In this document: piece after piece, positions 1 through 64,000 of the stretch
Layout: every line of letters begins with the position of its first letter
How positions within the stretch are numbered: position 1 is the stretch's first letter
Assembly (NCBI RefSeq): GCF_012044895.1
Contig: NZ_CP050695.1
Location: 1,952,501 to 2,016,500 of the forward strand
Direction: 5' to 3'
DNA from: Aquisalimonas sp. 2447
GTDB taxonomy: Bacteria; Pseudomonadota; Gammaproteobacteria; Nitrococcales; Aquisalimonadaceae
DNA: 64,000 nt
The notes under the pieces: generated by a model
Told to the model about the DNA's origin: nothing
The model's database searches: none
Seen by the model: only the letters and a program-made list of their open reading frames with translations
Translations under genes and position numbers: made by a program

Positions 1-94
1 CGTTGCCCGCAGTCGCATCGACGGCGGTGTCGCCGGGCCGCGACACGCCGCCCAGAAGTTCGTGGACCCAGGCTGTCAGCGGTCGACGGGTCAT
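1..94 (-). CDS. MnmM/YtqB-like SAM methyltransferase, N-terminal fragment
   Basis: Only the first 31 codons are inside the window; the gene runs off the left edge. The ATG (complement of 92-94) overlaps the TGA of the upstream FAD enzyme by four bases (ATGA), so the two are translationally coupled. The fragment reads MTRRPLTAWVHELL and ends at AVDATAGN, the glycine-rich SAM-binding motif I of the YtqB/MnmM family (B. subtilis YtqB has VVDATMGNG). YtqB methylates 5-aminomethyl-2-thiouridine in tRNA. The neighbouring FAD enzyme resembles the MnmC oxidase domain, which makes the preceding product in that pathway, so the context fits. Other class I methyltransferases share motif I, so the call rests on a short fragment. 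Confidence 0.5.
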   Translation of the reverse strand, partial: MTRRPLTAWVHELLGGVSRPGDTAVDATAGN

Positions 95-1170
95 GGAAGA
101 TCCCGGCGCTGGCGCACGTCGGCGTCTGCCGGAAGCGGTCGCCCCAGCGCGATATGGTCGGCAAGGCGGGTTGCATGCCAGGGACCCAGAAGCGTGCCCC
201 TGGAGCCCAGGCCGTTGAGGATCCCGATATGGTCGTCTTCCGGGTGCATGCCGATGAACGGGGGTCCCGGGTGCGAACACGGGCGGACGCCGGCGTGTCC
301 GCGTACGACCCGCACCGGGGGAGGATCCTGAAGCAGCCGGGGCAGGGCAGCCAGCAGCTCCTGGCGTGCGGCCTCGGTGGGGTGGCACGCCGCATGGTCG
401 CGGTCGTAGGTGGCTCCCAGTCGGTGGGTTCCGTCGTCCAGGGGAACCAGGGATTTGCCACCGGTGATGATGGCGCCGGGCAGTCCGGGCTGCCCCTGGG
501 GTGCTTCGGAGGCAATGGTCAGGCTTTCGCCACAGGAGCGCCGCCAGGGCAGGTACCGCCACCACGGGTTACCGAATGCACCCGCCCCGTCACAGAAGAT
601 GATCCGGCGTGCGCGCCACTGTTGCCAGCGTACGGTACCGTCGGTCTCGAACACCACTGCCTCCGGTGCCAGGGTGTCATCGATGAGTCGCCCGGCGGCG
701 TGCAGGTGGCGGCGAACATGCTCCTGCAGCTGACCGAGAGCCACATGCCCGCCACCGTGCATGCAGCTGGCGCCATAGGGTGCCATTACCCCCTCGGGCA
801 ATCCTTCCCGGGTGGGAGACGGCAGGTAGTCGCCGGCGGGGTGCTGGTCCTGTCGGCGTTTGATCTGCCCGATCTCCTCCGGCGCCTGAAGCACGCGCCA
901 GATCGGCTGCGGCGTGAACAACGAACAGCCGAGGATGGCTTCCAGGCTCTGGTAGGTGGAGCGAGCGGTGGTGAGAAGTTCTCCCAGGCGTGCCGGTGCC
1001 TGATAGCGTGGCCCGGTAAAGGGGCTGAGGATGCCCGCCGCCGCCGCAGTGGCGCTTCCCTCCGGCCCCGGTGCCACGACACGGACGTCGACGCCGCGGT
1101 CTGCAAGCATCATGGCCAGCAGGCTGCCGGCCAGCCCCTGGCCTGCGACCAGGGTGTCAATCTGATTCAA
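91..1170 (-). CDS. FAD-dependent oxidoreductase, MnmC(o)-like
   Basis: A 359-residue single-domain DAO-family flavoenzyme. The N-terminal Rossmann dinucleotide motif GQGLAG lies at residues 10-15. The C-terminal FAD motif NGLGSRG is at 319-325, followed by LADHIALGRPLP, which resembles the end of the MnmC oxidase domain that removes the carboxymethyl group of cmnm5U in tRNA wobble uridine. The N-terminal methyltransferase half of fused MnmC is absent; instead a separate methyltransferase starts within its stop codon. Glycine oxidase/ThiO-like function is the main alternative. The fold is clear and the substrate is inferred from family resemblance and context. Confidence 0.72.
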   Translation of the reverse strand: MNQIDTLVAGQGLAGSLLAMMLADRGVDVRVVAPGPEGSATAAAAGILSPFTGPRYQAPARLGELLTTARSTYQSLEAILGCSLFTPQPIWRVLQAPEEIGQIKRRQDQHPAGDYLPSPTREGLPEGVMAPYGASCMHGGGHVALGQLQEHVRRHLHAAGRLIDDTLAPEAVVFETDGTVRWQQWRARRIIFCDGAGAFGNPWWRYLPWRRSCGESLTIASEAPQGQPGLPGAIITGGKSLVPLDDGTHRLGATYDRDHAACHPTEAARQELLAALPRLLQDPPPVRVVRGHAGVRPCSHPGPPFIGMHPEDDHIGILNGLGSRGTLLGPWHATRLADHIALGRPLPADADVRQRRDLP

Positions 1171-1238
1171 TCGGAGACCTCATGTGCTCGGCTGCAACCT
1201 CCCCCATGATACGCGGGGCGCGCTGCGGAGCCCATGAT

Positions 1239-1271
1239 GCCCGGGTATCGGCAAGCCGCCGGTACCCGGGC
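1239..1271 (-). other. hairpin downstream of wrbA
   Basis: A 9-bp perfect inverted repeat (GCCCGGGTA / TACCCGGGC) with a 15-base loop lies just past the wrbA stop codon. No T-tract follows it on the minus strand, so it is a weak terminator candidate or an mRNA 3' structure. Confidence 0.35.
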
Positions 1272-1281
1272 AGGCTGGCAA

Positions 1282-1890
1282 TCAGCTCTGCAGCTTCATG
1301 CCGATACGCGCCAGACGCGCGCCAAGGGCACGGCAGATGGCCGCTTCCTCGCTGTCGATCTCGCGATCATTATTGCCGCCGGCAATGTGTCCGGGGCCGT
1401 AAGGCGAGCCGCCACCCTGGGTCACGAACAGCTCCTGGGTGGAATAGGGAACACCCACCGGGATCATGCCAAGGTGCATGAGCGGTCCGATGCTGGACGT
1501 GATGGTGGCCTCCTGTCCGCCGTGGAGACTGGCGGTGGAGACGAACATGCCGGCCGGCTTGTCCTCGAATACGCCCTCCATCCACAGCGCACTGACCTGA
1601 TCGATCCGGTTCTTGAGCTGTGACGCCATGTTGCCGAAGCGTGTCGGGGTACCGAAGGCAATGGCCCCGGCTTCGCGGAAGTCGTCGTCGGTGACCAGGG
1701 GAATGTCCTTCTGCTTGTCGCGCCCGGCCTTCATGCCCTCGTTGCCGTTAATGACCTCCTCGGGCATGAGTTCCGGGACGGTGCGGATCACCGGCTCGGC
1801 ACCAGGAACGGTTTTCACGCCTTCCGCCACCAGACGGGCCATGTCGAGAACGTTGCCGAACGTGCTGTAGTAAACGATGAGTACTTTCAT
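1282..1890 (-). CDS. wrbA: WrbA-type NAD(P)H:quinone oxidoreductase
   Basis: A 202-residue flavodoxin-fold protein, close to E. coli WrbA (198). WrbA enzymes reduce quinones by two electrons using NAD(P)H and FMN, avoiding semiquinones. The phosphate-binding loop YYSTFGNV is at residues 7-14 and the second FMN loop GTPTRFGNM at 80-88; STASLHGGQEAT near residue 120 and the GGGSPYGP loop are also WrbA-like. I chose ATG at 1890 because GAGGT sits a few bases upstream; a start four codons earlier lacks this. The gene follows marR and has the same dyad operator in its leader, so it is probably repressed by that regulator. Confidence 0.9.
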   Translation of the reverse strand: MKVLIVYYSTFGNVLDMARLVAEGVKTVPGAEPVIRTVPELMPEEVINGNEGMKAGRDKQKDIPLVTDDDFREAGAIAFGTPTRFGNMASQLKNRIDQVSALWMEGVFEDKPAGMFVSTASLHGGQEATITSSIGPLMHLGMIPVGVPYSTQELFVTQGGGSPYGPGHIAGGNNDREIDSEEAAICRALGARLARIGMKLQS

Positions 1891-1909
1891 GGTGCACCTC
1901 ACGGGATTG

Positions 1910-1923
1910 GTCCGAAATCGGAC
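1910..1923. promoter_or_regulatory. MarR operator upstream of wrbA
   Basis: The 14-bp dyad GTCCGAAATCGGAC has perfect 6-bp arms around AA and lies 20 bp before the wrbA ATG. On the opposite strand it extends to ATAGTCCGATTTCGGACCA, which matches the marR-promoter site at 16 of 19 positions. A possible -10 (TAATAG) abuts it. Binding by the neighbouring MarR protein is inferred. Confidence 0.75.
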
Positions 1924-1935
1924 TATTAGGGCGTA

Positions 1936-1956
1936 AAATTGCGGGGCATTCCCCGC
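1936..1956 (-). terminator. rho-independent terminator after marR
   Basis: Read on the minus strand just past the marR stop, GCGGGG-aatg-CCCCGC is followed by AATTTTA: a compact GC stem with a short U-tract. It separates marR transcription from the wrbA promoter directly downstream. Confidence 0.65.
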
Positions 1957-1963
1957 GGTTTCG

Positions 1964-2407
1964 TCAGCTGAATGTGTCCTTTACCCGTCGCAACTGGGTG
2001 ATGGCCTCCTCCATTTCATCTTCCGACAGGCGTTCCAGCCGCCGGCGCAGGTGTTCGGCGTGGTCATTGAACGCCTCCTGGAACAGCGCGTCTCCCTCGG
2101 GGGTGAGCACGGCCAGCGTACTGCGGCGATCCGTTGTCGAGGGGCGGCGTTCCACCAGTCCGCGCTCCTGAAGGCGGTCGACCACGCTGGTGAGGGTCGT
2201 CTTGTAAATCAGGGTACGCTCACCGAGTTCACGGAAGGTCATCCCCTCCGTATTGCCCAGGGTCGCTATGACATCAAACTGCGCGGGGGTCAGGCCCCAT
2301 GACTTGATATGAGGCATCGTATACGCCTCAAAGGCCTGATAGGCCTGGACGAGCTCGCGCAACAGCCGCATGTACTTGGGTTTGGCAGCAGCGTCGGAGT
2401 GATTCAT
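1964..2407 (-). CDS. MarR family transcriptional regulator
   Basis: A 147-residue winged-helix regulator. The central segment (PAQFDVIATLG, then FRELGERTLIYKTTLTSVVDRL) is the MarR helix-turn-helix and recognition helix; RRPSTTDRRSTLAVLT is the wing with its DxR motif. The ATG at 2407 is set by GGAGG five bases upstream; in-frame codons farther upstream would place the promoter inside the gene. Its own promoter and that of wrbA carry the same dyad, so autoregulation and repression of wrbA are likely. The inducer is unknown; quinones or electrophiles are a natural guess given the target. No cysteine is present, so a thiol switch is unlikely. Confidence 0.88.
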   Translation of the reverse strand: MNHSDAAAKPKYMRLLRELVQAYQAFEAYTMPHIKSWGLTPAQFDVIATLGNTEGMTFRELGERTLIYKTTLTSVVDRLQERGLVERRPSTTDRRSTLAVLTPEGDALFQEAFNDHAEHLRRRLERLSEDEMEEAITQLRRVKDTFS

Positions 2408-2432
2408 TATGCCTCCAGAGAATGTGCCAACC

Positions 2433-2460
2433 ATGATAGTCCAATATCGGACAAATGCAA
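2433..2460 (-). promoter_or_regulatory. marR promoter with operator in the spacer
   Basis: On the minus strand TTGCAT (2460-2455) and TATCAT (2438-2433) form a sigma70-like promoter with a 16-bp spacer. The dyad GTCCAATATCGGAC (2439-2452, plus-strand reading) fills that spacer, so a bound repressor would block RNA polymerase. The sequence around it, ATAGTCCAATATCGGACAA, is nearly the same as at the wrbA site. Confidence 0.75.
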
Positions 2461-2521
2461 GCCTTTGCTTTCGACGCAGTGCTATCCTGAAGACCGCGGA
2501 CGTGGTGTGGAGGCGGTGAGT

Positions 2522-2902
2522 ATGTCGCTGCTGGACGAGATCGCGGAGCAGCGTGTCGCCGAGGCGCGGGACCGGGGCGAGCTGGACAATCTTCCCGGTT
2601 CCGGCAGGCGCCAGCAGCTGGACGACGATGCCATGGTGCCGGCGCATCTGCGGGCCGGCTACCGATTGCTGAAGAACGCAGGCTTCCTGCCCCCGGAAAT
2701 GCAGCTGCAGCGGGAGATCAACACCGTGGAAGAGCTGCTGGAGCAGTTGCCGGTGGAGGATCAGGCCGGCCGCAGCGATGCCCGTCGTCGCCTGGAGGTG
2801 CTGCGCATGCAGCTCGCCGAGAAGCGGGGCCGTGGCCTCAGCTTGCTGACCACGGATCCCGCCTACCAGCAGCGGTTGCTCGATCGTCTAGGGAAGCGCT
2901 AA
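2522..2902 (+). CDS. DUF1992 / DnaJC28-type conserved-domain protein
   Basis: A 126-residue protein that begins with LLDEIAEQRVAEARDRGELDNLPGSG and continues to VPAHLRAGYRLLKNAGFLPPEM, the signature of DUF1992, a domain also found in eukaryotic DNAJC28. The remainder is predicted helical or coiled-coil. Function is not established. The ATG at 2522 follows GGAGG by eight bases. It is divergent from marR, and its promoter must share the 114-bp gap holding the MarR operator, so it may also respond to MarR, though nothing shows that directly. Confidence 0.8.
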   Translation: MSLLDEIAEQRVAEARDRGELDNLPGSGRRQQLDDDAMVPAHLRAGYRLLKNAGFLPPEMQLQREINTVEELLEQLPVEDQAGRSDARRRLEVLRMQLAEKRGRGLSLLTTDPAYQQRLLDRLGKR

Positions 2903-2921
2903 ACCCCTGGACCGTCGGAAA

Positions 2922-5717
2922 TCAGATGTCCTTGGCGACCAGGCCGAAGAAGGTTCCGGCGAATAGTGCGAACCCGGCCCAGACCGCGATGTGTCCCAGG
3001 GCCATTGGGCCGTGAACGACCTCGTCGGTGCCGGAGAGCAGCAGCCAGAGGCCGCCGGTGACCAGCAGGGTATAGACCAGGCACAGGCTCAGAAAGACCA
3101 TGACTCGGCCCAGCTGCGCCAGCCAGAACGATAGTGCTGCCTCTTCCGGGCTGCGCCGTACCTTGCCCCGAAGATTGGCCATGAGGTAGGCGGCGGTCCC
3201 GCCGGCGCCGAGCAGGAAGGTGATGGCGATGCCGCGTGTGTCGCCCCCGGAAGCAATCTCGCGCCAGGCGTCACCGAAGTCCAGCATGAGAATGGCGCCC
3301 ACGAGCAGACCGATCCACACGGCGGCGAAATGGCCCAGGAAACCGGCCAGACCGGAGAGGGCATTCGCCGAGCCGCCGACACGTTGACCGGAGGCGACCC
3401 CGCGCAGTGGCTGCAGGCGGTCAAAGTGCCATTGGCGTAACTGGCGGCCGAGGTCCGGGTCGTTGATGCGTTCGCGCATTGGCGCGAACAGCGGATCCCG
3501 CATGAGCATGTGCACGTCAGCAGTGGCGCCGGAGGACATGGCACGCTCCAGCTGCCCTCGCCAGCGCAGTGCCAGGGCGTCGATGACCTCGGGCAGGGAG
3601 TGGTGATCCAGCCCCTCGGTGGCCCAGCGCAGCAGCAGAATGGGGCGCCGCGTGTCGGTATGCAGGCTGTTCCAGATCTCCAGCAGCAGCGGCGGACGCA
3701 GGGACACCGGAATCTCGGAGGGAACGGATGCCAGGGCCGCCGACCACTGTTCCGGCGTATCGTCAGTGTGCAGCGTGGCCTGGGCCACGGCGTCGAGCCC
3801 CTCCAGCCAGGCTCGTGAGTAGCGACGCAGGGCGTTGCAGGCGTTTTGGAGCAGAGTCGCCTCGCTCGCAGGCAGCAAGGGGGTCAGCAGCTGTTCCAGG
3901 GTCGCCAGTCGGTGATCCAGGCTTGCCGCCGCTTCACGGGAGCGGTGAGGTTCCCGCCAAGCGCCGGCCTCAAGCAGTTCCGAGAGAGTCAGCAGCTCTC
4001 CCTGGGCGTCGTCCATGGCGTTCTCCGGCAACCCGTCGGCGCCGGCCGGGGCGCCGAGGTAGCGCAACAACCCGACGACGGTGCCGGGCGGTGCACCGAT
4101 GGTGGTGCCGGCCCGCCCGATCAGGGACAGCAGGGTGCGGATGCCGTCGGCGGGCGCTCCAGGGTCGCTGGCAAGCTCCCGGAGCGCGGTGATGACAACC
4201 CGGCGGTGTCCGTCCGGCGAGTCCAGTCCGGGGCGGGCGGCATCCACTCTTTCCTCGGCTAGACCCTGGCACCATTCCCGTAACGGAATCAGCTCGCCGT
4301 TGCTGTCCTCGTACGGGCGGTCACTCGCGACGGTGGCCATGCGCCGGAACAGCTGTGGTGAAGGCTGACGGGCATGGATGCGGAGCAGAAAACGCCGTGC
4401 ATCCCAGCCCTGGGTGCCCATGAAGCTGCGGAAACGATGCTCAAGGACGTCGGCGAGTTCGCCGTCACCACCGCGGTGGCGCTGAACCAGCTGCTCCTGG
4501 AGGCCGAGGTCGTTGATACCGTGCAGTACCCGGGTATCTAGCAGCTTGTCCGCGGCGATGGCCTCCCAGTCGGCAACGCGAAGGACCCAAGGCACGCTGA
4601 GGCCGCTGTTGCCGATCCGTACCCCCGGAAGTGCCGCGAGCCGATTCGGCTCCAGAGGCGTGGCCCGGTCCAGGTCGGTGATCAGGAACAGGGCCAACGC
4701 CCGCTCCCGAGCCGGCAGGCGGTGCCAGTTGGCGGGACGGGCAAGCATGTCCGCCAGCGCGTCCAGCAGTGCCTGACCATGCGCCTCCACCGGCGAAGCG
4801 CCGATATAGCCCGGGCGTTCCTGGCTGGCACGCTCCAGTTCCGCCGCCCGGCGTGCCAGACCGCCGTATTCCCTGGGTTCCACGGTGAGCAGCGGGTTGC
4901 GGTTGGGAAAATGCCGCCGGCACCAGGTAGCGAAGCGCAGGCGACACCAGCGGCGGTCGGCTTCGGTTACCGTCTGCGGCCAGGCCGAGCTGAGTTCCTG
5001 GAGTGCGTCGGGATGGCGTCCCGCGACATGGAAAAGCTCATCCAGGCAGAGCAGCCGACGGGTGCCGTCAGCCACTGGCTTGTCGTCGCCAATGGACACC
5101 ACCAGGCAGTCCAGGGCGTCGCGCCAGGCGGCGGTGCAGGAGGGGACATGCATGGGGATGCCGTGGCCGCGGATGGCGAACAGCAGTTCGGTCCATCGCC
5201 GCCACACCATGCGCCCGGCGCGGTGGTCAGGTAGATCTTCCAGCAGGCCCAGGGCCGCCTCGGTAAGCCCCTCCAGGGCGCGGGTGGCCAACAGCTCGGC
5301 GACGACCTGTAGCAGCACGGCAGCGTCGGCGGCGTTACCGGGGCGACCGTCGCCGAGGGATGCGGAGGAGATTGGCGGTGGTCCACGCTGATCTGCCGGC
5401 GCATGGACCCAAGTGCTGGTGCGCGCCAGGAGGACGCGACGCGTGCTGCGCTGGCCATTCAGTTGCAGTGGGCGTTCCGGGTCGATGCTGCGCGAACAGG
5501 CGTAGTTATAGAGGGCGCGGTCCACCGTGTCGTCCTGGGCAGCGCGGCGTCCCAGACTGTATGCAGCGGGCTGATATACCCCGGGATCCGAGGCGCGGAA
5601 AAGGAACAGGAGCCGTTCGAGGTCCTTCTCATCCAGCGTTTCCCGGGCGTCAAGCTGTTCGAGCTCATCCAGCAGGGAGGGGCGGGCCGACTGAGTGGCG
5701 GCGTCTGTCGTTGCCAT
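2922..5717 (-). CDS. large membrane-anchored protein of unknown function
   Basis: A 931-residue protein I do not recognise. Residues 1 to about 780 look soluble and mostly helical, rich in Leu, Ala and Arg, with no catalytic motif I can name. The last ~145 residues hold four hydrophobic segments: FAAVWIGLLVGAILML, IAITFLLGAGGTAAYLM, VMVFLSLCLVYTLLVTGGLWLLL and IAVWAGFALFAGTFFGLVA. It therefore looks like a large cytoplasmic domain tethered at its C-terminus. It stands alone, convergent with the DUF1992 gene (19-bp gap) and downstream of the sirtuin gene in the same direction. A weak GGA lies before the ATG. The helical body could be a repeat scaffold; this is conjecture. Confidence 0.75.
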   Translation of the reverse strand: MATTDAATQSARPSLLDELEQLDARETLDEKDLERLLFLFRASDPGVYQPAAYSLGRRAAQDDTVDRALYNYACSRSIDPERPLQLNGQRSTRRVLLARTSTWVHAPADQRGPPPISSASLGDGRPGNAADAAVLLQVVAELLATRALEGLTEAALGLLEDLPDHRAGRMVWRRWTELLFAIRGHGIPMHVPSCTAAWRDALDCLVVSIGDDKPVADGTRRLLCLDELFHVAGRHPDALQELSSAWPQTVTEADRRWCRLRFATWCRRHFPNRNPLLTVEPREYGGLARRAAELERASQERPGYIGASPVEAHGQALLDALADMLARPANWHRLPARERALALFLITDLDRATPLEPNRLAALPGVRIGNSGLSVPWVLRVADWEAIAADKLLDTRVLHGINDLGLQEQLVQRHRGGDGELADVLEHRFRSFMGTQGWDARRFLLRIHARQPSPQLFRRMATVASDRPYEDSNGELIPLREWCQGLAEERVDAARPGLDSPDGHRRVVITALRELASDPGAPADGIRTLLSLIGRAGTTIGAPPGTVVGLLRYLGAPAGADGLPENAMDDAQGELLTLSELLEAGAWREPHRSREAAASLDHRLATLEQLLTPLLPASEATLLQNACNALRRYSRAWLEGLDAVAQATLHTDDTPEQWSAALASVPSEIPVSLRPPLLLEIWNSLHTDTRRPILLLRWATEGLDHHSLPEVIDALALRWRGQLERAMSSGATADVHMLMRDPLFAPMRERINDPDLGRQLRQWHFDRLQPLRGVASGQRVGGSANALSGLAGFLGHFAAVWIGLLVGAILMLDFGDAWREIASGGDTRGIAITFLLGAGGTAAYLMANLRGKVRRSPEEAALSFWLAQLGRVMVFLSLCLVYTLLVTGGLWLLLSGTDEVVHGPMALGHIAVWAGFALFAGTFFGLVAKDI

Positions 5718-5845
5718 TGTTATCCGTTCTTTTTTGCCCGGATCGGATGCCGCGCCCCGATCGTGTCAGAATCGTTATGCGGGCAAAGGTACCAGCTTCA
5801 CCGGCGCATGCCCATGAAGTATGTCGCAGGTGAGGGCGGCCGCGG

Positions 5846-6640
5846 TCAGCCGTGGCCGTGGGCCGATTCAAAACGGTCCCACAGGGCTCCAAGAACCGGT
5901 GCTGCCCGATCCGGCAACCGGTAGTCGACCACGGCGGAGATCTCTGTCTCGGCGGGGTTGATTTCCACCGTCATAGCGCCCTGGCGACCAGCGGCAAGCA
6001 ATGGTTCGGTAATGTACGGAAACACCCCGGTCGTGCCGATACTGAAGACAATGTCGAACCCTTCCGCACTTTCCGCGGCGAGGCGGTCCAGAGCAGCGAA
6101 AGGCAGCATCTCACCGAACAGCACCACGTCCGGGCGGAGCAGGCCAGCGCAGCGTATGCAGCGTGGTGGCATGGTAAGACCGGAGAAATCGTCCACGTCC
6201 TTGAGCCGGTCGCAGGCAGTGCAACGCAGGCGATGGACGTTGCCGTGGATTTCGATCACGTTGCGGCTTCCCGCCTGGTGGTGAAAGCCGTCCACGTTCT
6301 GAGTGAGCAGGCAGCCGCGTTCCAGGCGCTCTTCCAGAGCGGCCAGAACCTCGTGCCCGCGATTGCAGCACGCACCCCGCGTGGCGGACTCGATCCGCGC
6401 GATGTGCTTCCAGGTGACTTCCGGGTTGCGCTGGAACATGTCTCCGGAGAGGGCGACTTCAAAGGGAACACCCTCCTCGGTCACGCCGTCGTCGTAGATC
6501 CCACCCACGCCGCGATAGGTGGGCAGCCCCGAGTCTGCAGACAGCCCCGCACCGGTGATGAAAAGGGCGCGCCGGGCCGTTGCCAGCCGTCTCGCGACCG
6601 CATCCAGGGTTGTGAGCATGTCCGGTTCATTCGCTGCCAT
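5846..6640 (-). CDS. Sir2-family NAD-dependent protein deacylase
   Basis: A 264-residue sirtuin. The NAD-binding motif GAGLSADSGLPTYRG is at residues 30-44, TQNVDGFH at 113-120, the catalytic histidine at about 132 (IEIHGN), and the zinc cysteines at about 140, 143, 161 and 164 as two CxxC pairs. It removes acyl groups from lysine, releasing nicotinamide and O-acyl-ADP-ribose. The usual CobB Tyr/Arg desuccinylase pair is not evident to me, so acyl preference is open. The gene stands between the radical SAM gene and the 931-aa orphan, all on the minus strand, with spacing (79 and 128 bp) that allows separate promoters. Confidence 0.9.
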   Translation of the reverse strand: MAANEPDMLTTLDAVARRLATARRALFITGAGLSADSGLPTYRGVGGIYDDGVTEEGVPFEVALSGDMFQRNPEVTWKHIARIESATRGACCNRGHEVLAALEERLERGCLLTQNVDGFHHQAGSRNVIEIHGNVHRLRCTACDRLKDVDDFSGLTMPPRCIRCAGLLRPDVVLFGEMLPFAALDRLAAESAEGFDIVFSIGTTGVFPYITEPLLAAGRQGAMTVEINPAETEISAVVDYRLPDRAAPVLGALWDRFESAHGHG

Positions 6641-6719
6641 GGCGCATCCATCCTGTTAGAGCGTGACCCGTTGGTAAATCCGGGCAATGTGCAGGGGTCA
6701 GGATAGCGGCGAATACGCG

Positions 6720-7793
6720 CTACGGACCAGCATCGTCGAACAGGTCCTGTTGGCCGCCGGGGTGGGGTGCGCGGAACAGACTGGCGTCGAGTTGCGGGTG
6801 ACTGCGGCGGTCCAGTCCATGTCGCCGCAGGGCTTTCCGGAAGCGCTGCTCGAGGAGGTCGGCCCAGGGGCCGCTGCCGCGCATGCGACTGCCGAAACAG
6901 GGATCGTTCTCGCGGCCGTCCCGCGCCTGCCGCAGCAGGCTCATCACGTGCTCTGCGCGTTCCGGGTAGTGCTCCTGGAGCCATTGCCTGAACAGGGGGC
7001 GGACTTCCCAGGGCAGGCGCAGCAGCACGTAGCCCGCCTCGCTTGCGCCGGCCTCCGCCGCCGCGGCGAGCAGATCCTCGAGCTCGTGATCGGTGAGGGC
7101 GGGAATGACCGGGGCGATCAATGTACCCACTGGGATGCCGCGTTCATGCAGTTCCCGGATCACCCGCAGGCGACCCGCGGGCGAGGCAGCGCGGGGCTCC
7201 AGTGCGCGTTTCAGCCTGGCGTTCATGGAGGTCAGGCTGATTATCACTGAGACCAGGCGATACTCGGCCATTTCGGCGAGCAGATCCAGATCCCGCAGGA
7301 TCCCGGCGCCCTTGGTGATGATACTCACCGGATGGCGGCATTCCCGGAGCACTTCCAGCACCTGGCGCGTCACGCCCCAGTGGCGCTCCACTGGCTGGTA
7401 GGGGTCGGTATTGGTGCCGAGCACGATGGGGTTGCAGTGATAGGCCGGCTTCGCCAGTTCGGCACGCAGGCGTTCTGCGGCATTGGTCTTGGCGCTCAGG
7501 CGGGTTTCGAAGTCGATGCCGGGCGACAGATCCAGGTAGGCGTGGCTCGGGCGCGCGAAACAGTAAATACACCCGTGTTCACAGCCCCTGTAGGGATTCA
7601 CGGACTGAGTAAAGGGGACGTCCGGGGACTGGTTCCGGGTGATGATGCTGCGTGCCGTCTCGGGGGCGCACTGCGTTTGCGGCGCCGATGTCTCTGCATC
7701 GGGAAGCTCGGGCCAGCCGTCGTCGCAGGCCTGTCTGGTCTGCCGCGCAAAGCGGCCGGGGATGTCCTGGTCGGTACCGCGACCCTTGAGCAT
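6720..7793 (-). CDS. PA0069-family radical SAM protein
   Basis: A 357-residue radical SAM protein. The [4Fe-4S] ligands are Cys71, Cys75 and Cys78 in CEHGCIYCFARPSH, followed by the family pattern YLDLSPGIDFE and GTNTDPYQPVE. This matches the PA0069/Rv2578c family, a cousin of DNA photoproduct lyases whose substrate is unknown. GGAGG is spaced seven bases from the ATG and forms half of a perfect palindrome CCTCCGTACGGAGG (7801-7814). A LexA-type box lies about 40 bp upstream over the likely -35, so the gene is probably DNA-damage inducible. Spore-photoproduct-lyase-like repair is a possibility only. Confidence 0.88.
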   Translation of the reverse strand: MLKGRGTDQDIPGRFARQTRQACDDGWPELPDAETSAPQTQCAPETARSIITRNQSPDVPFTQSVNPYRGCEHGCIYCFARPSHAYLDLSPGIDFETRLSAKTNAAERLRAELAKPAYHCNPIVLGTNTDPYQPVERHWGVTRQVLEVLRECRHPVSIITKGAGILRDLDLLAEMAEYRLVSVIISLTSMNARLKRALEPRAASPAGRLRVIRELHERGIPVGTLIAPVIPALTDHELEDLLAAAAEAGASEAGYVLLRLPWEVRPLFRQWLQEHYPERAEHVMSLLRQARDGRENDPCFGSRMRGSGPWADLLEQRFRKALRRHGLDRRSHPQLDASLFRAPHPGGQQDLFDDAGP

Positions 7794-7833
7794 GAAGCGC
7801 CCTCCGTACGGAGGACTGATTATGACAGAGAGA

Positions 7834-7849
7834 CTGTATAAAAAACCAG
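7834..7849. promoter_or_regulatory. LexA (SOS) box upstream of the PA0069-type gene
   Basis: CTGTATAAAAAACCAG fits the gammaproteobacterial LexA consensus CTGT-N8-ACAG with one mismatch, and is nearly the same as an E. coli recN SOS box (CTGTATATAAAACCAG, from memory). It lies 41-56 bp upstream of the ATG. A -10 candidate CATAAT (7824-7819, minus strand) would put the -35 inside the box. Confidence 0.75.
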
Positions 7850-7880
7850 TTGTGACGTTGGGGGCTCCATTTGGCAGATA

Positions 7881-8034
7881 GGCTTCGGCGGGAGCGGGGG
7901 CGGTCTCCGGGGCGACTAGCGGAGCCCCGGAGCGTAAGCCGGCCAGGCCGGAGTGGAGGGAACTTTTCTTCGTCAGGAGAAAAGTTAGGCGGAGCTCCGG
8001 AGCCCCGGAGACCGCCCCCGCTCCCGCCGAAGCC
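7881..8034. repeat. structured palindromic repeat element, copy 1
   Basis: Outer arms 7881-7913 and 8002-8034 are exact reverse complements over 33 bp, around an 88-bp core (7914-8001). The core starts GACTAGCG, includes GTAAGCCGGCCAGGCCGG and an inner 9-bp hairpin (AACTTTTCT / AGAAAAGTT), and ends GGCGGAGCTCCGGA. A second copy on the opposite strand at 28510-28732 shares 83 of 88 core positions. The element lies between the M20 peptidase stop and the SOS promoter of the radical SAM gene. A short ORF across it has no start signal and reads as repeat sequence, so I treat it as non-coding. Confidence 0.85.
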
Positions 8035-8054
8035 GCCCCGGATCGAAGCCCTCG

Positions 8055-9470
8055 CTACCCAGTGTCTCGCGACCCATGCGCCGCTATAATCCGCGCCACG
8101 CATGTGGTGAGCCGGCGCGCGGTGGGTACGTGCAGGAATTCGTCCGGTCCGTGGGCGTTGGACTGGGGGCCGAGCACGCCGGTGATGACGAACTGTGCCT
8201 TCGGAAACGCTTCGCTGAGCAATGCCATGAACGGGATGGTGCCGCCTTCGCCCATGTATATCACCGGTGCACCGAAGGCATCCCGGGAAGCCGCATCCAT
8301 GGTCTCCGCCAGCCAGGGGCTCAGGGGCGGAGCATGCCACCCGGTGGCCGCCTGGTCCGGGGTGAAGGTCACCCGGGCGCCATGGGGCGGGTTTGCCTCC
8401 AGCAGATCCTTCAGCCGGGCCGTTGCCGCCGTGCCCTCCACCGTCGGCGGCAGCCGCAGGGCCAGCTTGAAGGCTGTGGCTGCGCGGAGCACATTGCCGG
8501 CGTCTGCAATGGTCGGCAGCCCGTCGGCACCGGTGATCTCCAGTGCCGGCCGCCAGCTGCGGTTCAGGACCAGCTCCGTGAGGTCCTGTTCCTCGGCCCG
8601 GGTTTCCCCCGTGAAGGGAAATCGGTCCCGCAGGGTGGCGCCCACCACCTCCGCAGCGGCTCTCGCCTGAGCGCGGCGCTCATCGGGAATCTCCGCGTTG
8701 AATGCCGCCGGAGTGATCCGTCCGTCGGTGGAGTCCTCAAGGCGCTCCAGCAGGTGGCGGGCGATGCGAAACGACGACGGCACCACGCCCCCTGCATCGC
8801 CGGAGTGCACCCCCTGGGTCAGCGTCTCCACCTGCAGTGTGCCCGCCGCCATGCCGCGCAGTGAGGTGGTGCACCACATCTGTTCGTAGTTGCCGCAGCC
8901 GGAATCGAGACACAGCACCAGGTCGGGCTGGCCGATGCGCTGGCGGAGATGATCGATGTAGTGGGGCAGATCGTAGCTGCCGCTCTCCTCGCAGGTCTCG
9001 ATCAGCAACAGGCAGCGGCCGTGGGGCAGACCCTGCTCGTGCACCGCCGTGACCGCGGCCAGCGAGGCGTATACGGCGTAGCCGTCATCGGCACTGCCGC
9101 GCCCGTAAAGCCGCTCGTCCCTCAGTACCGGTTGCCACGGGCCGAGGCCGTCACTCCAGCCGCTGACCTCCGGCTGCTTGTCCAGGTGACCGTAGAGCAG
9201 AATGGTGCCGTCGCGGTTGCCGGGAACGTCCACCAGCAGCAGTGGCGTGCGCCCGTCCAGGCGGATTACCTCAATACTGGCGTCCGCCGGTGCGGTTGCG
9301 CGGCACCAGCGTTCGGCATGGGCGATGGCGTCTTCCAGGTAACCGTTGGCGGCCCAGTCCGGATCGAAGGCCGGCGATTTCGCCGGTATGCGTATAAAAC
9401 CCTCCATCTCCGTGAGGATTTCTTTCTCCCAGCGGTGATCGACTGCGGCCTGAAGCGCTTTGGTAGTCAA
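8055..9470 (-). CDS. M20-family metallopeptidase (dipeptidase-like)
   Basis: A 471-residue zinc peptidase of the ArgE/DapE/CPG2 family. Metal ligands are in place: His95 (YGHLDKQP), bridging Asp128 (GSADDG), Glu161-Glu162 catalytic pair (TCEESG), Asp189 (CLDSGCGN) and a C-terminal His in NAHGPDEFLHVP. The lid/dimerisation domain lies between about residues 205 and 330. The substrate is probably a di- or tripeptide. The start is taken as TTG at 9470, with GGGAGG seven bases upstream; the reading frame stays open about 130 codons farther but that extension reads antisense to the intergenic DNA and the monooxygenase start. Confidence 0.85.
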   Translation of the reverse strand: MTTKALQAAVDHRWEKEILTEMEGFIRIPAKSPAFDPDWAANGYLEDAIAHAERWCRATAPADASIEVIRLDGRTPLLLVDVPGNRDGTILLYGHLDKQPEVSGWSDGLGPWQPVLRDERLYGRGSADDGYAVYASLAAVTAVHEQGLPHGRCLLLIETCEESGSYDLPHYIDHLRQRIGQPDLVLCLDSGCGNYEQMWCTTSLRGMAAGTLQVETLTQGVHSGDAGGVVPSSFRIARHLLERLEDSTDGRITPAAFNAEIPDERRAQARAAAEVVGATLRDRFPFTGETRAEEQDLTELVLNRSWRPALEITGADGLPTIADAGNVLRAATAFKLALRLPPTVEGTAATARLKDLLEANPPHGARVTFTPDQAATGWHAPPLSPWLAETMDAASRDAFGAPVIYMGEGGTIPFMALLSEAFPKAQFVITGVLGPQSNAHGPDEFLHVPTARRLTTCVARIIAAHGSRDTG

Positions 9471-9572
9471 GATGATGCCTCCCGGTGGACAGACGCTGTC
9501 GCCAAAACCGCGATTGTAAACGAGGCCATGGCCGGGACACACTGCTATCCCGTCGGAATCAAGGTGATCGCC

Positions 9573-9875
9573 ATGTACCAGGTAACCAATCGCGTGTTTG
9601 TTGCCCCGGGATGGGAGGACGCGTTCGAGGAGCGCTTTCGGCAACGAGCCGGGCGTATCCACCACAACCCGGGATTCGTGCGCATGGAGGTGTTGCGGCC
9701 GGAGGCAGACGGGCTTCCCTACTTGGTGCAGAGCGTCTGGCAGAGCAAGGAGGCCTTCGATGCCTGGGTTGGCAGCGAGGATTTCCGCGCAGCCCATGCG
9801 GACCCGCTGCCCCAGGAGGCGTTCAGCCGCGGTAGTGAGATGGAGCGCCACGCGGTGGTGGTGGCGGCGCCGTGA
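9573..9875 (+). CDS. antibiotic biosynthesis monooxygenase-domain protein
   Basis: A 100-residue ferredoxin-like (dimeric alpha+beta barrel) protein of the ABM/IsdG superfamily: MYQVTNRVFVAPGWEDAFEE, then NPGFVRMEVLRP and VWQSKEAFDAWVGSEDF, then a His-rich pre-C-terminal strand. Members include haem-degrading and quinol monooxygenases; the IsdG Asn-Trp-His triad is not clearly present, so the activity is undecided. AAGGTGA is spaced five bases from the ATG. It is divergent from the M20 gene (about 100 bp gap) and convergent with the aminopropyltransferase-like gene. Confidence 0.78.
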   Translation: MYQVTNRVFVAPGWEDAFEERFRQRAGRIHHNPGFVRMEVLRPEADGLPYLVQSVWQSKEAFDAWVGSEDFRAAHADPLPQEAFSRGSEMERHAVVVAAP

Positions 9876-9890
9876 GCGGGGCGTCGCAGA

Positions 9891-10592
9891 TCAGTCGCGG
9901 CGGGGGTAGCGCGCCCCGGCGAAGATCCAGCGCTCGTGATAGGAAGGCACCACCACCGGGCGCTGGGATACCGCAGTAAAGTGCCGGGTCAGGGCCTGGT
10001 GGATTTCCTCCCGCAATTGCGGCTGATGCTCGCTGCAGCACTGCATGGTCAGCATACCTTCCGGCTGGAGGCTGGTGGCGGCCCGGCTGACGATCTCCTC
10101 GATGAATTCCAGCCGGCTCTGATTCTCCCGCACGGGTTCCATGGTGAGGTCATAGACAATGGCGTCGTAACCGGCGGCGGCGTCCAGCCAGGCGAAAGCG
10201 TCGCCGATGACCACCCGCGCATTCGGGGCGTCGAAGGCGTCCTCGCACAGCCCCGGGAGATACATCCTTGCCAGTTCCACGACCTTGGCATCGATGTCCA
10301 CCAGGGTGGCCTGCGTGGCGCCGGCATGGACGGCCGCCTTGAGCACGCCGCCGTCACCGCCACCGAGGATCAGAACCCGGCCCATGAGCCCGGCCTGGAT
10401 TATGGGGTCGGTGACGGCGCGGTGGTAAGCGGCGTCGGATTCCGCGATCTGCATGTCCCCGTCCAGGTACAGAACATACCCGTAGTCCGGATCGCGGGTG
10501 ATGACAATGTGCTGGTAGTCCGAATGGAGATCCTCGACGATCTCCTGGCCGCGGGTGATGTACTCGGGGGTGCCGGGTGCGTCGCTGGACAC
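9891..10592 (-). CDS. spermidine-synthase-like aminopropyltransferase fold protein
   Basis: A 233-residue protein with the SpeE fold. The SAM/dcSAM-binding loop ILGGGDGGVLK is followed by VDIDAKVVELARMYLP, as in spermidine synthases, and YLDGDMQIAESDAAYH matches the substrate gate region. Odd points: E. coli SpeE has DEFxYHE here and the catalytic SDCTDPIGP, while this protein has SDAAYHR and YDLTMEPVRE, so several polyamine-binding residues differ and the substrate may not be putrescine. It is about 50 residues shorter than SpeE. The start is GTG at 10592 with AGGAGG seven bases upstream. It follows cydC by 49 bp on the same strand. Confidence 0.7.
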   Translation of the reverse strand: MSSDAPGTPEYITRGQEIVEDLHSDYQHIVITRDPDYGYVLYLDGDMQIAESDAAYHRAVTDPIIQAGLMGRVLILGGGDGGVLKAAVHAGATQATLVDIDAKVVELARMYLPGLCEDAFDAPNARVVIGDAFAWLDAAAGYDAIVYDLTMEPVRENQSRLEFIEEIVSRAATSLQPEGMLTMQCCSEHQPQLREEIHQALTRHFTAVSQRPVVVPSYHERWIFAGARYPRRD

Positions 10593-10641
10593 CGCTGTTC
10601 CTCCTGCTCGCGCTCCGTGAACTCGGAGATCAGAGAGTATA

Positions 10642-12315
10642 TCAAACCGCCGGGTGGAGGCGCCCCCGGGACAGGCTGTAGCGGGTAAACCCGGCGGGAA
10701 GCAGATCCGGGTCATGGGTCACCATCAGGACGGCCCGGTCACCGGCCGCTTTGCCGAGGCGTGCCAGAAGGTCACGGGCCGTGTCGTCGTCCAGGCCGCG
10801 GGTGGGTTCGTCCAGCAACAGGACCGGGGCCGGCTGCAGCAGCGTTCGCGCCAGGCAAAGGCGGCGGGCCTCGCCACCGGAGAGCGCCCGGCCCGCCGCG
10901 CCCACCGGGGTCGCCAATCCCTGGGGGAGGTTCGCAACCGTCGAATCCAGAGCGGCGGCGTACAACGCCGCCTGCAGCTCGTCATCAGTCGCCTGGGGGG
11001 CGGCCAGGCGCAGGTTATCGGCCACGGTGGCGGCGAACACCATGGTGCGCTGCGGCAGCCAGGCCGCCCGCAGGCCCGCGTCCTCCGGGCTGAGGCTTGC
11101 CACAGGTGTCCCACCGAGCAGGATCCTGCCGTCATTCGGCACCCGCGCGCCGATGGCGAGACTGATCAGCGTGCTCTTGCCGGCACCGCTGGGGCCGGAC
11201 ACGGCGATGCGGTCCCCCGGCGCAACGTATAAATCCACGCCGACGAACAATGGTGCTTCTCCCGTGGTCGTGGTGAAGGCAACATTCTCGAGGACCAGCG
11301 TGCCGTCCCCGGGCAGCGTCGTTGCATCCGCATGGACAGGCTGCTTCGGCGTCAACTTGAGGATGCGGCGCGCAGCACCCAGGGTGCGGGGGAGCGCCTG
11401 GGCTGCCAGCGGCAGCGGCACCAGCAGCTCCATGAGGGCAAGAGTGCCCAGCAGGACCAGCGCAAAACCTGGCCCTGACAGTGCCTCAGCGCGGACCAGA
11501 GGCACCATGAGCACGGCCGCAACCCATACGGCCAGTAGTGTCGCCAGCGTTCCCGCTGCCTGGGTCAGGCCGGCCATGCGCGCCAGCCCCCGCTGGTTGC
11601 CCTCGTAGGTTGCGGCGAGGGTGCGAAATTGCCGGGAAGCCAGGGCGTCGGCTCCGTAGATGCGCAGCTCGGCCAGGCTTTCCAGGGACGTGACCGCCTG
11701 CTCCCGCAGGCGGCTCCCCTGTTGAACCACCGCCCGGCCCGGGCCTCGGGCCATGTGACCGCTGATCCAGGCCGCAATCAGGGCGGCGGCAAGAATGCAG
11801 ACGATCACGGCCAGTGCGGCGATCGGGGCGAACAGCGCCAGCACGGTCCCGGCCACGGTGAGCCCAAGCAGGGCGGTGGCCACCGGGGCCAGAATGCGCA
11901 GGTAGAACTGGTCCAGAGCGTCCACATCCGCAGTGAGCCGACTGAGGGTGTCGCCGCTGCGCAAGGCCGACAGGCGCGGGAGGCTCAGGCCCATGAGTCC
12001 GCGGAACACCCGCACGCGCAGATCTGCGAGAAGTCGCAATACCGCCTCGTGGGTCACCAGGCGTTCGCCGTACCGGGTCACGGCACGCCCCACGGCGAAA
12101 AAGCGGATCCCGGCACCCGGGCGATAGATGTCGAGAGCTGTACCAGCCAGCCCTGCCAGGCCGGTGGCGGTGATGAACCAGCCGGAGAGGGCCAGCAGGC
12201 CAAAACTGGCCAGCACCGCGGCAAGCATCAGCAACCCGCCGGCCAGCAGCCAGGGCCAGCGAGGCCAGTGCAGGCGTAGCAGGGCCCGGAGTTCAGTCAT
12301 CGGGAGCTCCGACAA
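10642..12315 (-). CDS. cydC: thiol reductant ABC exporter subunit CydC
   Basis: A 557-residue half-transporter with an N-terminal six-helix membrane domain and a C-terminal ABC domain: Walker A GPSGAGKS at 374-381, signature LSGGEARR from 478, Walker B VLLLDEP at 498-504. CydDC exports cysteine and glutathione to the periplasm and is required for haem insertion into cytochrome bd. The start overlaps the end of cydD by 23 bp, consistent with paired translation. It is the last gene of the sqr-cydABDC block. Confidence 0.92.
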   Translation of the reverse strand: MSELPMTELRALLRLHWPRWPWLLAGGLLMLAAVLASFGLLALSGWFITATGLAGLAGTALDIYRPGAGIRFFAVGRAVTRYGERLVTHEAVLRLLADLRVRVFRGLMGLSLPRLSALRSGDTLSRLTADVDALDQFYLRILAPVATALLGLTVAGTVLALFAPIAALAVIVCILAAALIAAWISGHMARGPGRAVVQQGSRLREQAVTSLESLAELRIYGADALASRQFRTLAATYEGNQRGLARMAGLTQAAGTLATLLAVWVAAVLMVPLVRAEALSGPGFALVLLGTLALMELLVPLPLAAQALPRTLGAARRILKLTPKQPVHADATTLPGDGTLVLENVAFTTTTGEAPLFVGVDLYVAPGDRIAVSGPSGAGKSTLISLAIGARVPNDGRILLGGTPVASLSPEDAGLRAAWLPQRTMVFAATVADNLRLAAPQATDDELQAALYAAALDSTVANLPQGLATPVGAAGRALSGGEARRLCLARTLLQPAPVLLLDEPTRGLDDDTARDLLARLGKAAGDRAVLMVTHDPDLLPAGFTRYSLSRGRLHPAV

Positions 12316-14029
12316 GGCGGCCGTGGCGGAGCCGGATGGTCCGTTGTACCCAGGGGAACAGATCGCCTGCGTGGCTGGCGATGATGACAGTGGCGCCGCG
12401 CTGGTGCTCGGCCTGCAGAGCCTGGCTCACCTGTTCGGCGGTTTCCGGATCCAGGCTGGCGGTGGGTTCATCCACCAGCATCAGCGGGGCGCCGCGCAGC
12501 AAGGCCCGGGCAAGGGCGAGGCGCTGGCCTTCGCCCCCGGACAAGCCTTGACCCCGCTCGCCCAACCGCGTCTCCAGTTGTTCCGGGCGTTGTTGTACGA
12601 AGGCAGTCGCACCTGCGCGATCCAGGGCCGAAGCGGCGGCGTCCGGGGGCATGCTCCCGTTCGGTGCCAGGTTGTCGATGATGCGGCCGGGAAACAGGTA
12701 CGGCGTCTGTGCAAGCCACGCCAGGCGTTGTTGCCATGCGTCCAGGTCCAACTCGCTTAAAGGATCGCCGTTGATGCGTAAGACCCCGGCATCAACGTCC
12801 CGGAACCCGGCCAGGACCTCCAGCAAGGATGTCTTGCCGCTGCCCGAGGGGCCCGTCAGCAGGATCGCTTCGCCCGGAGCGATATCCAGATCGATGCCGG
12901 CGAGAATCGGTTGCTCGCCATCCCCCCGCAGCGAGACCCTTTCAAGAACGAGGTGGGGAGGTTGCGGTGGCGGCACTTTGGTTCCGCCTGCGGGCATGGG
13001 GGAGGGCGTCTGGTCCAGGGGGCGCAGTTCCGCTGCCGCGCCCAGGGCGGCGGCCCGATCGTGGTAGTGCTGGGCAAGTTGGCGCAGGGGCTGGAAGAAT
13101 TCCGGCGCCAGCAGCAGCACGAACAGGCCCGTGAAAAGGGTCAGCTCCGGCGCCGGGCCGAAGGTCACGAAGCCGAGCAGGCCCATGCCGATGTACACCG
13201 CCACCATCGCAATGGCCACGGAGCTGAAGAACTCCAGCACCGCCGAGGACAGAAATGCCACCCGCAGCACCGCCATGGTGCGGCGGCGATAATCCTCGCC
13301 CACGGCGGCCAGGGTGGTTGCTTCGTTCTCGGCCCGCCCCAGGTGGCGCAACAGGTCCAGCCCCTGGAGTCGGTCCAGGAAATACCCGCCCAGGCGCGCC
13401 AGTGCCTCGTGCTGGCTGCGGCTTACGGCTTCAGCGCCCATGCCGACAATGGCCATGAAGGCGGGAATCAGCGGCGCCGCAAACAACAGCAGCAGGGCAG
13501 CCAGCCAGTCCAGCATTAACACGGTGATCAGAATGGCCACCGGCACGATTACCGTGAGCACCATCTGCGGACGGTAGCGCGCGGCGAATGGCCCCAGGGC
13601 GGCGACCTGTTCCAGCAATGCAGTGGCCAATGCGCCGGTGGCGCGCCCCCCGAGCCCGGCGGGCCCGAGGCCGAGCAGGCGATCGTAGATCCGCTCACGG
13701 GCGTGGCGATGCACTCGATAGGCCGTTTCTGCAGCGCTCCATTCCTGCACTGCCACGGCCCCGGAGCGGAACAGGACCACCAGGAATAGCAACCCCAGCA
13801 GGCCGCCCACTTCTGCAAGCCCCGAACCTTCCACGGTGACGGCGTGGACCAGCCAGGCCAGCAGGCCGGCCTGGGGGATCACGCCCCAGCCGGCAGCCGT
13901 CCCGGCAACCACGGTCAGCGTGGGGGCGAGACCGGCCGCCCGCGCCCGCTGCGCGAGCCAGGCGCGGTCCGCGCGTGCCTGATCGCTACCTGCTGCTTGC
14001 GCTTCGTCAACGGCACGGGACTCGGTCAT
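12293..14029 (-). CDS. cydD: thiol reductant ABC exporter subunit CydD
   Basis: A 578-residue partner of CydC with the same layout. Membrane segments cover about residues 35-300, and the ABC domain has Walker A GPSGSGKTS, signature LSGGEGQR and Walker B LMLVDEPTASLDPE. The N-terminal ~30 residues are polar and Ala-rich. It starts six bases after the cydB stop with GAGG just upstream. Its place directly behind cydAB is the classical arrangement, since bd oxidase assembly depends on the exporter. Confidence 0.92.
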   Translation of the reverse strand: MTESRAVDEAQAAGSDQARADRAWLAQRARAAGLAPTLTVVAGTAAGWGVIPQAGLLAWLVHAVTVEGSGLAEVGGLLGLLFLVVLFRSGAVAVQEWSAAETAYRVHRHARERIYDRLLGLGPAGLGGRATGALATALLEQVAALGPFAARYRPQMVLTVIVPVAILITVLMLDWLAALLLLFAAPLIPAFMAIVGMGAEAVSRSQHEALARLGGYFLDRLQGLDLLRHLGRAENEATTLAAVGEDYRRRTMAVLRVAFLSSAVLEFFSSVAIAMVAVYIGMGLLGFVTFGPAPELTLFTGLFVLLLAPEFFQPLRQLAQHYHDRAAALGAAAELRPLDQTPSPMPAGGTKVPPPQPPHLVLERVSLRGDGEQPILAGIDLDIAPGEAILLTGPSGSGKTSLLEVLAGFRDVDAGVLRINGDPLSELDLDAWQQRLAWLAQTPYLFPGRIIDNLAPNGSMPPDAAASALDRAGATAFVQQRPEQLETRLGERGQGLSGGEGQRLALARALLRGAPLMLVDEPTASLDPETAEQVSQALQAEHQRGATVIIASHAGDLFPWVQRTIRLRHGRLVGAPDD

Positions 14030-14035
14030 TCAGCC

Positions 14036-15040
14036 TCAGTGATAACCCGCGGATTCCTGCGTGACTTTGCCTCGGAACACCCAGTACGTCCAGGCGGTAT
14101 ACCCCAGCACGACGGGGGTCAGGAAGAGCACGCCGATCAGCAGGAACAGCTGGCTCGCCGGAGCGGAGGCGGCATCCCAGAACGTGTGGTCCGGTGGCAC
14201 GGCCAGTGGCCACATGCTGATTAACAGACCGACGTAGAAGGTGATGAACAGCACCAGCGTGGCCACGAACGGGGTCCCTTCCCGTTGCCGGTGAATGGCC
14301 TGCCAGAGCCAGCCGGCGGCCAGGAGCGTCACCAGGGGGAACACCCACAGCCATTCCATGTTGCCGAGCCAGCGTTCCAGTACCCGGGCTTCGGCCAGGG
14401 GCGTCCAGAGGCTGATGATCACGAAGAACGCGAGAACGGCAAGGAGTACGCGTGACGCCACGGCATACGCCCAGGCCTGCAGCGAGCCGGTGGTCTTGAG
14501 GATCAGCCAGGTAGCGCCGAGCAGCGTGTAGCCCGCAACCAGGGCCAGCCCGGTCATGATGGTGAACGGGGTGAGCCAGTCCAGCGGGCCGCCCACATAG
14601 GTGAACCCGTCGGTCTCAAAGCCCTGGATGTAGGCGCCGACCACGGCCCCCTGGGCGAAGGTGGCAACCAGCGACCCCCCAAAGAAGGACCAGTCCCACA
14701 GGTAGCGTGAGCGGTTCGCCTTGAAGCGAAACTCGAAGGCGACACCGCGGAAGATCAGCCCGGCAAGGAGGAGGAATACGCCAATATACAGTGCGGGCAG
14801 GAACACCGTGTAGACCAGTGGGAAAGCCGCCAGCAGCCCGGCGCCGCCGAGAATCAGCCAGGTCTCGTTGCCGTCCCAGACGGGAGCGACGGTGTTCATC
14901 ATGATGTCCCGTTCAGTGTCACCCGGCGCGAACGGGAACAGGATGCCCACGCCCAGATCGAAACCGTCCATGAGCACGTACATGAACACACCGAAACCGA
15001 TGATGCCGATCCAGATCAGGGTGAGGTCAATGAGTTCCAT
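14036..15040 (-). CDS. cydB: cytochrome bd quinol oxidase subunit II (copy 1)
   Basis: A 334-residue, eight- or nine-helix membrane protein. It opens with LTLIWIGIIGFGVFMYVLMDGFDLGVG, then APVWDGNETWLILGGAGLLAAFP and RGVAFEFRFK, all standard CydB motifs, and ends YWVFRGKVTQESAGYH. It partners CydA in the quinol:O2 oxidoreductase of the inner membrane. It sits five bases downstream of cydA and six upstream of cydD. A second copy lies at 19244-20254. Confidence 0.94.
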   Translation of the reverse strand: MELIDLTLIWIGIIGFGVFMYVLMDGFDLGVGILFPFAPGDTERDIMMNTVAPVWDGNETWLILGGAGLLAAFPLVYTVFLPALYIGVFLLLAGLIFRGVAFEFRFKANRSRYLWDWSFFGGSLVATFAQGAVVGAYIQGFETDGFTYVGGPLDWLTPFTIMTGLALVAGYTLLGATWLILKTTGSLQAWAYAVASRVLLAVLAFFVIISLWTPLAEARVLERWLGNMEWLWVFPLVTLLAAGWLWQAIHRQREGTPFVATLVLFITFYVGLLISMWPLAVPPDHTFWDAASAPASQLFLLIGVLFLTPVVLGYTAWTYWVFRGKVTQESAGYH

Positions 15041-15045
15041 CCGGT

Positions 15046-16461
15046 TTACCCCCTGCTGTCCGCGGTGTGCGTGGTATCACCCTCGAAGCCCGTTTCCACG
15101 GCCGAGAATGGACGTTTGGCGTGGCCACCCTCGGTCTCTGCTGCGTCGATGGCCTCGGGGCCGGACTGAAAGATCCGCACCAGATAATACAGGCCGGCGG
15201 TGAAGATGACGGCGTAGACCAGGATGAAGCCGATCAGGCTGAACAGGGCCATGCCGCCGGTGAGTGATGGCGTGACCCCCTCCGAGGTGCGCATGATCCC
15301 GTACACGACCCAGGGCTGCCTGCCGATGTCAGTGACGAACCAGCCGGCCAGTACCGCGATGAACGGTGTGGGGATCATCCAGGTGAAGGCACGCAACAGA
15401 CGCGGGGAATGGAACAGCCGCCCGCGCAGGCGCTGCACCAGGCCCGTCAGTGCGATGACGATCATCAGCAGGCCGATGGCCACCATGACGCGGAAGCTCC
15501 AGAACACCCAGCCCACCGGTGGCCGGTCCTCTGCCGCCCACTCCTTGAGCCCGGGAACCTCGCCGTCCAGTTGATGCGTCAGGATCAGGCTGGCGCCATA
15601 AGGGATGCCGATCTCGAAGTGGTTGCGCTCGGCGCTGGCATCCGGAATCGCGAACAGGATCAGCGGGGCACCCTCCTTGGTCTCCCAGGCCCCCTCCATG
15701 GCGGCCACCTTGGCGGGTTGATGCTCGAACGAGTTCAGCCCGTGCCAGTCCCCGACCACCAGCTGCGCCGGTGCGATGAGCGCCAGGAGGACCACAGTCA
15801 TGCCCAGCGCTTTGCGGTTGAGGCCGGTCTCTCGCCCCTGGCGCAGGTACCAGGCACTGATGCCCGCGACCACGAAGCCGGCGGTAAGGAAGGACGCAAG
15901 TGCCATATGGACGAAGCGGGGCCAGAGGGACGGATTGAAAATCGCCTCGGCCCAGGAGGTCACGTGCAGCAGGCCGTCCTGCACTTCCACGCCCGCCGGT
16001 GTCTGCATCCAGCTGTTAGCGGAGAGAATCCAGAACGAGGAGATGAAGGTGCCCAGCGCGACCATGCAGGCGGCGAACAGGTGGACACCCCGGGGCACCC
16101 GGTCGCGACCGAACAGCAGCACACCCAGGAACGTCGCTTCCAGGAAGAAGGCCGTCACCACCTCGTAGCTCAGTATCGGCCCGAGGAAGTTTGCCGACGC
16201 GTACGAGAAGGCGCTCCAGTTGGAGCCGAACTGGAATGCCATGACGATGCCGGAGACGACGCCCATGCCGAACACGACCGCAAAGACTTTGGTCCAGAAA
16301 CGCGATAGCCGCGCATAGACCGGGTCGTTCGTGCGGTAGTAGAGCCCTTCCAGAGTGGCGATGAAGGCCGCAAGCCCGATGGTAAACACCGGGAAGATGG
16401 CATGAAACGAGACGACGAAGGCGAACTGTATGCGTGACAGGAGAAGCGGATCGAGTTCCAT
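15046..16461 (-). CDS. cydA: cytochrome bd quinol oxidase subunit I (copy 1), short Q-loop type
   Basis: A 471-residue subunit that carries haems b558, b595 and d. The first haem-ligand histidine is at residue 20 (VVSFHAIFP), the second in RFVHMALASF, and the methionine ligand in VYGIMRTSEG. E. coli CydA has 522 residues; the shorter length and the motif FWILSANSWMQTPAG suggest the short-Q-loop (CioA-like) class, which includes cyanide-insensitive oxidases. Transcribed with sqr, a small membrane gene, cydB and cydDC. Confidence 0.93.
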   Translation of the reverse strand: MELDPLLLSRIQFAFVVSFHAIFPVFTIGLAAFIATLEGLYYRTNDPVYARLSRFWTKVFAVVFGMGVVSGIVMAFQFGSNWSAFSYASANFLGPILSYEVVTAFFLEATFLGVLLFGRDRVPRGVHLFAACMVALGTFISSFWILSANSWMQTPAGVEVQDGLLHVTSWAEAIFNPSLWPRFVHMALASFLTAGFVVAGISAWYLRQGRETGLNRKALGMTVVLLALIAPAQLVVGDWHGLNSFEHQPAKVAAMEGAWETKEGAPLILFAIPDASAERNHFEIGIPYGASLILTHQLDGEVPGLKEWAAEDRPPVGWVFWSFRVMVAIGLLMIVIALTGLVQRLRGRLFHSPRLLRAFTWMIPTPFIAVLAGWFVTDIGRQPWVVYGIMRTSEGVTPSLTGGMALFSLIGFILVYAVIFTAGLYYLVRIFQSGPEAIDAAETEGGHAKRPFSAVETGFEGDTTHTADSRG

Positions 16462-16540
16462 GGATACTCACTCGACTGGGTGGATTTGACGCCGGGCAGT
16501 AGTGTCCCGGCGCCGCGTCGCGCTGCGGCGCGCCCCGGGG

Positions 16541-16891
16541 TCAGCCGGGTGCGCGCCGGAAAGCCAGCTGCACGAAGGGGTAGATCACCACGCCGAAGCC
16601 GATGCCGGCACCCAGGCTCGCGCCGAAGAGCGCGGCGTAGTCGATGATGCTGGTCACTTGTGCGTGGCTCGCGCCGGAGAAACCGGGTGTCAGCGCGAAC
16701 GCCAGCAGTGCGACCATGACGCCGACAGCGCCTGCCAGTCGCACGGCTGGGCCCGTGTTGAATTGGCGACGGCGCAGAAGCACGTAGATGGCGACGCCAA
16801 CAAAGGCAACAAGCAGTACTCCCAACGGAACCAGTGCGGCTCGGAAGAGCTCCAGGAACACGGCCAGGATGCCTATGAATGAAAATGCCAT
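16541..16891 (-). CDS. small four-helix membrane protein in the cyd operon
   Basis: A 116-residue protein with about four hydrophobic segments: IGILAVFLELFRAALVPLGV, LLVAFVGVAIYVLL, LAGAVGVMVALLAFAL and FGASLGAGIGFGVVIYPFV. I do not recognise a function; it may belong to a DUF of short membrane proteins found near oxidases. GGGAGGA lies well placed before the ATG. It lies between sqr and cydA1 with gaps of 25 and 79 bp, so it is probably co-transcribed and may assist the oxidase or the quinone reductase. It is too long and not of the right sequence to be CydX. Confidence 0.72.
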   Translation of the reverse strand: MAFSFIGILAVFLELFRAALVPLGVLLVAFVGVAIYVLLRRRQFNTGPAVRLAGAVGVMVALLAFALTPGFSGASHAQVTSIIDYAALFGASLGAGIGFGVVIYPFVQLAFRRAPG

Positions 16892-16916
16892 GGTCAGTCC
16901 TCCCTTCCGTTCGTCG

Positions 16917-18269
16917 TCAGATGCGCCCGCGGAGCATGGCGTTGTAGGCGGCGTGGAGCATGCGGTCCTTCATGACCCAGGGCACCCATTGCTCCTTGTA
17001 CGGGTCGATGAAATCGAAGGAAGGCACCATCTTCAGGTCGTAGTCGAATTCCACCAGGATGCCGCGCCCCTGTTCCGTGATCAGCGGACAGGAGGTGTAG
17101 CCGTTGTAGCTGGCCGCGGGCTCGCGCTCCTGCATGACGGCAAGAAGGTTGTCCACGGCCACCGGCACCTGCGCCTTGACGCTGGCGGCGGTCTTGCCGA
17201 TGGGGGTGCCGACCACGTCGCCCACGCCGAAGACGTTGGGGTAGCGCCGGTGCTGCATGGTGTGACGGTCGACTTCCAGCCAGCCGGCAAAGGGCCCGTC
17301 CGCCCAGGCCAGCTCGCTGTTGCGCACCGGGTCCGGCGCCGACATCGGGGGGACAACGTGGATAAAGTCGTAGTCCACCGTGCGCTCACCATTGTCGGTG
17401 CTGAACACGGCCTGCCGGGCACCGGGCTCGATCGCCTTGAGCTGGTGTTGCCAGTTCACGTTGATATCCCGCTCGTCGGGGAAGTGGCGCTTGAGGAACT
17501 CGTCCATATCCGGCTGCGAGAACAGGCTGTCGCCCGGCTGGAAGTAGTGGAGTTCGGCGGCATTACGGTTGCCCTGACGGCGTAGCCGGTGCTCGCTCAG
17601 CATGGTCACCTTCAGTGGCGCCCCGGCACACTTGATGGCGCCCGGAGCGCGCGTGAACAGCCCGATCCCGCCGGAGTCGGTGAACTCCCGGATCATCCTC
17701 CAGCTGCGCCCGGCGTGATCGGGGTTGTCGTACACACAGGCAATGCCCTCCTGGCCGATCAGGCCAGGCTCCATGCCCTCGATAGCGTCGAAGTTCACCT
17801 GCAGGCCGGTGGCCACCAGCAGGTAGTCGTACTCGAGGGTGTCGCCGCCGTCCGTGACTACACGGTCATTGTCCGGGTCGTATTCGACCACCGCACTGCG
17901 CACCCAGTCCACGCCCCGCGGAATGTACCGGGCGTTGCGGTCGATCACCCGTTCGGCGTCCCAGGCGCCGGTGGCAACCAGGGTCAGTCCGGGCTGGTAG
18001 TAGTGCTCTTCCCTGGGATCGACGATGGTGATGCGTGCGCCGTCGAGTTCACGGGCCAGGCGCGAAGCCAGGGATATCCCCGCGGCGCCGGCGCCGACAA
18101 TGACAATGCGGGCATTCGAAGGCTGTGCGCGAACGCTGGACGAATAAAGCAGGTGGCTGCCGGTGACGGCGCCGGCGGCGGCCAGGACGCCGGTGGCGCC
18201 CGTGGCCTGGAGAAAACGCCGGCGACCGGGGTTGATGCTGCCGTGACGGCTATCGGAACGGTGGCTCAT
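16917..18269 (-). CDS. sulfide:quinone oxidoreductase-like flavoprotein with Tat signal
   Basis: A 450-residue FAD protein. The N-terminus has a twin-arginine signal (RRRFLQATG, then an Ala/Gly-rich hydrophobic stretch ending VRAQ). It is followed by the FAD motif VGAGAAGISLASRLA and the SQR patterns YYQPGLTLVATGAW, LLVATGLQVNF and FGVGDVVGTPIGKTAAS. Three cysteines lie in the expected regions (GIACVYD, AIKCAGAP, TSCPLIT), as needed for polysulfide formation at the FAD. It should oxidise sulfide and pass electrons to the quinone pool. Being first in the cyd operon, it supplies the quinol that the bd oxidase uses. Flavocytochrome c or NDH-2-like enzymes are less likely given the cysteines. Confidence 0.85.
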   Translation of the reverse strand: MSHRSDSRHGSINPGRRRFLQATGATGVLAAAGAVTGSHLLYSSSVRAQPSNARIVIVGAGAAGISLASRLARELDGARITIVDPREEHYYQPGLTLVATGAWDAERVIDRNARYIPRGVDWVRSAVVEYDPDNDRVVTDGGDTLEYDYLLVATGLQVNFDAIEGMEPGLIGQEGIACVYDNPDHAGRSWRMIREFTDSGGIGLFTRAPGAIKCAGAPLKVTMLSEHRLRRQGNRNAAELHYFQPGDSLFSQPDMDEFLKRHFPDERDINVNWQHQLKAIEPGARQAVFSTDNGERTVDYDFIHVVPPMSAPDPVRNSELAWADGPFAGWLEVDRHTMQHRRYPNVFGVGDVVGTPIGKTAASVKAQVPVAVDNLLAVMQEREPAASYNGYTSCPLITEQGRGILVEFDYDLKMVPSFDFIDPYKEQWVPWVMKDRMLHAAYNAMLRGRI

Positions 18270-18348
18270 GTCTACTCCCTCCAGGCGGCCTGGCAGCGCA
18301 GGTCCCGTGGACCGGCGCTACCTCTTTAGAGGGAGTGTTGCTCAGCGA

Positions 18349-18374
18349 CAGTGATGCGTCAGTGACAAAGTCAC
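18349..18374. promoter_or_regulatory. repeat/palindrome in the sqr promoter region
   Basis: The gap upstream of sqr holds two direct CAGTGA units 11 bp apart (18349-18354 and 18360-18365). The second overlaps the 13-bp palindrome GTGACAAAGTCAC (18362-18374). The location, 80-105 bp from the sqr start, suits an operator. The factor is unknown. Confidence 0.4.
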
Positions 18375-18393
18375 ACACCTGGAGTCCCGGTCG

Positions 18394-19209
18394 CTATTGT
18401 TCGTTGGTGAGGTCCCGCAAGTACTGGTGCAGACGCGCGGCGGAGACTTCGCCGACGTGGACGTCATGCAGGCTGCCGTCGGCGGCGAAGAAGAGGGTGA
18501 GTGGCATGCCGTGGGCGCCGAAATGGCTGGACAGTTCCGACCCGGTATCCAGCAGCACATGCTCCAGCCGGAGTTCTTCGTCATCCAGGTAGGCGTGGAC
18601 GTCGTCGGCGCTCTCTCCCTGGTTGCCGAACACGAACTGGACATCGTCCCGATCAGCGCTGGCGGCCTGAAACGCGGGCATTTCCCGGCGACAGGGAGGG
18701 CACCAGGTGGCCCAAAGGTTGAGTACCAGGGGCTCCCCCTGGAACCCCTGCAGCGGAATCCGCTCACCGTCGGTGTTGTCCAGCACCAGTGGCGGAATCC
18801 CGGGGCCGTCGTGGCCGGCCTGCGGCGCGGCCATGGTCAGACCGAACCAGAGCGCGATCCCCGCGGCGACGGGCGGGGCCAGAAGCCATGACCGCGGTCG
18901 CCGCAGCAAAGCCAGGATCAGCGCAGTGAGAACGCCACCGCCGATGGCGAACCCAATGGCGTAGCCGTCCTGCCACAGATACAGCGCCTGCAGTGGGTGA
19001 TCCCGGTAGAAATCCCACTGCTGGACCACATAGCCGAGGCGGCCTATTACCAACCCGCCCAGCAGGACCAGCCAAAGCGCATTGGACAGCTGCCGGCCGG
19101 TGCGGCGCTCCAGGACATACCCCACCCCCAGCATGCCTGCCACCGACAACAGCAGGAACAACCGGGGGTAGGGCATGAACAGCGGGCCGAGACTCAGGCC
19201 GTCGACCAT
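18394..19209 (-). CDS. Lgt-like membrane domain fused to TlpA thioredoxin domain
   Basis: A 271-residue protein in two parts. Residues 1 to about 125 have several membrane helices with the pattern LVIGRLGYVVQQWDFYRDHPLQALYLWQDG, which resembles the prolipoprotein diacylglyceryl transferase (Lgt) membrane fold. Residues about 135-271 form a TlpA/ResA-type thioredoxin domain with active site WCPPC and the cis-proline loop GMPLTLFF. It is likely a membrane-held periplasmic thiol-disulfide protein. The start is ATG at 19209 with GGAGG seven bases upstream. It lies 34 bp behind cydB2, so it probably belongs to the second cyd operon, alongside the thiol exporter genes further on. The N-terminal half may not be an active Lgt. 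Confidence 0.82.
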   Translation of the reverse strand: MVDGLSLGPLFMPYPRLFLLLSVAGMLGVGYVLERRTGRQLSNALWLVLLGGLVIGRLGYVVQQWDFYRDHPLQALYLWQDGYAIGFAIGGGVLTALILALLRRPRSWLLAPPVAAGIALWFGLTMAAPQAGHDGPGIPPLVLDNTDGERIPLQGFQGEPLVLNLWATWCPPCRREMPAFQAASADRDDVQFVFGNQGESADDVHAYLDDEELRLEHVLLDTGSELSSHFGAHGMPLTLFFAADGSLHDVHVGEVSAARLHQYLRDLTNEQ

Positions 19210-19243
19210 GGGCACGCCTCCGCTACGGGTCCGCTTTCAGCCA

Positions 19244-20254
19244 TCAGTGGTAACCCACCGAGTCCTTCGTCACCTTGCCGCGGAACACCCAGTACACCCA
19301 GGTCGTGTAGCCGAGAATCACCGGCAGGGTGAACAGCACACCCAGAAGCAGGAACAACTGAGACTCCGGAGCCGAGGCCGCATCCCACAGGGTGATGTCC
19401 GGCTGGATCACGTTGGGCCACAGGCTGATGGCAAGCCCGGTGTAGCTGAGCAGATACAGCCCCAGGGCGCAGAAGAACGGCAGGGCGTCCTGCCGGTTTA
19501 ACAATGCCCGGTAGAACACCACGGCCAGCAGCGCGGTGAGGAATGGCACCGGCGAGAAGAACAGCAGGTTGGGCCAGGAGAACCAGCGCTGGGCAATTGC
19601 GTCGTGCATCAGCGGCGTCCAGATACTGACGATCACCACTGCCAGCAGCGTGACGCCCAGCAGGCGGTGGGCAATGCCGTACGCCCATTCGCGCACGTCA
19701 TCGATGGTCTTCATGATGATCCAGGCGCAGCCGATAAGGGCGTAGCCGGCCACGAGTCCGAATCCGGTCATGATGCTGAACGGCGTGAGCCAGTCGAACA
19801 TGCCGCCCACATAGGTGCCGTCCACCACCTCGAAGCCCTGGATGAAGGCGCCCAGGATGACGCCCTGGGAAAACGCGGCCAGCGTTGAGCCCACGGTGAA
19901 CGAGATATCCCACAGCCATTTGGACTCCTTGGCCTTGAAACGGAACTCGAATGCGACACCGCGGAAAATCAGGGCCACCAGCATCAGCAATACTGGCAGA
20001 TACAACGCCGGCAGCAGGATCGAGTAGACCATGGGGAAGGCGCCGAGCAGCCCGGCGCCACCCAGCACCAGCCAGGTCTCATTGCCGTCCCAGACCGGGG
20101 CCACGGTGTTCATCATGGTGTCGCGGGCTTCTTCACCGGGGGCAAAGGGGAAGAGGATACCCACACCCAGGTCAAAGCCGTCCATGAGCACGTACATGAA
20201 CACGCCCAGGGCGATGATCAGCGCCCAGATCAATGTCAGGTCGATGGTTTCCAT
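19244..20254 (-). CDS. cydB: cytochrome bd quinol oxidase subunit II (copy 2)
   Basis: A 336-residue CydB with the same motifs as copy 1 (LTLIWALIIALGVFMYVLMDG, APVWDGNETWLVLGGAG, YWVFRGKVTKDSVGYH) but clearly diverged, so the duplication is old or the two came separately. ATG at 20254 is homologous to copy 1; the reading frame extends upstream only through antisense of cydA2. It begins five bases after cydA2. Confidence 0.94.
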   Translation of the reverse strand: METIDLTLIWALIIALGVFMYVLMDGFDLGVGILFPFAPGEEARDTMMNTVAPVWDGNETWLVLGGAGLLGAFPMVYSILLPALYLPVLLMLVALIFRGVAFEFRFKAKESKWLWDISFTVGSTLAAFSQGVILGAFIQGFEVVDGTYVGGMFDWLTPFSIMTGFGLVAGYALIGCAWIIMKTIDDVREWAYGIAHRLLGVTLLAVVIVSIWTPLMHDAIAQRWFSWPNLLFFSPVPFLTALLAVVFYRALLNRQDALPFFCALGLYLLSYTGLAISLWPNVIQPDITLWDAASAPESQLFLLLGVLFTLPVILGYTTWVYWVFRGKVTKDSVGYH

Positions 20255-20259
20255 GGCCT

Positions 20260-21666
20260 CTACCCCCGTGTATCCAGAGCATCGTCGGCGGCGGACATCG
20301 GCCGTGCGGGCCGGCGGCGGTATTCGCTGTGAACGTCGTGGGCCGACGCTTCTTCCTTGTCCGGTCCGCCCTGGATGAGCTTGAGGATGTAGTACGCACC
20401 GGCAGCGAAGACCACGGCATAAACCGCGATGTAGACCAGCAGCGAGGTCAGCGCCACGCCTCCGGTCAGCGCCGGGGTCAGCCCGTCCTCCACGCGCATC
20501 ATGCCGTGCACTACCCATGGATAGCGCCCCGTCTCCGTTGTCAGCCATCCGGCCAGCACGGCAATGAAACTGAGCGGCATCATGCCTACGCAAACGCGAT
20601 GGAACCAGCTGGCGTCAAAGAGACGCCTGCGGTAGCGCAGGACCAGACTGGTGATTGCCACCGCGACCATGAGAAAACCAATGCCGACCATGACCCGGAA
20701 AGACCAGAAAACCCAGCCGACCTCTGGCCGATCCTCGGGCGCCCAGTCCTTCAGGCCCGGAACCTCGCCCGCCGGGTCATGCTTGAGGATGACACTCGCC
20801 ATGCTGGGAATGCCGATCTCGAAGTGGTTCATCTCCCGCTCGGCATCCGGGATGGCAAAGAGCAACAGCGGGACGTTACCGCGGGTTTCCCAATTGCCCT
20901 CCATGGCGGCGACCTTCTGTGGCTGATGCTCCAGCGTGTTGAGCCCGTGCAGATCACCCATGATCACCTGCGCCGGCGCCAGCACCGCCAGCAGCCAGAA
21001 GGTCATGGAGAACATCACCTTGGCGGATTCCACGGCCTTGTTCTTCAGCAGGTACCAGGCGCTCACGCCCACCACGAAGAAGCCCGTGGTCAGAAAGGCC
21101 GCGAGGACCATGTGGGCGAAGCGGAACGGGAACGATGGGTTGAAGATCGCCTCGATCCAGCTGGTGACGCGGAACACCCCGTCAACCATCTCCACCCCGG
21201 CCGGCGTCTGCATCCAGCTGTTGGCGGACAGAATCCAGAACGAGGAGATGAACGTGCCCACGGCCACCATGATGGCAGCGAACAGGTGTGCGCCCTGGGG
21301 CACCTTGCTGCGGCCGAACAGCAGCACGCCGAGGAAGGTGGCCTCGAGGAAGAACGCTGTCACGACCTCGTAGCTGAGCACCGGCCCCATGAAGTTGGCC
21401 GACGCATACGCGAACGCACTCCAGTTGGTGCCGAACTGGAACGACATGACGATGCCGGACACCACGCCCATGCCGAACGATACCGCGAAGATCTTGATCC
21501 AGAACTTCGACAGGCGCAGGTACACCGGGTTGTTGGTGCGGAAATACAGTGCCTCCAGTACCGCGATGAAGGAGGCCAGGCCGATCGTGAAAGCGGGGAA
21601 GATGATGTGCCACGAGACCACGAACGCGAACTGGATACGGGACAGCAGCAGTGGATCGAGTTCCAT
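20260..21666 (-). CDS. cydA: cytochrome bd quinol oxidase subunit I (copy 2), short Q-loop type
   Basis: A 468-residue CydA paralogue. Haem ligands are at His20 (VVSWHIIFP), the His in RFAHMVLAAF and the Met in VHGMMRVEDG. Like copy 1 it lacks the extra length of the E. coli long Q-loop. It is first in the cydA2-cydB2-tlpA cluster and divergent from a TetR regulator over a 174-bp gap, which suggests dedicated control of this oxidase. GGGAG lies before the ATG. Confidence 0.93.
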   Translation of the reverse strand: MELDPLLLSRIQFAFVVSWHIIFPAFTIGLASFIAVLEALYFRTNNPVYLRLSKFWIKIFAVSFGMGVVSGIVMSFQFGTNWSAFAYASANFMGPVLSYEVVTAFFLEATFLGVLLFGRSKVPQGAHLFAAIMVAVGTFISSFWILSANSWMQTPAGVEMVDGVFRVTSWIEAIFNPSFPFRFAHMVLAAFLTTGFFVVGVSAWYLLKNKAVESAKVMFSMTFWLLAVLAPAQVIMGDLHGLNTLEHQPQKVAAMEGNWETRGNVPLLLFAIPDAEREMNHFEIGIPSMASVILKHDPAGEVPGLKDWAPEDRPEVGWVFWSFRVMVGIGFLMVAVAITSLVLRYRRRLFDASWFHRVCVGMMPLSFIAVLAGWLTTETGRYPWVVHGMMRVEDGLTPALTGGVALTSLLVYIAVYAVVFAAGAYYILKLIQGGPDKEEASAHDVHSEYRRRPARPMSAADDALDTRG

Positions 21667-21800
21667 GAGTCACTCCCGGTAATGGGCGCGTACGGTACAG
21701 CGATACGGCAAAGGGGGCAGCAATACTGTGCAGGAGCCCATCGGCTCCCGCAACGTAGACCGCGAAGCCACTCCGGAATTCCCCCGGCTGCTCACTTTCG

Positions 21801-21820
21801 GCACCAATCTGGTATGGTGC
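21801..21820. promoter_or_regulatory. inverted repeat before the tetR gene
   Basis: GCACCA-atctggta-TGGTGC is a perfect 6-bp inverted repeat with an 8-bp spacer, ending 20 bp before the tetR ATG and inside the tetR/cydA2 divergent promoter region. It is a candidate operator for the TetR protein; no binding data. Confidence 0.45.
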
Positions 21821-21840
21821 GGCGAAAACGGGGGGTAACA

Positions 21841-22431
21841 ATGGCCACGAATGTAACGGATTCTGGCCCGGCAGCGGTGATCAACGGCGGGCGCCGGGAG
21901 GAGGTACTGCGGCTCGCTCGCGGCATGTTCATGCGCCAGGAGCGCCTGGACGTGGGGGATATTGCCGCCCGGCTGGGTGTCAGCAGAATCACGGTGTACA
22001 GGCACATGGGCAATCGCGAACAGCTGGTGTCCGAGGTGCTCTGGTCACTGAGCCGGGCGACCCTGGAGCGCGCCCGCCGCGACTCCGAGCAGGCGGGGGA
22101 GGTGGAGTTTCTCCCCATTTATCGGCGCTACAACAGTTATCTCGGCAGCTCGCCACCGTTCCTGCATTTCCTGCGGGAAGAGTCGGCGTTTGCGCTGAAA
22201 CTGCTGACTCGCCCGGACGGTATGGTGCGGGTTCGTCTCATGGGCGCACTCCAGGAGCTCCTGGACGAAGACATCGAGCTGCGCGGGCATCGCTTCCACC
22301 TGGATACGGCGACGCTGGCGTACGTGATCGTCTGCATCGGCGAATCCTATCTGTATCCGCTCATCGCCATGCACGATGAGCCGGACCTGGATCGCGCCAC
22401 CGAGGTGGTGCGCCTGCTGCTCAGGCCCTGA
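21841..22431 (+). CDS. TetR-family regulator (QsdR-like) divergent from cydA2
   Basis: A 196-residue regulator. The N-terminal helix-turn-helix is REEVLRLARGMFMRQERLDVGDIAARLGVSRITVYRHMGNREQLVSEVLW (given by position, residues about 18-68; key elements GVSRITVYRH). The C-terminal all-helical ligand domain resembles the QsdR branch. Its place opposite cydA2 makes the second bd oxidase operon, and itself, the probable targets. Ligand unknown. Confidence 0.82.
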   Translation: MATNVTDSGPAAVINGGRREEVLRLARGMFMRQERLDVGDIAARLGVSRITVYRHMGNREQLVSEVLWSLSRATLERARRDSEQAGEVEFLPIYRRYNSYLGSSPPFLHFLREESAFALKLLTRPDGMVRVRLMGALQELLDEDIELRGHRFHLDTATLAYVIVCIGESYLYPLIAMHDEPDLDRATEVVRLLLRP

Positions 22432-22619
22432 GGGAGAGGCTGAACCAGTCGGGCTGTGCGGCCAGTGCCGCTAAGGGGCCCGTGTTTCCTGATTCCCGCG
22501 CAGCGGCGGCTGCGACGCCCCCGCACCCTCATGTTAGACTCCCGCGTCTGTTACGACGGCCGGTTCACGCAGGTGCGGCCTGGCCGGACGATCCGATGAA
22601 TTCTCCAAAGGTGAGTGAC

Positions 22620-23468
22620 ATGCAATTCAAGGGGACCGAAACCTACGTTGCGACGGATGATCTGAACATGGCCGTCAACGCTGCGGCCACCCTGCAGCGG
22701 CCGCTGTTGATCAAGGGCGAGCCGGGCACCGGCAAGACCCTGCTGGCGGAAGAAGTGGCCAAGGGGCTGGGAATGCCTTTCTTCGAGTGGCATATCAAGT
22801 CCACCACCAAGGCACAGCAGGGGCTGTACGAGTACGATGCGGTCTCCCGGCTGCGGGATTCCCAGCTCGGTGATGACCGCGTTCACGACATTGCCAACTA
22901 CATTGTCAAGGGTCCGCTGTGGCACTGCTTCGAGTCGGACACCCAGCCGGTGCTGCTGATCGACGAGATCGACAAGGCGGACATCGAGTTCCCCAACGAT
23001 CTGCTGCGGGAACTCGACCGCATGGAGTTCTATGTCTATGAGACACAGACCATGGTCCGTGCCAAGCACCGGCCCGTCATTGTCATCACCAGCAACAACG
23101 AGAAGGAGCTGCCGGACGCCTTCCTGCGCCGTTGTTTCTTCCACTACATCAACTTCCCCGACAAGGAGACCATGCAGCAGATCGTCGAGGTGCACTTCCC
23201 GGGGTTGAAGAAAGAGCTGCTGCGTGAGGCCATGGAGCTGTTCTTCGAACTGCGCGACGTGCCGGGCCTGAAGAAAAAGCCCTCCACCTCGGAGCTGCTG
23301 GACTGGTTGAAGCTGCTCATGGCGGAGGATATGGATGCAGAGACGCTGCGTGAGGGCACCAAGCACAAGATGATGCCGCCGCTGCACGGCGCACTGCTGA
23401 AGAACGAGCAGGATGTGCATCTGTTCGAGCGCCTGATGTTCATGTCCCGGCGGAAGCAGTCCAACTGA
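22620..23468 (+). CDS. MoxR-family AAA+ ATPase
   Basis: A 282-residue AAA+ protein: Walker A GEPGTGKT at 33-40, Walker B VLLIDEID at 111-118, sensor 1 VITSNNEKELPDAFLRRC. MoxR ATPases act as chaperones that insert metal cofactors or remodel complexes, usually with a partner that has a von Willebrand A domain; that partner follows 37 bp downstream. ATG at 22620 has GGTGAG four bases upstream; an in-frame ATG at 22596 is the alternative. Confidence 0.87.
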   Translation: MQFKGTETYVATDDLNMAVNAAATLQRPLLIKGEPGTGKTLLAEEVAKGLGMPFFEWHIKSTTKAQQGLYEYDAVSRLRDSQLGDDRVHDIANYIVKGPLWHCFESDTQPVLLIDEIDKADIEFPNDLLRELDRMEFYVYETQTMVRAKHRPVIVITSNNEKELPDAFLRRCFFHYINFPDKETMQQIVEVHFPGLKKELLREAMELFFELRDVPGLKKKPSTSELLDWLKLLMAEDMDAETLREGTKHKMMPPLHGALLKNEQDVHLFERLMFMSRRKQSN

Positions 23469-23505
23469 ACCGCGGCCCGGGGCCGGTTCCCGGTGGGTGG
23501 ATACT

Positions 23506-24684
23506 ATGTTGATCGATTTCTTCTTCGAGCTCCGGAAGGCGAACCTTAAGGTCACGCTGACGGAGTACCTCACCCTGATGGAGGCGCTGGACAAGCGCCT
23601 GGCCGTGTGCAGCGTGGATGATTTCTACTTCCTGGCCCGCGGTATCATGGTGAAGGACGAGACTCTGTTCGACCGGTTCGATCAGGTTTTCGGGAATTAC
23701 TTCAATGGAATAGAAAACATTTTTGGGGAAGAACTCGAGGGTGAGATCCCCGAAGAGTGGCTACGGGCCATGGCCGAGCGCATGCTCAGCGAGGAGGAGA
23801 AGGCGCAGGTCGAAGCCATGGGCGGCTGGGACGAGCTCATGGAGACGCTGAAAAAGCGTCTGGAAGAACAGACCGACCGCCACGAGGGCGGCAGCAAGTG
23901 GATCGGCACCGGCGGTACCTCGCCGTTCGGCGCTCACGGCTACAATCCGGAAGGGGTCCGGATCGGCCAGGACAAGTCCCGGCATCGGCGCGCGGTGAAG
24001 GTGTGGGATGAACGCCAGTATCGCAATCTGGACAGCAGCCGGGAACTCGGCACGCGCAATATCAAGATGGCGTTGCGGCGGCTACGCCGGTTTGCGCGAC
24101 AAGGCGCCGACGAGGTGCTGGACATGGATGACACCATCCGCTCCACGGCCCGCAACGGGGGCTACCTTGACCTGAAAATGGTGCCCGAACGGCACAACGC
24201 GGTGAAGGTGCTGCTGTTCTTCGACGTGGGTGGCTCCATGGACGACCATGTCCGGGTCTGTGAGGAACTGTTCTCCGCCGCGCACATGGAGTTCAAGCAC
24301 CTGGAGTACTACTACTTCCACAACTTCCTGTACGAGGGGGTGTGGAAGGACAGTCGGCGGCGTTTCAGCGCGGTAACGCCCACCTGGGACGTGCTCCACA
24401 CGTATCCTTCGGATTACAAGGTGATTTTCGTCGGTGACGCCACCATGAGCCCATACGAGATCCTCTATCCCGGTGCCAGCGTGGAGCACTGGAACGAGGA
24501 GGCCGGCGCCACCTGGATCCAGCGGGTGCTGGAGGCCTACCCCAAGGCGGTCTGGCTGAACCCCGAGCCGGAGAGCCGCTGGGATTACACGCCGTCCATC
24601 AAGATCACCCGCGAGCTCATGGGCGAGCGCATGTATCCGTTGACCCTGGAAGGGGTCGAGCAGGCCATCGAATACCTCAGTTGA
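23506..24684 (+). CDS. VWA-domain (CoxE-like) protein
   Basis: A 392-residue partner of the upstream MoxR ATPase. The N-terminal half is helical and acidic. A basic middle (RNIKMALRRLRRFARQG) precedes the VWA domain, which begins VKVLLFFDVGGSMDDHV near residue 233. The MIDAS motif reads D240-x-G-x-S244 rather than DxSxS, so one of the usual serines is replaced; this may be a feature of the subfamily. MoxR/VWA pairs assist assembly of metalloenzymes or membrane complexes; the client cannot be read here. GTG at 23497 is an alternative start. Confidence 0.85.
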   Translation: MLIDFFFELRKANLKVTLTEYLTLMEALDKRLAVCSVDDFYFLARGIMVKDETLFDRFDQVFGNYFNGIENIFGEELEGEIPEEWLRAMAERMLSEEEKAQVEAMGGWDELMETLKKRLEEQTDRHEGGSKWIGTGGTSPFGAHGYNPEGVRIGQDKSRHRRAVKVWDERQYRNLDSSRELGTRNIKMALRRLRRFARQGADEVLDMDDTIRSTARNGGYLDLKMVPERHNAVKVLLFFDVGGSMDDHVRVCEELFSAAHMEFKHLEYYYFHNFLYEGVWKDSRRRFSAVTPTWDVLHTYPSDYKVIFVGDATMSPYEILYPGASVEHWNEEAGATWIQRVLEAYPKAVWLNPEPESRWDYTPSIKITRELMGERMYPLTLEGVEQAIEYLS

Positions 24685-24717
24685 TCCCCCGCGTGCCGCT
24701 GCCCACCCGGAGGCATC

Positions 24718-25812
24718 TTATCCCCGGGTAGGCAGTGGCTCCAGCCGGGCCGCGAGCGCGTCGCCGGTGACCGTTTCCAGGAAATCGTCGGCCAGGGCAC
24801 GGGTGGCGTCGGTGGCACGCTGCCAGTCCCGCGTGCGTCCGCGATCGTCGCCGGCGTAACGGTAGAAGTCCTTGCGGTCGGGAATCCGGCCATTGGGCAG
24901 GGACGCCAGCCATTCTTCCGACGGTGCCAGTACGAGGACGTCCTGCATGTGCTCCCGGTGTGCCCGCCGCCAGGGCAGGGGTTTGTCGAACCAGCCCGGC
25001 ACGACCCGCGCCTCGTAATGGGAAAACAGGATGACGCCGCCGGCGGCGTCCAGGGGCAGATCCATCTGGTAGTCGATCAGTCCGCCGTCCCGGTAAACGC
25101 CGCGGGGTGCGTCCGGTATCGCCGTCTCTGCCTCCATTACCGATGGAATGGAACCTGACGCCAGCAGCGCCTGACGGAGGTTGCCGCCAGTCAGGGGAAT
25201 GTGCTCCATGCCGGGATCAAAGGCTGCCAGCATCGGCGATGCCCCGGCGGGGTGGTGGAACAGGGCGCGCCGGAAGAACGCCCTCAGGGCACGGCGGCCC
25301 GCCAGATTCGTCAGTCCGGCGGCGGCAAGCCCGGTGTTGAGTGGCAGTGCGCGTTCGCTGGCGACAAGCCCGCGGCTCAGCACGGTCATGACCTGCAGGC
25401 GCTGCTGTTGGTTGGCCAGAATTTCGTCGATGCCGTGCTCGCCAAGTACGTGATCGAGAATCGCCCGGGCCTGGTCGCTGATTTCGCGGCGCGTCGGCTT
25501 GCCGCTGTAGCGCTGCGCCATGTAGGCCTCTTCGAAGCGCTGAAATGCGGCTTCGGGGGTCTTCTGGGCAGCGCAGGCGAAGCGCCAGGTGGCGATGGAC
25601 GAACCGATCAGAAAGCGTGACTGTGCCGTCACCGGCTTCAGCCAGCGGCCAAAGATCGCCCGATCCAGATGGTTCAGTGCCAGCCATTTGGGACCGCCGG
25701 CTGCGCCGACAAAGCCAGTAACCATGTCCGGGCTGAGGCCATCTCGCTGCAGCCGCGTCAACGACCGTTCACCGGCCAGGAACCGTAGCGGCCCCCTGCG
25801 GGAAGATGCCAC
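24718..25812 (-). CDS. patatin-like phospholipase family protein
   Basis: A 364-residue protein with patatin landmarks: oxyanion loop GAAGGPKW (36-43), nucleophile elbow GSSIA with Ser72, and the aspartate of the dyad in DGG at 241-243. The elbow is GxSxA rather than GxSxG. Such enzymes hydrolyse acyl esters of lipids. Start is GTG at 25812 after AAGGAGAG. It is convergent with the MoxR/VWA operon and alone on its strand. Confidence 0.75.
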   Translation of the reverse strand: MASSRRGPLRFLAGERSLTRLQRDGLSPDMVTGFVGAAGGPKWLALNHLDRAIFGRWLKPVTAQSRFLIGSSIATWRFACAAQKTPEAAFQRFEEAYMAQRYSGKPTRREISDQARAILDHVLGEHGIDEILANQQQRLQVMTVLSRGLVASERALPLNTGLAAAGLTNLAGRRALRAFFRRALFHHPAGASPMLAAFDPGMEHIPLTGGNLRQALLASGSIPSVMEAETAIPDAPRGVYRDGGLIDYQMDLPLDAAGGVILFSHYEARVVPGWFDKPLPWRRAHREHMQDVLVLAPSEEWLASLPNGRIPDRKDFYRYAGDDRGRTRDWQRATDATRALADDFLETVTGDALAARLEPLPTRG

Positions 25813-25896
25813 AAATCTCTCCTTGAAGTGAGAACCGCGTCATCCTCGGGGTCGGGTCATGCCGCGTCAAGGCGTAGCCGGCAGTTCCCCGGCCGG

Positions 25897-26301
25897 TCAG
25901 AGTTGTCCGACCCAGATGTCGTCCTCGCGGACGAAGGTGATGCTGCGCTGTAACTCGGTACCGTCGCCGAAGCGCAGTCGGCCCTCCACGCGCACGGTGT
26001 TCTCGTTCACTTCGCCGGTCTCATCGATCAGCACCCTGTCCAGGCCATCGTAGCGGTCGAACTCGGCCTCCACGGCATCGGCGTAGCTGTAGTACGCGCC
26101 GCCCCGGAACGTGTCCCCCAGGGCGCCGGCCGGCGCGAGCTTTTCCAGGGCATCCTGTCGGTTGCCGCGGTTGAGTTCGACGAAAAACGATTCGTAGGCG
26201 TCGGCGGGTGTGCCTGCATCGGTGCTGCCGTTGCCGCAACCGGCGAGCAGTGCGGTAAGGGCGAGGAGCAGGAGTGAGCGGAACAGTTGCAAGCGCAGCA
26301 T
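25897..26301 (-). CDS. small lipoprotein of unknown function
   Basis: A 134-residue lipoprotein: MLRLQLFRSLLLLALTALLAGC gives a signal peptide with lipobox LAGC. The mature part has the pattern TPADAYESFFVELNRGNRQDALEKLAP, followed by a beta-rich C-terminus (NTVRVEGRLRFGDGTELQRS), reminiscent of NTF2-like/DUF4878 lipoproteins, but I would not assign it. GAGGT precedes the ATG. Confidence 0.72.
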   Translation of the reverse strand: MLRLQLFRSLLLLALTALLAGCGNGSTDAGTPADAYESFFVELNRGNRQDALEKLAPAGALGDTFRGGAYYSYADAVEAEFDRYDGLDRVLIDETGEVNENTVRVEGRLRFGDGTELQRSITFVREDDIWVGQL

Positions 26302-26440
26302 GGTGGACCTCGCAGACGGAAACAACGGCGGAATCAACCCTCCGGGCAGACACGCTGGCGTCAGTCCTTCCATGGGCCCGAATTCATCGTGCCGCGTTGC
26401 GGATCCCGCGTCCAGTGTCCGCGGTGGCGAAGCGAGAACG

Positions 26441-27019
26441 CTACCTGCGCGGGTTCAGCGTCGCCTCCAGGTCGGCCATCAAGTGATGGAACTGCTCCTC
26501 CAGCGCTGTATATTCCCGCTGCAGCACGGGCAGCGCACCGGCCAGACCCGGATCACGGCGCATGCGCCCGCCGATCCGCTCCAGCGCCATGGCAATGATC
26601 TCCAGACGACCGTAGCTGCCCAGCCAGTCATGGCTGATCATGCGCGTGATCACCGGCTCGGCGGGCGCGGGCCAGAGAGGGCGGGTACGCTCCAGGCCGG
26701 CATAGGCGTCGTCGATGAAGGCCTCCAGTGGCAGGTCGCCGTACCGGGGCCAGTGCTGTACCAGGAAGTGGTCATTGACCATGTCCGTGATAATGCCGGC
26801 GGCGCGGCGCCGATCGGCGCCCAGGCATTGGCGGGCGGTGCGCATGGCAGGGTGCTGGTCTGAGAAGCTGTCGACGAAACGGTGGCGCCGAGCGCCCTGG
26901 ATGACCCGGGGCGGGTACGGTTGCGCCTCCAGCCGGCCTTTGATCCAGTCGCCGGCCAGATTGCCCAGTCGGTGCTGGTCGTCGGCGTCGGCGAAGTGCA
27001 GGTGGGCAAGGTAGTTCAC
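26441..27019 (-). CDS. acpH: acyl carrier protein phosphodiesterase (AcpH/DUF479)
   Basis: A 192-residue protein that begins VNYLAHLHFADADDQHRLGNLAGDWIKG and carries GARRHRFVDSFSDQHP, the HD-like metal-binding pattern of AcpH. AcpH removes 4'-phosphopantetheine from acyl carrier protein. The start is GTG at 27019, matching the usual MNYLAH start of the family. Confidence 0.87.
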   Translation of the reverse strand: MNYLAHLHFADADDQHRLGNLAGDWIKGRLEAQPYPPRVIQGARRHRFVDSFSDQHPAMRTARQCLGADRRRAAGIITDMVNDHFLVQHWPRYGDLPLEAFIDDAYAGLERTRPLWPAPAEPVITRMISHDWLGSYGRLEIIAMALERIGGRMRRDPGLAGALPVLQREYTALEEQFHHLMADLEATLNPRR

Positions 27020-27135
27020 TGCGTGGCGACCCCGCTGTGACTGTACGGCGGCGGCCGCAAGCCAACGGCGACGTCCGGGAGCATGACCGCGGAAGCGGCA
27101 GTCATGTCCCGGATGGTTCACGCCCCGGAGTTTTC

Positions 27136-28413
27136 TTAGCTGCCACTGGCCTGGCTGCGCCGCGGTCCGCGATTGCCGGCGCCGGGTTTGCCTTTTGGTC
27201 CGCCCCGGTTGCTGGGTGGGCGCTTGGGCATCTTCGGCGGCTTGGGGTCCACCAGCATGTCGTCGGTGACCACCTCCGACGGGATCTTCTGATCGATGTA
27301 CTTTTCGATGTCCGGCAACGAGTAGACGTACTGGTCGCAGGCCAGGGACATGGCGTCACCGCTGGCGCCGGCGCGCGCCGTGCGGCCGATCCGGTGGACG
27401 TAGTCCTCGGCTTCCTGGGGCAGGTCAAAGTTGATGACATGACTCACCGCCGGAATGTGCAGACCGCGGGCTGCAACATCTGTCGCGACCAGAATCGGCA
27501 GTTCACCTGTCTGGAAGCGCTTCAGCAGCTTCTCCCGCTTGGTCTGCGGGATGTCACCGGAGATGACCTCGGCGTCGTAGTCATTGCCGCGCAGATAGCC
27601 CACCACCTGGTCGGCGGCGCGCTTGGTGTTGACGAAGACGATGGTGCGCTCGGGGGTGTGCTGCCGGAACAGCCCCAGCAGCAGCTTGATCTTGTCTTCC
27701 TTGGGCACGTGGAAGAGCTTCTGGGTGACGTTCTCGGCGGTGACGTACTCGCTCTCGATGCGCACGATCTCGGGATCGTTCATGTGCTCGTAGGCCAGTT
27801 CCATCACCCGGTGGGAGAGGGTGGCCGAATAGAGCATGTTGATGCGCTTGTCCGGCGGGGGCATCTTCCGCAGCAGGTAGCGTATGTCGTCGATGAAACC
27901 GAGGTCGAACATGCGGTCGGCCTCGTCCAGCACCACGACTTCGATGTTCTTCAGGCTGAACACTTTCTGCTTGTAGAAGTCGATGATGCGGCCCGGCGTG
28001 CCGATGATAATGTCGGCTTCGTTCTCCAGGGCCTTGCGCTGGCTCTCGTACCCGGTGCCGCCGTAGACGGCGACGCATTTCAGGCCGGTGAAGCGGCCGA
28101 GCTGTTCGGCGTCCTTGTGGATCTGCAACGCCAGTTCCCGGGTGGGCGCCAGGATCATGGACCACGGCCCGCGCTTGCCTTCTTCCACCGGCGTTTCCAT
28201 GAGGTAGTGCATGGTTGCCAGCAGGAAGGCGGCAGACTTGCCGGTGCCGGTCTGCGCCTGGCCGGCCACGTCGCGCCCCTGCAGGGCGAGCGGCAGGGTG
28301 GCGGCCTGGATGGGCGTGCAGTGGGTGAAGGATGTTTCGTCGATACTGTCCTGCAGGCTCGGCGTGAGCGCCAGGGACTTGAAGGTTACGTCGGTCATGT
28401 GGTCGTTTTCCAT
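27136..28413 (-). CDS. rhlB: DEAD-box RNA helicase RhlB
   Basis: A 425-residue helicase very like E. coli RhlB across its length: Q motif CTPIQ, motif I AQTGTGKS (53-60), DEAD at 163-166, SAT, VATDVAARGLHIPAV and HRIGRTARAG. RhlB unwinds RNA and in enterobacteria is the degradosome helicase. The C-terminal tail is basic and Gly/Pro/Arg rich. ATG at 28413 is chosen; ATG at 28398 is possible, and neither has a strong Shine-Dalgarno site. Its upstream region is occupied by repeat copy 2. Confidence 0.92.
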   Translation of the reverse strand: MENDHMTDVTFKSLALTPSLQDSIDETSFTHCTPIQAATLPLALQGRDVAGQAQTGTGKSAAFLLATMHYLMETPVEEGKRGPWSMILAPTRELALQIHKDAEQLGRFTGLKCVAVYGGTGYESQRKALENEADIIIGTPGRIIDFYKQKVFSLKNIEVVVLDEADRMFDLGFIDDIRYLLRKMPPPDKRINMLYSATLSHRVMELAYEHMNDPEIVRIESEYVTAENVTQKLFHVPKEDKIKLLLGLFRQHTPERTIVFVNTKRAADQVVGYLRGNDYDAEVISGDIPQTKREKLLKRFQTGELPILVATDVAARGLHIPAVSHVINFDLPQEAEDYVHRIGRTARAGASGDAMSLACDQYVYSLPDIEKYIDQKIPSEVVTDDMLVDPKPPKMPKRPPSNRGGPKGKPGAGNRGPRRSQASGS

Positions 28414-28848
28414 GGCGCGGGAGCATACCGGAAAAGTCGTTCGTTGTCGTGGGGGCTGGCTCAACATCATTTAGTGCGAGTGTGATGATGGCTGGCGCCA
28501 GGGTCGGGGGTCGAAGGTGAGCGTCGGGAGCACGGTTGGGGCTCCGGAGCTCCGCCTAACTTTTCTTCTGGCGAAGAAAAGTTCCCTTCACTCCGGCCTG
28601 GCCGGCTTACAGCGCATCCATGCGCTGGGCGCCGGTGGCCGCATCCCTGCGGCCACCCCTTCGGGGCCGGACAGCCTGCGTTCCGGGGCTGCGCTAGTCG
28701 CCCCAACCGTGCTCCCGACGCTCACCTTCGACGTGGCTGCATTATCGGTTGAAGGCTTCTTTTAGATGCAGCCCGCCCCCGGGATGGTTCAGGGTAGGGG
28801 CTTGGTGTATCGTTCGCCTTCATTCGGGACGAGCCTGTGGGGTGAGGA
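28414..28848. other. 435-bp divergent intergenic region
   Basis: Holds the repeat copy at 28510-28732. The remainder (28414-28509 and 28733-28848) should contain the divergent rhlB and dsrE-like promoters; I see no strong sigma70 hexamer pair. There is no further ORF with a ribosome binding site. Confidence 0.6.
28510..28732. repeat. structured palindromic repeat element, copy 2 with extra module
   Basis: This copy lies in reverse orientation to copy 1. Outer arms 28510-28542 and 28700-28732 are exact reverse complements over 33 bp, as in copy 1, but their sequence matches copy 1 arms at only about half the positions. The core matches copy 1 at 83 of 88 positions once a 69-bp module (28611-28679) is set aside. 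The module contains its own hairpins, TGGCCGCA/TGCGGCCA and AGCGCAT/ATGCGCT. It fills the rhlB/dsrE-like divergent gap. A 79-codon ORF across it is the repeat itself read through. Confidence 0.85.
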
Positions 28849-29208
28849 ATGGCCCGGCGGCTGGTGATGACACTGCTGAATACGCCTCCCGGCAACGCCG
28901 CGGCGCCCATCGCCCAGGCGGCGGTAGCAGCCGCCCTGGCTGCGGAGGTGACTGTGGTGTTCACGGGGGAGTCCGGGCGTATCGCCATCAACGGTGTTGC
29001 TGCCGGGGAGGATTCCGCCGATGGCACCGGGCGGTCGCTGCACGATGTGATTCGGGACGCGGTGGAAGCGGGCGTGGAATTCCGCGTCTGCTCACCGGCA
29101 CTGGCACGGTTCGGTGATGATCTGATCCCGGAAATCAGCGAGGTGGTCGGTGCCGCCTGGCTCATGAGCCAGGTGCTGGAGCCGGATACCGTGACGTTGA
29201 CGTACTGA
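28849..29208 (+). CDS. DsrE/F-like family protein
   Basis: A 119-residue alpha/beta protein: MARRLVMTLLNTPPGNAAAPIAQAA, then VTVVFTGESGRIAINGVA and FRVCSPALARFG, matching the DsrE/DsrF/peroxiredoxin-like fold. The single cysteine at FRVCSPAL is in the position that relays sulfur in DsrE/TusD proteins, though sulfur transfer here is not proven. It lies 15 bp before the phosphoribosyltransferase gene and is probably its operon partner. Confidence 0.75.
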   Translation: MARRLVMTLLNTPPGNAAAPIAQAAVAAALAAEVTVVFTGESGRIAINGVAAGEDSADGTGRSLHDVIRDAVEAGVEFRVCSPALARFGDDLIPEISEVVGAAWLMSQVLEPDTVTLTY

Positions 29209-29223
29209 CAGGCGGAGACAGGC

Positions 29224-29775
29224 ATGAATCAGGAGCAGGTACGGGCTGCGCTGGAGGGTGCCGAGCGGATCCACGACGGCGCAGCCGTCGAGCGGGCCCT
29301 GGCACGCATGGCCGCGGAGATTACCGTGGACATGGCCGACCGGCTGCCACTGGTGCTGTGCGTGATGATCGGCGGACTGGTGCCGGCCGGGCGGCTGCTG
29401 CCGCTGATGAACTTTCCCCTGGAAGTCGATTACGTGCACGCCACCCGGTACCGGGGCGAAACCTCCGGTGGCGAGCTGGTGTGGCAGGCGAAGCCGCACA
29501 CCGCCCTGGCGGGTCGCTCGGTGCTGATCATCGATGACATCCTTGACGAGGGCCACACGCTGGCCGCGCTGCAGGCGTTCTGCCACGAGGAGGGGGCAAG
29601 GGATGTCCGCACGGCGGTGCTGGTGCGCAAGCAGCATGATCGCTGCCGGCCGGATGTCCGCGCGGACTACATCGGGCTGAACGTGGACGATCGCTACGTG
29701 TTCGGCGCCGGCATGGATTACCACGGCGTCTGGCGCAACGTGGATGGCATCTACGCGATTCGAGAGGAGGACTGA
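29224..29775 (+). CDS. hypoxanthine-guanine phosphoribosyltransferase-type enzyme
   Basis: A 183-residue type I phosphoribosyltransferase. The PRPP loop is VLIIDDILDEGHTL, and LVLCVMIGGLVPAGRLLP and VDYVHATRYRG match hypoxanthine PRTases. It converts hypoxanthine (and perhaps guanine) with PRPP to the nucleotide. It is translationally coupled to the next gene: the final A of its TGA is the A of the ATG. The neighbour releases hypoxanthine from methylthioinosine, so the pair forms a salvage route. Confidence 0.87.
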   Translation: MNQEQVRAALEGAERIHDGAAVERALARMAAEITVDMADRLPLVLCVMIGGLVPAGRLLPLMNFPLEVDYVHATRYRGETSGGELVWQAKPHTALAGRSVLIIDDILDEGHTLAALQAFCHEEGARDVRTAVLVRKQHDRCRPDVRADYIGLNVDDRYVFGAGMDYHGVWRNVDGIYAIREED

Positions 29776-30512
29776 TGGGCGTCGCAATCATTGGCGGCAC
29801 CGGGCTGACCACACTGGAGAACCTGGAGATCACCCACCGGGAGGTGGTTCACACCCCCTACGGCGAGCCGTCGGGGCCGATCACCCACGGCATCCTTCAT
29901 GGTCGCGAGGTGTTGTTCCTGGCGCGTCACGGCTACGGTCACACGATACCGCCCCACCGGGTGAACTACCGCGCCAACATCTGGGCCCTGCAGCACCTGG
30001 GCGTGGACCGGCTGTTTGCCGTGGCTGCGGTGGGCGGCATCGGCAATGCCATGAAGCCGGCGCGGATCGCCTTTCCGGATCAGATCATCGACTACACCTG
30101 GGGACGCAACCACACGTTCTTCGAGGACGATCTGGCCCATGTGACCCACATCGACTTTACCTACCCCTATGATGACGCCATGCGCCAGCTGCTGATCGAG
30201 GCGGCCCGTGAGGCGGGCATCGATGCGGTGGAAAGCGGAACCTACGGCGCCACCCAGGGACCGCGTCTGGAGACGGCCGCCGAGATCCAGCGATTGCAGC
30301 AGGACGGGTGCGATCTGGTGGGCATGACCGGCATGCCCGAGGCCGCGCTGGCGCGGGAGTTGGGCATGGCGTACGCAACCAGCGCCGTGGTGGCGAACTG
30401 GGGTGCCGGGCTGCAACCGGAGCCCATCTCCATGGCGGATATCGAAAGACACCTGGAGGATGGCATGGATCGGGTCAAGCAGTTGCTGGGCGCGCTGATA
30501 CCCAGCCTTTGA
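29775..30512 (+). CDS. S-methyl-5'-thioinosine phosphorylase
   Basis: A 245-residue purine nucleoside phosphorylase of the MTAP branch: GVAIIGGTGLT phosphate loop, FLARHGYGHTIPPHRVNYRANIWAL, YGATQGPRLETAAEI and MTGMPEAALARELGM. The active-site region resembles the Pseudomonas MTIP (PA3004) type, which cleaves methylthioinosine to hypoxanthine and 5-methylthioribose-1-phosphate; ordinary MTAP for methylthioadenosine is the alternative. The overlap with the upstream PRTase supports the inosine route. Confidence 0.85.
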   Translation: MGVAIIGGTGLTTLENLEITHREVVHTPYGEPSGPITHGILHGREVLFLARHGYGHTIPPHRVNYRANIWALQHLGVDRLFAVAAVGGIGNAMKPARIAFPDQIIDYTWGRNHTFFEDDLAHVTHIDFTYPYDDAMRQLLIEAAREAGIDAVESGTYGATQGPRLETAAEIQRLQQDGCDLVGMTGMPEAALARELGMAYATSAVVANWGAGLQPEPISMADIERHLEDGMDRVKQLLGALIPSL

Positions 30513-30551
30513 CTGGCAGCCAATAACTGTCAGGCCCAGCCGGAAAACCGC

Positions 30552-32438
30552 TCAGCCCTCGAGCTGCTCCCAGCGGGCGTAGGCCTGTTCCAGGGCGTTG
30601 TCCAGCTCCTGCAGGCGTCGCCCGGCCTCCGCCACCGTGTCCGCGTCACTGCGGTGAAAGTCCGGATCGGCCATTCGTTGCGAGAGTGCCGTGTGCTCCG
30701 CCTCCAGCGCCTCGATTCGCTCGGGCAGCTCCTCGAGTTCGCGTTTGTCCTTGTAGCTGAGTTTTCTCGCGCTTCTCGGTGGCTCGGGCGTGGCATCCGG
30801 TGTCGGCGCGGGTGCCGCCGCGCCCGGGCCGGGCGCATCTCGCGGCGGTTCCGGGCGCTGGCGTAGCCAGTCGTTGTAGCCGCCGACGTAGTCGCGGACC
30901 CCGCCGTCGGGGTCGAAGGCGATGCAGCCGGTGACCACGTTGTCCAGGAATTCCCGGTCGTGGCTGACCAGCAGCAGGGTGCCGTCGAAGTTCACCAGTT
31001 GCTGTTCCAGCAGGTCCAGCGTTTCCAGATCCAGATCGTTGGTGGGCTCGTCCAGGACCAGCACGTTGGCGGGCCGGGTGAACAGCCGCGCCAGCAACAG
31101 CCGGCTGCGTTCGCCCCCGGACAGGGAGGACACCGGCACACGGGTGCGTGAGGGTTCGAACAGGAAGTCCTGCAGGTAACTCACCACATGGCGCTCCTGG
31201 CCGTTAATCCGCACCGCGTCGCGACCGCCGCCGACGGTGTCACGGACCGTGGCATGGGGGTCCAGGGATTCCCGGAGCTGATCGAACCAGGCCACTTCCA
31301 GATTCGTGCCGCGTCGGATGCGGCCCGCCGTCGGTTCCATCTGGCCGAGCAGGACGCGCAGCAGCGTGGTCTTGCCGCAGCCGTTGGGACCGATCAGGCC
31401 CACCTTGTCGCCGCGCTGGATGGTGGTGGAGAAGCCGGAGAACAGCGTCTCGCCTTCGTACCCGCCGCTGATGGCGTCGGCCTCGATGACCAGCTTGCCG
31501 GAGCGCTCGGCGGTCTGTGCCTCCATGCGGGCGTTGCCTGCCCGCTGGCGGCGCTCGCGGCGCTCCTCGCGCATGGCCTTGAGAGCGCGGACGCGCCCCT
31601 GGTTGCGGGTACGCCGCGCCTTGATGCCTTGGCGGATCCACGCCTCTTCCTTGGCCAGCTTGCGGTCGAAGCGTTCCTGTTGCTGTTCCTCGGCCTCCAG
31701 CGCGGCCTCCCGTCGCTCCAGGTACTTGTCATAGTTGCCGGGCCAGCTTGTGAGCTGTCCGCGATCCAGCTCGATGATGCGGGTGGCCAGGCGCCGCAGG
31801 AAGGCACGGTCGTGGGTGATGAACAGCACCGTGCCGCGGTAGCCGAGCAGCAGACGCTCCAGGCGGTCGACGGAGTCGATGTCCAGGTGGTTGGTGGGCT
31901 CGTCCAGCAGCAGCAGGTCCGGTTCATCCACCAGCGCCCGGGCCAGCAGCACCCGGCGACGGCGACCGCCGGAGAGTTCGTCGAACGGGAGGTTGCCGTC
32001 CAGCTCCAGGCGGCTGAGCACGGCGTCGATATTCGATGCCAGCTGCCAGCCCCCGGCCTGCTCGATACGGTGCTGCACGGCGTCGAACTCCGCCGCCGCG
32101 GCGTCGTCGCCGGCGCCCAGGCGCCCGCTCAGGGTCTCCCAGCGCTGCAGGTCCACGCCCACGGGACCCAGCCCCTCGGCAACCACCTCGCGCACGGTCC
32201 GGTCGCCCAGCCCGGGCACATCCTGCTCCATCCGCGCCACCCGCAGGCCGTCACGGTTCAGTACCCGGCCACTGTCCGCCTCCTGGGTGCCCTCGATGAC
32301 CTTCATCAACGTGGATTTGCCGGTGCCGTTGCGGCCCAGCAGGCAGATGCGCTCGCCGGTCTGGACTTCCAGGTTGACCCGGTCCAGCACCGGGGGACCA
32401 CTGAACGCCAGAGTGATATCCTGTAGCTGGAGCAGCAC
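30552..32438 (-). CDS. uup: ABC-F ATPase, Uup-like
   Basis: A 628-residue protein with two ABC domains and no membrane segments. Walker A 1 is GRNGTGKST near residues 35-43, Walker A 2 GPNGCGKTT; both signatures (LSGGRRRR, LSGGERSR) and Walker B motifs are present. A basic linker (KARRTRNQGRVRALKAMREER) joins the domains and the tail from about residue 560 is a coiled coil, as in Uup, which binds DNA and acts on branched structures or ribosomes. Start GTG at 32438 with GGAGG four bases upstream. It is convergent with the phosphorylase gene. Confidence 0.9.
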   Translation of the reverse strand: MLLQLQDITLAFSGPPVLDRVNLEVQTGERICLLGRNGTGKSTLMKVIEGTQEADSGRVLNRDGLRVARMEQDVPGLGDRTVREVVAEGLGPVGVDLQRWETLSGRLGAGDDAAAAEFDAVQHRIEQAGGWQLASNIDAVLSRLELDGNLPFDELSGGRRRRVLLARALVDEPDLLLLDEPTNHLDIDSVDRLERLLLGYRGTVLFITHDRAFLRRLATRIIELDRGQLTSWPGNYDKYLERREAALEAEEQQQERFDRKLAKEEAWIRQGIKARRTRNQGRVRALKAMREERRERRQRAGNARMEAQTAERSGKLVIEADAISGGYEGETLFSGFSTTIQRGDKVGLIGPNGCGKTTLLRVLLGQMEPTAGRIRRGTNLEVAWFDQLRESLDPHATVRDTVGGGRDAVRINGQERHVVSYLQDFLFEPSRTRVPVSSLSGGERSRLLLARLFTRPANVLVLDEPTNDLDLETLDLLEQQLVNFDGTLLLVSHDREFLDNVVTGCIAFDPDGGVRDYVGGYNDWLRQRPEPPRDAPGPGAAAPAPTPDATPEPPRSARKLSYKDKRELEELPERIEALEAEHTALSQRMADPDFHRSDADTVAEAGRRLQELDNALEQAYARWEQLEG

Positions 32439-32531
32439 ATTACCTCCGGAAGTGCGGGTTGACGGGGACGGAACACTAACACACGCCAGGCTTCTCCGGG
32501 CCGGGCGCTTGCCGCGCGGGGCAGGGGACCA

Positions 32532-33767
32532 ATGACGGAACAACGCATAACAACCGATGCGCTGCGTCTGGGTATGTATGTCTTCCGTCTGGATCGGCCG
32601 TGGGTGGAGACACCCTTCGTGTTTCAGGGCTTCACCGTTGAACGTGACGAGGACCTGCAGACCCTGCGTTCCCTCTGTCGGGAGGTCGTGGTAGACGCCG
32701 AGCGCTCGCGGGTTCAGGTGCCGGCCAACGGTGCCGCCCCGCGTCGCGCCGACGCCAAGCGGACCAGCAAACCGGTGTTCCGGGAGGCGGTGCAGGCCGC
32801 GGCCAGGACGCGGGGACGGGGACATCGTTTGATCAAGCGCCTGTTCCAGGACATCCGCCTGGGGCATAGTGTTGACACCGCAGAGGCCCGGGCCGTGGTC
32901 GCCGAGATGGTGGACAACATCACCCGGGATGCCGATGCCAGCCTCTGGATCACCAATCTCAGGAACCGGGACGAGTACACCTCCCTGCACTGCCTCAACG
33001 TCTGCGTACTGACGCTCGCCTACTGCCGCCATCTGGGGTATGAGCGGGAGGAACTGGAGCGTATCGGTCTGGGCGCGCTGCTGCATGACGTGGGCAAGGC
33101 GCGCGTGCCCAAGGAAATCCTCAACAAGCCGGGGCGCCTGACCGATGAGGAGTTCGCGGTCATGAAACGCCATACGGTGGATGGCTACGACATGCTGTCG
33201 GCGACAGGCACTCTCCCGGATCTGACGCTTCGCATCGTGCGCTCCCATCATGAGCGGGTCGGCGGCCACGGCTATCCGGACGGGCTGGCGGCGCGGGACA
33301 TACCCGAGCCCGTGCTCGCGGTGGGCATCGCCGATGCCTACGATGCTCTGACCAGCGATCGCCCCTACAAGGACGGGCTGCCGGCGGAGAAAGCGCTGGG
33401 GATTCTCCACAGGGAGGCGCCGGAGGAATTCGGTGAGGAGCTCATGGAAGGGTTTATTCGCTGCGTGGGCATCTATCCCGTGGGGAGCCTGGTGGAACTG
33501 GACAGCGGGGCTCTGGGGCTGGTGATCTCCGCCGAGCCTGCGAACCGGCTCTCCCCGCGGGTGCTGCTGGTACGGTCCCCGGACGGGCAGATGGTGGAAG
33601 AGCGCCGTATCATTGACCTGGCGGCGCAGCGGGAGACGGCCCGAGTGCGGCGGGTGGTGCAGCCCCGAGAGGTGGGCGTGGACGTGCAGGCGGTCATGCT
33701 CATGGAGTCCGGCCTCGTACGTGCCGGCAGTCTCCCGGTGGATCTCCCGGGCACGGGGGATCAGTAG
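32532..33767 (+). CDS. HD-GYP cyclic-di-GMP phosphodiesterase with DUF3391
   Basis: A 411-residue protein: an N-terminal DUF3391 (about 1-125; LRLGMYVFRLDRPWVETPFVF) then an HD-GYP domain with HD at 185-186 (LLHDVGKARVPKEIL) and HHERVGGHGYP at 239-249. Most family members have HHExxDGxGYP; here the Asp is Gly. HD-GYP enzymes hydrolyse c-di-GMP, favouring motility. No receiver or membrane segment is present, so it is a soluble sensor or effector. Its end overlaps the end of slyX by seven bases. Confidence 0.87.
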   Translation: MTEQRITTDALRLGMYVFRLDRPWVETPFVFQGFTVERDEDLQTLRSLCREVVVDAERSRVQVPANGAAPRRADAKRTSKPVFREAVQAAARTRGRGHRLIKRLFQDIRLGHSVDTAEARAVVAEMVDNITRDADASLWITNLRNRDEYTSLHCLNVCVLTLAYCRHLGYEREELERIGLGALLHDVGKARVPKEILNKPGRLTDEEFAVMKRHTVDGYDMLSATGTLPDLTLRIVRSHHERVGGHGYPDGLAARDIPEPVLAVGIADAYDALTSDRPYKDGLPAEKALGILHREAPEEFGEELMEGFIRCVGIYPVGSLVELDSGALGLVISAEPANRLSPRVLLVRSPDGQMVEERRIIDLAAQRETARVRRVVQPREVGVDVQAVMLMESGLVRAGSLPVDLPGTGDQ

Positions 33768-33981
33768 TGGGGTGGCGGTGGGTCCGTTGACTCGCCGCCG
33801 TCACCCTCTGTGTTCGGTTCCTCCAGGCCCTGCAGTCGCCGGCGGAGCTGTTCGATGTGCTCGTGGAGCTGGTCCATGATGCGCTGTTGACGCACCAGCG
33901 ACTCTGTCAGGGCGTCGATGGTGTCCTCCTGGTGCATCAGGCGGATTTCCAGATCCGCGAGACGGTCGCTCTCCTCGTTGC

Positions 33982-33985
<4 letters not shown>
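33761..33985 (-). CDS. slyX: SlyX family protein
   Basis: A 74-residue coiled-coil protein: RLADLEIRLMHQEDTIDALTE then VRQQRIMDQLHEHIEQLRRRL, and the typical acidic tail ending PPPHY. Function unknown in any organism. Its ATG overlaps the stop of the ABC-F gene by four bases, so the two form one transcript. Confidence 0.9.
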
Positions 33986-38019
<4,034 letters not shown>

Positions 38020-38048
38020 GTCCCAGGCTGCCTGTTGGCTCTGTGGTC

Positions 38049-38705
38049 CTACTCCCAGCTCGACGGGACGACTGGTGCGTCTTCGTCCGCCGGGCGGGCC
38101 AGCAAACCGGTCTGGCTGACGCGCACGCGATAGCGGGCGCCATCCTCCATGGGCAGGTAGGTGGCGCTGCCGTAGACGGCGTCCACCCAGGGTACATACT
38201 GATCGCGGTCCCGCAGCAGCCCCCAGATATCCAGGCCGCGGTCGCCCCCCAGGGAGTGGACGCTGCGCGGCGCATCGCGCTCCTGGTCGATGTCGCGGTA
38301 GCGGCCGCTGAGCCGCTCCAGCCGGTAGCGACTGTCCATGCCGACAAGGGTGGCCGGACCCTTCCACTTGAGCATGCGCGCGTCTACCTGCCACTCGTCG
38401 CCGAGTACGGGGAAACGCTCGACCACCGGGCTGTCCGCGTACTGGACAATCGCGATGTAGCGCTGGTCGTCCTCCTGGACGAAGCGGATTTGCAGGACAT
38501 CCCGCTCCTGGGTCAGGCGGTCATAGGTGTAGAGATTGGCGCCGACGGTGCCCACCAGCGCGCCACTGCCCACCAGTGCGGCACCCAGCAGGCAGTGTCC
38601 GCAGCCGTTGGCGAACCGCAGGCGGCACAGTCGCACCAGCCCCAGTACGACGCCGGCAACGCCCAGCGCCCCGAGTGCAAGGGCTGCGATACTCGTGTAC
38701 GCCAT
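38049..38705 (-). CDS. membrane-anchored protein of unknown function
   Basis: A 218-residue protein with two N-terminal membrane helices (IAALALGALGVAGVVLGLVR and HCLLGAALVGSGALVGTVGA) and a soluble ~155-residue C-terminal part, likely periplasmic, with GDEWQVDARMLKWKGPATLVGMDSRYRLERLSG. It resembles annotated 'cation/multidrug efflux pump' proteins, but the two helices cannot form a pump, so I leave the role open. It is divergent from recQ. Confidence 0.7.
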   Translation of the reverse strand: MAYTSIAALALGALGVAGVVLGLVRLCRLRFANGCGHCLLGAALVGSGALVGTVGANLYTYDRLTQERDVLQIRFVQEDDQRYIAIVQYADSPVVERFPVLGDEWQVDARMLKWKGPATLVGMDSRYRLERLSGRYRDIDQERDAPRSVHSLGGDRGLDIWGLLRDRDQYVPWVDAVYGSATYLPMEDGARYRVRVSQTGLLARPADEDAPVVPSSWE

Positions 38706-38782
38706 TCCTGTTCTCCCGTTCCCTGTGCGGCTATCATCCCCCGCACGACCACCGATGGCGAATGCAGGTTTTCGAGAAGAAG

Positions 38783-40610
<1,828 letters not shown>

Positions 40611-40621
<11 letters not shown>

Positions 40622-41228
40622 TGCTCTCGCCGATTTCCGCGTTCAACCAGCGCACCATGTCGTGCAGCAGGTCGCCGACGGCCCGGTTGGTCGCGGCGAC
40701 GCCCGGGGCCGGCCCGGCTTCGCGGCTGTCCACCTCCGCGCGGAAACGCTGTGTGGACAACACCTGCCCGCTGCCGGCTTCCACCAGCCTGGCGCGAAGC
40801 ACGACCCGCGCCACGCCGGCGTCACGCCGGGTGTAGTCGTGTTCGAACTCCAGTAGTTCGCTCTCCAGGCGGTAATCTGCCGGCGCGGAGCCGCCGGAGC
40901 CGACCACGGTGGCAAACAGCCCGGCGCTTTCCACCGCGTCGATGAACAGTGGGTGCAGCAGGCGTGCCGGCGCGTCGATCCATTGATTGCGGGCGTAATA
41001 GCGGCGCTGGTAGGCGGACTCCCGGTAGGCCATGTCGTTGGTGGCCAGGGCGGAAATCGCCGTGGGGCGGGCCACATTCAGGGTGGTATCGCTGCTGGCG
41101 AACATGCCGCTGGGGAGCTCCGGATTCAGCTCCCAGGTGCTGCGGGCATCTTCCCGGGGTGGCTGGAAAGGCGTACAGGCGGCCAGCAGGGCGCTGGCAA
41201 GCAGCAGGGTCTTGGTCAGGTGTCGCAC
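40611..41228 (-). CDS. ABC-type transport auxiliary lipoprotein (PqiC-like)
   Basis: A 205-residue lipoprotein: signal MRHLTKTLLLASALLAAC with lipobox LAAC, then the ABC_trans_aux pattern (ARPTAISALATNDMAYRESAYQ, YYARNQWIDAPARLLHPLF, VVLRARLVEAGSGQVLSTQRF). In Mce/Pqi systems such lipoproteins sit at the outer membrane and receive lipid from the MCE protein. Start is GTG at 41228 after GGAGA. It ends the four-gene mla-like operon. Confidence 0.85.
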
Positions 41229-41250
41229 CACGGGTCTCCGTTCAGTGGTC

Positions 41251-42192
41251 TCAGTCCCGCTCGCCGGGGCCCGGCACACGCCGGGGCGGGCCAAAGAGCA
41301 GCTGGTTGGGGTGGTCGGAGAGATCCTGTCCGAACCGGTCCAGGGTGTGCGTCAGTCCGCGCACGTCCAGCAGCAGGCGGTTGAGCTCCGGAAGTGTCTC
41401 GCGATTGATGCGGTCCAGCGTGTGGCCACCGCGCTCACCCGTGTTGCGCAAGGAGTCGGCCAGTTCTTCGACGCTGGCGGCGGCGGTGTCGAAGTTCCCC
41501 AGGGTGGCGTCGAAGCGGTCCATGCTTTGCTCCATGCGCGCAAACGTCTCCGGCGTGCCCTGGACCACGTCGCGGATATCCCGAATCAGCATTTCCGTTG
41601 CTTCCAGCGTTCGGCTCAGTTCGTCCGCGTCGTCCGCCAGCGTGCCGCTGAGCCGCTCCAGGTGGCTCACCGTTGCCGCGATGGTGCGCACGTTGTCCTC
41701 GCTGAGCAGACGTTCCATGCGATCCGCCATGCGGTCGATGCTGGCCATGCCATCCTCGGCGGCGCGTTCCAGACGCGTGCGCAGGGAGGGTGCCGGCCGC
41801 AGTACAGGATGTTCATGGTCCTCACGGGATGGCGGTCCGGCCTCGGCACTGCCGGGGACCAGTTCCAGATGCCCCAGGCCGGTGAGCCCCTGGCTGGCGA
41901 GCCGGACGCGGGTATCCGCGTAGACGGGGACGTTTTCCTGCACGGTGAGCACCACCCGCACCCGTCCCTGATCGTCAAGGCCCATGTCCCGCACCCGACC
42001 TACATCGAGACCCTGGTATTTCACCGCCGAATTCCGGCTCAGGCCGGTCAGGGGCTCCTGGGGGAACACCAGGTACTGCTTGCCGTCCTCGCGCCCCACA
42101 TCGGCGCTGAACCACAGCCCCGCCGCCAACAGGGCGATGCCCAGGATGACCACGAACAGGCCGACAACGGTGTAGTTCACACGACTGAACAT
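41251..42192 (-). CDS. MCE/MlaD-family substrate-binding protein
   Basis: A 313-residue protein with one N-terminal membrane anchor (YTVVGLFVVILGIALLAAGLWFS) and an MCE domain at about 38-118 (SRNSAVKYQGLDVGRV, then DTRVRLASQGLTGLGHLELVPG). The C-terminal ~180 residues are a long helical region that may form a tunnel or needle as in longer MCE proteins. It binds phospholipid between inner and outer membrane. Ten bases separate it from the ATPase gene. Confidence 0.88.
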   Translation of the reverse strand: MFSRVNYTVVGLFVVILGIALLAAGLWFSADVGREDGKQYLVFPQEPLTGLSRNSAVKYQGLDVGRVRDMGLDDQGRVRVVLTVQENVPVYADTRVRLASQGLTGLGHLELVPGSAEAGPPSREDHEHPVLRPAPSLRTRLERAAEDGMASIDRMADRMERLLSEDNVRTIAATVSHLERLSGTLADDADELSRTLEATEMLIRDIRDVVQGTPETFARMEQSMDRFDATLGNFDTAAASVEELADSLRNTGERGGHTLDRINRETLPELNRLLLDVRGLTHTLDRFGQDLSDHPNQLLFGPPRRVPGPGERD

Positions 42193-42201
42193 GATGCTTT
42201 G

Positions 42202-43026
42202 CTACTCTCCCTTGATCCGGGCGGCGTTCCCCGGGGCTGACGCCGGGCGGGCACGGGCGCCCTGGAAATAGGCACGAATGACAGGGTCCTCGCTGGCCAG
42301 CAGTTCCTCCATGGGTGCCAGTGCCCAGACGCGCCGGTTTGCGAGAAACGCCACCCGGTCCGTAGCCTGGCGCAGGGATTCCGGATCGTGGGTGATCATG
42401 ACCACGGTCAGGCCCAGAAGATCCCGCAATTCCACGATCAGATCGTCGAAATCCGCCGCACCCACAGGGTCGAGCCCCGAGGTGGGTTCGTCCAGGAACA
42501 GCAGTTCCGGGTCCAGCGCCAGGGCTCTGGCCAGGGCTGCGCGTTTGACCATGCCACCACTGAGTGTATCCGGATACTTGTCGGCGGCGCTCGCGGGCAG
42601 GCCGGCGAGAGCAATCTTCAAGCCGGCAAGCTCCTGGCAGAGTTCCCTGTCGAGCCGGGCGTGTTCCCGGATCACCATGGTGATGTTCTCGCGCACGGTC
42701 AGCCCGGTGAACAGCGCCCCGTGCTGGAACAGGACCCCCATGCGGCGTCGAAGCTGACGCAACTGCCGGCGATCGACTGCGGTCGCATCCGTGTTCAGCA
42801 CCCGGATGCGACCGGCCTGCGGCGCATGCAGCAGCATGATCTCCCGCAGCAGAACCGTCTTGCCGGTGCCACTGCCTCCGACCAGTCCAAGAATCTCGCC
42901 GCGGCGAACGTTGAGATCCAGGTCCTGATGGATGGTGGTATCGCCGAACCGCGTGCACAGACCCTCCACCCGGATGATCTGCTCCGTGGTGATGTCGGCA
43001 TTGGCTGTCGCGGCTGAGGAGGTCAT
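42202..43026 (-). CDS. MlaF-like ABC transporter ATPase
   Basis: A 274-residue ABC ATPase: Walker A GGSGTGKTV, signature LSGGMVKRAALARAL, Walker B LLFLDEPTSGLDPV, and His switch MITHDPES. The C-terminal extension is typical of MlaF, which pairs with MlaE and MlaD in retrograde lipid transport. It overlaps the permease gene by four bases. Confidence 0.9.
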   Translation of the reverse strand: MTSSAATANADITTEQIIRVEGLCTRFGDTTIHQDLDLNVRRGEILGLVGGSGTGKTVLLREIMLLHAPQAGRIRVLNTDATAVDRRQLRQLRRRMGVLFQHGALFTGLTVRENITMVIREHARLDRELCQELAGLKIALAGLPASAADKYPDTLSGGMVKRAALARALALDPELLFLDEPTSGLDPVGAADFDDLIVELRDLLGLTVVMITHDPESLRQATDRVAFLANRRVWALAPMEELLASEDPVIRAYFQGARARPASAPGNAARIKGE

Positions 43027-44153
43027 AAGTTCAGCTGGCTGAAAACCACGGAGAAGGCCGCATCGGCCACGATGACCAGGAAAATCCCCTGGACGACGCT
43101 CTGCGTGGTTGCCCGCCCCACGCTCTCGGTGCTGTTCTGCACATGAAAGCCGTGGTAACAGGCTACCAGGGCGATGATGACTGCGAACACCGGTGCCTTG
43201 ATGATGCCCACCCAGAAACTGCTGGCTGCCACGGCTTCCGGTACACGCTGGATAAACTCGCGCACGCCGATGTCGAAATACGCGGTGGCCACCGTCATGC
43301 CACCCAGCATGCCGAAAATGTCAGCAAAGATGGTCAGCAGCGGCATGACGATCACCAGCGCCAGGATCTTGGGCAAGACCAGCATCTCGTAGGGGGTAAC
43401 GCCGATGACGCGCAGGGCGTCCACCTCCTCGGTGATCCGCATGGTCCCGATCTGTGCGGTAAAAGCGGAGCCGGTGCGGCCGGCGACAATGATGGCCGTC
43501 ATCAGTGGTGCCATTTCGCGGAGCATGGTCAGCGTAAGCAGGTCCACCAGAAAGATGGTGGCCCCATACTGCTGCAGCGGTTGGCCACCCTGGAAGGCGA
43601 TGACCACGCCGGTGAGGAACACCAGCAATCCCAGAATCGGCAGGGCGCGGACCCCCGCATTGTCCATCTCGCCAACGACCTGGCGCCAGCGCAGCGTGTG
43701 GGGATGCAGCAGCCGCGGCACACTGTCTGCGCTCACCTCGCCGACAAAGGCGAAGAAAGCCGCCAGCCGGCGAACACCGTCCACCGAGGCTTCCCCGATC
43801 CGGTAGACTATACCGGGACGGGGTGCGGTCGGTGACGGCGGCAGCCGGTGTTCGGTGACCATGTCCAGGAGTTCCCGGTGGGCGGGCTGGATACGGGCGC
43901 GGTCCACGGCGTGTCCCCGGGATTCCAGGCTTTCCAGGTGGCGACGCAGGGTCACCGCACCCGCGGTGTCCAGGCGCTGCATGGCGCTGGTGTCGACGGT
44001 CACGGCGCCCGTCTCCGTGCGGGGGAGTGCAGGAACCCGCTGTGAGAAGCCTTGCCAGCTCCAGTCGCCCGTGTACGCGAGGATCTGCCGCTCGCCGTCC
44101 CAGGTGATCAGCGGTGGGTCAAAGGAGCCTGGCGTGGCGTCTCCACTGGCCAT
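43023..44153 (-). CDS. MlaE-like permease with N-terminal STAS domain
   Basis: A 376-residue protein: residues 1 to about 110 are a STAS-type domain (VTVDTSAMQRLDTAGAVTLRRHLES), the rest an MlaE permease with GVVIAFQGGQPLQQYGATIFLVDLL, TAIIVAGRTGSAFTAQIGTM and EEVDALRVIGVTPYEMLVLP. In E. coli, the STAS protein MlaB is separate; here it is fused. It leads the operon mlaE-mlaF-mlaD-lipoprotein and lacks the MlaC periplasmic carrier, so the MCE helical tail and lipoprotein may do that job. Confidence 0.9.
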   Translation of the reverse strand: MASGDATPGSFDPPLITWDGERQILAYTGDWSWQGFSQRVPALPRTETGAVTVDTSAMQRLDTAGAVTLRRHLESLESRGHAVDRARIQPAHRELLDMVTEHRLPPSPTAPRPGIVYRIGEASVDGVRRLAAFFAFVGEVSADSVPRLLHPHTLRWRQVVGEMDNAGVRALPILGLLVFLTGVVIAFQGGQPLQQYGATIFLVDLLTLTMLREMAPLMTAIIVAGRTGSAFTAQIGTMRITEEVDALRVIGVTPYEMLVLPKILALVIVMPLLTIFADIFGMLGGMTVATAYFDIGVREFIQRVPEAVAASSFWVGIIKAPVFAVIIALVACYHGFHVQNSTESVGRATTQSVVQGIFLVIVADAAFSVVFSQLNL

Positions 44154-44209
44154 TCATTCATCCGGCGATAGCGTTGCGTCGAGGCAAGGATCGCGGGACC
44201 ATCGGTCAG

Positions 44210-45082
44210 ATGCAAATCCCGCAAGCGCCCGTTGCCAACCTCTGCGTCGACCTCCATGCCCATACCACCGCCTCGGACGGCGCCCTGTCGCCGCAGGAGC
44301 TGGTGGAAAGGGCCGCAGTTCGGGGCGTGACTCACCTGGCGGTGACGGATCACGATACCACGGCCGGGGTCGCGGCGGCGCAGGAGGCCGCGCAGCAGAC
44401 AGGCCTGCGCGTGATTCCGGGGGTCGAGGTCTCCACCTTGTGGCAGGGGCGGGAGATCCACCTGGTGGGCCTGGGTCTCCGGGGACATCCGGTGCTGGAA
44501 CAGGGGTTGGCGTATCAGCAGGCCCAGCGCTGGGAACGGGCCGAGACCATCGTGACACGGCTGGCGCGGAACGGCGTTGCTGGCGCCGAGGCAGTGATCG
44601 ATCAGCGCGGCGCAGATGCACCGGGACGAAGCCACTTCGCCGAATGGCTGGTCGCGCAGGGCGCTGTCAGGGACCGTCAGCAGGCGTTCAAGCGTTATCT
44701 CGGTCGCCAGGGGCGGGCCTGGGTGCGCCCCGGATGGGTGAGCCTGGAGACCGCCGTGCGCTGGGTTCATGTTGCCGGAGGCCGCGCGGTGCTCGCTCAC
44801 CCCTACGCCTACGGCATGACCGGCGCCTGGCTCCGGCGCCTTTGCGAAGCGTTCGCCGGCGCCGGTGGTGAAGCCATTGAAGTGGTGACGGGGCGGACTA
44901 CACCGACGCAGGTCCGCGATGCCCTGGGTCTGTCTTTGCGGCACGGGCTGGCAGCGTCGTGCGGATCGGATTTCCACGCACCGGGAACCGGCCTGGAACC
45001 CGGCCATCTGGCACCCCTGCCCGTTTCCGCCCGCCCCGTGTGGGACCACGCTCCGGAATTGCTGGCACCTGATGGTCCCTAG
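44210..45082 (+). CDS. PHP-domain phosphatase/nuclease (RNase AM/YciV-like)
   Basis: A 290-residue PHP-family metalloenzyme with the expected metal-binding motifs: DLHAHTTASDG, TDHDT, IPGVEVST, LAHPYAYG and SDFHAPG. E. coli YciV (RNase AM) has this form and trims 5' ends of rRNA, as well as hydrolysing 3',5'-nucleotide bisphosphates. ATG at 44210 gives family length; it is divergent from the mla-like operon with a 56-bp gap. Confidence 0.87.
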   Translation: MQIPQAPVANLCVDLHAHTTASDGALSPQELVERAAVRGVTHLAVTDHDTTAGVAAAQEAAQQTGLRVIPGVEVSTLWQGREIHLVGLGLRGHPVLEQGLAYQQAQRWERAETIVTRLARNGVAGAEAVIDQRGADAPGRSHFAEWLVAQGAVRDRQQAFKRYLGRQGRAWVRPGWVSLETAVRWVHVAGGRAVLAHPYAYGMTGAWLRRLCEAFAGAGGEAIEVVTGRTTPTQVRDALGLSLRHGLAASCGSDFHAPGTGLEPGHLAPLPVSARPVWDHAPELLAPDGP

Positions 45083-45084
45083 TG

Positions 45085-45393
45085 TCAGTCCTTTGAACCA
45101 TCCTGGCGCTGCTCGTCTTCGCGGGTCCGTCTGACCTCGCGGAACTCACCCTCGATGATTGTGTGCGGGCGCTTCCGGGCCTGTCCCGGAGTCGGAGTGG
45201 TGCGGTCTGCCCTGGCGCGGGACAGACCCCGCATGAGCCAGAAACGGACCCATAACACCACTGCCAGAATCGCCCCGACGCCGAGAAGAACGGCCAGTAG
45301 CACGGCACCGAAAATCAGCGCCGCGCCCAGGATCGCCAGGCCTCCCAGGACCAGAAGAACGTGGACGAACGGATTGGTGCTGCGGTAGTGCAT
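45085..45393 (-). CDS. small membrane protein of unknown function
   Basis: A 102-residue protein: HYRSTNPFVHVLLVLGG, then two hydrophobic helices (LAILGAALIFGAVLLAVLL, GAILAVVLWVRFWLM) and a charged tail ending in EDEQRQDGSKD. Similar short proteins occur in many proteobacteria but I cannot name a function. It ends two bases after the PHP gene on the opposite strand. Confidence 0.6.
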   Translation of the reverse strand: MHYRSTNPFVHVLLVLGGLAILGAALIFGAVLLAVLLGVGAILAVVLWVRFWLMRGLSRARADRTTPTPGQARKRPHTIIEGEFREVRRTREDEQRQDGSKD

Positions 45394-45457
45394 GGGCAAT
45401 GTCCCGGATTCTGCGACACAGCCGACAGAGCGGCGTGGACCGAATCGTTATTGTGCC

Positions 45458-45484
45458 TCAAGTCACAGGCGGTTGGGCCGATAC
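45458..45484 (+). promoter_or_regulatory. FliA (sigma28)-type promoter for the chemoreceptor gene
   Basis: TCAAGTCA, 11 bases, GCCGATAC. The sigma28 consensus is TAAAGTTT-N11-GCCGATAA; the -10 matches at 7 of 8 positions and the -35 at 5 of 8, with the correct spacer. It lies about 93 bp before the MCP start, as expected for a flagellar class III gene. Confidence 0.75.
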
Positions 45485-45576
45485 CTCTCAACAACGCCAC
45501 GAAAAGACAATACGAGCGTGCGGGTTGGCGGCAACCGCCATTGCTGGACGATTGATTCACTGAAGGAGAGTTTCCC

Positions 45577-47208
45577 ATGGGCCGGTTCATTATGGGCAGT
45601 ATCCGCAACAAGCTGTTGCTGATTACAGGGGGCGGTACTGCCCTGGTGCTGATCGCGACGCTGTTCGGGTTCTATCAGCTCTTCGACAGTATTCAGGGGT
45701 ATCAGCGCCTGGCGACGGTGGAATCCCAGCAGGAGCGACAACTGCAGGTGATTCGCGCTCAGTTTGCGGCACAACAGGAGGAATGGCTGACCCTGCTCCT
45801 GCGGGGCGACCAGGGGCACCGCCGCGAGGAACACTGGGAGCGGTTCCAGGACTATCAGACCGACATCCAGGAGATGACCCAGGAGCTACTCGAGGAGGTT
45901 CAGCACCCGCAGGTGGTCGAACCGCTCGAGGCGTTCCGTGAGGAACATGCCGCGATGTTGCCGGAGTATCAGGAGGCTCTGGAGATATTCGAGGACACCT
46001 TCGGTGATCCGCTGGCCGGCTATGAGTGGGCAGAAGGCGTGGAGCAGACGAGCCTGACCTCGCTGCGTGAAGCCCGTGACACCATGGTAGACGTCGCGGC
46101 CACGGAGACGGACCGCAATCTGGAGCGGGCTAACCAGGCAGTGTTGCTGAGCCTTGGGCTGCTGGCCGCTGCGGTCCTTGTGGCCTTCATCGGGTTCCTG
46201 CTGCTTCTTCAGCGCGGGCTTCTGCGCCCGGCCGCCGAGCTGCGCGAGGACCTGGATCGCCTCTCCCGGGGCGATTTCACCCAGGCCGTGCGTAAGAGCA
46301 CTGACGATGAGCTGGGCATGATCGCCCGCAGCGCCCAGCAGATCCAGCAGCAGCTGGGCAACATGATCGGCCAGGTGCGCGATGCCGTGAGTCAGCTCGC
46401 GTCCTCCGCGGAGGAGATGTCCACGATTTCCGCGCAGACGTCCGCAGGCGTGGAGCGGCAGCGGTCCGAGACCAACAGCGTGGCCACGGCCATGAACGAG
46501 ATGACCGCCACCGTCCAGGAAGTGGCCCGCAACGCCACTGAGGCGGCGGAAGCCGCGCGGGACGCCGACGCCCGCGCCAACGAAGGCCAGGCGGTGGTGG
46601 AAGAGACCGTCTCCGCGGTAAACCGCCTGGCCGCGGAGATGGAGCGTGCGGCGGACTCCGTGGGCCGGCTCAACGAGGAAAGCGAGTCCATTGGCTCCGT
46701 GCTGGACGTCATCCGAGGTATCGCCGAGCAGACCAACCTGCTTGCACTGAACGCGGCCATCGAGGCCGCGCGGGCCGGGGAGCAGGGTCGTGGCTTCGCC
46801 GTGGTGGCGGACGAGGTGCGCAGCCTGGCGCAGCGGACGCAGCAGTCCACCCAGGAGATTCAGGACATGATCGAACGGGTGCAGTCCGGCACCGGCGATA
46901 CGGTCAAGGTCATTGAGGAGAGCCGCAGCCAGACGCAGACGGTTGTGGATCGAACCCAGAGTGCCGGCGAAGCCCTTCAGGGCATTGCCGGGGCTGTGGG
47001 ACGAATCAATGAAATGAACACCCAGATTGCCAGCGCTGCAGAAGAGCAGAGTTCCACCTCCGAGGAAATCAATCGGAACGTGGATACCATCAACCAGGTC
47101 GCCGAGGAGAGCAGCGAATCGGTGGAAAGCAGCCGCAAGGCCAGCGAGGAACTGGCGCGCCTGTCCGCGGAACTGCAGGAACTGGTGCGCGCGTTCAGGA
47201 TCAACTGA
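45577..47208 (+). CDS. methyl-accepting chemotaxis protein
   Basis: A 543-residue receptor. TM1 is at about 12-32 ([22 protein letters not shown]), a periplasmic helical domain at about 35-185, TM2 at about 188-212 ([22 protein letters not shown]), a HAMP domain after it, and a signalling coiled coil to the end. The hairpin tip reads [20 protein letters not shown]. No C-terminal CheR pentapeptide is present. The ligand is unknown. AAGGAG is eight bases before the ATG. A FliA-type promoter precedes it, so it belongs to the flagellar regulon. Confidence 0.93.
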
Positions 47209-47294
47209 GGCCGGCGGCCGTGGAGCCAACCTGGCAAAGCGGCAAAGAGTACTAGTAGACTGCCGCAACCCCGGGTGAGTTGAGGTAATCGGCG

Positions 47295-47714
47295 ATGATG
47301 GATGCAACACCAGAGGGTGTGGATCCCGCCTACGCAGCGTTTCTCGACGAGGTCGTCGAGGCAGGAATGGTCTGGGGCCTGAGCGACGACGAGGGTTGGG
47401 CTCTGGCACCGTCTGCCGATGATGACCAGGTGATGGTCATGCCGTTCTGGGCCTCGGAGGAGGGCGCCCGGGCCTGCGCTTCCGGAGAGTGGGAGCAGTT
47501 CGTGCCGGAGCCGGTGGTTCTGGACTTCTTCATGGAAGAGTGGCTGCCGGGCATGGACGGCGACGAGCTACGTGTCGGCGTGGCGTGGGATGCGGAACTG
47601 GAAGGCGTGGAAGTGCCGCCTCTGGAACTCCAGGCGGACCTGGAGGCCGCCATCCTGGACCGCAGCGAGTCAGACGTCGATGGCGAGGCCGCCGCTGACG
47701 ATGACGATGCCTGA
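47295..47714 (+). CDS. DUF2750 domain protein
   Basis: A 139-residue acidic protein: YAAFLDEVVEAGMVWGLSDDEGWAL, MPFWASEEGARACASGEW and FMEEWLPGMDGDELRVGVAWD fit DUF2750. The last ~25 residues are a run of Asp, Ala and Glu. No known function. Its end overlaps the start of the next gene (47707-47714). Confidence 0.82.
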   Translation: MMDATPEGVDPAYAAFLDEVVEAGMVWGLSDDEGWALAPSADDDQVMVMPFWASEEGARACASGEWEQFVPEPVVLDFFMEEWLPGMDGDELRVGVAWDAELEGVEVPPLELQADLEAAILDRSESDVDGEAAADDDDA

Positions 47715-48138
47715 CAGCGTGGTGCGCCGCGCTCACGCTTTCCCCGCGTGGCTGGATGCACTTCTCGACGATCCGTTGCATCCTGGCCTGCTCGCGGAAC
47801 GCCTGGACCAGCGCGGCGTGACGCTGTACCAGCCCTGGCATGAGGGCCTGGTGGGCAACCCCTGGCGGGGCCAGATTCACGGCGGTGCATTGACAGTGCT
47901 GCTGGACAAGGCGACCCGCGCCGCGGCGCTCACGGTGATGCCTTCGACTGAAGGCGTTGTGCCGCTGGATCTGCGAGTAGACCATCTGTCGCCAACCCTG
48001 GGTCGCGAGGGCCTGCGCGTGCGCGCCGCCTGCCATCACCTGACCAGGACCGTGGCCTTTGTCGAGGCCACGGTGACGGAACTCAACTCCAGTCTTCCCG
48101 TAGTCGTCGGCACGAGCAGCCTGTTGAGAAATCCATGA
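47707..48138 (+). CDS. PaaI-like hotdog-fold thioesterase 1
   Basis: A 143-residue hotdog-fold protein: NPWRGQIHGGALTVLLDKATRAAAL carries the helix with the HGG motif, and VPLDLRVDHLSPTLGREGLRVRA is the typical beta sheet. Members hydrolyse acyl-CoA. ATG at 47701 or 47707 is possible. It overlaps the DUF2750 gene and is followed by a second hotdog gene, so the two may act as a pair or heteromer. Confidence 0.82.
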   Translation: MPDSVVRRAHAFPAWLDALLDDPLHPGLLAERLDQRGVTLYQPWHEGLVGNPWRGQIHGGALTVLLDKATRAAALTVMPSTEGVVPLDLRVDHLSPTLGREGLRVRAACHHLTRTVAFVEATVTELNSSLPVVVGTSSLLRNP

Positions 48139-48159
48139 ACGCCTTCCCGCAGGACTCCA

Positions 48160-48612
48160 ATGACTGACTTTCGCGCAATGGTGCTGGCGGCCCGCGAGCA
48201 GCGCGATTACCGCAAGCTGGTGGAACTGATTCCCTACGCACGCATGCTGGGTATCGATTTCCATGAAGATGCCGGCGGCGAGCTGCTGTTTCGCCTGGCG
48301 TTCGGCCGGCACAATATCGGCAATCCGGCCATGCCTGCGCTGCATGGCGGAGCCGTGGGTGCCTTCATGGAACATGCGGCGATTTTCGAGCTGCTCTGGC
48401 GCATGGAGGCCTCCATGCTGCCCCGGGTGGTGGATTTCTCCATCGATTATCTGCGCCCGGGCAAGCCGGAAGACACCTACGCCTGCTGCCGCGTATGGCG
48501 GCAGGGGCAGCGTATTGCCAATGTGGCGGTGGAGACATGGCAGTCCGACCGCGATGCAACCATCGCCACGGCACGCGGCCATTTCCTGCTGTCCGAGCCG
48601 GGGGCGGCGTAG
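48160..48612 (+). CDS. PaaI-like hotdog-fold thioesterase 2
   Basis: A 150-residue hotdog-fold protein: NPAMPALHGGAVGAFMEHAAIFELL has HGG in the same place, then VDFSIDYLRPGKPEDTYACCRVWRQGQRIANVAVETW. It is clearly a paralogue of the gene 21 bp upstream, not a close copy. Tandem hotdog genes of this kind occur in several proteobacteria; substrate unknown. Confidence 0.82.
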   Translation: MTDFRAMVLAAREQRDYRKLVELIPYARMLGIDFHEDAGGELLFRLAFGRHNIGNPAMPALHGGAVGAFMEHAAIFELLWRMEASMLPRVVDFSIDYLRPGKPEDTYACCRVWRQGQRIANVAVETWQSDRDATIATARGHFLLSEPGAA

Positions 48613-48624
48613 GGCGCGACCGAA

Positions 48625-48906
48625 TCAGCGTTCGTCCACGCTCCAGGACTTGACGAACAGGATCGCGGCCGCCGGCACATGGACGATGCCGATGCTGGTA
48701 ACGAACACCAGAACGATGTTGAGTTCGGTGAGTACGCCATAAAGCCGCGCCATCACCCAGCCGAACGCGATCCCCGTACTCAGTAGAACAATCCGCGCCA
48801 CACGCAGATGCCTGATATTGGGAACCCGTCCTGGGAGCTCATGGTGCACATAGGCAGCCGCGGCGAGGGCGAATACGGCAATGGCCCCGAGCAGTAGATT
48901 CAGCAT
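48625..48906 (-). CDS. small membrane protein of unknown function
   Basis: A 93-residue protein with three hydrophobic helices: LLLGAIAVFALAAAAYVHH, ARIVLLSTGIAFGWVMARL and LNIVLVFVTSIGIVHVPAAAILFV. AGGAAAC ATG supplies a good ribosome binding site. Third gene of a minus-strand cluster with a 56-aa membrane peptide and a lipoprotein. Confidence 0.7.
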   Translation of the reverse strand: MLNLLLGAIAVFALAAAAYVHHELPGRVPNIRHLRVARIVLLSTGIAFGWVMARLYGVLTELNIVLVFVTSIGIVHVPAAAILFVKSWSVDER

Positions 48907-48949
48907 GTTTCCTCCAGGAAGGCAGCGAGCGGCGCGGGGAGCGGTTCGC

Positions 48950-49120
48950 TCAGGCGGCTCCCGGCTCCACCAGCGCCATGCCGGTCCAGACCAGGGCGAC
49001 CAGCAGCGCCACGGCCAACGTCGCCAGACCGAGACGGCGGCGTCCGCTGCTGCCATACATGGCCCAGCCCAGGGCCACGAAAGCGATGGATCCGGCGAGC
49101 AGAAGCACAAGCGTGATCAT
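48950..49120 (-). CDS. 56-aa two-helix membrane peptide
   Basis: A short ORF: MITLVLLLAGSIAFVALGWAMYG, then SSGRRRLG and LATLAVALLVALVWTGMALV, giving two membrane helices joined by a basic turn. Its ATG overlaps the stop of the lipoprotein gene by four bases (ATGA), which strongly favours a real coupled gene despite its size. Function unknown. Confidence 0.65.
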   Translation of the reverse strand: MITLVLLLAGSIAFVALGWAMYGSSGRRRLGLATLAVALLVALVWTGMALVEPGAA

Positions 49121-50142
49121 TGCACCCCGCCAACCGCGCACTTGACGCCGTGGATCCGGTCGAGGCGATCCACAACGATGGTGGCGTCGACAAAGCCGGT
49201 GCGTTCATGGCCGTCCTGATCCCGGGCGACAATGTAGGCACTACCCTGTATTCGTTCCACGGCATCCGCCCGGTGTTGTGCCAATGGCGTGCCAGTATCC
49301 TGCCATTGCCAGCTGCGGATGTCGTCCACCGGGACGCGGTCAAGACTGGCTTCGGACTGCAGGCGTCCCTCGATTTCCCCGGGAAGGCGCAGGGGGACCT
49401 GTACCACCGTGCGGCTGCCCGCGGCAATGGTGCCCGCCTGGTCGGAAGCCATGCTCAGTAGCTCGTTGTCGAGGCCGGCGCCGCTGCGGTGGGCGTCCAG
49501 CGTGTAACGGTTGTTGCCGGTATTCCGGATCTCCACGTCCAGATAGCGCGTGGCAGTGAGCTCACCGTCGATCATGGCGCGGCCGGGCTCGCTGCTGATG
49601 CCGGTGACCCGGGCTTCCAGGTCACGGTGCAGGCTGGCACCGGCGCCGCCGGCGCGCACGCGCCAGCGGCTATCGCCCTCGACGGGTGCGGCGTCACCAC
49701 TGAAATGCAGCGTCACCGCCAAGCGCTCGGAGCCCTGCGTCTGCTCCGGCAGGGCCATTTCCGCGAGATCGGACCAGACTACCGGGTCGTCGTCCGGGTC
49801 CACCAGGGTGGCGACCGTTTCGCCGTTGTCCATCAGTCGGGCGGAGCTGACGGTCCAGGCGTCCGCCGGCCGGGAGTCCGCGCAGGCGTCGGCCACCCGC
49901 TCGAAGATGGGGTGGTCGAACCGGTGTTGTGCCTCCCAGGGGGTGTCCACATCCAACTCCACCCGGTCGTCACTCCAGTAGACCGCCTGGGCGCCCAGGG
50001 AAGTGGAAACCACGGTGGCGGATTCCACGTCAACGTCCAGTGAGCGTTCATCGGTGACTGTAGGGGCGTCCGGTGTGCCGCCGCAACCGGCCAGGAAGAG
50101 CGCACCAGCGCAGGACAGGGTGGCAAGTTGGTGGTGTCGCAT
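49117..50142 (-). CDS. lipoprotein of unknown function
   Basis: A 341-residue lipoprotein: MRHHQLATLSCAGALFLAGC with lipobox LAGC. The mature part is acidic and seems beta-rich (ATRYLDVEIRNTGNNRYTLDAHRSG, SRTVVQVPLRLPGEIEG), like two Ig-like domains; no enzyme motif. It leads a minus-strand cluster and is divergent from the TAXI gene by 134 bp. Confidence 0.75.
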   Translation of the reverse strand: MRHHQLATLSCAGALFLAGCGGTPDAPTVTDERSLDVDVESATVVSTSLGAQAVYWSDDRVELDVDTPWEAQHRFDHPIFERVADACADSRPADAWTVSSARLMDNGETVATLVDPDDDPVVWSDLAEMALPEQTQGSERLAVTLHFSGDAAPVEGDSRWRVRAGGAGASLHRDLEARVTGISSEPGRAMIDGELTATRYLDVEIRNTGNNRYTLDAHRSGAGLDNELLSMASDQAGTIAAGSRTVVQVPLRLPGEIEGRLQSEASLDRVPVDDIRSWQWQDTGTPLAQHRADAVERIQGSAYIVARDQDGHERTGFVDATIVVDRLDRIHGVKCAVGGVQ

Positions 50143-50276
50143 GGCAGGTCTCCGTGGCTTCGGCCAGCATCATACGGCGCCGGGCATGCCGCGGGAAGGG
50201 TGTCGGTGCTGGGAGTAGCGTATTGAGCGTGTATCATTGGGAGCCCACTCCCTGTGGCGTTGATGGAGCTGCTGTC

Positions 50277-51281
50277 ATGCTGGCGAAAAACTCGACTGTT
50301 CCCGGGCGCGCCTTTCTGGGCGCAGCGGTGCTGATACTGGTGTTGCTGGGCTGGACGCTGCCGGCCTCTGCCGAGCAGCGGTTCATGACCGTCGGCACTG
50401 CAGGGGTCACCGGCGTCTACTACCCGGTTGGCGGCGCCCTCTGCCGCCTGGTGAACCGTGGCCAGGATGACCATGGGCTGCGGTGCTCTGCCGAGAGCAC
50501 CGAAGGTTCCATTTTCAACATTAATGCCCTGCGGGGCGGCGAGCTGGATGTCGCCATCGTTCAGTCCGACTGGCAGTACCATGCCTACCACGGCAGCGAC
50601 CGGTTTGCCGACGCTGGTGCCTTCGAGGATCTGCGCTCGCTGTTCTCGCTGCAGGTGGAGGCGTTCACCGTGGCGGTGCGCCCGGACGCGGACGTTGAGA
50701 CGTTCGCTGATCTCCGCGGCAAGCGGGTGAATATCGGCAATCCGGGTTCGGGCCAACGGGGCACCATGAACGTGGTTATGGACGCTCTGGGCTGGGACTA
50801 CGACGAATTCGCCCGCACCGCGGAACTGCCGTCCAGGGAGCAGGCCCAGGCCCTGTGCGACAACGAAGTCGACGCCATCGTGTTCGTGGTGGGCCATCCC
50901 ACGGGCTCCATCCAGGAACCCATCAGCACCTGTGACGCCCGCCTGGTGCCGGTGACCCATGAGGACATCGACCAGCTGGTCGACGACACGCCCTATTACC
51001 TGTCCACGGAAATCCCGGGGGGGATGTATCCGGGGCACGACGAGCCAGTGCGGACCTTCGGCGTGGGCGCCACGCTGGTCACCACGGCGGACGCCTCGGA
51101 TACCCTGGTGCGGGCGGTGATGTCGGCGGTGTTCGACAATCTCGATACCTTCCGCGAGCTCCATCCGGCGCTGGAAATCCTGGAGCCGGCGACGATGCTC
51201 CGGGAAGGCCGCAGCGCGCCCGTGCATGACGCTGCGCGCGCCTATCTCGAAGAAGCGGGTTACGGCGAGTACCTCGACTGA
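50277..51281 (+). CDS. TAXI-family TRAP transporter solute-binding protein
   Basis: A 334-residue periplasmic protein: signal peptide FLGAAVLILVLLGWTLPASA, then FMTVGTAGVTGVYYPVGGALCRLVN, ESTEGSIFNINALRGGELDVAIVQSDW and FADLRGKRVNIGNPGSG, the TAXI pattern. It captures a solute, unidentified here, for the fused permease two bases downstream. Confidence 0.9.
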   Translation: MLAKNSTVPGRAFLGAAVLILVLLGWTLPASAEQRFMTVGTAGVTGVYYPVGGALCRLVNRGQDDHGLRCSAESTEGSIFNINALRGGELDVAIVQSDWQYHAYHGSDRFADAGAFEDLRSLFSLQVEAFTVAVRPDADVETFADLRGKRVNIGNPGSGQRGTMNVVMDALGWDYDEFARTAELPSREQAQALCDNEVDAIVFVVGHPTGSIQEPISTCDARLVPVTHEDIDQLVDDTPYYLSTEIPGGMYPGHDEPVRTFGVGATLVTTADASDTLVRAVMSAVFDNLDTFRELHPALEILEPATMLREGRSAPVHDAARAYLEEAGYGEYLD

Positions 51282-51283
51282 CC

Positions 51284-54055
51284 ATGCCGGAGGCGGGCGC
51301 GACGCCTCCAGCGGCGGAAGCCATCGAACAGGGCGGTGCCCGGGCAGCCGGGGTCGGAAAGTCCTGGCTGCTCTATGGCGTGGCGGTTGCGTGGTCCCTG
51401 TTCCAGCTGTGGATTGCGTCGCCCCTGCCGGCCTGGCTTGACTGGGGTGACATCAGCAGCACTCACGCCCGGTCGGTCCACCTGGGGTTTGCCCTGTTCC
51501 TGGCCTTCGCCCTGTTCCCGGCTCGCGCCCTTGTCTTTTATGTCGGAGGGTATCGCCACCAGGGGCGTGTCTGGGCGTTACTCTGGCTGGCAGCAGCAGC
51601 GCTGCTTATCGTCTGGGCCGGCAACCACTGGCTGGCTGGCCGGACTGACTGGCCTGCATTCGTTGTCATGGCGGCCGTGGCGATGGTGCTGGCCGCCATG
51701 ACATGGACGCGCCCGGCCACGGAGCGCGTGCCCGCCATGGACTGGGTCCTCGGCCTCCTTGCCATGGGCACCTCCGTGTATCTGTACATCTTCCACGGCG
51801 AACTGGCCATGCGCCCTGGCAGTCCGCTGGTCGTGGATCTGGTGGTGGCGGGTGCCGGCATGGTGCTTCTGCTGGAGGCCGCGCGCCGGAGCATGGGCGC
51901 GCCACTGGTGATCATTGCGGTGGTGTTCCTCGTCTATGGCATTGCCGGCCCCTGGATGCCGGATCTCATCGCCCACCGCGGTGCCTCGTTTGCCCGCACC
52001 ATGTCGCAGCAGTGGCTCTCCAGCGAGGGCGTGTTCGGCATTCCACTGGGTGTGTCCACCAGCTTCGTCTTCCTGTTCGTGCTGTTCGGGGCATTGCTGA
52101 ATCAGGCTGGCGCCGGGGGCTACTTCATCCGCGTCGCGTTCGCATTTCTCGGTCACATGCGCGGCGGCCCGGCGAAAGCGTCGGTGATCGCCTCGGGCCT
52201 CACCGGTCTGGTGTCCGGGTCGTCCATCGCCAACACCGTGACCACCGGCACCTTTACCATCCCGCTCATGCGCCGGGTGGGCTTCAGTGCCGAGAAGGCC
52301 GGCGCCATTGAAGTCTCCAGTTCGGTGAACGGGCAGATTATGCCTCCAGTCATGGGCGCTGCGGCGTTCCTGATGGCGGAGTACGTGGGCATTCCCTACC
52401 ACGAGGTGATCCGCCACGCCTTCCTGCCCGCGGTGATCTCCTACATTGCCTTGATCTACATCGTGCACCTGGAAGCGTTGAAACACGGCATGGAAGGGCA
52501 GCCACGCTCCAACCCGTCGCCGCTCATGGTCATGCTGTTGCGCGCCGGGCTGAGCGTTTCGGGTTTGTTCATCCTCGCCGGCGTGGTCTATTTCGGTCTG
52601 GTCTGGCTGCAGGCGGTACTGGGCGATTGGTCGACACCGGTGATTGCTGCCCTGACCCTTGGTAGCTACGTTGCGCTGCTGGCGGTGGCTGTGCGCAGCC
52701 CCGACAGCTCCGCGGGTCCGGACGCAACGGCGGCACCGGAGATGAGCAGTTCGCCGTGGTGGGCGCTGATGGGCGGATTGCATTTCCTGTTACCGGTGGT
52801 GGTGCTGATCTGGGCCCTGGTTGTGGAACGGCTGTCGCCCGGTTTGTCCGCCTTTTACGCGGTGGCTTTCTTGATCGGCATCGTGCTCACGCAGCGTCCG
52901 CTGATGCGACTCATGGCCGGTGAGTACCGGTTCCTTGGCGGCGCGCTGCGGGAAAGCGTCCGTGATCTGTTCCTGGCCCTGGCCACCGGGGCACGCAACA
53001 TGGTGGGGATCGCCATTGCCACGGCGACGGCGGGGATCATCGTGGGCACGGTGGGGCTGACCGGCATTGGCCTGGTCATGACCGAGGTGGTGGAGACCCT
53101 CTCCGGCGGCAATCTCATGCTGCTGCTTGCGCTGACTGCCGTGATCAGCCTGATCCTGGGGCTGGGTCTGCCCACCACGGCCAACTACATCATTGTCGCC
53201 ACCCTCATGGCACCGGTGGTGGTGGAGCTCGGCGCCCAGGCCGGCCTGGTGGTGCCGCTGATCGCGGTGCACCTGTTCGTGTTCTACTTCGGTCTGATGG
53301 CGGATGTGACGCCACCGGTGGGCCTTGCGTCGTACGCTGCAGCGGCCGTCTCCCGGGGTGACCCCATTCGCACCGGCGTGCAGGCCATTGTCTACAATCT
53401 GCGTACTCTGGCACTGCCGTTCCTGTTCATCTTCAATACGCAACTGCTGCTTATCGGCGTGGAGGGTGGCGGCGAGCTGGCCCTGGTGGTTGCCTCCGCA
53501 GTAGCGGCCATGCTGCTGTTCGCCGCCGGCACCCAGGGGTGGTTCGTGACCCGCAGCCGCCTGGTCGAGTCGGCCGTATTGCTGCTGGCGGCCTTTACCC
53601 TGTTTCGCCCGGATTTCTGGATGGATCGGGTCGCCGCACCCTACGAGCATCTGGGTCCCGAGGAATTTACTGAGACGGTGGAGGCGCTGGGCGAGGGGGA
53701 ATTCCTGCGCTTTCGCGCCGAAGGCCTGGACATGCAGGGGCGGGAAGCGGAACGTACCGTCATGCTGCGGCTCGGAGACGCGGAGCGGGAGATGGAGTCC
53801 CGGCTGCGTGATGCCGGCGTTGGTGTGATGGCACTGGCGGGGCAGGTGCGTGTCACCGACGTCCGCCATGGCAGCCCCGCAGATCGTGCCGGTCTGGAGT
53901 CCGGCTGGCAGATCACCACTGTGCTGGTGCCGGCGCAGCGGCCGGCGGCGGAGTGGTTTTACCTGCCTGCGCTGGCGCTGGCGGCGCTCGTCTGGCTGAT
54001 CCAGCGGCGCCGGGTCACACGGAGATCAGAGCAGACCACGCCTGCGCAGGAATAA
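51284..54055 (+). CDS. TRAP transporter fused permease with DUF3394
   Basis: A 923-residue 4TM-12TM fusion of small (DctQ) and large (DctM) subunits. The first ~180 residues have the DctQ-like helices; then VFLYGIAGPWMPDLIAHRGASF-type DctM sequence with GSSIANTVTTGTFTIPLM and LGLGLPTTANYIIVATLMAPVV. After about residue 770 is a soluble stretch with a PDZ-like VTDVRHGSPADRAGLESGW and a last helix, matching DUF3394. It uses a Na+ or H+ gradient. The start is two bases after the TAXI gene stop. Confidence 0.9.
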   Translation: MPEAGATPPAAEAIEQGGARAAGVGKSWLLYGVAVAWSLFQLWIASPLPAWLDWGDISSTHARSVHLGFALFLAFALFPARALVFYVGGYRHQGRVWALLWLAAAALLIVWAGNHWLAGRTDWPAFVVMAAVAMVLAAMTWTRPATERVPAMDWVLGLLAMGTSVYLYIFHGELAMRPGSPLVVDLVVAGAGMVLLLEAARRSMGAPLVIIAVVFLVYGIAGPWMPDLIAHRGASFARTMSQQWLSSEGVFGIPLGVSTSFVFLFVLFGALLNQAGAGGYFIRVAFAFLGHMRGGPAKASVIASGLTGLVSGSSIANTVTTGTFTIPLMRRVGFSAEKAGAIEVSSSVNGQIMPPVMGAAAFLMAEYVGIPYHEVIRHAFLPAVISYIALIYIVHLEALKHGMEGQPRSNPSPLMVMLLRAGLSVSGLFILAGVVYFGLVWLQAVLGDWSTPVIAALTLGSYVALLAVAVRSPDSSAGPDATAAPEMSSSPWWALMGGLHFLLPVVVLIWALVVERLSPGLSAFYAVAFLIGIVLTQRPLMRLMAGEYRFLGGALRESVRDLFLALATGARNMVGIAIATATAGIIVGTVGLTGIGLVMTEVVETLSGGNLMLLLALTAVISLILGLGLPTTANYIIVATLMAPVVVELGAQAGLVVPLIAVHLFVFYFGLMADVTPPVGLASYAAAAVSRGDPIRTGVQAIVYNLRTLALPFLFIFNTQLLLIGVEGGGELALVVASAVAAMLLFAAGTQGWFVTRSRLVESAVLLLAAFTLFRPDFWMDRVAAPYEHLGPEEFTETVEALGEGEFLRFRAEGLDMQGREAERTVMLRLGDAEREMESRLRDAGVGVMALAGQVRVTDVRHGSPADRAGLESGWQITTVLVPAQRPAAEWFYLPALALAALVWLIQRRRVTRRSEQTTPAQE

Positions 54056-54277
54056 CGCGCGACCCCACTCGGCGATATGACAGCCGAGGGTGATGGAGGC
54101 GATCAGCATGATGCCGCCGCTCACCTCGTAGCCGTTGGTTGTCACCAGATAGCCGATGTAGCCGAGCAGCCCGATTCCCAGTACGCCCACTACCAGGGTC
54201 AGTACATTGGTCTGCAGCCAGACGTTCCAGGACTTCTCCGGTTCATCGAGCACGCTGCTCGTCCCTTCGCTACTCAT
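54026..54277 (-). CDS. 83-aa membrane protein overlapping the TRAP permease end
   Basis: An 83-residue protein with two helices: NVLTLVVGVLGIGLLGYIGYLV and VSGGIMLIASITLGCHIAEWG. Its last 30 bp overlap the 3' end of the TRAP gene on the other strand. GAGGA before the ATG supports it. Function unknown; it might be a small partner of a membrane complex. Confidence 0.6.
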   Translation of the reverse strand: MSSEGTSSVLDEPEKSWNVWLQTNVLTLVVGVLGIGLLGYIGYLVTTNGYEVSGGIMLIASITLGCHIAEWGRALFLRRRGLL

Positions 54278-54363
54278 GGGTATTCCTCCTCAGCTTGTTA
54301 TCGCGCGGTTCGCCGCTGCTGCGACAGGATAGCGAATCGTTACGTTCGTGTCCCGCCCTCCGC

Positions 54364-54403
54364 GCCGATCAGCGCAACACCGCCTGCTGTTGCGCTGATC
54401 GGC
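54364..54403 (-). other. strong hairpin downstream of thiC
   Basis: A perfect 16-bp inverted repeat (54364-54379 with 54388-54403) around an 8-base loop, starting 18 bp beyond the thiC stop. No T-tract follows on the minus strand, so it may be a processing/stability structure or a terminator of a non-standard kind. Confidence 0.65.
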
Positions 54404-54420
54404 CGGGCACGCGTGAACGG

Positions 54421-56310
<1,890 letters not shown>

Positions 56311-56384
56311 TCAGCACGGGCGGGTCGCCGCAGCGACATGAAAAACACGAAGCGAGAGCGCATTCGATGAGGTAGGTCATCAAA

Positions 56385-56489
56385 GCTTCCCTACGCCGGT
56401 GCGAGCCGGGTCAGGTTCAAAGGGTATTTCTCAGCGCCCGGCTTATGTCGTGTAGCCGTTACACAGGACACTCGCCGGGGCACCCCCGC
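56385..56489 (-). ncRNA. TPP riboswitch in the thiC leader
   Basis: On the minus strand the aptamer has GGGGTGCC, a long P3, GCTGAGA, ATACCC, TTTGAACCTGA and the closing CACCGGCGTAGGGAA. These are the conserved THI-element segments that bind thiamine diphosphate. It lies about 90 bp before the thiC ATG. Mode of action (translation or transcription) is not clear from the sequence. Confidence 0.95.
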
Positions 56490-56801
56490 TTCGGACTGCT
56501 GGCGGCACGGCATTGGTGCCACCCTGGCAAGCCTACGTCACACACGCCCCTGCCGCCTACCCCTGGCGGATACGGCGGCGAATTGATGCGCTGCGTCTAG
56601 GGTTTGGCGGTTCTATGGGCTAGGGTCACTAGATCTCCGGGGCAGGCCGCACCGTGCGCCGGTCTGTGCGGGGTGGAACACGGACAGCGAACGTGCAGGG
56701 AGCCGGAAATATACGACACGATCTTGGGTCGTGACTCACGGGCGGGTGGGCGACACCGCTCGCCTTATCAGTGACCGTTATCGTTCCACGGGGGGAGAAG
56801 A
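56490..56801. other. 312-bp intergenic region between thiC leader and lactate permease
   Basis: It must hold the divergent promoters. A small dyad CACGA-tcttggg-TCGTG lies at about 56717-56733, upstream of the permease gene, and could be an operator for a lactate regulator; the evidence is weak. I see no ORF with a ribosome binding site and no clear hexamer pair. Confidence 0.45.
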
Positions 56802-58640
56802 ATGAATCTGGGTCTACTGGCTTTCCTGGCCCTGTTGCCGCTGGCAACGGTGGGTCTGTTCCTGGTGGTGCTGCGCTGGCCGGCGAAATACGCCATGCCG
56901 CTGGCCTATGCGGTTGCCGTCGTTATCGCCCTGGCGTTCTGGGGGACGGAGTTCGCGGTGGTTGCCGCGGCTTCGGTAAACGGCGTCGTGGTCGCACTGA
57001 ACATACTGTTCATCGTCTTCGGCGCCATCCTGTTGCTCTACACGCTGCGTGAGAGCGGTGCCATATCGACCATCCAACGTGGGTTCGCTGACATTTCACC
57101 TGACCGCCGTGTTCAGGCCATTATCGTGGCCTGGTTGTTCGGTTGTCTGATCGAGGGCGCCTCCGGTTTCGGTACCCCGGCCGCCATCGCGGCGCCGCTG
57201 CTTGTGGCCCTGGGTTTCCCGGCCATGGCTGCCGTTGTCTCGGCCATGATCATTCAGTCGACGCCGGTTTCGTTCGGGGCCGTGGGGACGCCGATCCTGG
57301 TGGGTGTGGACCAGGGCCTTGCCGGCCAGAGCGTGACGGAGCGCATGGTCGAAGCGGCGGGCATGACCCACGCCGAGTTCGTCAACCAGATCGGCATGCA
57401 GGTGGCCATGATCCACTCCATTGTCGGCTTCCTGGTGCCGCTGATCATGGTGGGCATGCTGACCCGCTTCTTCGGCAAGAACCGCTCGTTCATGGACGGT
57501 CTGCGCGCCTGGCCTTTTGCCCTGTTCGCCGGCCTGGCGTTCGTGATTCCCTACTACGCCGTGGCGGCGCTGCTCGGGCCGGCGTTCCCGTCCCTGATCG
57601 GCGGCCTGATCGGCCTGGCCATCGTGGTGCCGGCGGCCCGTGCCGGGTTCCTGGTGCCCAAGGACACGTTCCAGTTCGAGGAGCGCAGCAAGTGGGAGCC
57701 GGAGTGGATCAGCCGCTTCCAGGATGACACCCAGCCCGAGCGGGCCGAAGGGGCCAAGCAGCTCACGCAGGCCCAGGCCTGGGCGCCTTACGTGATTGTG
57801 GCCATCCTGTTGGTGCTGACCCGGACCATCGATCCGGTGGTGGCCGCGCTGCAGTCCGTGGAGTTCTCCTGGAGCAACATCTTCGGGACGGATATCAGCG
57901 CCTCCTCCACGCCGCTTTACCTGCCGGGCTTTGTGCTGCTAGTGACGTCGGTGATTACCTACTTCCTCCACCAGATGTGGAATCACGGCAGTTACCTGAA
58001 TGCTTGGAAGACTGCGGGTAACACCATTCTTGCCGCGGGTGTGGCACTGATCTTCGCCGTGCCAATGGTGCAGGTGTTCATCAATTCCGCACCGGGTGGC
58101 TACGACGACGTCACCCAGATCCGTGAGGCACTGGAAGGTGGTGTTGCCATGGGAGCGGCGGCGCAGATCGCCAGCATGCCGGAGGTCCTCGCTCAGAGTG
58201 TGGCGACCCTGGCAGGCGGCCTGTGGCCCATCTTCGCGCCGCTGATCGGTGGTCTGGGGGCCTTCCTGGCCGGGAGCAACACGGTCAGTAACCTGATGTT
58301 CTCCTTCTTCCAGATCTCCACTGCCGAGCAGATCGGTCTCGGTTCCGCGGGCGCTTCCCTGGTGGTGGCACTGCAGGCCGTGGGCGGCGCCGGCGGCAAC
58401 ATGGTCACCGTGCACAACGTGGTCGCCGCGTCGGCCACGGTGGGCCTCATCGGTCGCGAGGGGGATGTGATCCGCAAGACCCTGATCCCGATGACGTACT
58501 ACGTCCTGGGGGCCGGTCTGGTGGGCATGGCCCTTGTGCTCGGCGGCATGAACATCTGGTACCTGGTGTTCCTGCTCTGGGTGGCCTTCTGCATCGGCTT
58601 CATGGTCCTGAACAAGGGCCGTCACCCCAGCGAACGCTAG
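56802..58640 (+). CDS. lctP: L-lactate permease (LctP family)
   Basis: A 612-residue, 12-14 helix transporter: [23 protein letters not shown]-type signature (here [16 protein letters not shown]), SMIIQS-like [17 protein letters not shown] and [13 protein letters not shown]. LctP family members import lactate and glycolate with protons. It begins after GGGGGAG and ends in a strong terminator. It is convergent with lutABC, whose substrate it probably brings in. Confidence 0.93.
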
Positions 58641-58663
58641 GGGGGACGCATCCCTGAAGCAAC

Positions 58664-58691
58664 AAACCCGCCCTCCGGGCGGGTTTTTTTG
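58664..58691 (+). terminator. rho-independent terminator of the lactate permease gene
   Basis: AACCCGCCC-tcc-GGGCGGGTT followed by TTTTTG: a 9-bp perfect stem and T-run 24 bp after the stop. Confidence 0.92.
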
Positions 58692-58732
58692 TGGATAGGG
58701 AGGCGAGGGCCGCAGGCTGCCCGATGGTCAGC

Positions 58733-59395
58733 CTAAGGCATGTTCTCGACCAGGATCACATGCAGGCTGCGTGGGCCGTGGGCACCGAGCTGCAGGGTCT
58801 GTTCCACGTCGGCGGTGCGGGACGGGCCGGTGATGAAGTTGAAGCTCCGTGGCGGAAACCCCGTTCGCTCCCGCATGCGCTGCCAGACGTCCTCGAACCA
58901 GGGCACCACGTCGGCCGCACCGAGAACCACGATGTGGTAGTCGGGAAGAAAGGCGAGGGTGGCGGGGTTGTCCGGGCCCGAGAGCAGGGCCAGTGAGCCC
59001 GTCTCGGCGACTCCGGCCTCGGCGCAGCTCACCCCGGCCAGTGCCTGGCGACCGTCGGTGGCGTGTTCCACCGCCACGTGCTCAGGCCAGGCCACCTGGT
59101 CCAGGCGGGGATCCGGGGCCCGGTGAACGGTATCGCCAGCGTTGCGCTCCACCAGGTAGTCGGCGACGGCGGGGCCGACCTGGGCCAGAGTTGGCACGGA
59201 CACCCAGGTGCCCGCGGCATCCTCGATACACCTGCAGAACCGCTCCAGATCGCTTTCGTCCCAGACGGGGCGCTGCGGCGCGCTGTCGCCCAGGGCGCCG
59301 ATCCGGGCGGCGCGGACGTCTGCAGGCGTCGGCGTGGTGTCTCGGCCCATGGCGGCGCGGACCTTGCCCAGGATACGGCTGCGGGCATCATTCAT
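58733..59395 (-). CDS. lutC: lactate utilization protein LutC (LUD domain)
   Basis: A 220-residue protein of the LUD superfamily: GVSCAEAGVAETGSLALLSG, then FLPDYHIVVLGAADVV and FNFITGPSRTADVEQTLQLGAHGP, matching LutC/LldG. LutABC oxidises L-lactate to pyruvate. It overlaps the 3' end of lutB by eight bases. Confidence 0.92.
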   Translation of the reverse strand: MNDARSRILGKVRAAMGRDTTPTPADVRAARIGALGDSAPQRPVWDESDLERFCRCIEDAAGTWVSVPTLAQVGPAVADYLVERNAGDTVHRAPDPRLDQVAWPEHVAVEHATDGRQALAGVSCAEAGVAETGSLALLSGPDNPATLAFLPDYHIVVLGAADVVPWFEDVWQRMRERTGFPPRSFNFITGPSRTADVEQTLQLGAHGPRSLHVILVENMP

Positions 59396-60821
59396 GATTC
59401 GGTCTCCGGTTGCGGTTCTGCCGCCAGGCTGCCTGGAAGGTGGTGCGTTGCGGTGCGGGGAAGTCGCGTCCGGCGGTCCAGGCGCTGGCCAGGGGAAGCC
59501 GCCGGAAGCGACCACGACGCCGTCCGAGCCGTCCCAGCAGGCCAATCCCCAGGCGCGCGAGCGCGTTGTAGACCCGCGGTCGCCGCGCAAACCAGGACCA
59601 CACCGACAGACCGTAGCGGGTCGTGCCCGGGGTGAGATGTTGATCGAACTGCGCTTCGCGGAGGTCGCGAAGCAGGTCCGGCAGTGGAATACGCACAGGG
59701 CAGACGCTCTGGCAGCGCCCGTTCAGGGTGCACGCGTTGGGCAGATCCTTGGTCTTGTCCAGACCGACGAAGATCGGCGTCAGCACCGAGCCCATGGGGC
59801 CCGGATACACCCAGCCGTAGGCGTGGCCGCCGATGGATGCGTACACCGGGCAGTGGTTCATGCAGGCCCCGCAGCGAATGCAGCGCAGCATCTCCCGGAA
59901 GCGCCCGGACATCATGTTGGTGCGCCCGTGATCCAGCAGCACGATGTGGAATTCCTCCGGACCGTCCGTGTCGTCGCCGCGCCGGGGGCCGGTGACCATG
60001 GTGGTATAGGCGGTCATCTCCTGGCCGGTGGCACTGCGCGCCAGCAGGCGGAGCAGTGTCGATGCGTCGTCCAGGGTGGGCACCAGCTTCTCGATGCCGG
60101 CAATGGCCACGTGTACCCGCGGCAGGGAGTGGGTGAGATCCCCATTGCCCTCGTTGGTCACCAGGAACATCGAGCCGGTCTCTGCCACCAGGCAGTTGGC
60201 GCCGGTAATGCCCACGTCGGCGCTCAGGAACTTCTCCCGCAGGATGCCGCGCGCCTCGTTCACCAGATCGGGCACTTCACGCAGCTTTTCCTTGAACGTG
60301 CCCTGGTGGTGGTGTTCGTCGAACAGATCGCAGATCTGCTGACGCGTCTTGTGGATGGCGGGAGCAATGATGTGACTGGGCGGCTCCTTGGCGAGCTGGA
60401 TGATGTACTCACCCAGGTCTGTTTCCACGGTCTCCAGTCCGGCGGCATCCAGTGCCTCGTTGATGCCCACCTCTTCTCCGGCCATGGTCTTGCCCTTGGT
60501 GACCATGCGGGCATCCGCCTGGCGGCAAATGCGCGTCACGATGCGCTGGGCGTCCTCGGCGGTCTCTGCCCAGTGCACGTGGCCACCCGCCTCGTTCACC
60601 TTGGCCTCGAACTGCTCCAGGTAGTAGTCCAGGTGGGCAAGGGTGTGATCCTTCATGGCCTGGCCACGGTCCCGCAGGCCTTCGAAGTCCGGGAACTTGT
60701 CCACCAGGGTCCTGCGCTTGCCGACGAAACCCGCCTGGACGCGGGTCAGCGCCTGCTGGAGATCCGGGTTGTGCAGGGCCTCGCGGGCCGCGGGCTTGAA
60801 CAGGTGTGCACGGGATTCCAT
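59388..60821 (-). CDS. lutB: lactate utilization iron-sulfur protein LutB
   Basis: A 477-residue protein: an N-terminal LUD-like half and two [4Fe-4S] motifs, CIRCGACMNHCPVY and CTLNGRCQSVCPVRIP. As in LutB/LldF it transfers electrons from lactate oxidation to the chain. It starts within the lutA stop region (one-base overlap), giving operon order lutA-lutB-lutC. Confidence 0.94.
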   Translation of the reverse strand: MESRAHLFKPAAREALHNPDLQQALTRVQAGFVGKRRTLVDKFPDFEGLRDRGQAMKDHTLAHLDYYLEQFEAKVNEAGGHVHWAETAEDAQRIVTRICRQADARMVTKGKTMAGEEVGINEALDAAGLETVETDLGEYIIQLAKEPPSHIIAPAIHKTRQQICDLFDEHHHQGTFKEKLREVPDLVNEARGILREKFLSADVGITGANCLVAETGSMFLVTNEGNGDLTHSLPRVHVAIAGIEKLVPTLDDASTLLRLLARSATGQEMTAYTTMVTGPRRGDDTDGPEEFHIVLLDHGRTNMMSGRFREMLRCIRCGACMNHCPVYASIGGHAYGWVYPGPMGSVLTPIFVGLDKTKDLPNACTLNGRCQSVCPVRIPLPDLLRDLREAQFDQHLTPGTTRYGLSVWSWFARRPRVYNALARLGIGLLGRLGRRRGRFRRLPLASAWTAGRDFPAPQRTTFQAAWRQNRNRRPNHE

Positions 60822-61609
60822 CAGGAGCGCTCCCCTTCGCCGATGGCGGGTTCGCTGCGTGCGGTGCCAGCCAGAACCTCGGCCACATGGTAGGCCTGCA
60901 CCGGCTTGTCCAGCCGGTGCAGGCGGCCGGCAATGTTGAACAGGCAGCCCAGGTCTCCGGCCACCACCATGTCCGCACCGGTGGCAGCGATATTGTCCAC
61001 CTTATTGGAGACCAGGCGCTCGGAGATGTCCGGGTACTTCACGCAGAAGGTCCCGCCGAAGCCGCAGCAAACGTCCGTATCTGCCATCTCACGCAGTTGC
61101 AGCCCCTGCACCCGGCCGAGCAGTTGCCGCGGCTGAGAGCGGATGCCCAGCTCGCGCAACCCGGAGCAGGAGTCGTGATAGGTGGTCGTGGCCTCGTGCT
61201 CGACCGCCGCCAACTCCACCTGCGCGACTTCCACCAGAAAGCGCGTCAGCTCCCAGGTGCGGTTCGCCAGCTCCCTGGCTGCCTCAGCCCAGTCCGGTTC
61301 GTCGCGAAGCAGGTCGGGGTAATGGGCCGTGATGGTGCCGGCGCAGGACCCCGACGGGACCACCACGTAGACATAGTCGCGGAAGGTGACGATGACCTGT
61401 TTGGCGATGTCCCTGGCATGGGCCCGGTCACCGCTGTTGTAGGCGGGCTGGCCGCAGCAGGTCTGTGCTTCCGGGGCGTCCACCGTGTATCCGGCCTGCT
61501 CCAGTAACTGTGCCGTGGCAAAGCCCACGGAAGGGCGGAACAGGTCCACGAGGCAGGTGACGAAGAGGGCGACGGTGGGGCGCGGGACTGTGGACGACGC
61601 TGGCGACAT
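60821..61609 (-). CDS. lutA: lactate utilization protein LutA (CCG domains)
   Basis: A 262-residue protein with two cysteine-rich CCG domains: TCCGQPAYNSGD and VCCGFGGTFCVKYPDIS, as in LutA/LldE and heterodisulfide reductase subunit B. It is the likely catalytic subunit with LutB. The ATG at 61609 removes a long antisense extension. Confidence 0.93.
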   Translation of the reverse strand: MSPASSTVPRPTVALFVTCLVDLFRPSVGFATAQLLEQAGYTVDAPEAQTCCGQPAYNSGDRAHARDIAKQVIVTFRDYVYVVVPSGSCAGTITAHYPDLLRDEPDWAEAARELANRTWELTRFLVEVAQVELAAVEHEATTTYHDSCSGLRELGIRSQPRQLLGRVQGLQLREMADTDVCCGFGGTFCVKYPDISERLVSNKVDNIAATGADMVVAGDLGCLFNIAGRLHRLDKPVQAYHVAEVLAGTARSEPAIGEGERS

Positions 61610-61755
61610 GGAGAGGCTCCGTGAAGGTGATCGCGTCCGGTGCGGGGAGGGGTGGTGACGGACCCTTGAAAGGCTGCCCGACCACCCGCAGGCTATGCTG
61701 TACGGTAACGCAAATCCTGATGCATGAAACGTTGCGCGGCAACAAGGGAGCCAGT

Positions 61756-62088
61756 ATGAGTCTGACCGAGCAGAAGTGCACACCCTGCCAGGGCGGCACC
61801 GAGCCGATGCCCCGGGAGCGTGCCGAGGGCTACATGAACCAGGTGCCGGGCTGGGAGCTGACCCATGACGCGACCCGCCTGCAGCGCAAGTTCAAGCTCA
61901 AGAATTTCGCCCAGGCGCAGGAATTCGTCAATAAAGTCGGTGACCTGGCGGAATCCGAGGATCACCACCCCGACATCACGTTCGGTTACGGGTACGCGGT
62001 GGTGGAGATCTGGACCCACAAGATCGGTGGTCTCCACGAAAATGACTTCATCTTCGCGGCCAAGACCAACGAACTCGCCGGAGAGTGA
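61756..62088 (+). CDS. phhB: 4a-hydroxytetrahydrobiopterin dehydratase
   Basis: A 110-residue pterin-4a-carbinolamine dehydratase: EDHHPDITFGYGYAVVEIWTHKIGGLHENDF has the catalytic HHP and the Trp-Thr-His region. It recycles the pterin cofactor of phenylalanine hydroxylase, although no phhA is seen here, so it may support another pterin enzyme or molybdopterin. ATG at 61756 gives the usual length. Confidence 0.92.
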   Translation: MSLTEQKCTPCQGGTEPMPRERAEGYMNQVPGWELTHDATRLQRKFKLKNFAQAQEFVNKVGDLAESEDHHPDITFGYGYAVVEIWTHKIGGLHENDFIFAAKTNELAGE

Positions 62089-62095
62089 TCGGTGG

Positions 62096-62123
62096 CCCGG
62101 GTGGTGCGGGCGCGCCACCCGGG
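62096..62123. terminator. bidirectional terminator-like hairpin
   Basis: CCCGGGTGG-tgcgggcgcg-CCACCCGGG is a 9-bp perfect stem between convergent phhB and ppk, followed by GGTGTTT on the plus strand. The short T-run makes it a moderate terminator. Confidence 0.55.
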
Positions 62124-62129
62124 GGTGTT

Positions 62130-64000
62130 TCAGGACGTTTCTGCCAGCGTCTCCAGGAGTTCCTGCTGGGAGCTGAATGGCGCCTCGCCATCGCCGGGCC
62201 GGGCGCGAAGGTAATTGCCGTCGGCCTGCAGTAGCCACGCCTGGGTATTGTCGCGGAGGTAGTACTCGAGATCGCGCAGTATCTGGTCGCGTCGATGGGG
62301 CGCCTCGATGGGGAACGCGGTCTCCACCCGCCGGAAGAAGTTGCGCTCCATGCAGTCGGCACTGGATGCCCAGAGCACCGGGTCGCCATTATTGCCGAAA
62401 TAGAACACGCGGGTGTGCTCGAGAAAGCGCCCGACAATGGAGCGCACCCGGATGGACTCGGACACCCCCGCTACTCCCGGCCGCAGGCTGCACATGCCGC
62501 GGACGATGAGGTCAATGTCCACGCCGGCCGTGGAGGCGGCGTACAGTGCCTGAATGGTGCGCGGTTCCACCAGGGCATTGACCTTGATGATAATGCGACC
62601 GCTACCGCCTGCCCGCGCATGAGCCGCCTCACGGTCAATGGCCTCGATGAGACCGTCGAACAGGGTAAAGGGTGATTCCAGCAGCTTCTGCAGACGTGCA
62701 ACCTTGCCGAGGCTGGTGAGTTGCAGGAAGACCTTGTGGACATCGTCACCAATGGCCGGATCCGCGGTGAGCAGGCCGTAGTCGGTGTACAGCCGCGCGG
62801 TGCGCGAATGGTAATTGCCCGTGCCCAGGTGGCAGTAGTTGCGTAGACGGCCGTTCTCCCGGCGCACCACCAGCACCATTTTGGCGTGGGTCTTGTGGCC
62901 CACCACACCGTAGACGACATGGGCGCCGGCGTCCTGCAGCCGGCTGGCAAGCTGAATGTTGGCCTCCTCGTCGAAGCGCGCGCGTAGCTCGATGATGACG
63001 GTGACTTCCTTGCCCGCCCGCGCCGCTTCCACCAGGGCATCGGCAATGGCAGAGTCCGGGCCAGTGCGGTAGAGGGTCTGCTTGATTGCCAGCACCCGGG
63101 CGTCCCGGGCGGCCTCACGGACGAAGTCCATCACCGGGGCGAAGGACTGGAACGGGTGGTGAAGCAGCAGATCCTGCTGGCGCAGGAGCGCGAACATGCT
63201 GCCACTGTGGGTGACCTCCGCCGGCACGCTGGGGGTGAATGCAGGGAATGTCAGTTCCGGGCGAGAGACGCTGTCGCAGACGGCCATCAGTCGGTTGACG
63301 TTTACCGGGCCGTCCACCTGGTAGAGATCATCGGCGGTAAGCTCGAACTCCTCCAGCAGGAAGCGCAGCATGTGTTCCGGGCAGTTGGCGGCGACTTCCA
63401 GGCGCACCGCATCGCCGTAACGACGCGACTGCAGTTCGCCTTCCATGGCCACCAGCAGGTCGTCCACCTCCTCCTCGTCCACGTAGAGATCGCTGTTACG
63501 GGTGACCCGGAACTGGAAACAGCTTTTCACGGCCATGCCGGGGAACATCTGGTGGACCTGGGCGTGGATCATGGACGACAGGAACACGAAGTCGTGGGGG
63601 CCGCCGGCGATGTCCCGCGGCACCGGGATAAGGCGGGGCAGGGAGCGCGGCGCCTGGACCACGGCCATGCCGCTGTTGCGACCGAAGGCGTCCTTGCCAT
63701 CCAGTTCCACGATGAAATTCAGGCTCTTGTTGAGGATGCGGGGGAACGGATGCGCCGGATCCAGGCCGATGGGCGTGATCACCGGTTGCAGCGCCTGCTC
63801 GAAGTATTCCTGCACCCACGCTTGCTGGGCCGTGGTCCATTCGTCGCGGCGCAGGAAGCGAATTCCTTCCTCGGCAAGAGCAGGAATCAGCGTGTCATTG
63901 AGCACGGCGTACTGATCCGCCACCAGGCGGCGGGTGCGCGCGCCGATGATCTGCAGAATCTCCTGGGGAGTCCGGTTGTCGGCGCCCGCCTGGGTGGACC
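62130..64000 (-). CDS. ppk: polyphosphate kinase 1, 5' truncated by the window
   Basis: The last ~623 codons of Ppk1; the N-terminus lies beyond 64000. It reversibly transfers the gamma-phosphate of ATP to polyphosphate. HPFQSFAPVMDFVREAA, AIKQTLYRTG, HAKMVLVVRRENG (the phospho-histidine loop) and YCHLGTGNYHSRTARLYTD are all present. The visible N-terminal end reads STQAGADNRTPQEILQII, continuous in frame to the edge. Confidence 0.95.
   Translation of the reverse strand, partial: STQAGADNRTPQEILQIIGARTRRLVADQYAVLNDTLIPALAEEGIRFLRRDEWTTAQQAWVQEYFEQALQPVITPIGLDPAHPFPRILNKSLNFIVELDGKDAFGRNSGMAVVQAPRSLPRLIPVPRDIAGGPHDFVFLSSMIHAQVHQMFPGMAVKSCFQFRVTRNSDLYVDEEEVDDLLVAMEGELQSRRYGDAVRLEVAANCPEHMLRFLLEEFELTADDLYQVDGPVNVNRLMAVCDSVSRPELTFPAFTPSVPAEVTHSGSMFALLRQQDLLLHHPFQSFAPVMDFVREAARDARVLAIKQTLYRTGPDSAIADALVEAARAGKEVTVIIELRARFDEEANIQLASRLQDAGAHVVYGVVGHKTHAKMVLVVRRENGRLRNYCHLGTGNYHSRTARLYTDYGLLTADPAIGDDVHKVFLQLTSLGKVARLQKLLESPFTLFDGLIEAIDREAAHARAGGSGRIIIKVNALVEPRTIQALYAASTAGVDIDLIVRGMCSLRPGVAGVSESIRVRSIVGRFLEHTRVFYFGNNGDPVLWASSADCMERNFFRRVETAFPIEAPHRRDQILRDLEYYLRDNTQAWLLQADGNYLRARPGDGEAPFSSQQELLETLAETS

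Follow-up and report, generated by a model that had tools for sequence, protein, structure and literature searches.

Intergenic hairpin repeats of Aquisalimonas combine a conserved core with private, self-matched arms

The window, a 64,000-nucleotide stretch of the complete genome of Aquisalimonas sp. 2447 (3.97 Mb on one contig; G000), contains two copies of a palindromic repeat, which raise the question of how the arms of a hairpin can stay perfectly paired when their sequence differs from copy to copy. In copy 1, situated on the plus strand between two minus-strand genes, a left arm of 33 nt (7881–7913) and a right arm of 33 nt (8002–8034) are complementary at 33/33 positions and enclose a shortened core of 88 nt (7914–8001). 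Copy 2 lies on the minus strand in a divergent gap. In element orientation, its left arm (28700–28732) and right arm (28510–28542), again 33 nt each and complementary at 33/33 positions, flank a full core of 157 nt (28543–28699), as defined by an alignment of 35 cores and their consensus fold. The cores can be aligned with 83 of 88 bases in common, and 15 of the 33 left-arm bases are alike. Perfect 33-bp arms in both copies, 83/88 shared core bases, about half of the arm bases alike and the two genomic settings had all been described in the original prediction and were found again on recount. The fixed 33-88-33 architecture proposed there did not hold, since copy 2 is organised as 33-157-33, copy 1 represents a deletion form lacking 69 nt between positions 7933 and 7934, and arms across the family range from 26 to 62 nt. 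Nor is the repeat restricted to two copies, as a covariance model counts 17 in this genome.

The internal deletion of copy 1 removes two of the three core hairpins, namely both with ANGGAY loops. In copy 2, these CsrA-like hairpins are predicted at 28610–28627 (loop AUGGAU) and 28634–28657 (loop AGGGAU), both on the minus strand; the loop motif is present in 35/35 aligned cores. The third hairpin is placed at 7961–7986 on the plus strand of copy 1 (AACTTTTCTTC...GAGAAAAGTT) by RNA folding and sequence, and at 28558–28583 on the minus strand of copy 2 by core alignment and fold. Across copies it behaves as a variable module, which occurs in several types or is absent. Predicted folding energies are -158 kcal/mol for copy 2 (z -12) and -123 kcal/mol for copy 1 (z -11). 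When spacers of up to 260 nt are allowed, the longest perfect inverted repeat of the real sequence measures 33 bp, whereas none of 20 windows generated by a first-order Markov model contains one longer than 13 bp. Elsewhere in the genome the left arm of copy 1 has only a partial match, comprising the arm and core start of locus L028 (query positions 7–69, 73% identity).

The covariance model of this repeat, family A, was built on 35 cores and run on 54 genomes of the order (the present one among them), of which ten contained matches. Besides the copies in this genome, 33 were detected in A. lutea (G001) and smaller numbers in three further Aquisalimonas genomes, with 8 in G002, 3 in G003 and 4 in G004. 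More distant copies were recognised in G029 (12), G020 (5), G034 (3), G037 (2) and G044 (1); judged from these sequence matches, distant relatives of family A occur in other families of the order. By local alignment of the flanks, arms with a score of at least 40 are present in 49/53 Aquisalimonas copies examined, and seven further A. lutea copies are armed as well. The family is thus neither limited to two copies nor composed of unpaired arms, the two outcomes that the original prediction had named as speaking against it. In G029, 8 of 12 copies have an arm score of at least 69; the remaining four scored below 40 under automatic anchoring, and re-anchoring by pattern gives paired arms in at least one of them (L274, 11545). 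Both G037 copies are armed, and flank alignment revealed no arms in four G020 and two G034 copies. The orientation of family A relative to genes, assigned with heuristic open reading frames, is not clearly biased (16 same, 12 opposite, 13 convergent, 3 divergent, 5 undecided), and with 11 of the 17 copies of this genome fitting a replichore-matching rule there is no clear strand bias either. Some copies form close inverted pairs with starts less than about 360 nt apart, four in G001 (C12:64034/64286, C12:175599/175838, C11:446033/446357 and C1:1928594/1928946) and one in G000 (C1:59373/59649). A viral collection contained no exact match to the core pattern. An Oligoflexia contig (L176) fits a short pattern and does not fit the covariance model, and was taken as a chance match.

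Pairing of the arms was compared in 45 copies. Arms of the same copy pair at 95% of positions, compared with 38.6% for arms of different copies and 29–37% for arms slid by 1–3 bases, and all four pair types were seen at 28/33 arm positions, in agreement with the predicted covariation. Arm lengths of 49 copies as aligned cluster at 33 nt (13 copies) and 37–39 nt (13 copies). Tens of copies with co-varying arms of 30–36 bp had been expected, and copy number and covariation, though not the length range, came out accordingly. Among 33-nt arms only the outermost GTC/GAC and the inner GGGC/GCCC recur, and positional similarity is weak, with 38% (a value that takes in related copies) against 33% for shuffled arms.

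Such covariation would be explained if each copy were purely a selected RNA, such as one that binds CsrA or a stem that protects an mRNA, in which the arms co-vary only through one-by-one compensation of mismatches that are selected against. The very stable fold (z about -12) is consistent with this explanation, as are two-sided changes in 23 of the 45 predicted core pairs, the conservation of both CsrA-like loops and the persistence of arms and core over the flanking sequence described below. However, one mismatch among 33 bp of stem would be expected to have little effect, yet 22/49 arm pairs are perfect. Moreover, matched arms persist in the copies without the two ANGGAY loops, copy 1 and L032+, which pair at 33/33 and 28/29 positions, respectively, as copying of one arm from the other predicts. 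The residual mismatches are also not mainly G-U pairs of one strand, since wobble on the GGA strand accounts for 14 of them and wobble on the opposite strand for 8, while 23 fit neither.

Further evidence against compensation alone comes from young groups of copies sharing an arm sequence. Within an A. lutea arm family of six copies, 12 mirrored cells (10 distinct), G-to-C in both arms included, stand against a single one-sided change. Eight copies from G038 of a second repeat, family B, differ by 9 distinct mirrored changes and 4 distinct one-sided ones; among these one-sided changes is a mismatch inherited by five copies. A count on seven of these copies gave 7 mirrored and 3 one-sided changes. 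Pooled, both arm families give 19 distinct mirrored and 5 one-sided changes. The mirrored changes include transversions and multi-base blocks, and in L089 adjacent bases are altered jointly in both arms. Orthologues in G000 and G002 allowed comparison in two clean pairs: L025/L105 differ by one mirrored and one one-sided arm change, and L029/L106 by one of each plus an indel. The pair L030/L107 has no arm changes of either kind. The original prediction had named either a selected folded stem or a copying mechanism that matches the arms; both find support here, with the mirrored changes favouring copying as a large cause. Selection of the RNA as the sole cause is accordingly considered rather unlikely.

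The base composition of the arms is likewise uneven. Left (5') arms are rich in G and T, with a G/C ratio of 2.25 and a T/A ratio of 2.38; G exceeds C in 48/49 copies and T exceeds A in 42 of 46 decided copies. The left flanks of family-A copies have a balanced composition, and the reading of arms as captured random flank DNA was rejected because the left arms are skewed and the left flanks are not; the right flanks are skewed too. Over their first 30 nt, read towards the element, the right flanks display G/C and T/A ratios of 1.56 and 1.40, with G exceeding C in 45 of 47 decided cases. On the element strand they are thus C-rich and G-poor, like the right arm. A short tail, CCGNAAGNC, is found in 12/49 copies, and the flank skew persists in 34 of 36 decided copies without it. 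As the right flank has a similar, weaker skew, the skew of the arms is not specific to the stem. In family B the arm skew is weak (G/C 1.30, T/A 1.25), and T/A is reversed in G038 (0.67).

Comparison of arms with cores revealed that their similarities are uncorrelated. The correlation coefficient between arm and core identity is 0.006 for 496 A. lutea pairs and -0.01 for 105 pairs in this genome, the latter computed without gapped arm identities, which are inflated by free end gaps. A. lutea is represented by a draft assembly, in which similar cores could be swapped, yet the complete genome agrees. In A. lutea, cores of copies sharing an arm family are as different from each other as other cores (0.931 versus 0.933), and at least six cores identical over their first 115 nt carry arms that are 24–52% alike. 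Due to this lack of correlation it can be concluded that arms and core evolve as separate modules. Between the orthologues L025 and L105 the core is 95% identical, the arms 97% and 94%, and the adjacent 40 nt, gap columns excluded, 63% and 77%; for L029 and L106 the corresponding values are 97% and 95% for the arms, 74% for the left flank and 90% for the right flank. In both pairs arms and core change at similar low rates; that they outlast the flanks is clear in L025/L105 and less marked in L029/L106. Decoupling in combination with this slow change means that drift from a time when the cores were shared does not account for the arm differences. Cores rather seem to have spread or been homogenised between loci apart from their arms, for which we infer gene conversion as the route.

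For eight of the 17 loci in this genome the corresponding gap of A. lutea was inspected, and in four of them (L027, L028, L039 and, with one flank matched, L029) it also holds a copy. For L037, a copy is located in the same gap in G003. The arms of same-gap copies agree at 6–14 of 29 positions, each copy being self-paired; the low ungapped count for L029 is caused by a one-base indel. Relative to the genes, the core of L093 is reversed compared with L027. With about 33 copies distributed over an estimated 2,000–3,000 gaps, four shared gaps out of eight would exceed chance, and insertion hot spots may be an alternative source of same-gap copies. Element-free sites were identified in G004 (for L027, L028, L037, L039 and L001), in G003 (L028 and L039) and in G002 (L033).

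These sites bear on two explanations that start from insertion. A mobile core could hop into the loops of pre-existing long palindromes, which then become its arms; core and arm similarity would be uncorrelated, as observed, and at the L027 site G002 indeed contains a hairpin that lacks the core and whose arms measure about 25 bp. This hairpin could equally be a deletion remnant, however, and at the L033 site of G002 the core is gone together with both arms, except for about 12 nt at one end. Candidate empty palindromes are moreover few: a survey of 304 kb yielded 15 inverted repeats with a score of at least 20, of which three belong to family A, one to family B and several are REP-like. The common base bias of the arms and their weak positional similarity are also unlike unrelated palindromes, which renders core-hopping distinctly improbable. 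Alternatively, insertion might copy the flank of the target to the opposite side of the element and so give rise to locus-specific arms by inverted target duplication. While the arms are largely locus-specific and both right flank and right arm are C-rich, the closest empty site, L033 in G002, has neither arm save for the same 12 nt or so, one arm family is common to six copies at different loci, and left flanks lack the bias of the arms. Of the explanations weighed here inverted target duplication is regarded as the least probable.

Movement by a transposase, as in an ordinary MITE or REPIN, would suit a short, interspersed, non-coding and palindromic family. RAYT-type transposases (PF01797) are encoded in 8/10 genomes searched, and in a set of 40 genomes, this one counted, family A occurs in 7 and family B in 18. 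However, arm sequences differ between copies, so that this explanation already fails on conserved ends: with the 38.6% agreement of arm bases between copies, the comparison of 45 copies revealed neither the conserved termini of REPINs or REPs nor family-wide terminal inverted repeats of a MITE. Transposase profile searches were carried out with PF01797 and PF12784. In 19 loci around PF01797 matches, a subset of all matches, no family-A model match was found below an E-value of 0.03, and of family B a single clear copy, at a distance of about 1.5 kb, and a partial match were detected; a RAYT as mover was thus not found beside the repeats. A PF01797 match at 3606007 (G000 C1 3605623–3606431) lies between two palindromes of another, REP-like family with shared arms, and a REPIN-like system coexists with the repeats in this genome. 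In G029, PDDEXK_2 (Rpn-like) genes are located beside family-A copies, and at L274 and L275 (G029 C1 1914000–1945000) a distant family-A cluster is interleaved with repeated PDDEXK_2 and other transposase genes. As a mover of the family these genes were rejected, since they were matched in none of the five Aquisalimonas genomes and in only 2/12 genomes searched, in one of the two over the cut-off. Finally, the L033/L111 empty site, where the element ends are not sharply defined, displayed no recognisable target duplication. An ordinary MITE or REPIN is therefore judged very improbable. The original prediction did not recognise the repeat as a known REP family, and neither conserved REPIN ends nor an adjoining RAYT gene were found. 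Families A and B were not described among the literature matches listed, a scope outside which most subscription journals fall.

The conserved part of family A is its core. For the full core of about 157 nt the consensus fold predicts 45 pairs, 23 of which have at least one two-sided change in the 35-core alignment. All 35 aligned cores contain two CA(N)GGAYG loops, N being missing in 1/70 loops. According to PMC7652899, CsrA recognises the consensus RUACARGGAUGU, for the most part within hairpin loops of six bases, and loops of the form ANGGAN are bound by RsmE. The same account states that very stable stems may disfavour CsrA binding and that hairpins selected by SELEX mostly have no more than four contiguous pairs. 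In this genome, two PF02599 matches over the cut-off indicate CsrA genes. Since the ANGGAY loops fit the consensus, a role of family A as a CsrA-binding RNA is plausible from sequence, and constitutes the least certain step of the mechanism proposed below. Searches with Rfam 15 at gathering thresholds reported only a TPP riboswitch in the window (56370–56497, minus strand, barely over threshold) and only a tRNA in 17 further loci, and permissive searches of three loci gave nothing credible at the repeats. The best permissive matches in L076, a microRNA precursor and a Yersinia sRNA, fall on a family-B hairpin far below gathering scores. Likewise, Pseudomon-groES touches two family-A cores with E-values of 1.9 and 2.6, far below its gathering score.

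Family B resembles family A in that most copies examined have locus-specific paired arms. Its core spans 52–54 nt with two loops of the same type, and the arms mostly measure 29 nt (17/40 copies). Among 42 core stretches, 37 have two A(N)GGAN motifs, four have three and one has a single motif. In several places the two families are neighbours, separated by about 100 or 166 nt, the GGA loops of A and B being on opposite strands; such pairs in G000 C1 are found at 765252/765481, 1053099/1053330, 1162110/1162276 and 3241252/3240922. This arrangement suggests that A and B may form a composite unit. A wide distribution of family B in Gammaproteobacteria is not supported, as its exact pattern is present in only 2/56 genomes of the class, this one included. 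Three plasmid records match it with 80–90% identity. Counted by exact pattern over G000 C1 31346–3650233 (L312–L330 and three further places), the GGA strand of family B is minus in 12/13 copies below 2.1 Mb and plus in 6/9 copies above 2.9 Mb. Measured in samples of 12 kb, the GC skew is positive in most samples as far as 1.95 Mb and negative in most of those from 2.1 Mb onwards, the samples at 0.4 and 3.4 Mb being exceptions; by this pattern, the origin lies close to 0 and the terminus at about 2.05 Mb.

Taken together, the evidence leans towards a family of conserved-core hairpins with private, self-matched stems, produced by conversion, fold-back copying and probable selection on transcripts, a reading held with slightly better than even confidence. 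Family A would consist of non-coding, non-autonomous intergenic hairpin repeats with two separately evolving modules, most copies probably being old and mostly stationary residents of their gaps. Cores would be homogenised between loci by gene conversion, which may stop at the arms because these are too different. Within a copy, replication may preserve the match of the two arms through fold-back template switching (quasipalindrome correction), whereby a change arising in either arm would be transferred to its partner; selection of transcripts traversing the gap for a folded stem probably contributes to this matching as well. Copies with a common arm indicate that arms were carried along in some duplications. 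The stem would display two CsrA/RsmA-type loops, through which transcripts could conceivably bind or titrate CsrA. Copying and selection are both taken to act, and copying is taken as the main cause of arm identity; mirrored changes, intact arms in loop-less copies and the skew on the 5' side agree with it. Selection on transcripts fits because core stems co-vary and arms are retained over flanks. More tentatively, one may envisage a CsrA-loop core that is passed between loci by conversion while private stems are perpetually re-made, in families A and B and in several families of the order. Paired changes in a stem usually count as proof that RNA structure is under selection. In these repeats, the mirrored changes, the loop-less copies and the decoupling of stem and core suggest that much of the covariation arises from copying, and template-switch evolution in bacteria could therefore be studied on them as a natural test set. 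Should the loops bind CsrA, the dispersed copies would in addition form a reservoir of CsrA sites absent from Rfam.

Among known systems, the TwoAYGGAY RNA motif, as its name indicates, has two hairpins with AYGGAY-like loops and in this respect is like family A. The motif is tabulated in PMC2864571; Rfam searches of family-A loci reported no such match. Targets of CsrA/RsmA and RNAs of the CsrB/RsmZ type, as characterised in PMC7652899, share with family A two ANGGAY-loop hairpins closed by CA...G and the presence of CsrA genes. In contrast to them, family A is dispersed in many copies, has a long variable closing stem and gave no Rfam match, and its hairpins have more contiguous pairs than the SELEX hairpins for CsrA. 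In sponge mitochondria, repetitive hairpin elements are also dispersed, but PMC2800124 describes conserved stems and variable loops, the reverse of family A. REPINs are portrayed in PMC3116915 as REP doublets with conserved ends, a variable middle and compensatory changes in the inner hairpin. Family A resembles them as short, non-coding intergenic palindromes that fold into hairpins, and reverses their organisation, since its middle is conserved, its arms vary and no RAYT adjoins. A parallel in mode of change is the template switching which, in PMC8794818, is argued to create and mend RNA stems, evidence for its part in maintaining short stems being called circumstantial. The cases treated there are histories of rRNA and microRNA, whereas family A is a dispersed bacterial repeat with arms of about 33–39 bp, and, unlike in those stems, its skew extends into one flank. 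Intrastrand template switching is predicted by the same source to leave a G-C and U-A excess on the 5' side of a stem, and family A displays both this excess and mirrored multi-base changes.
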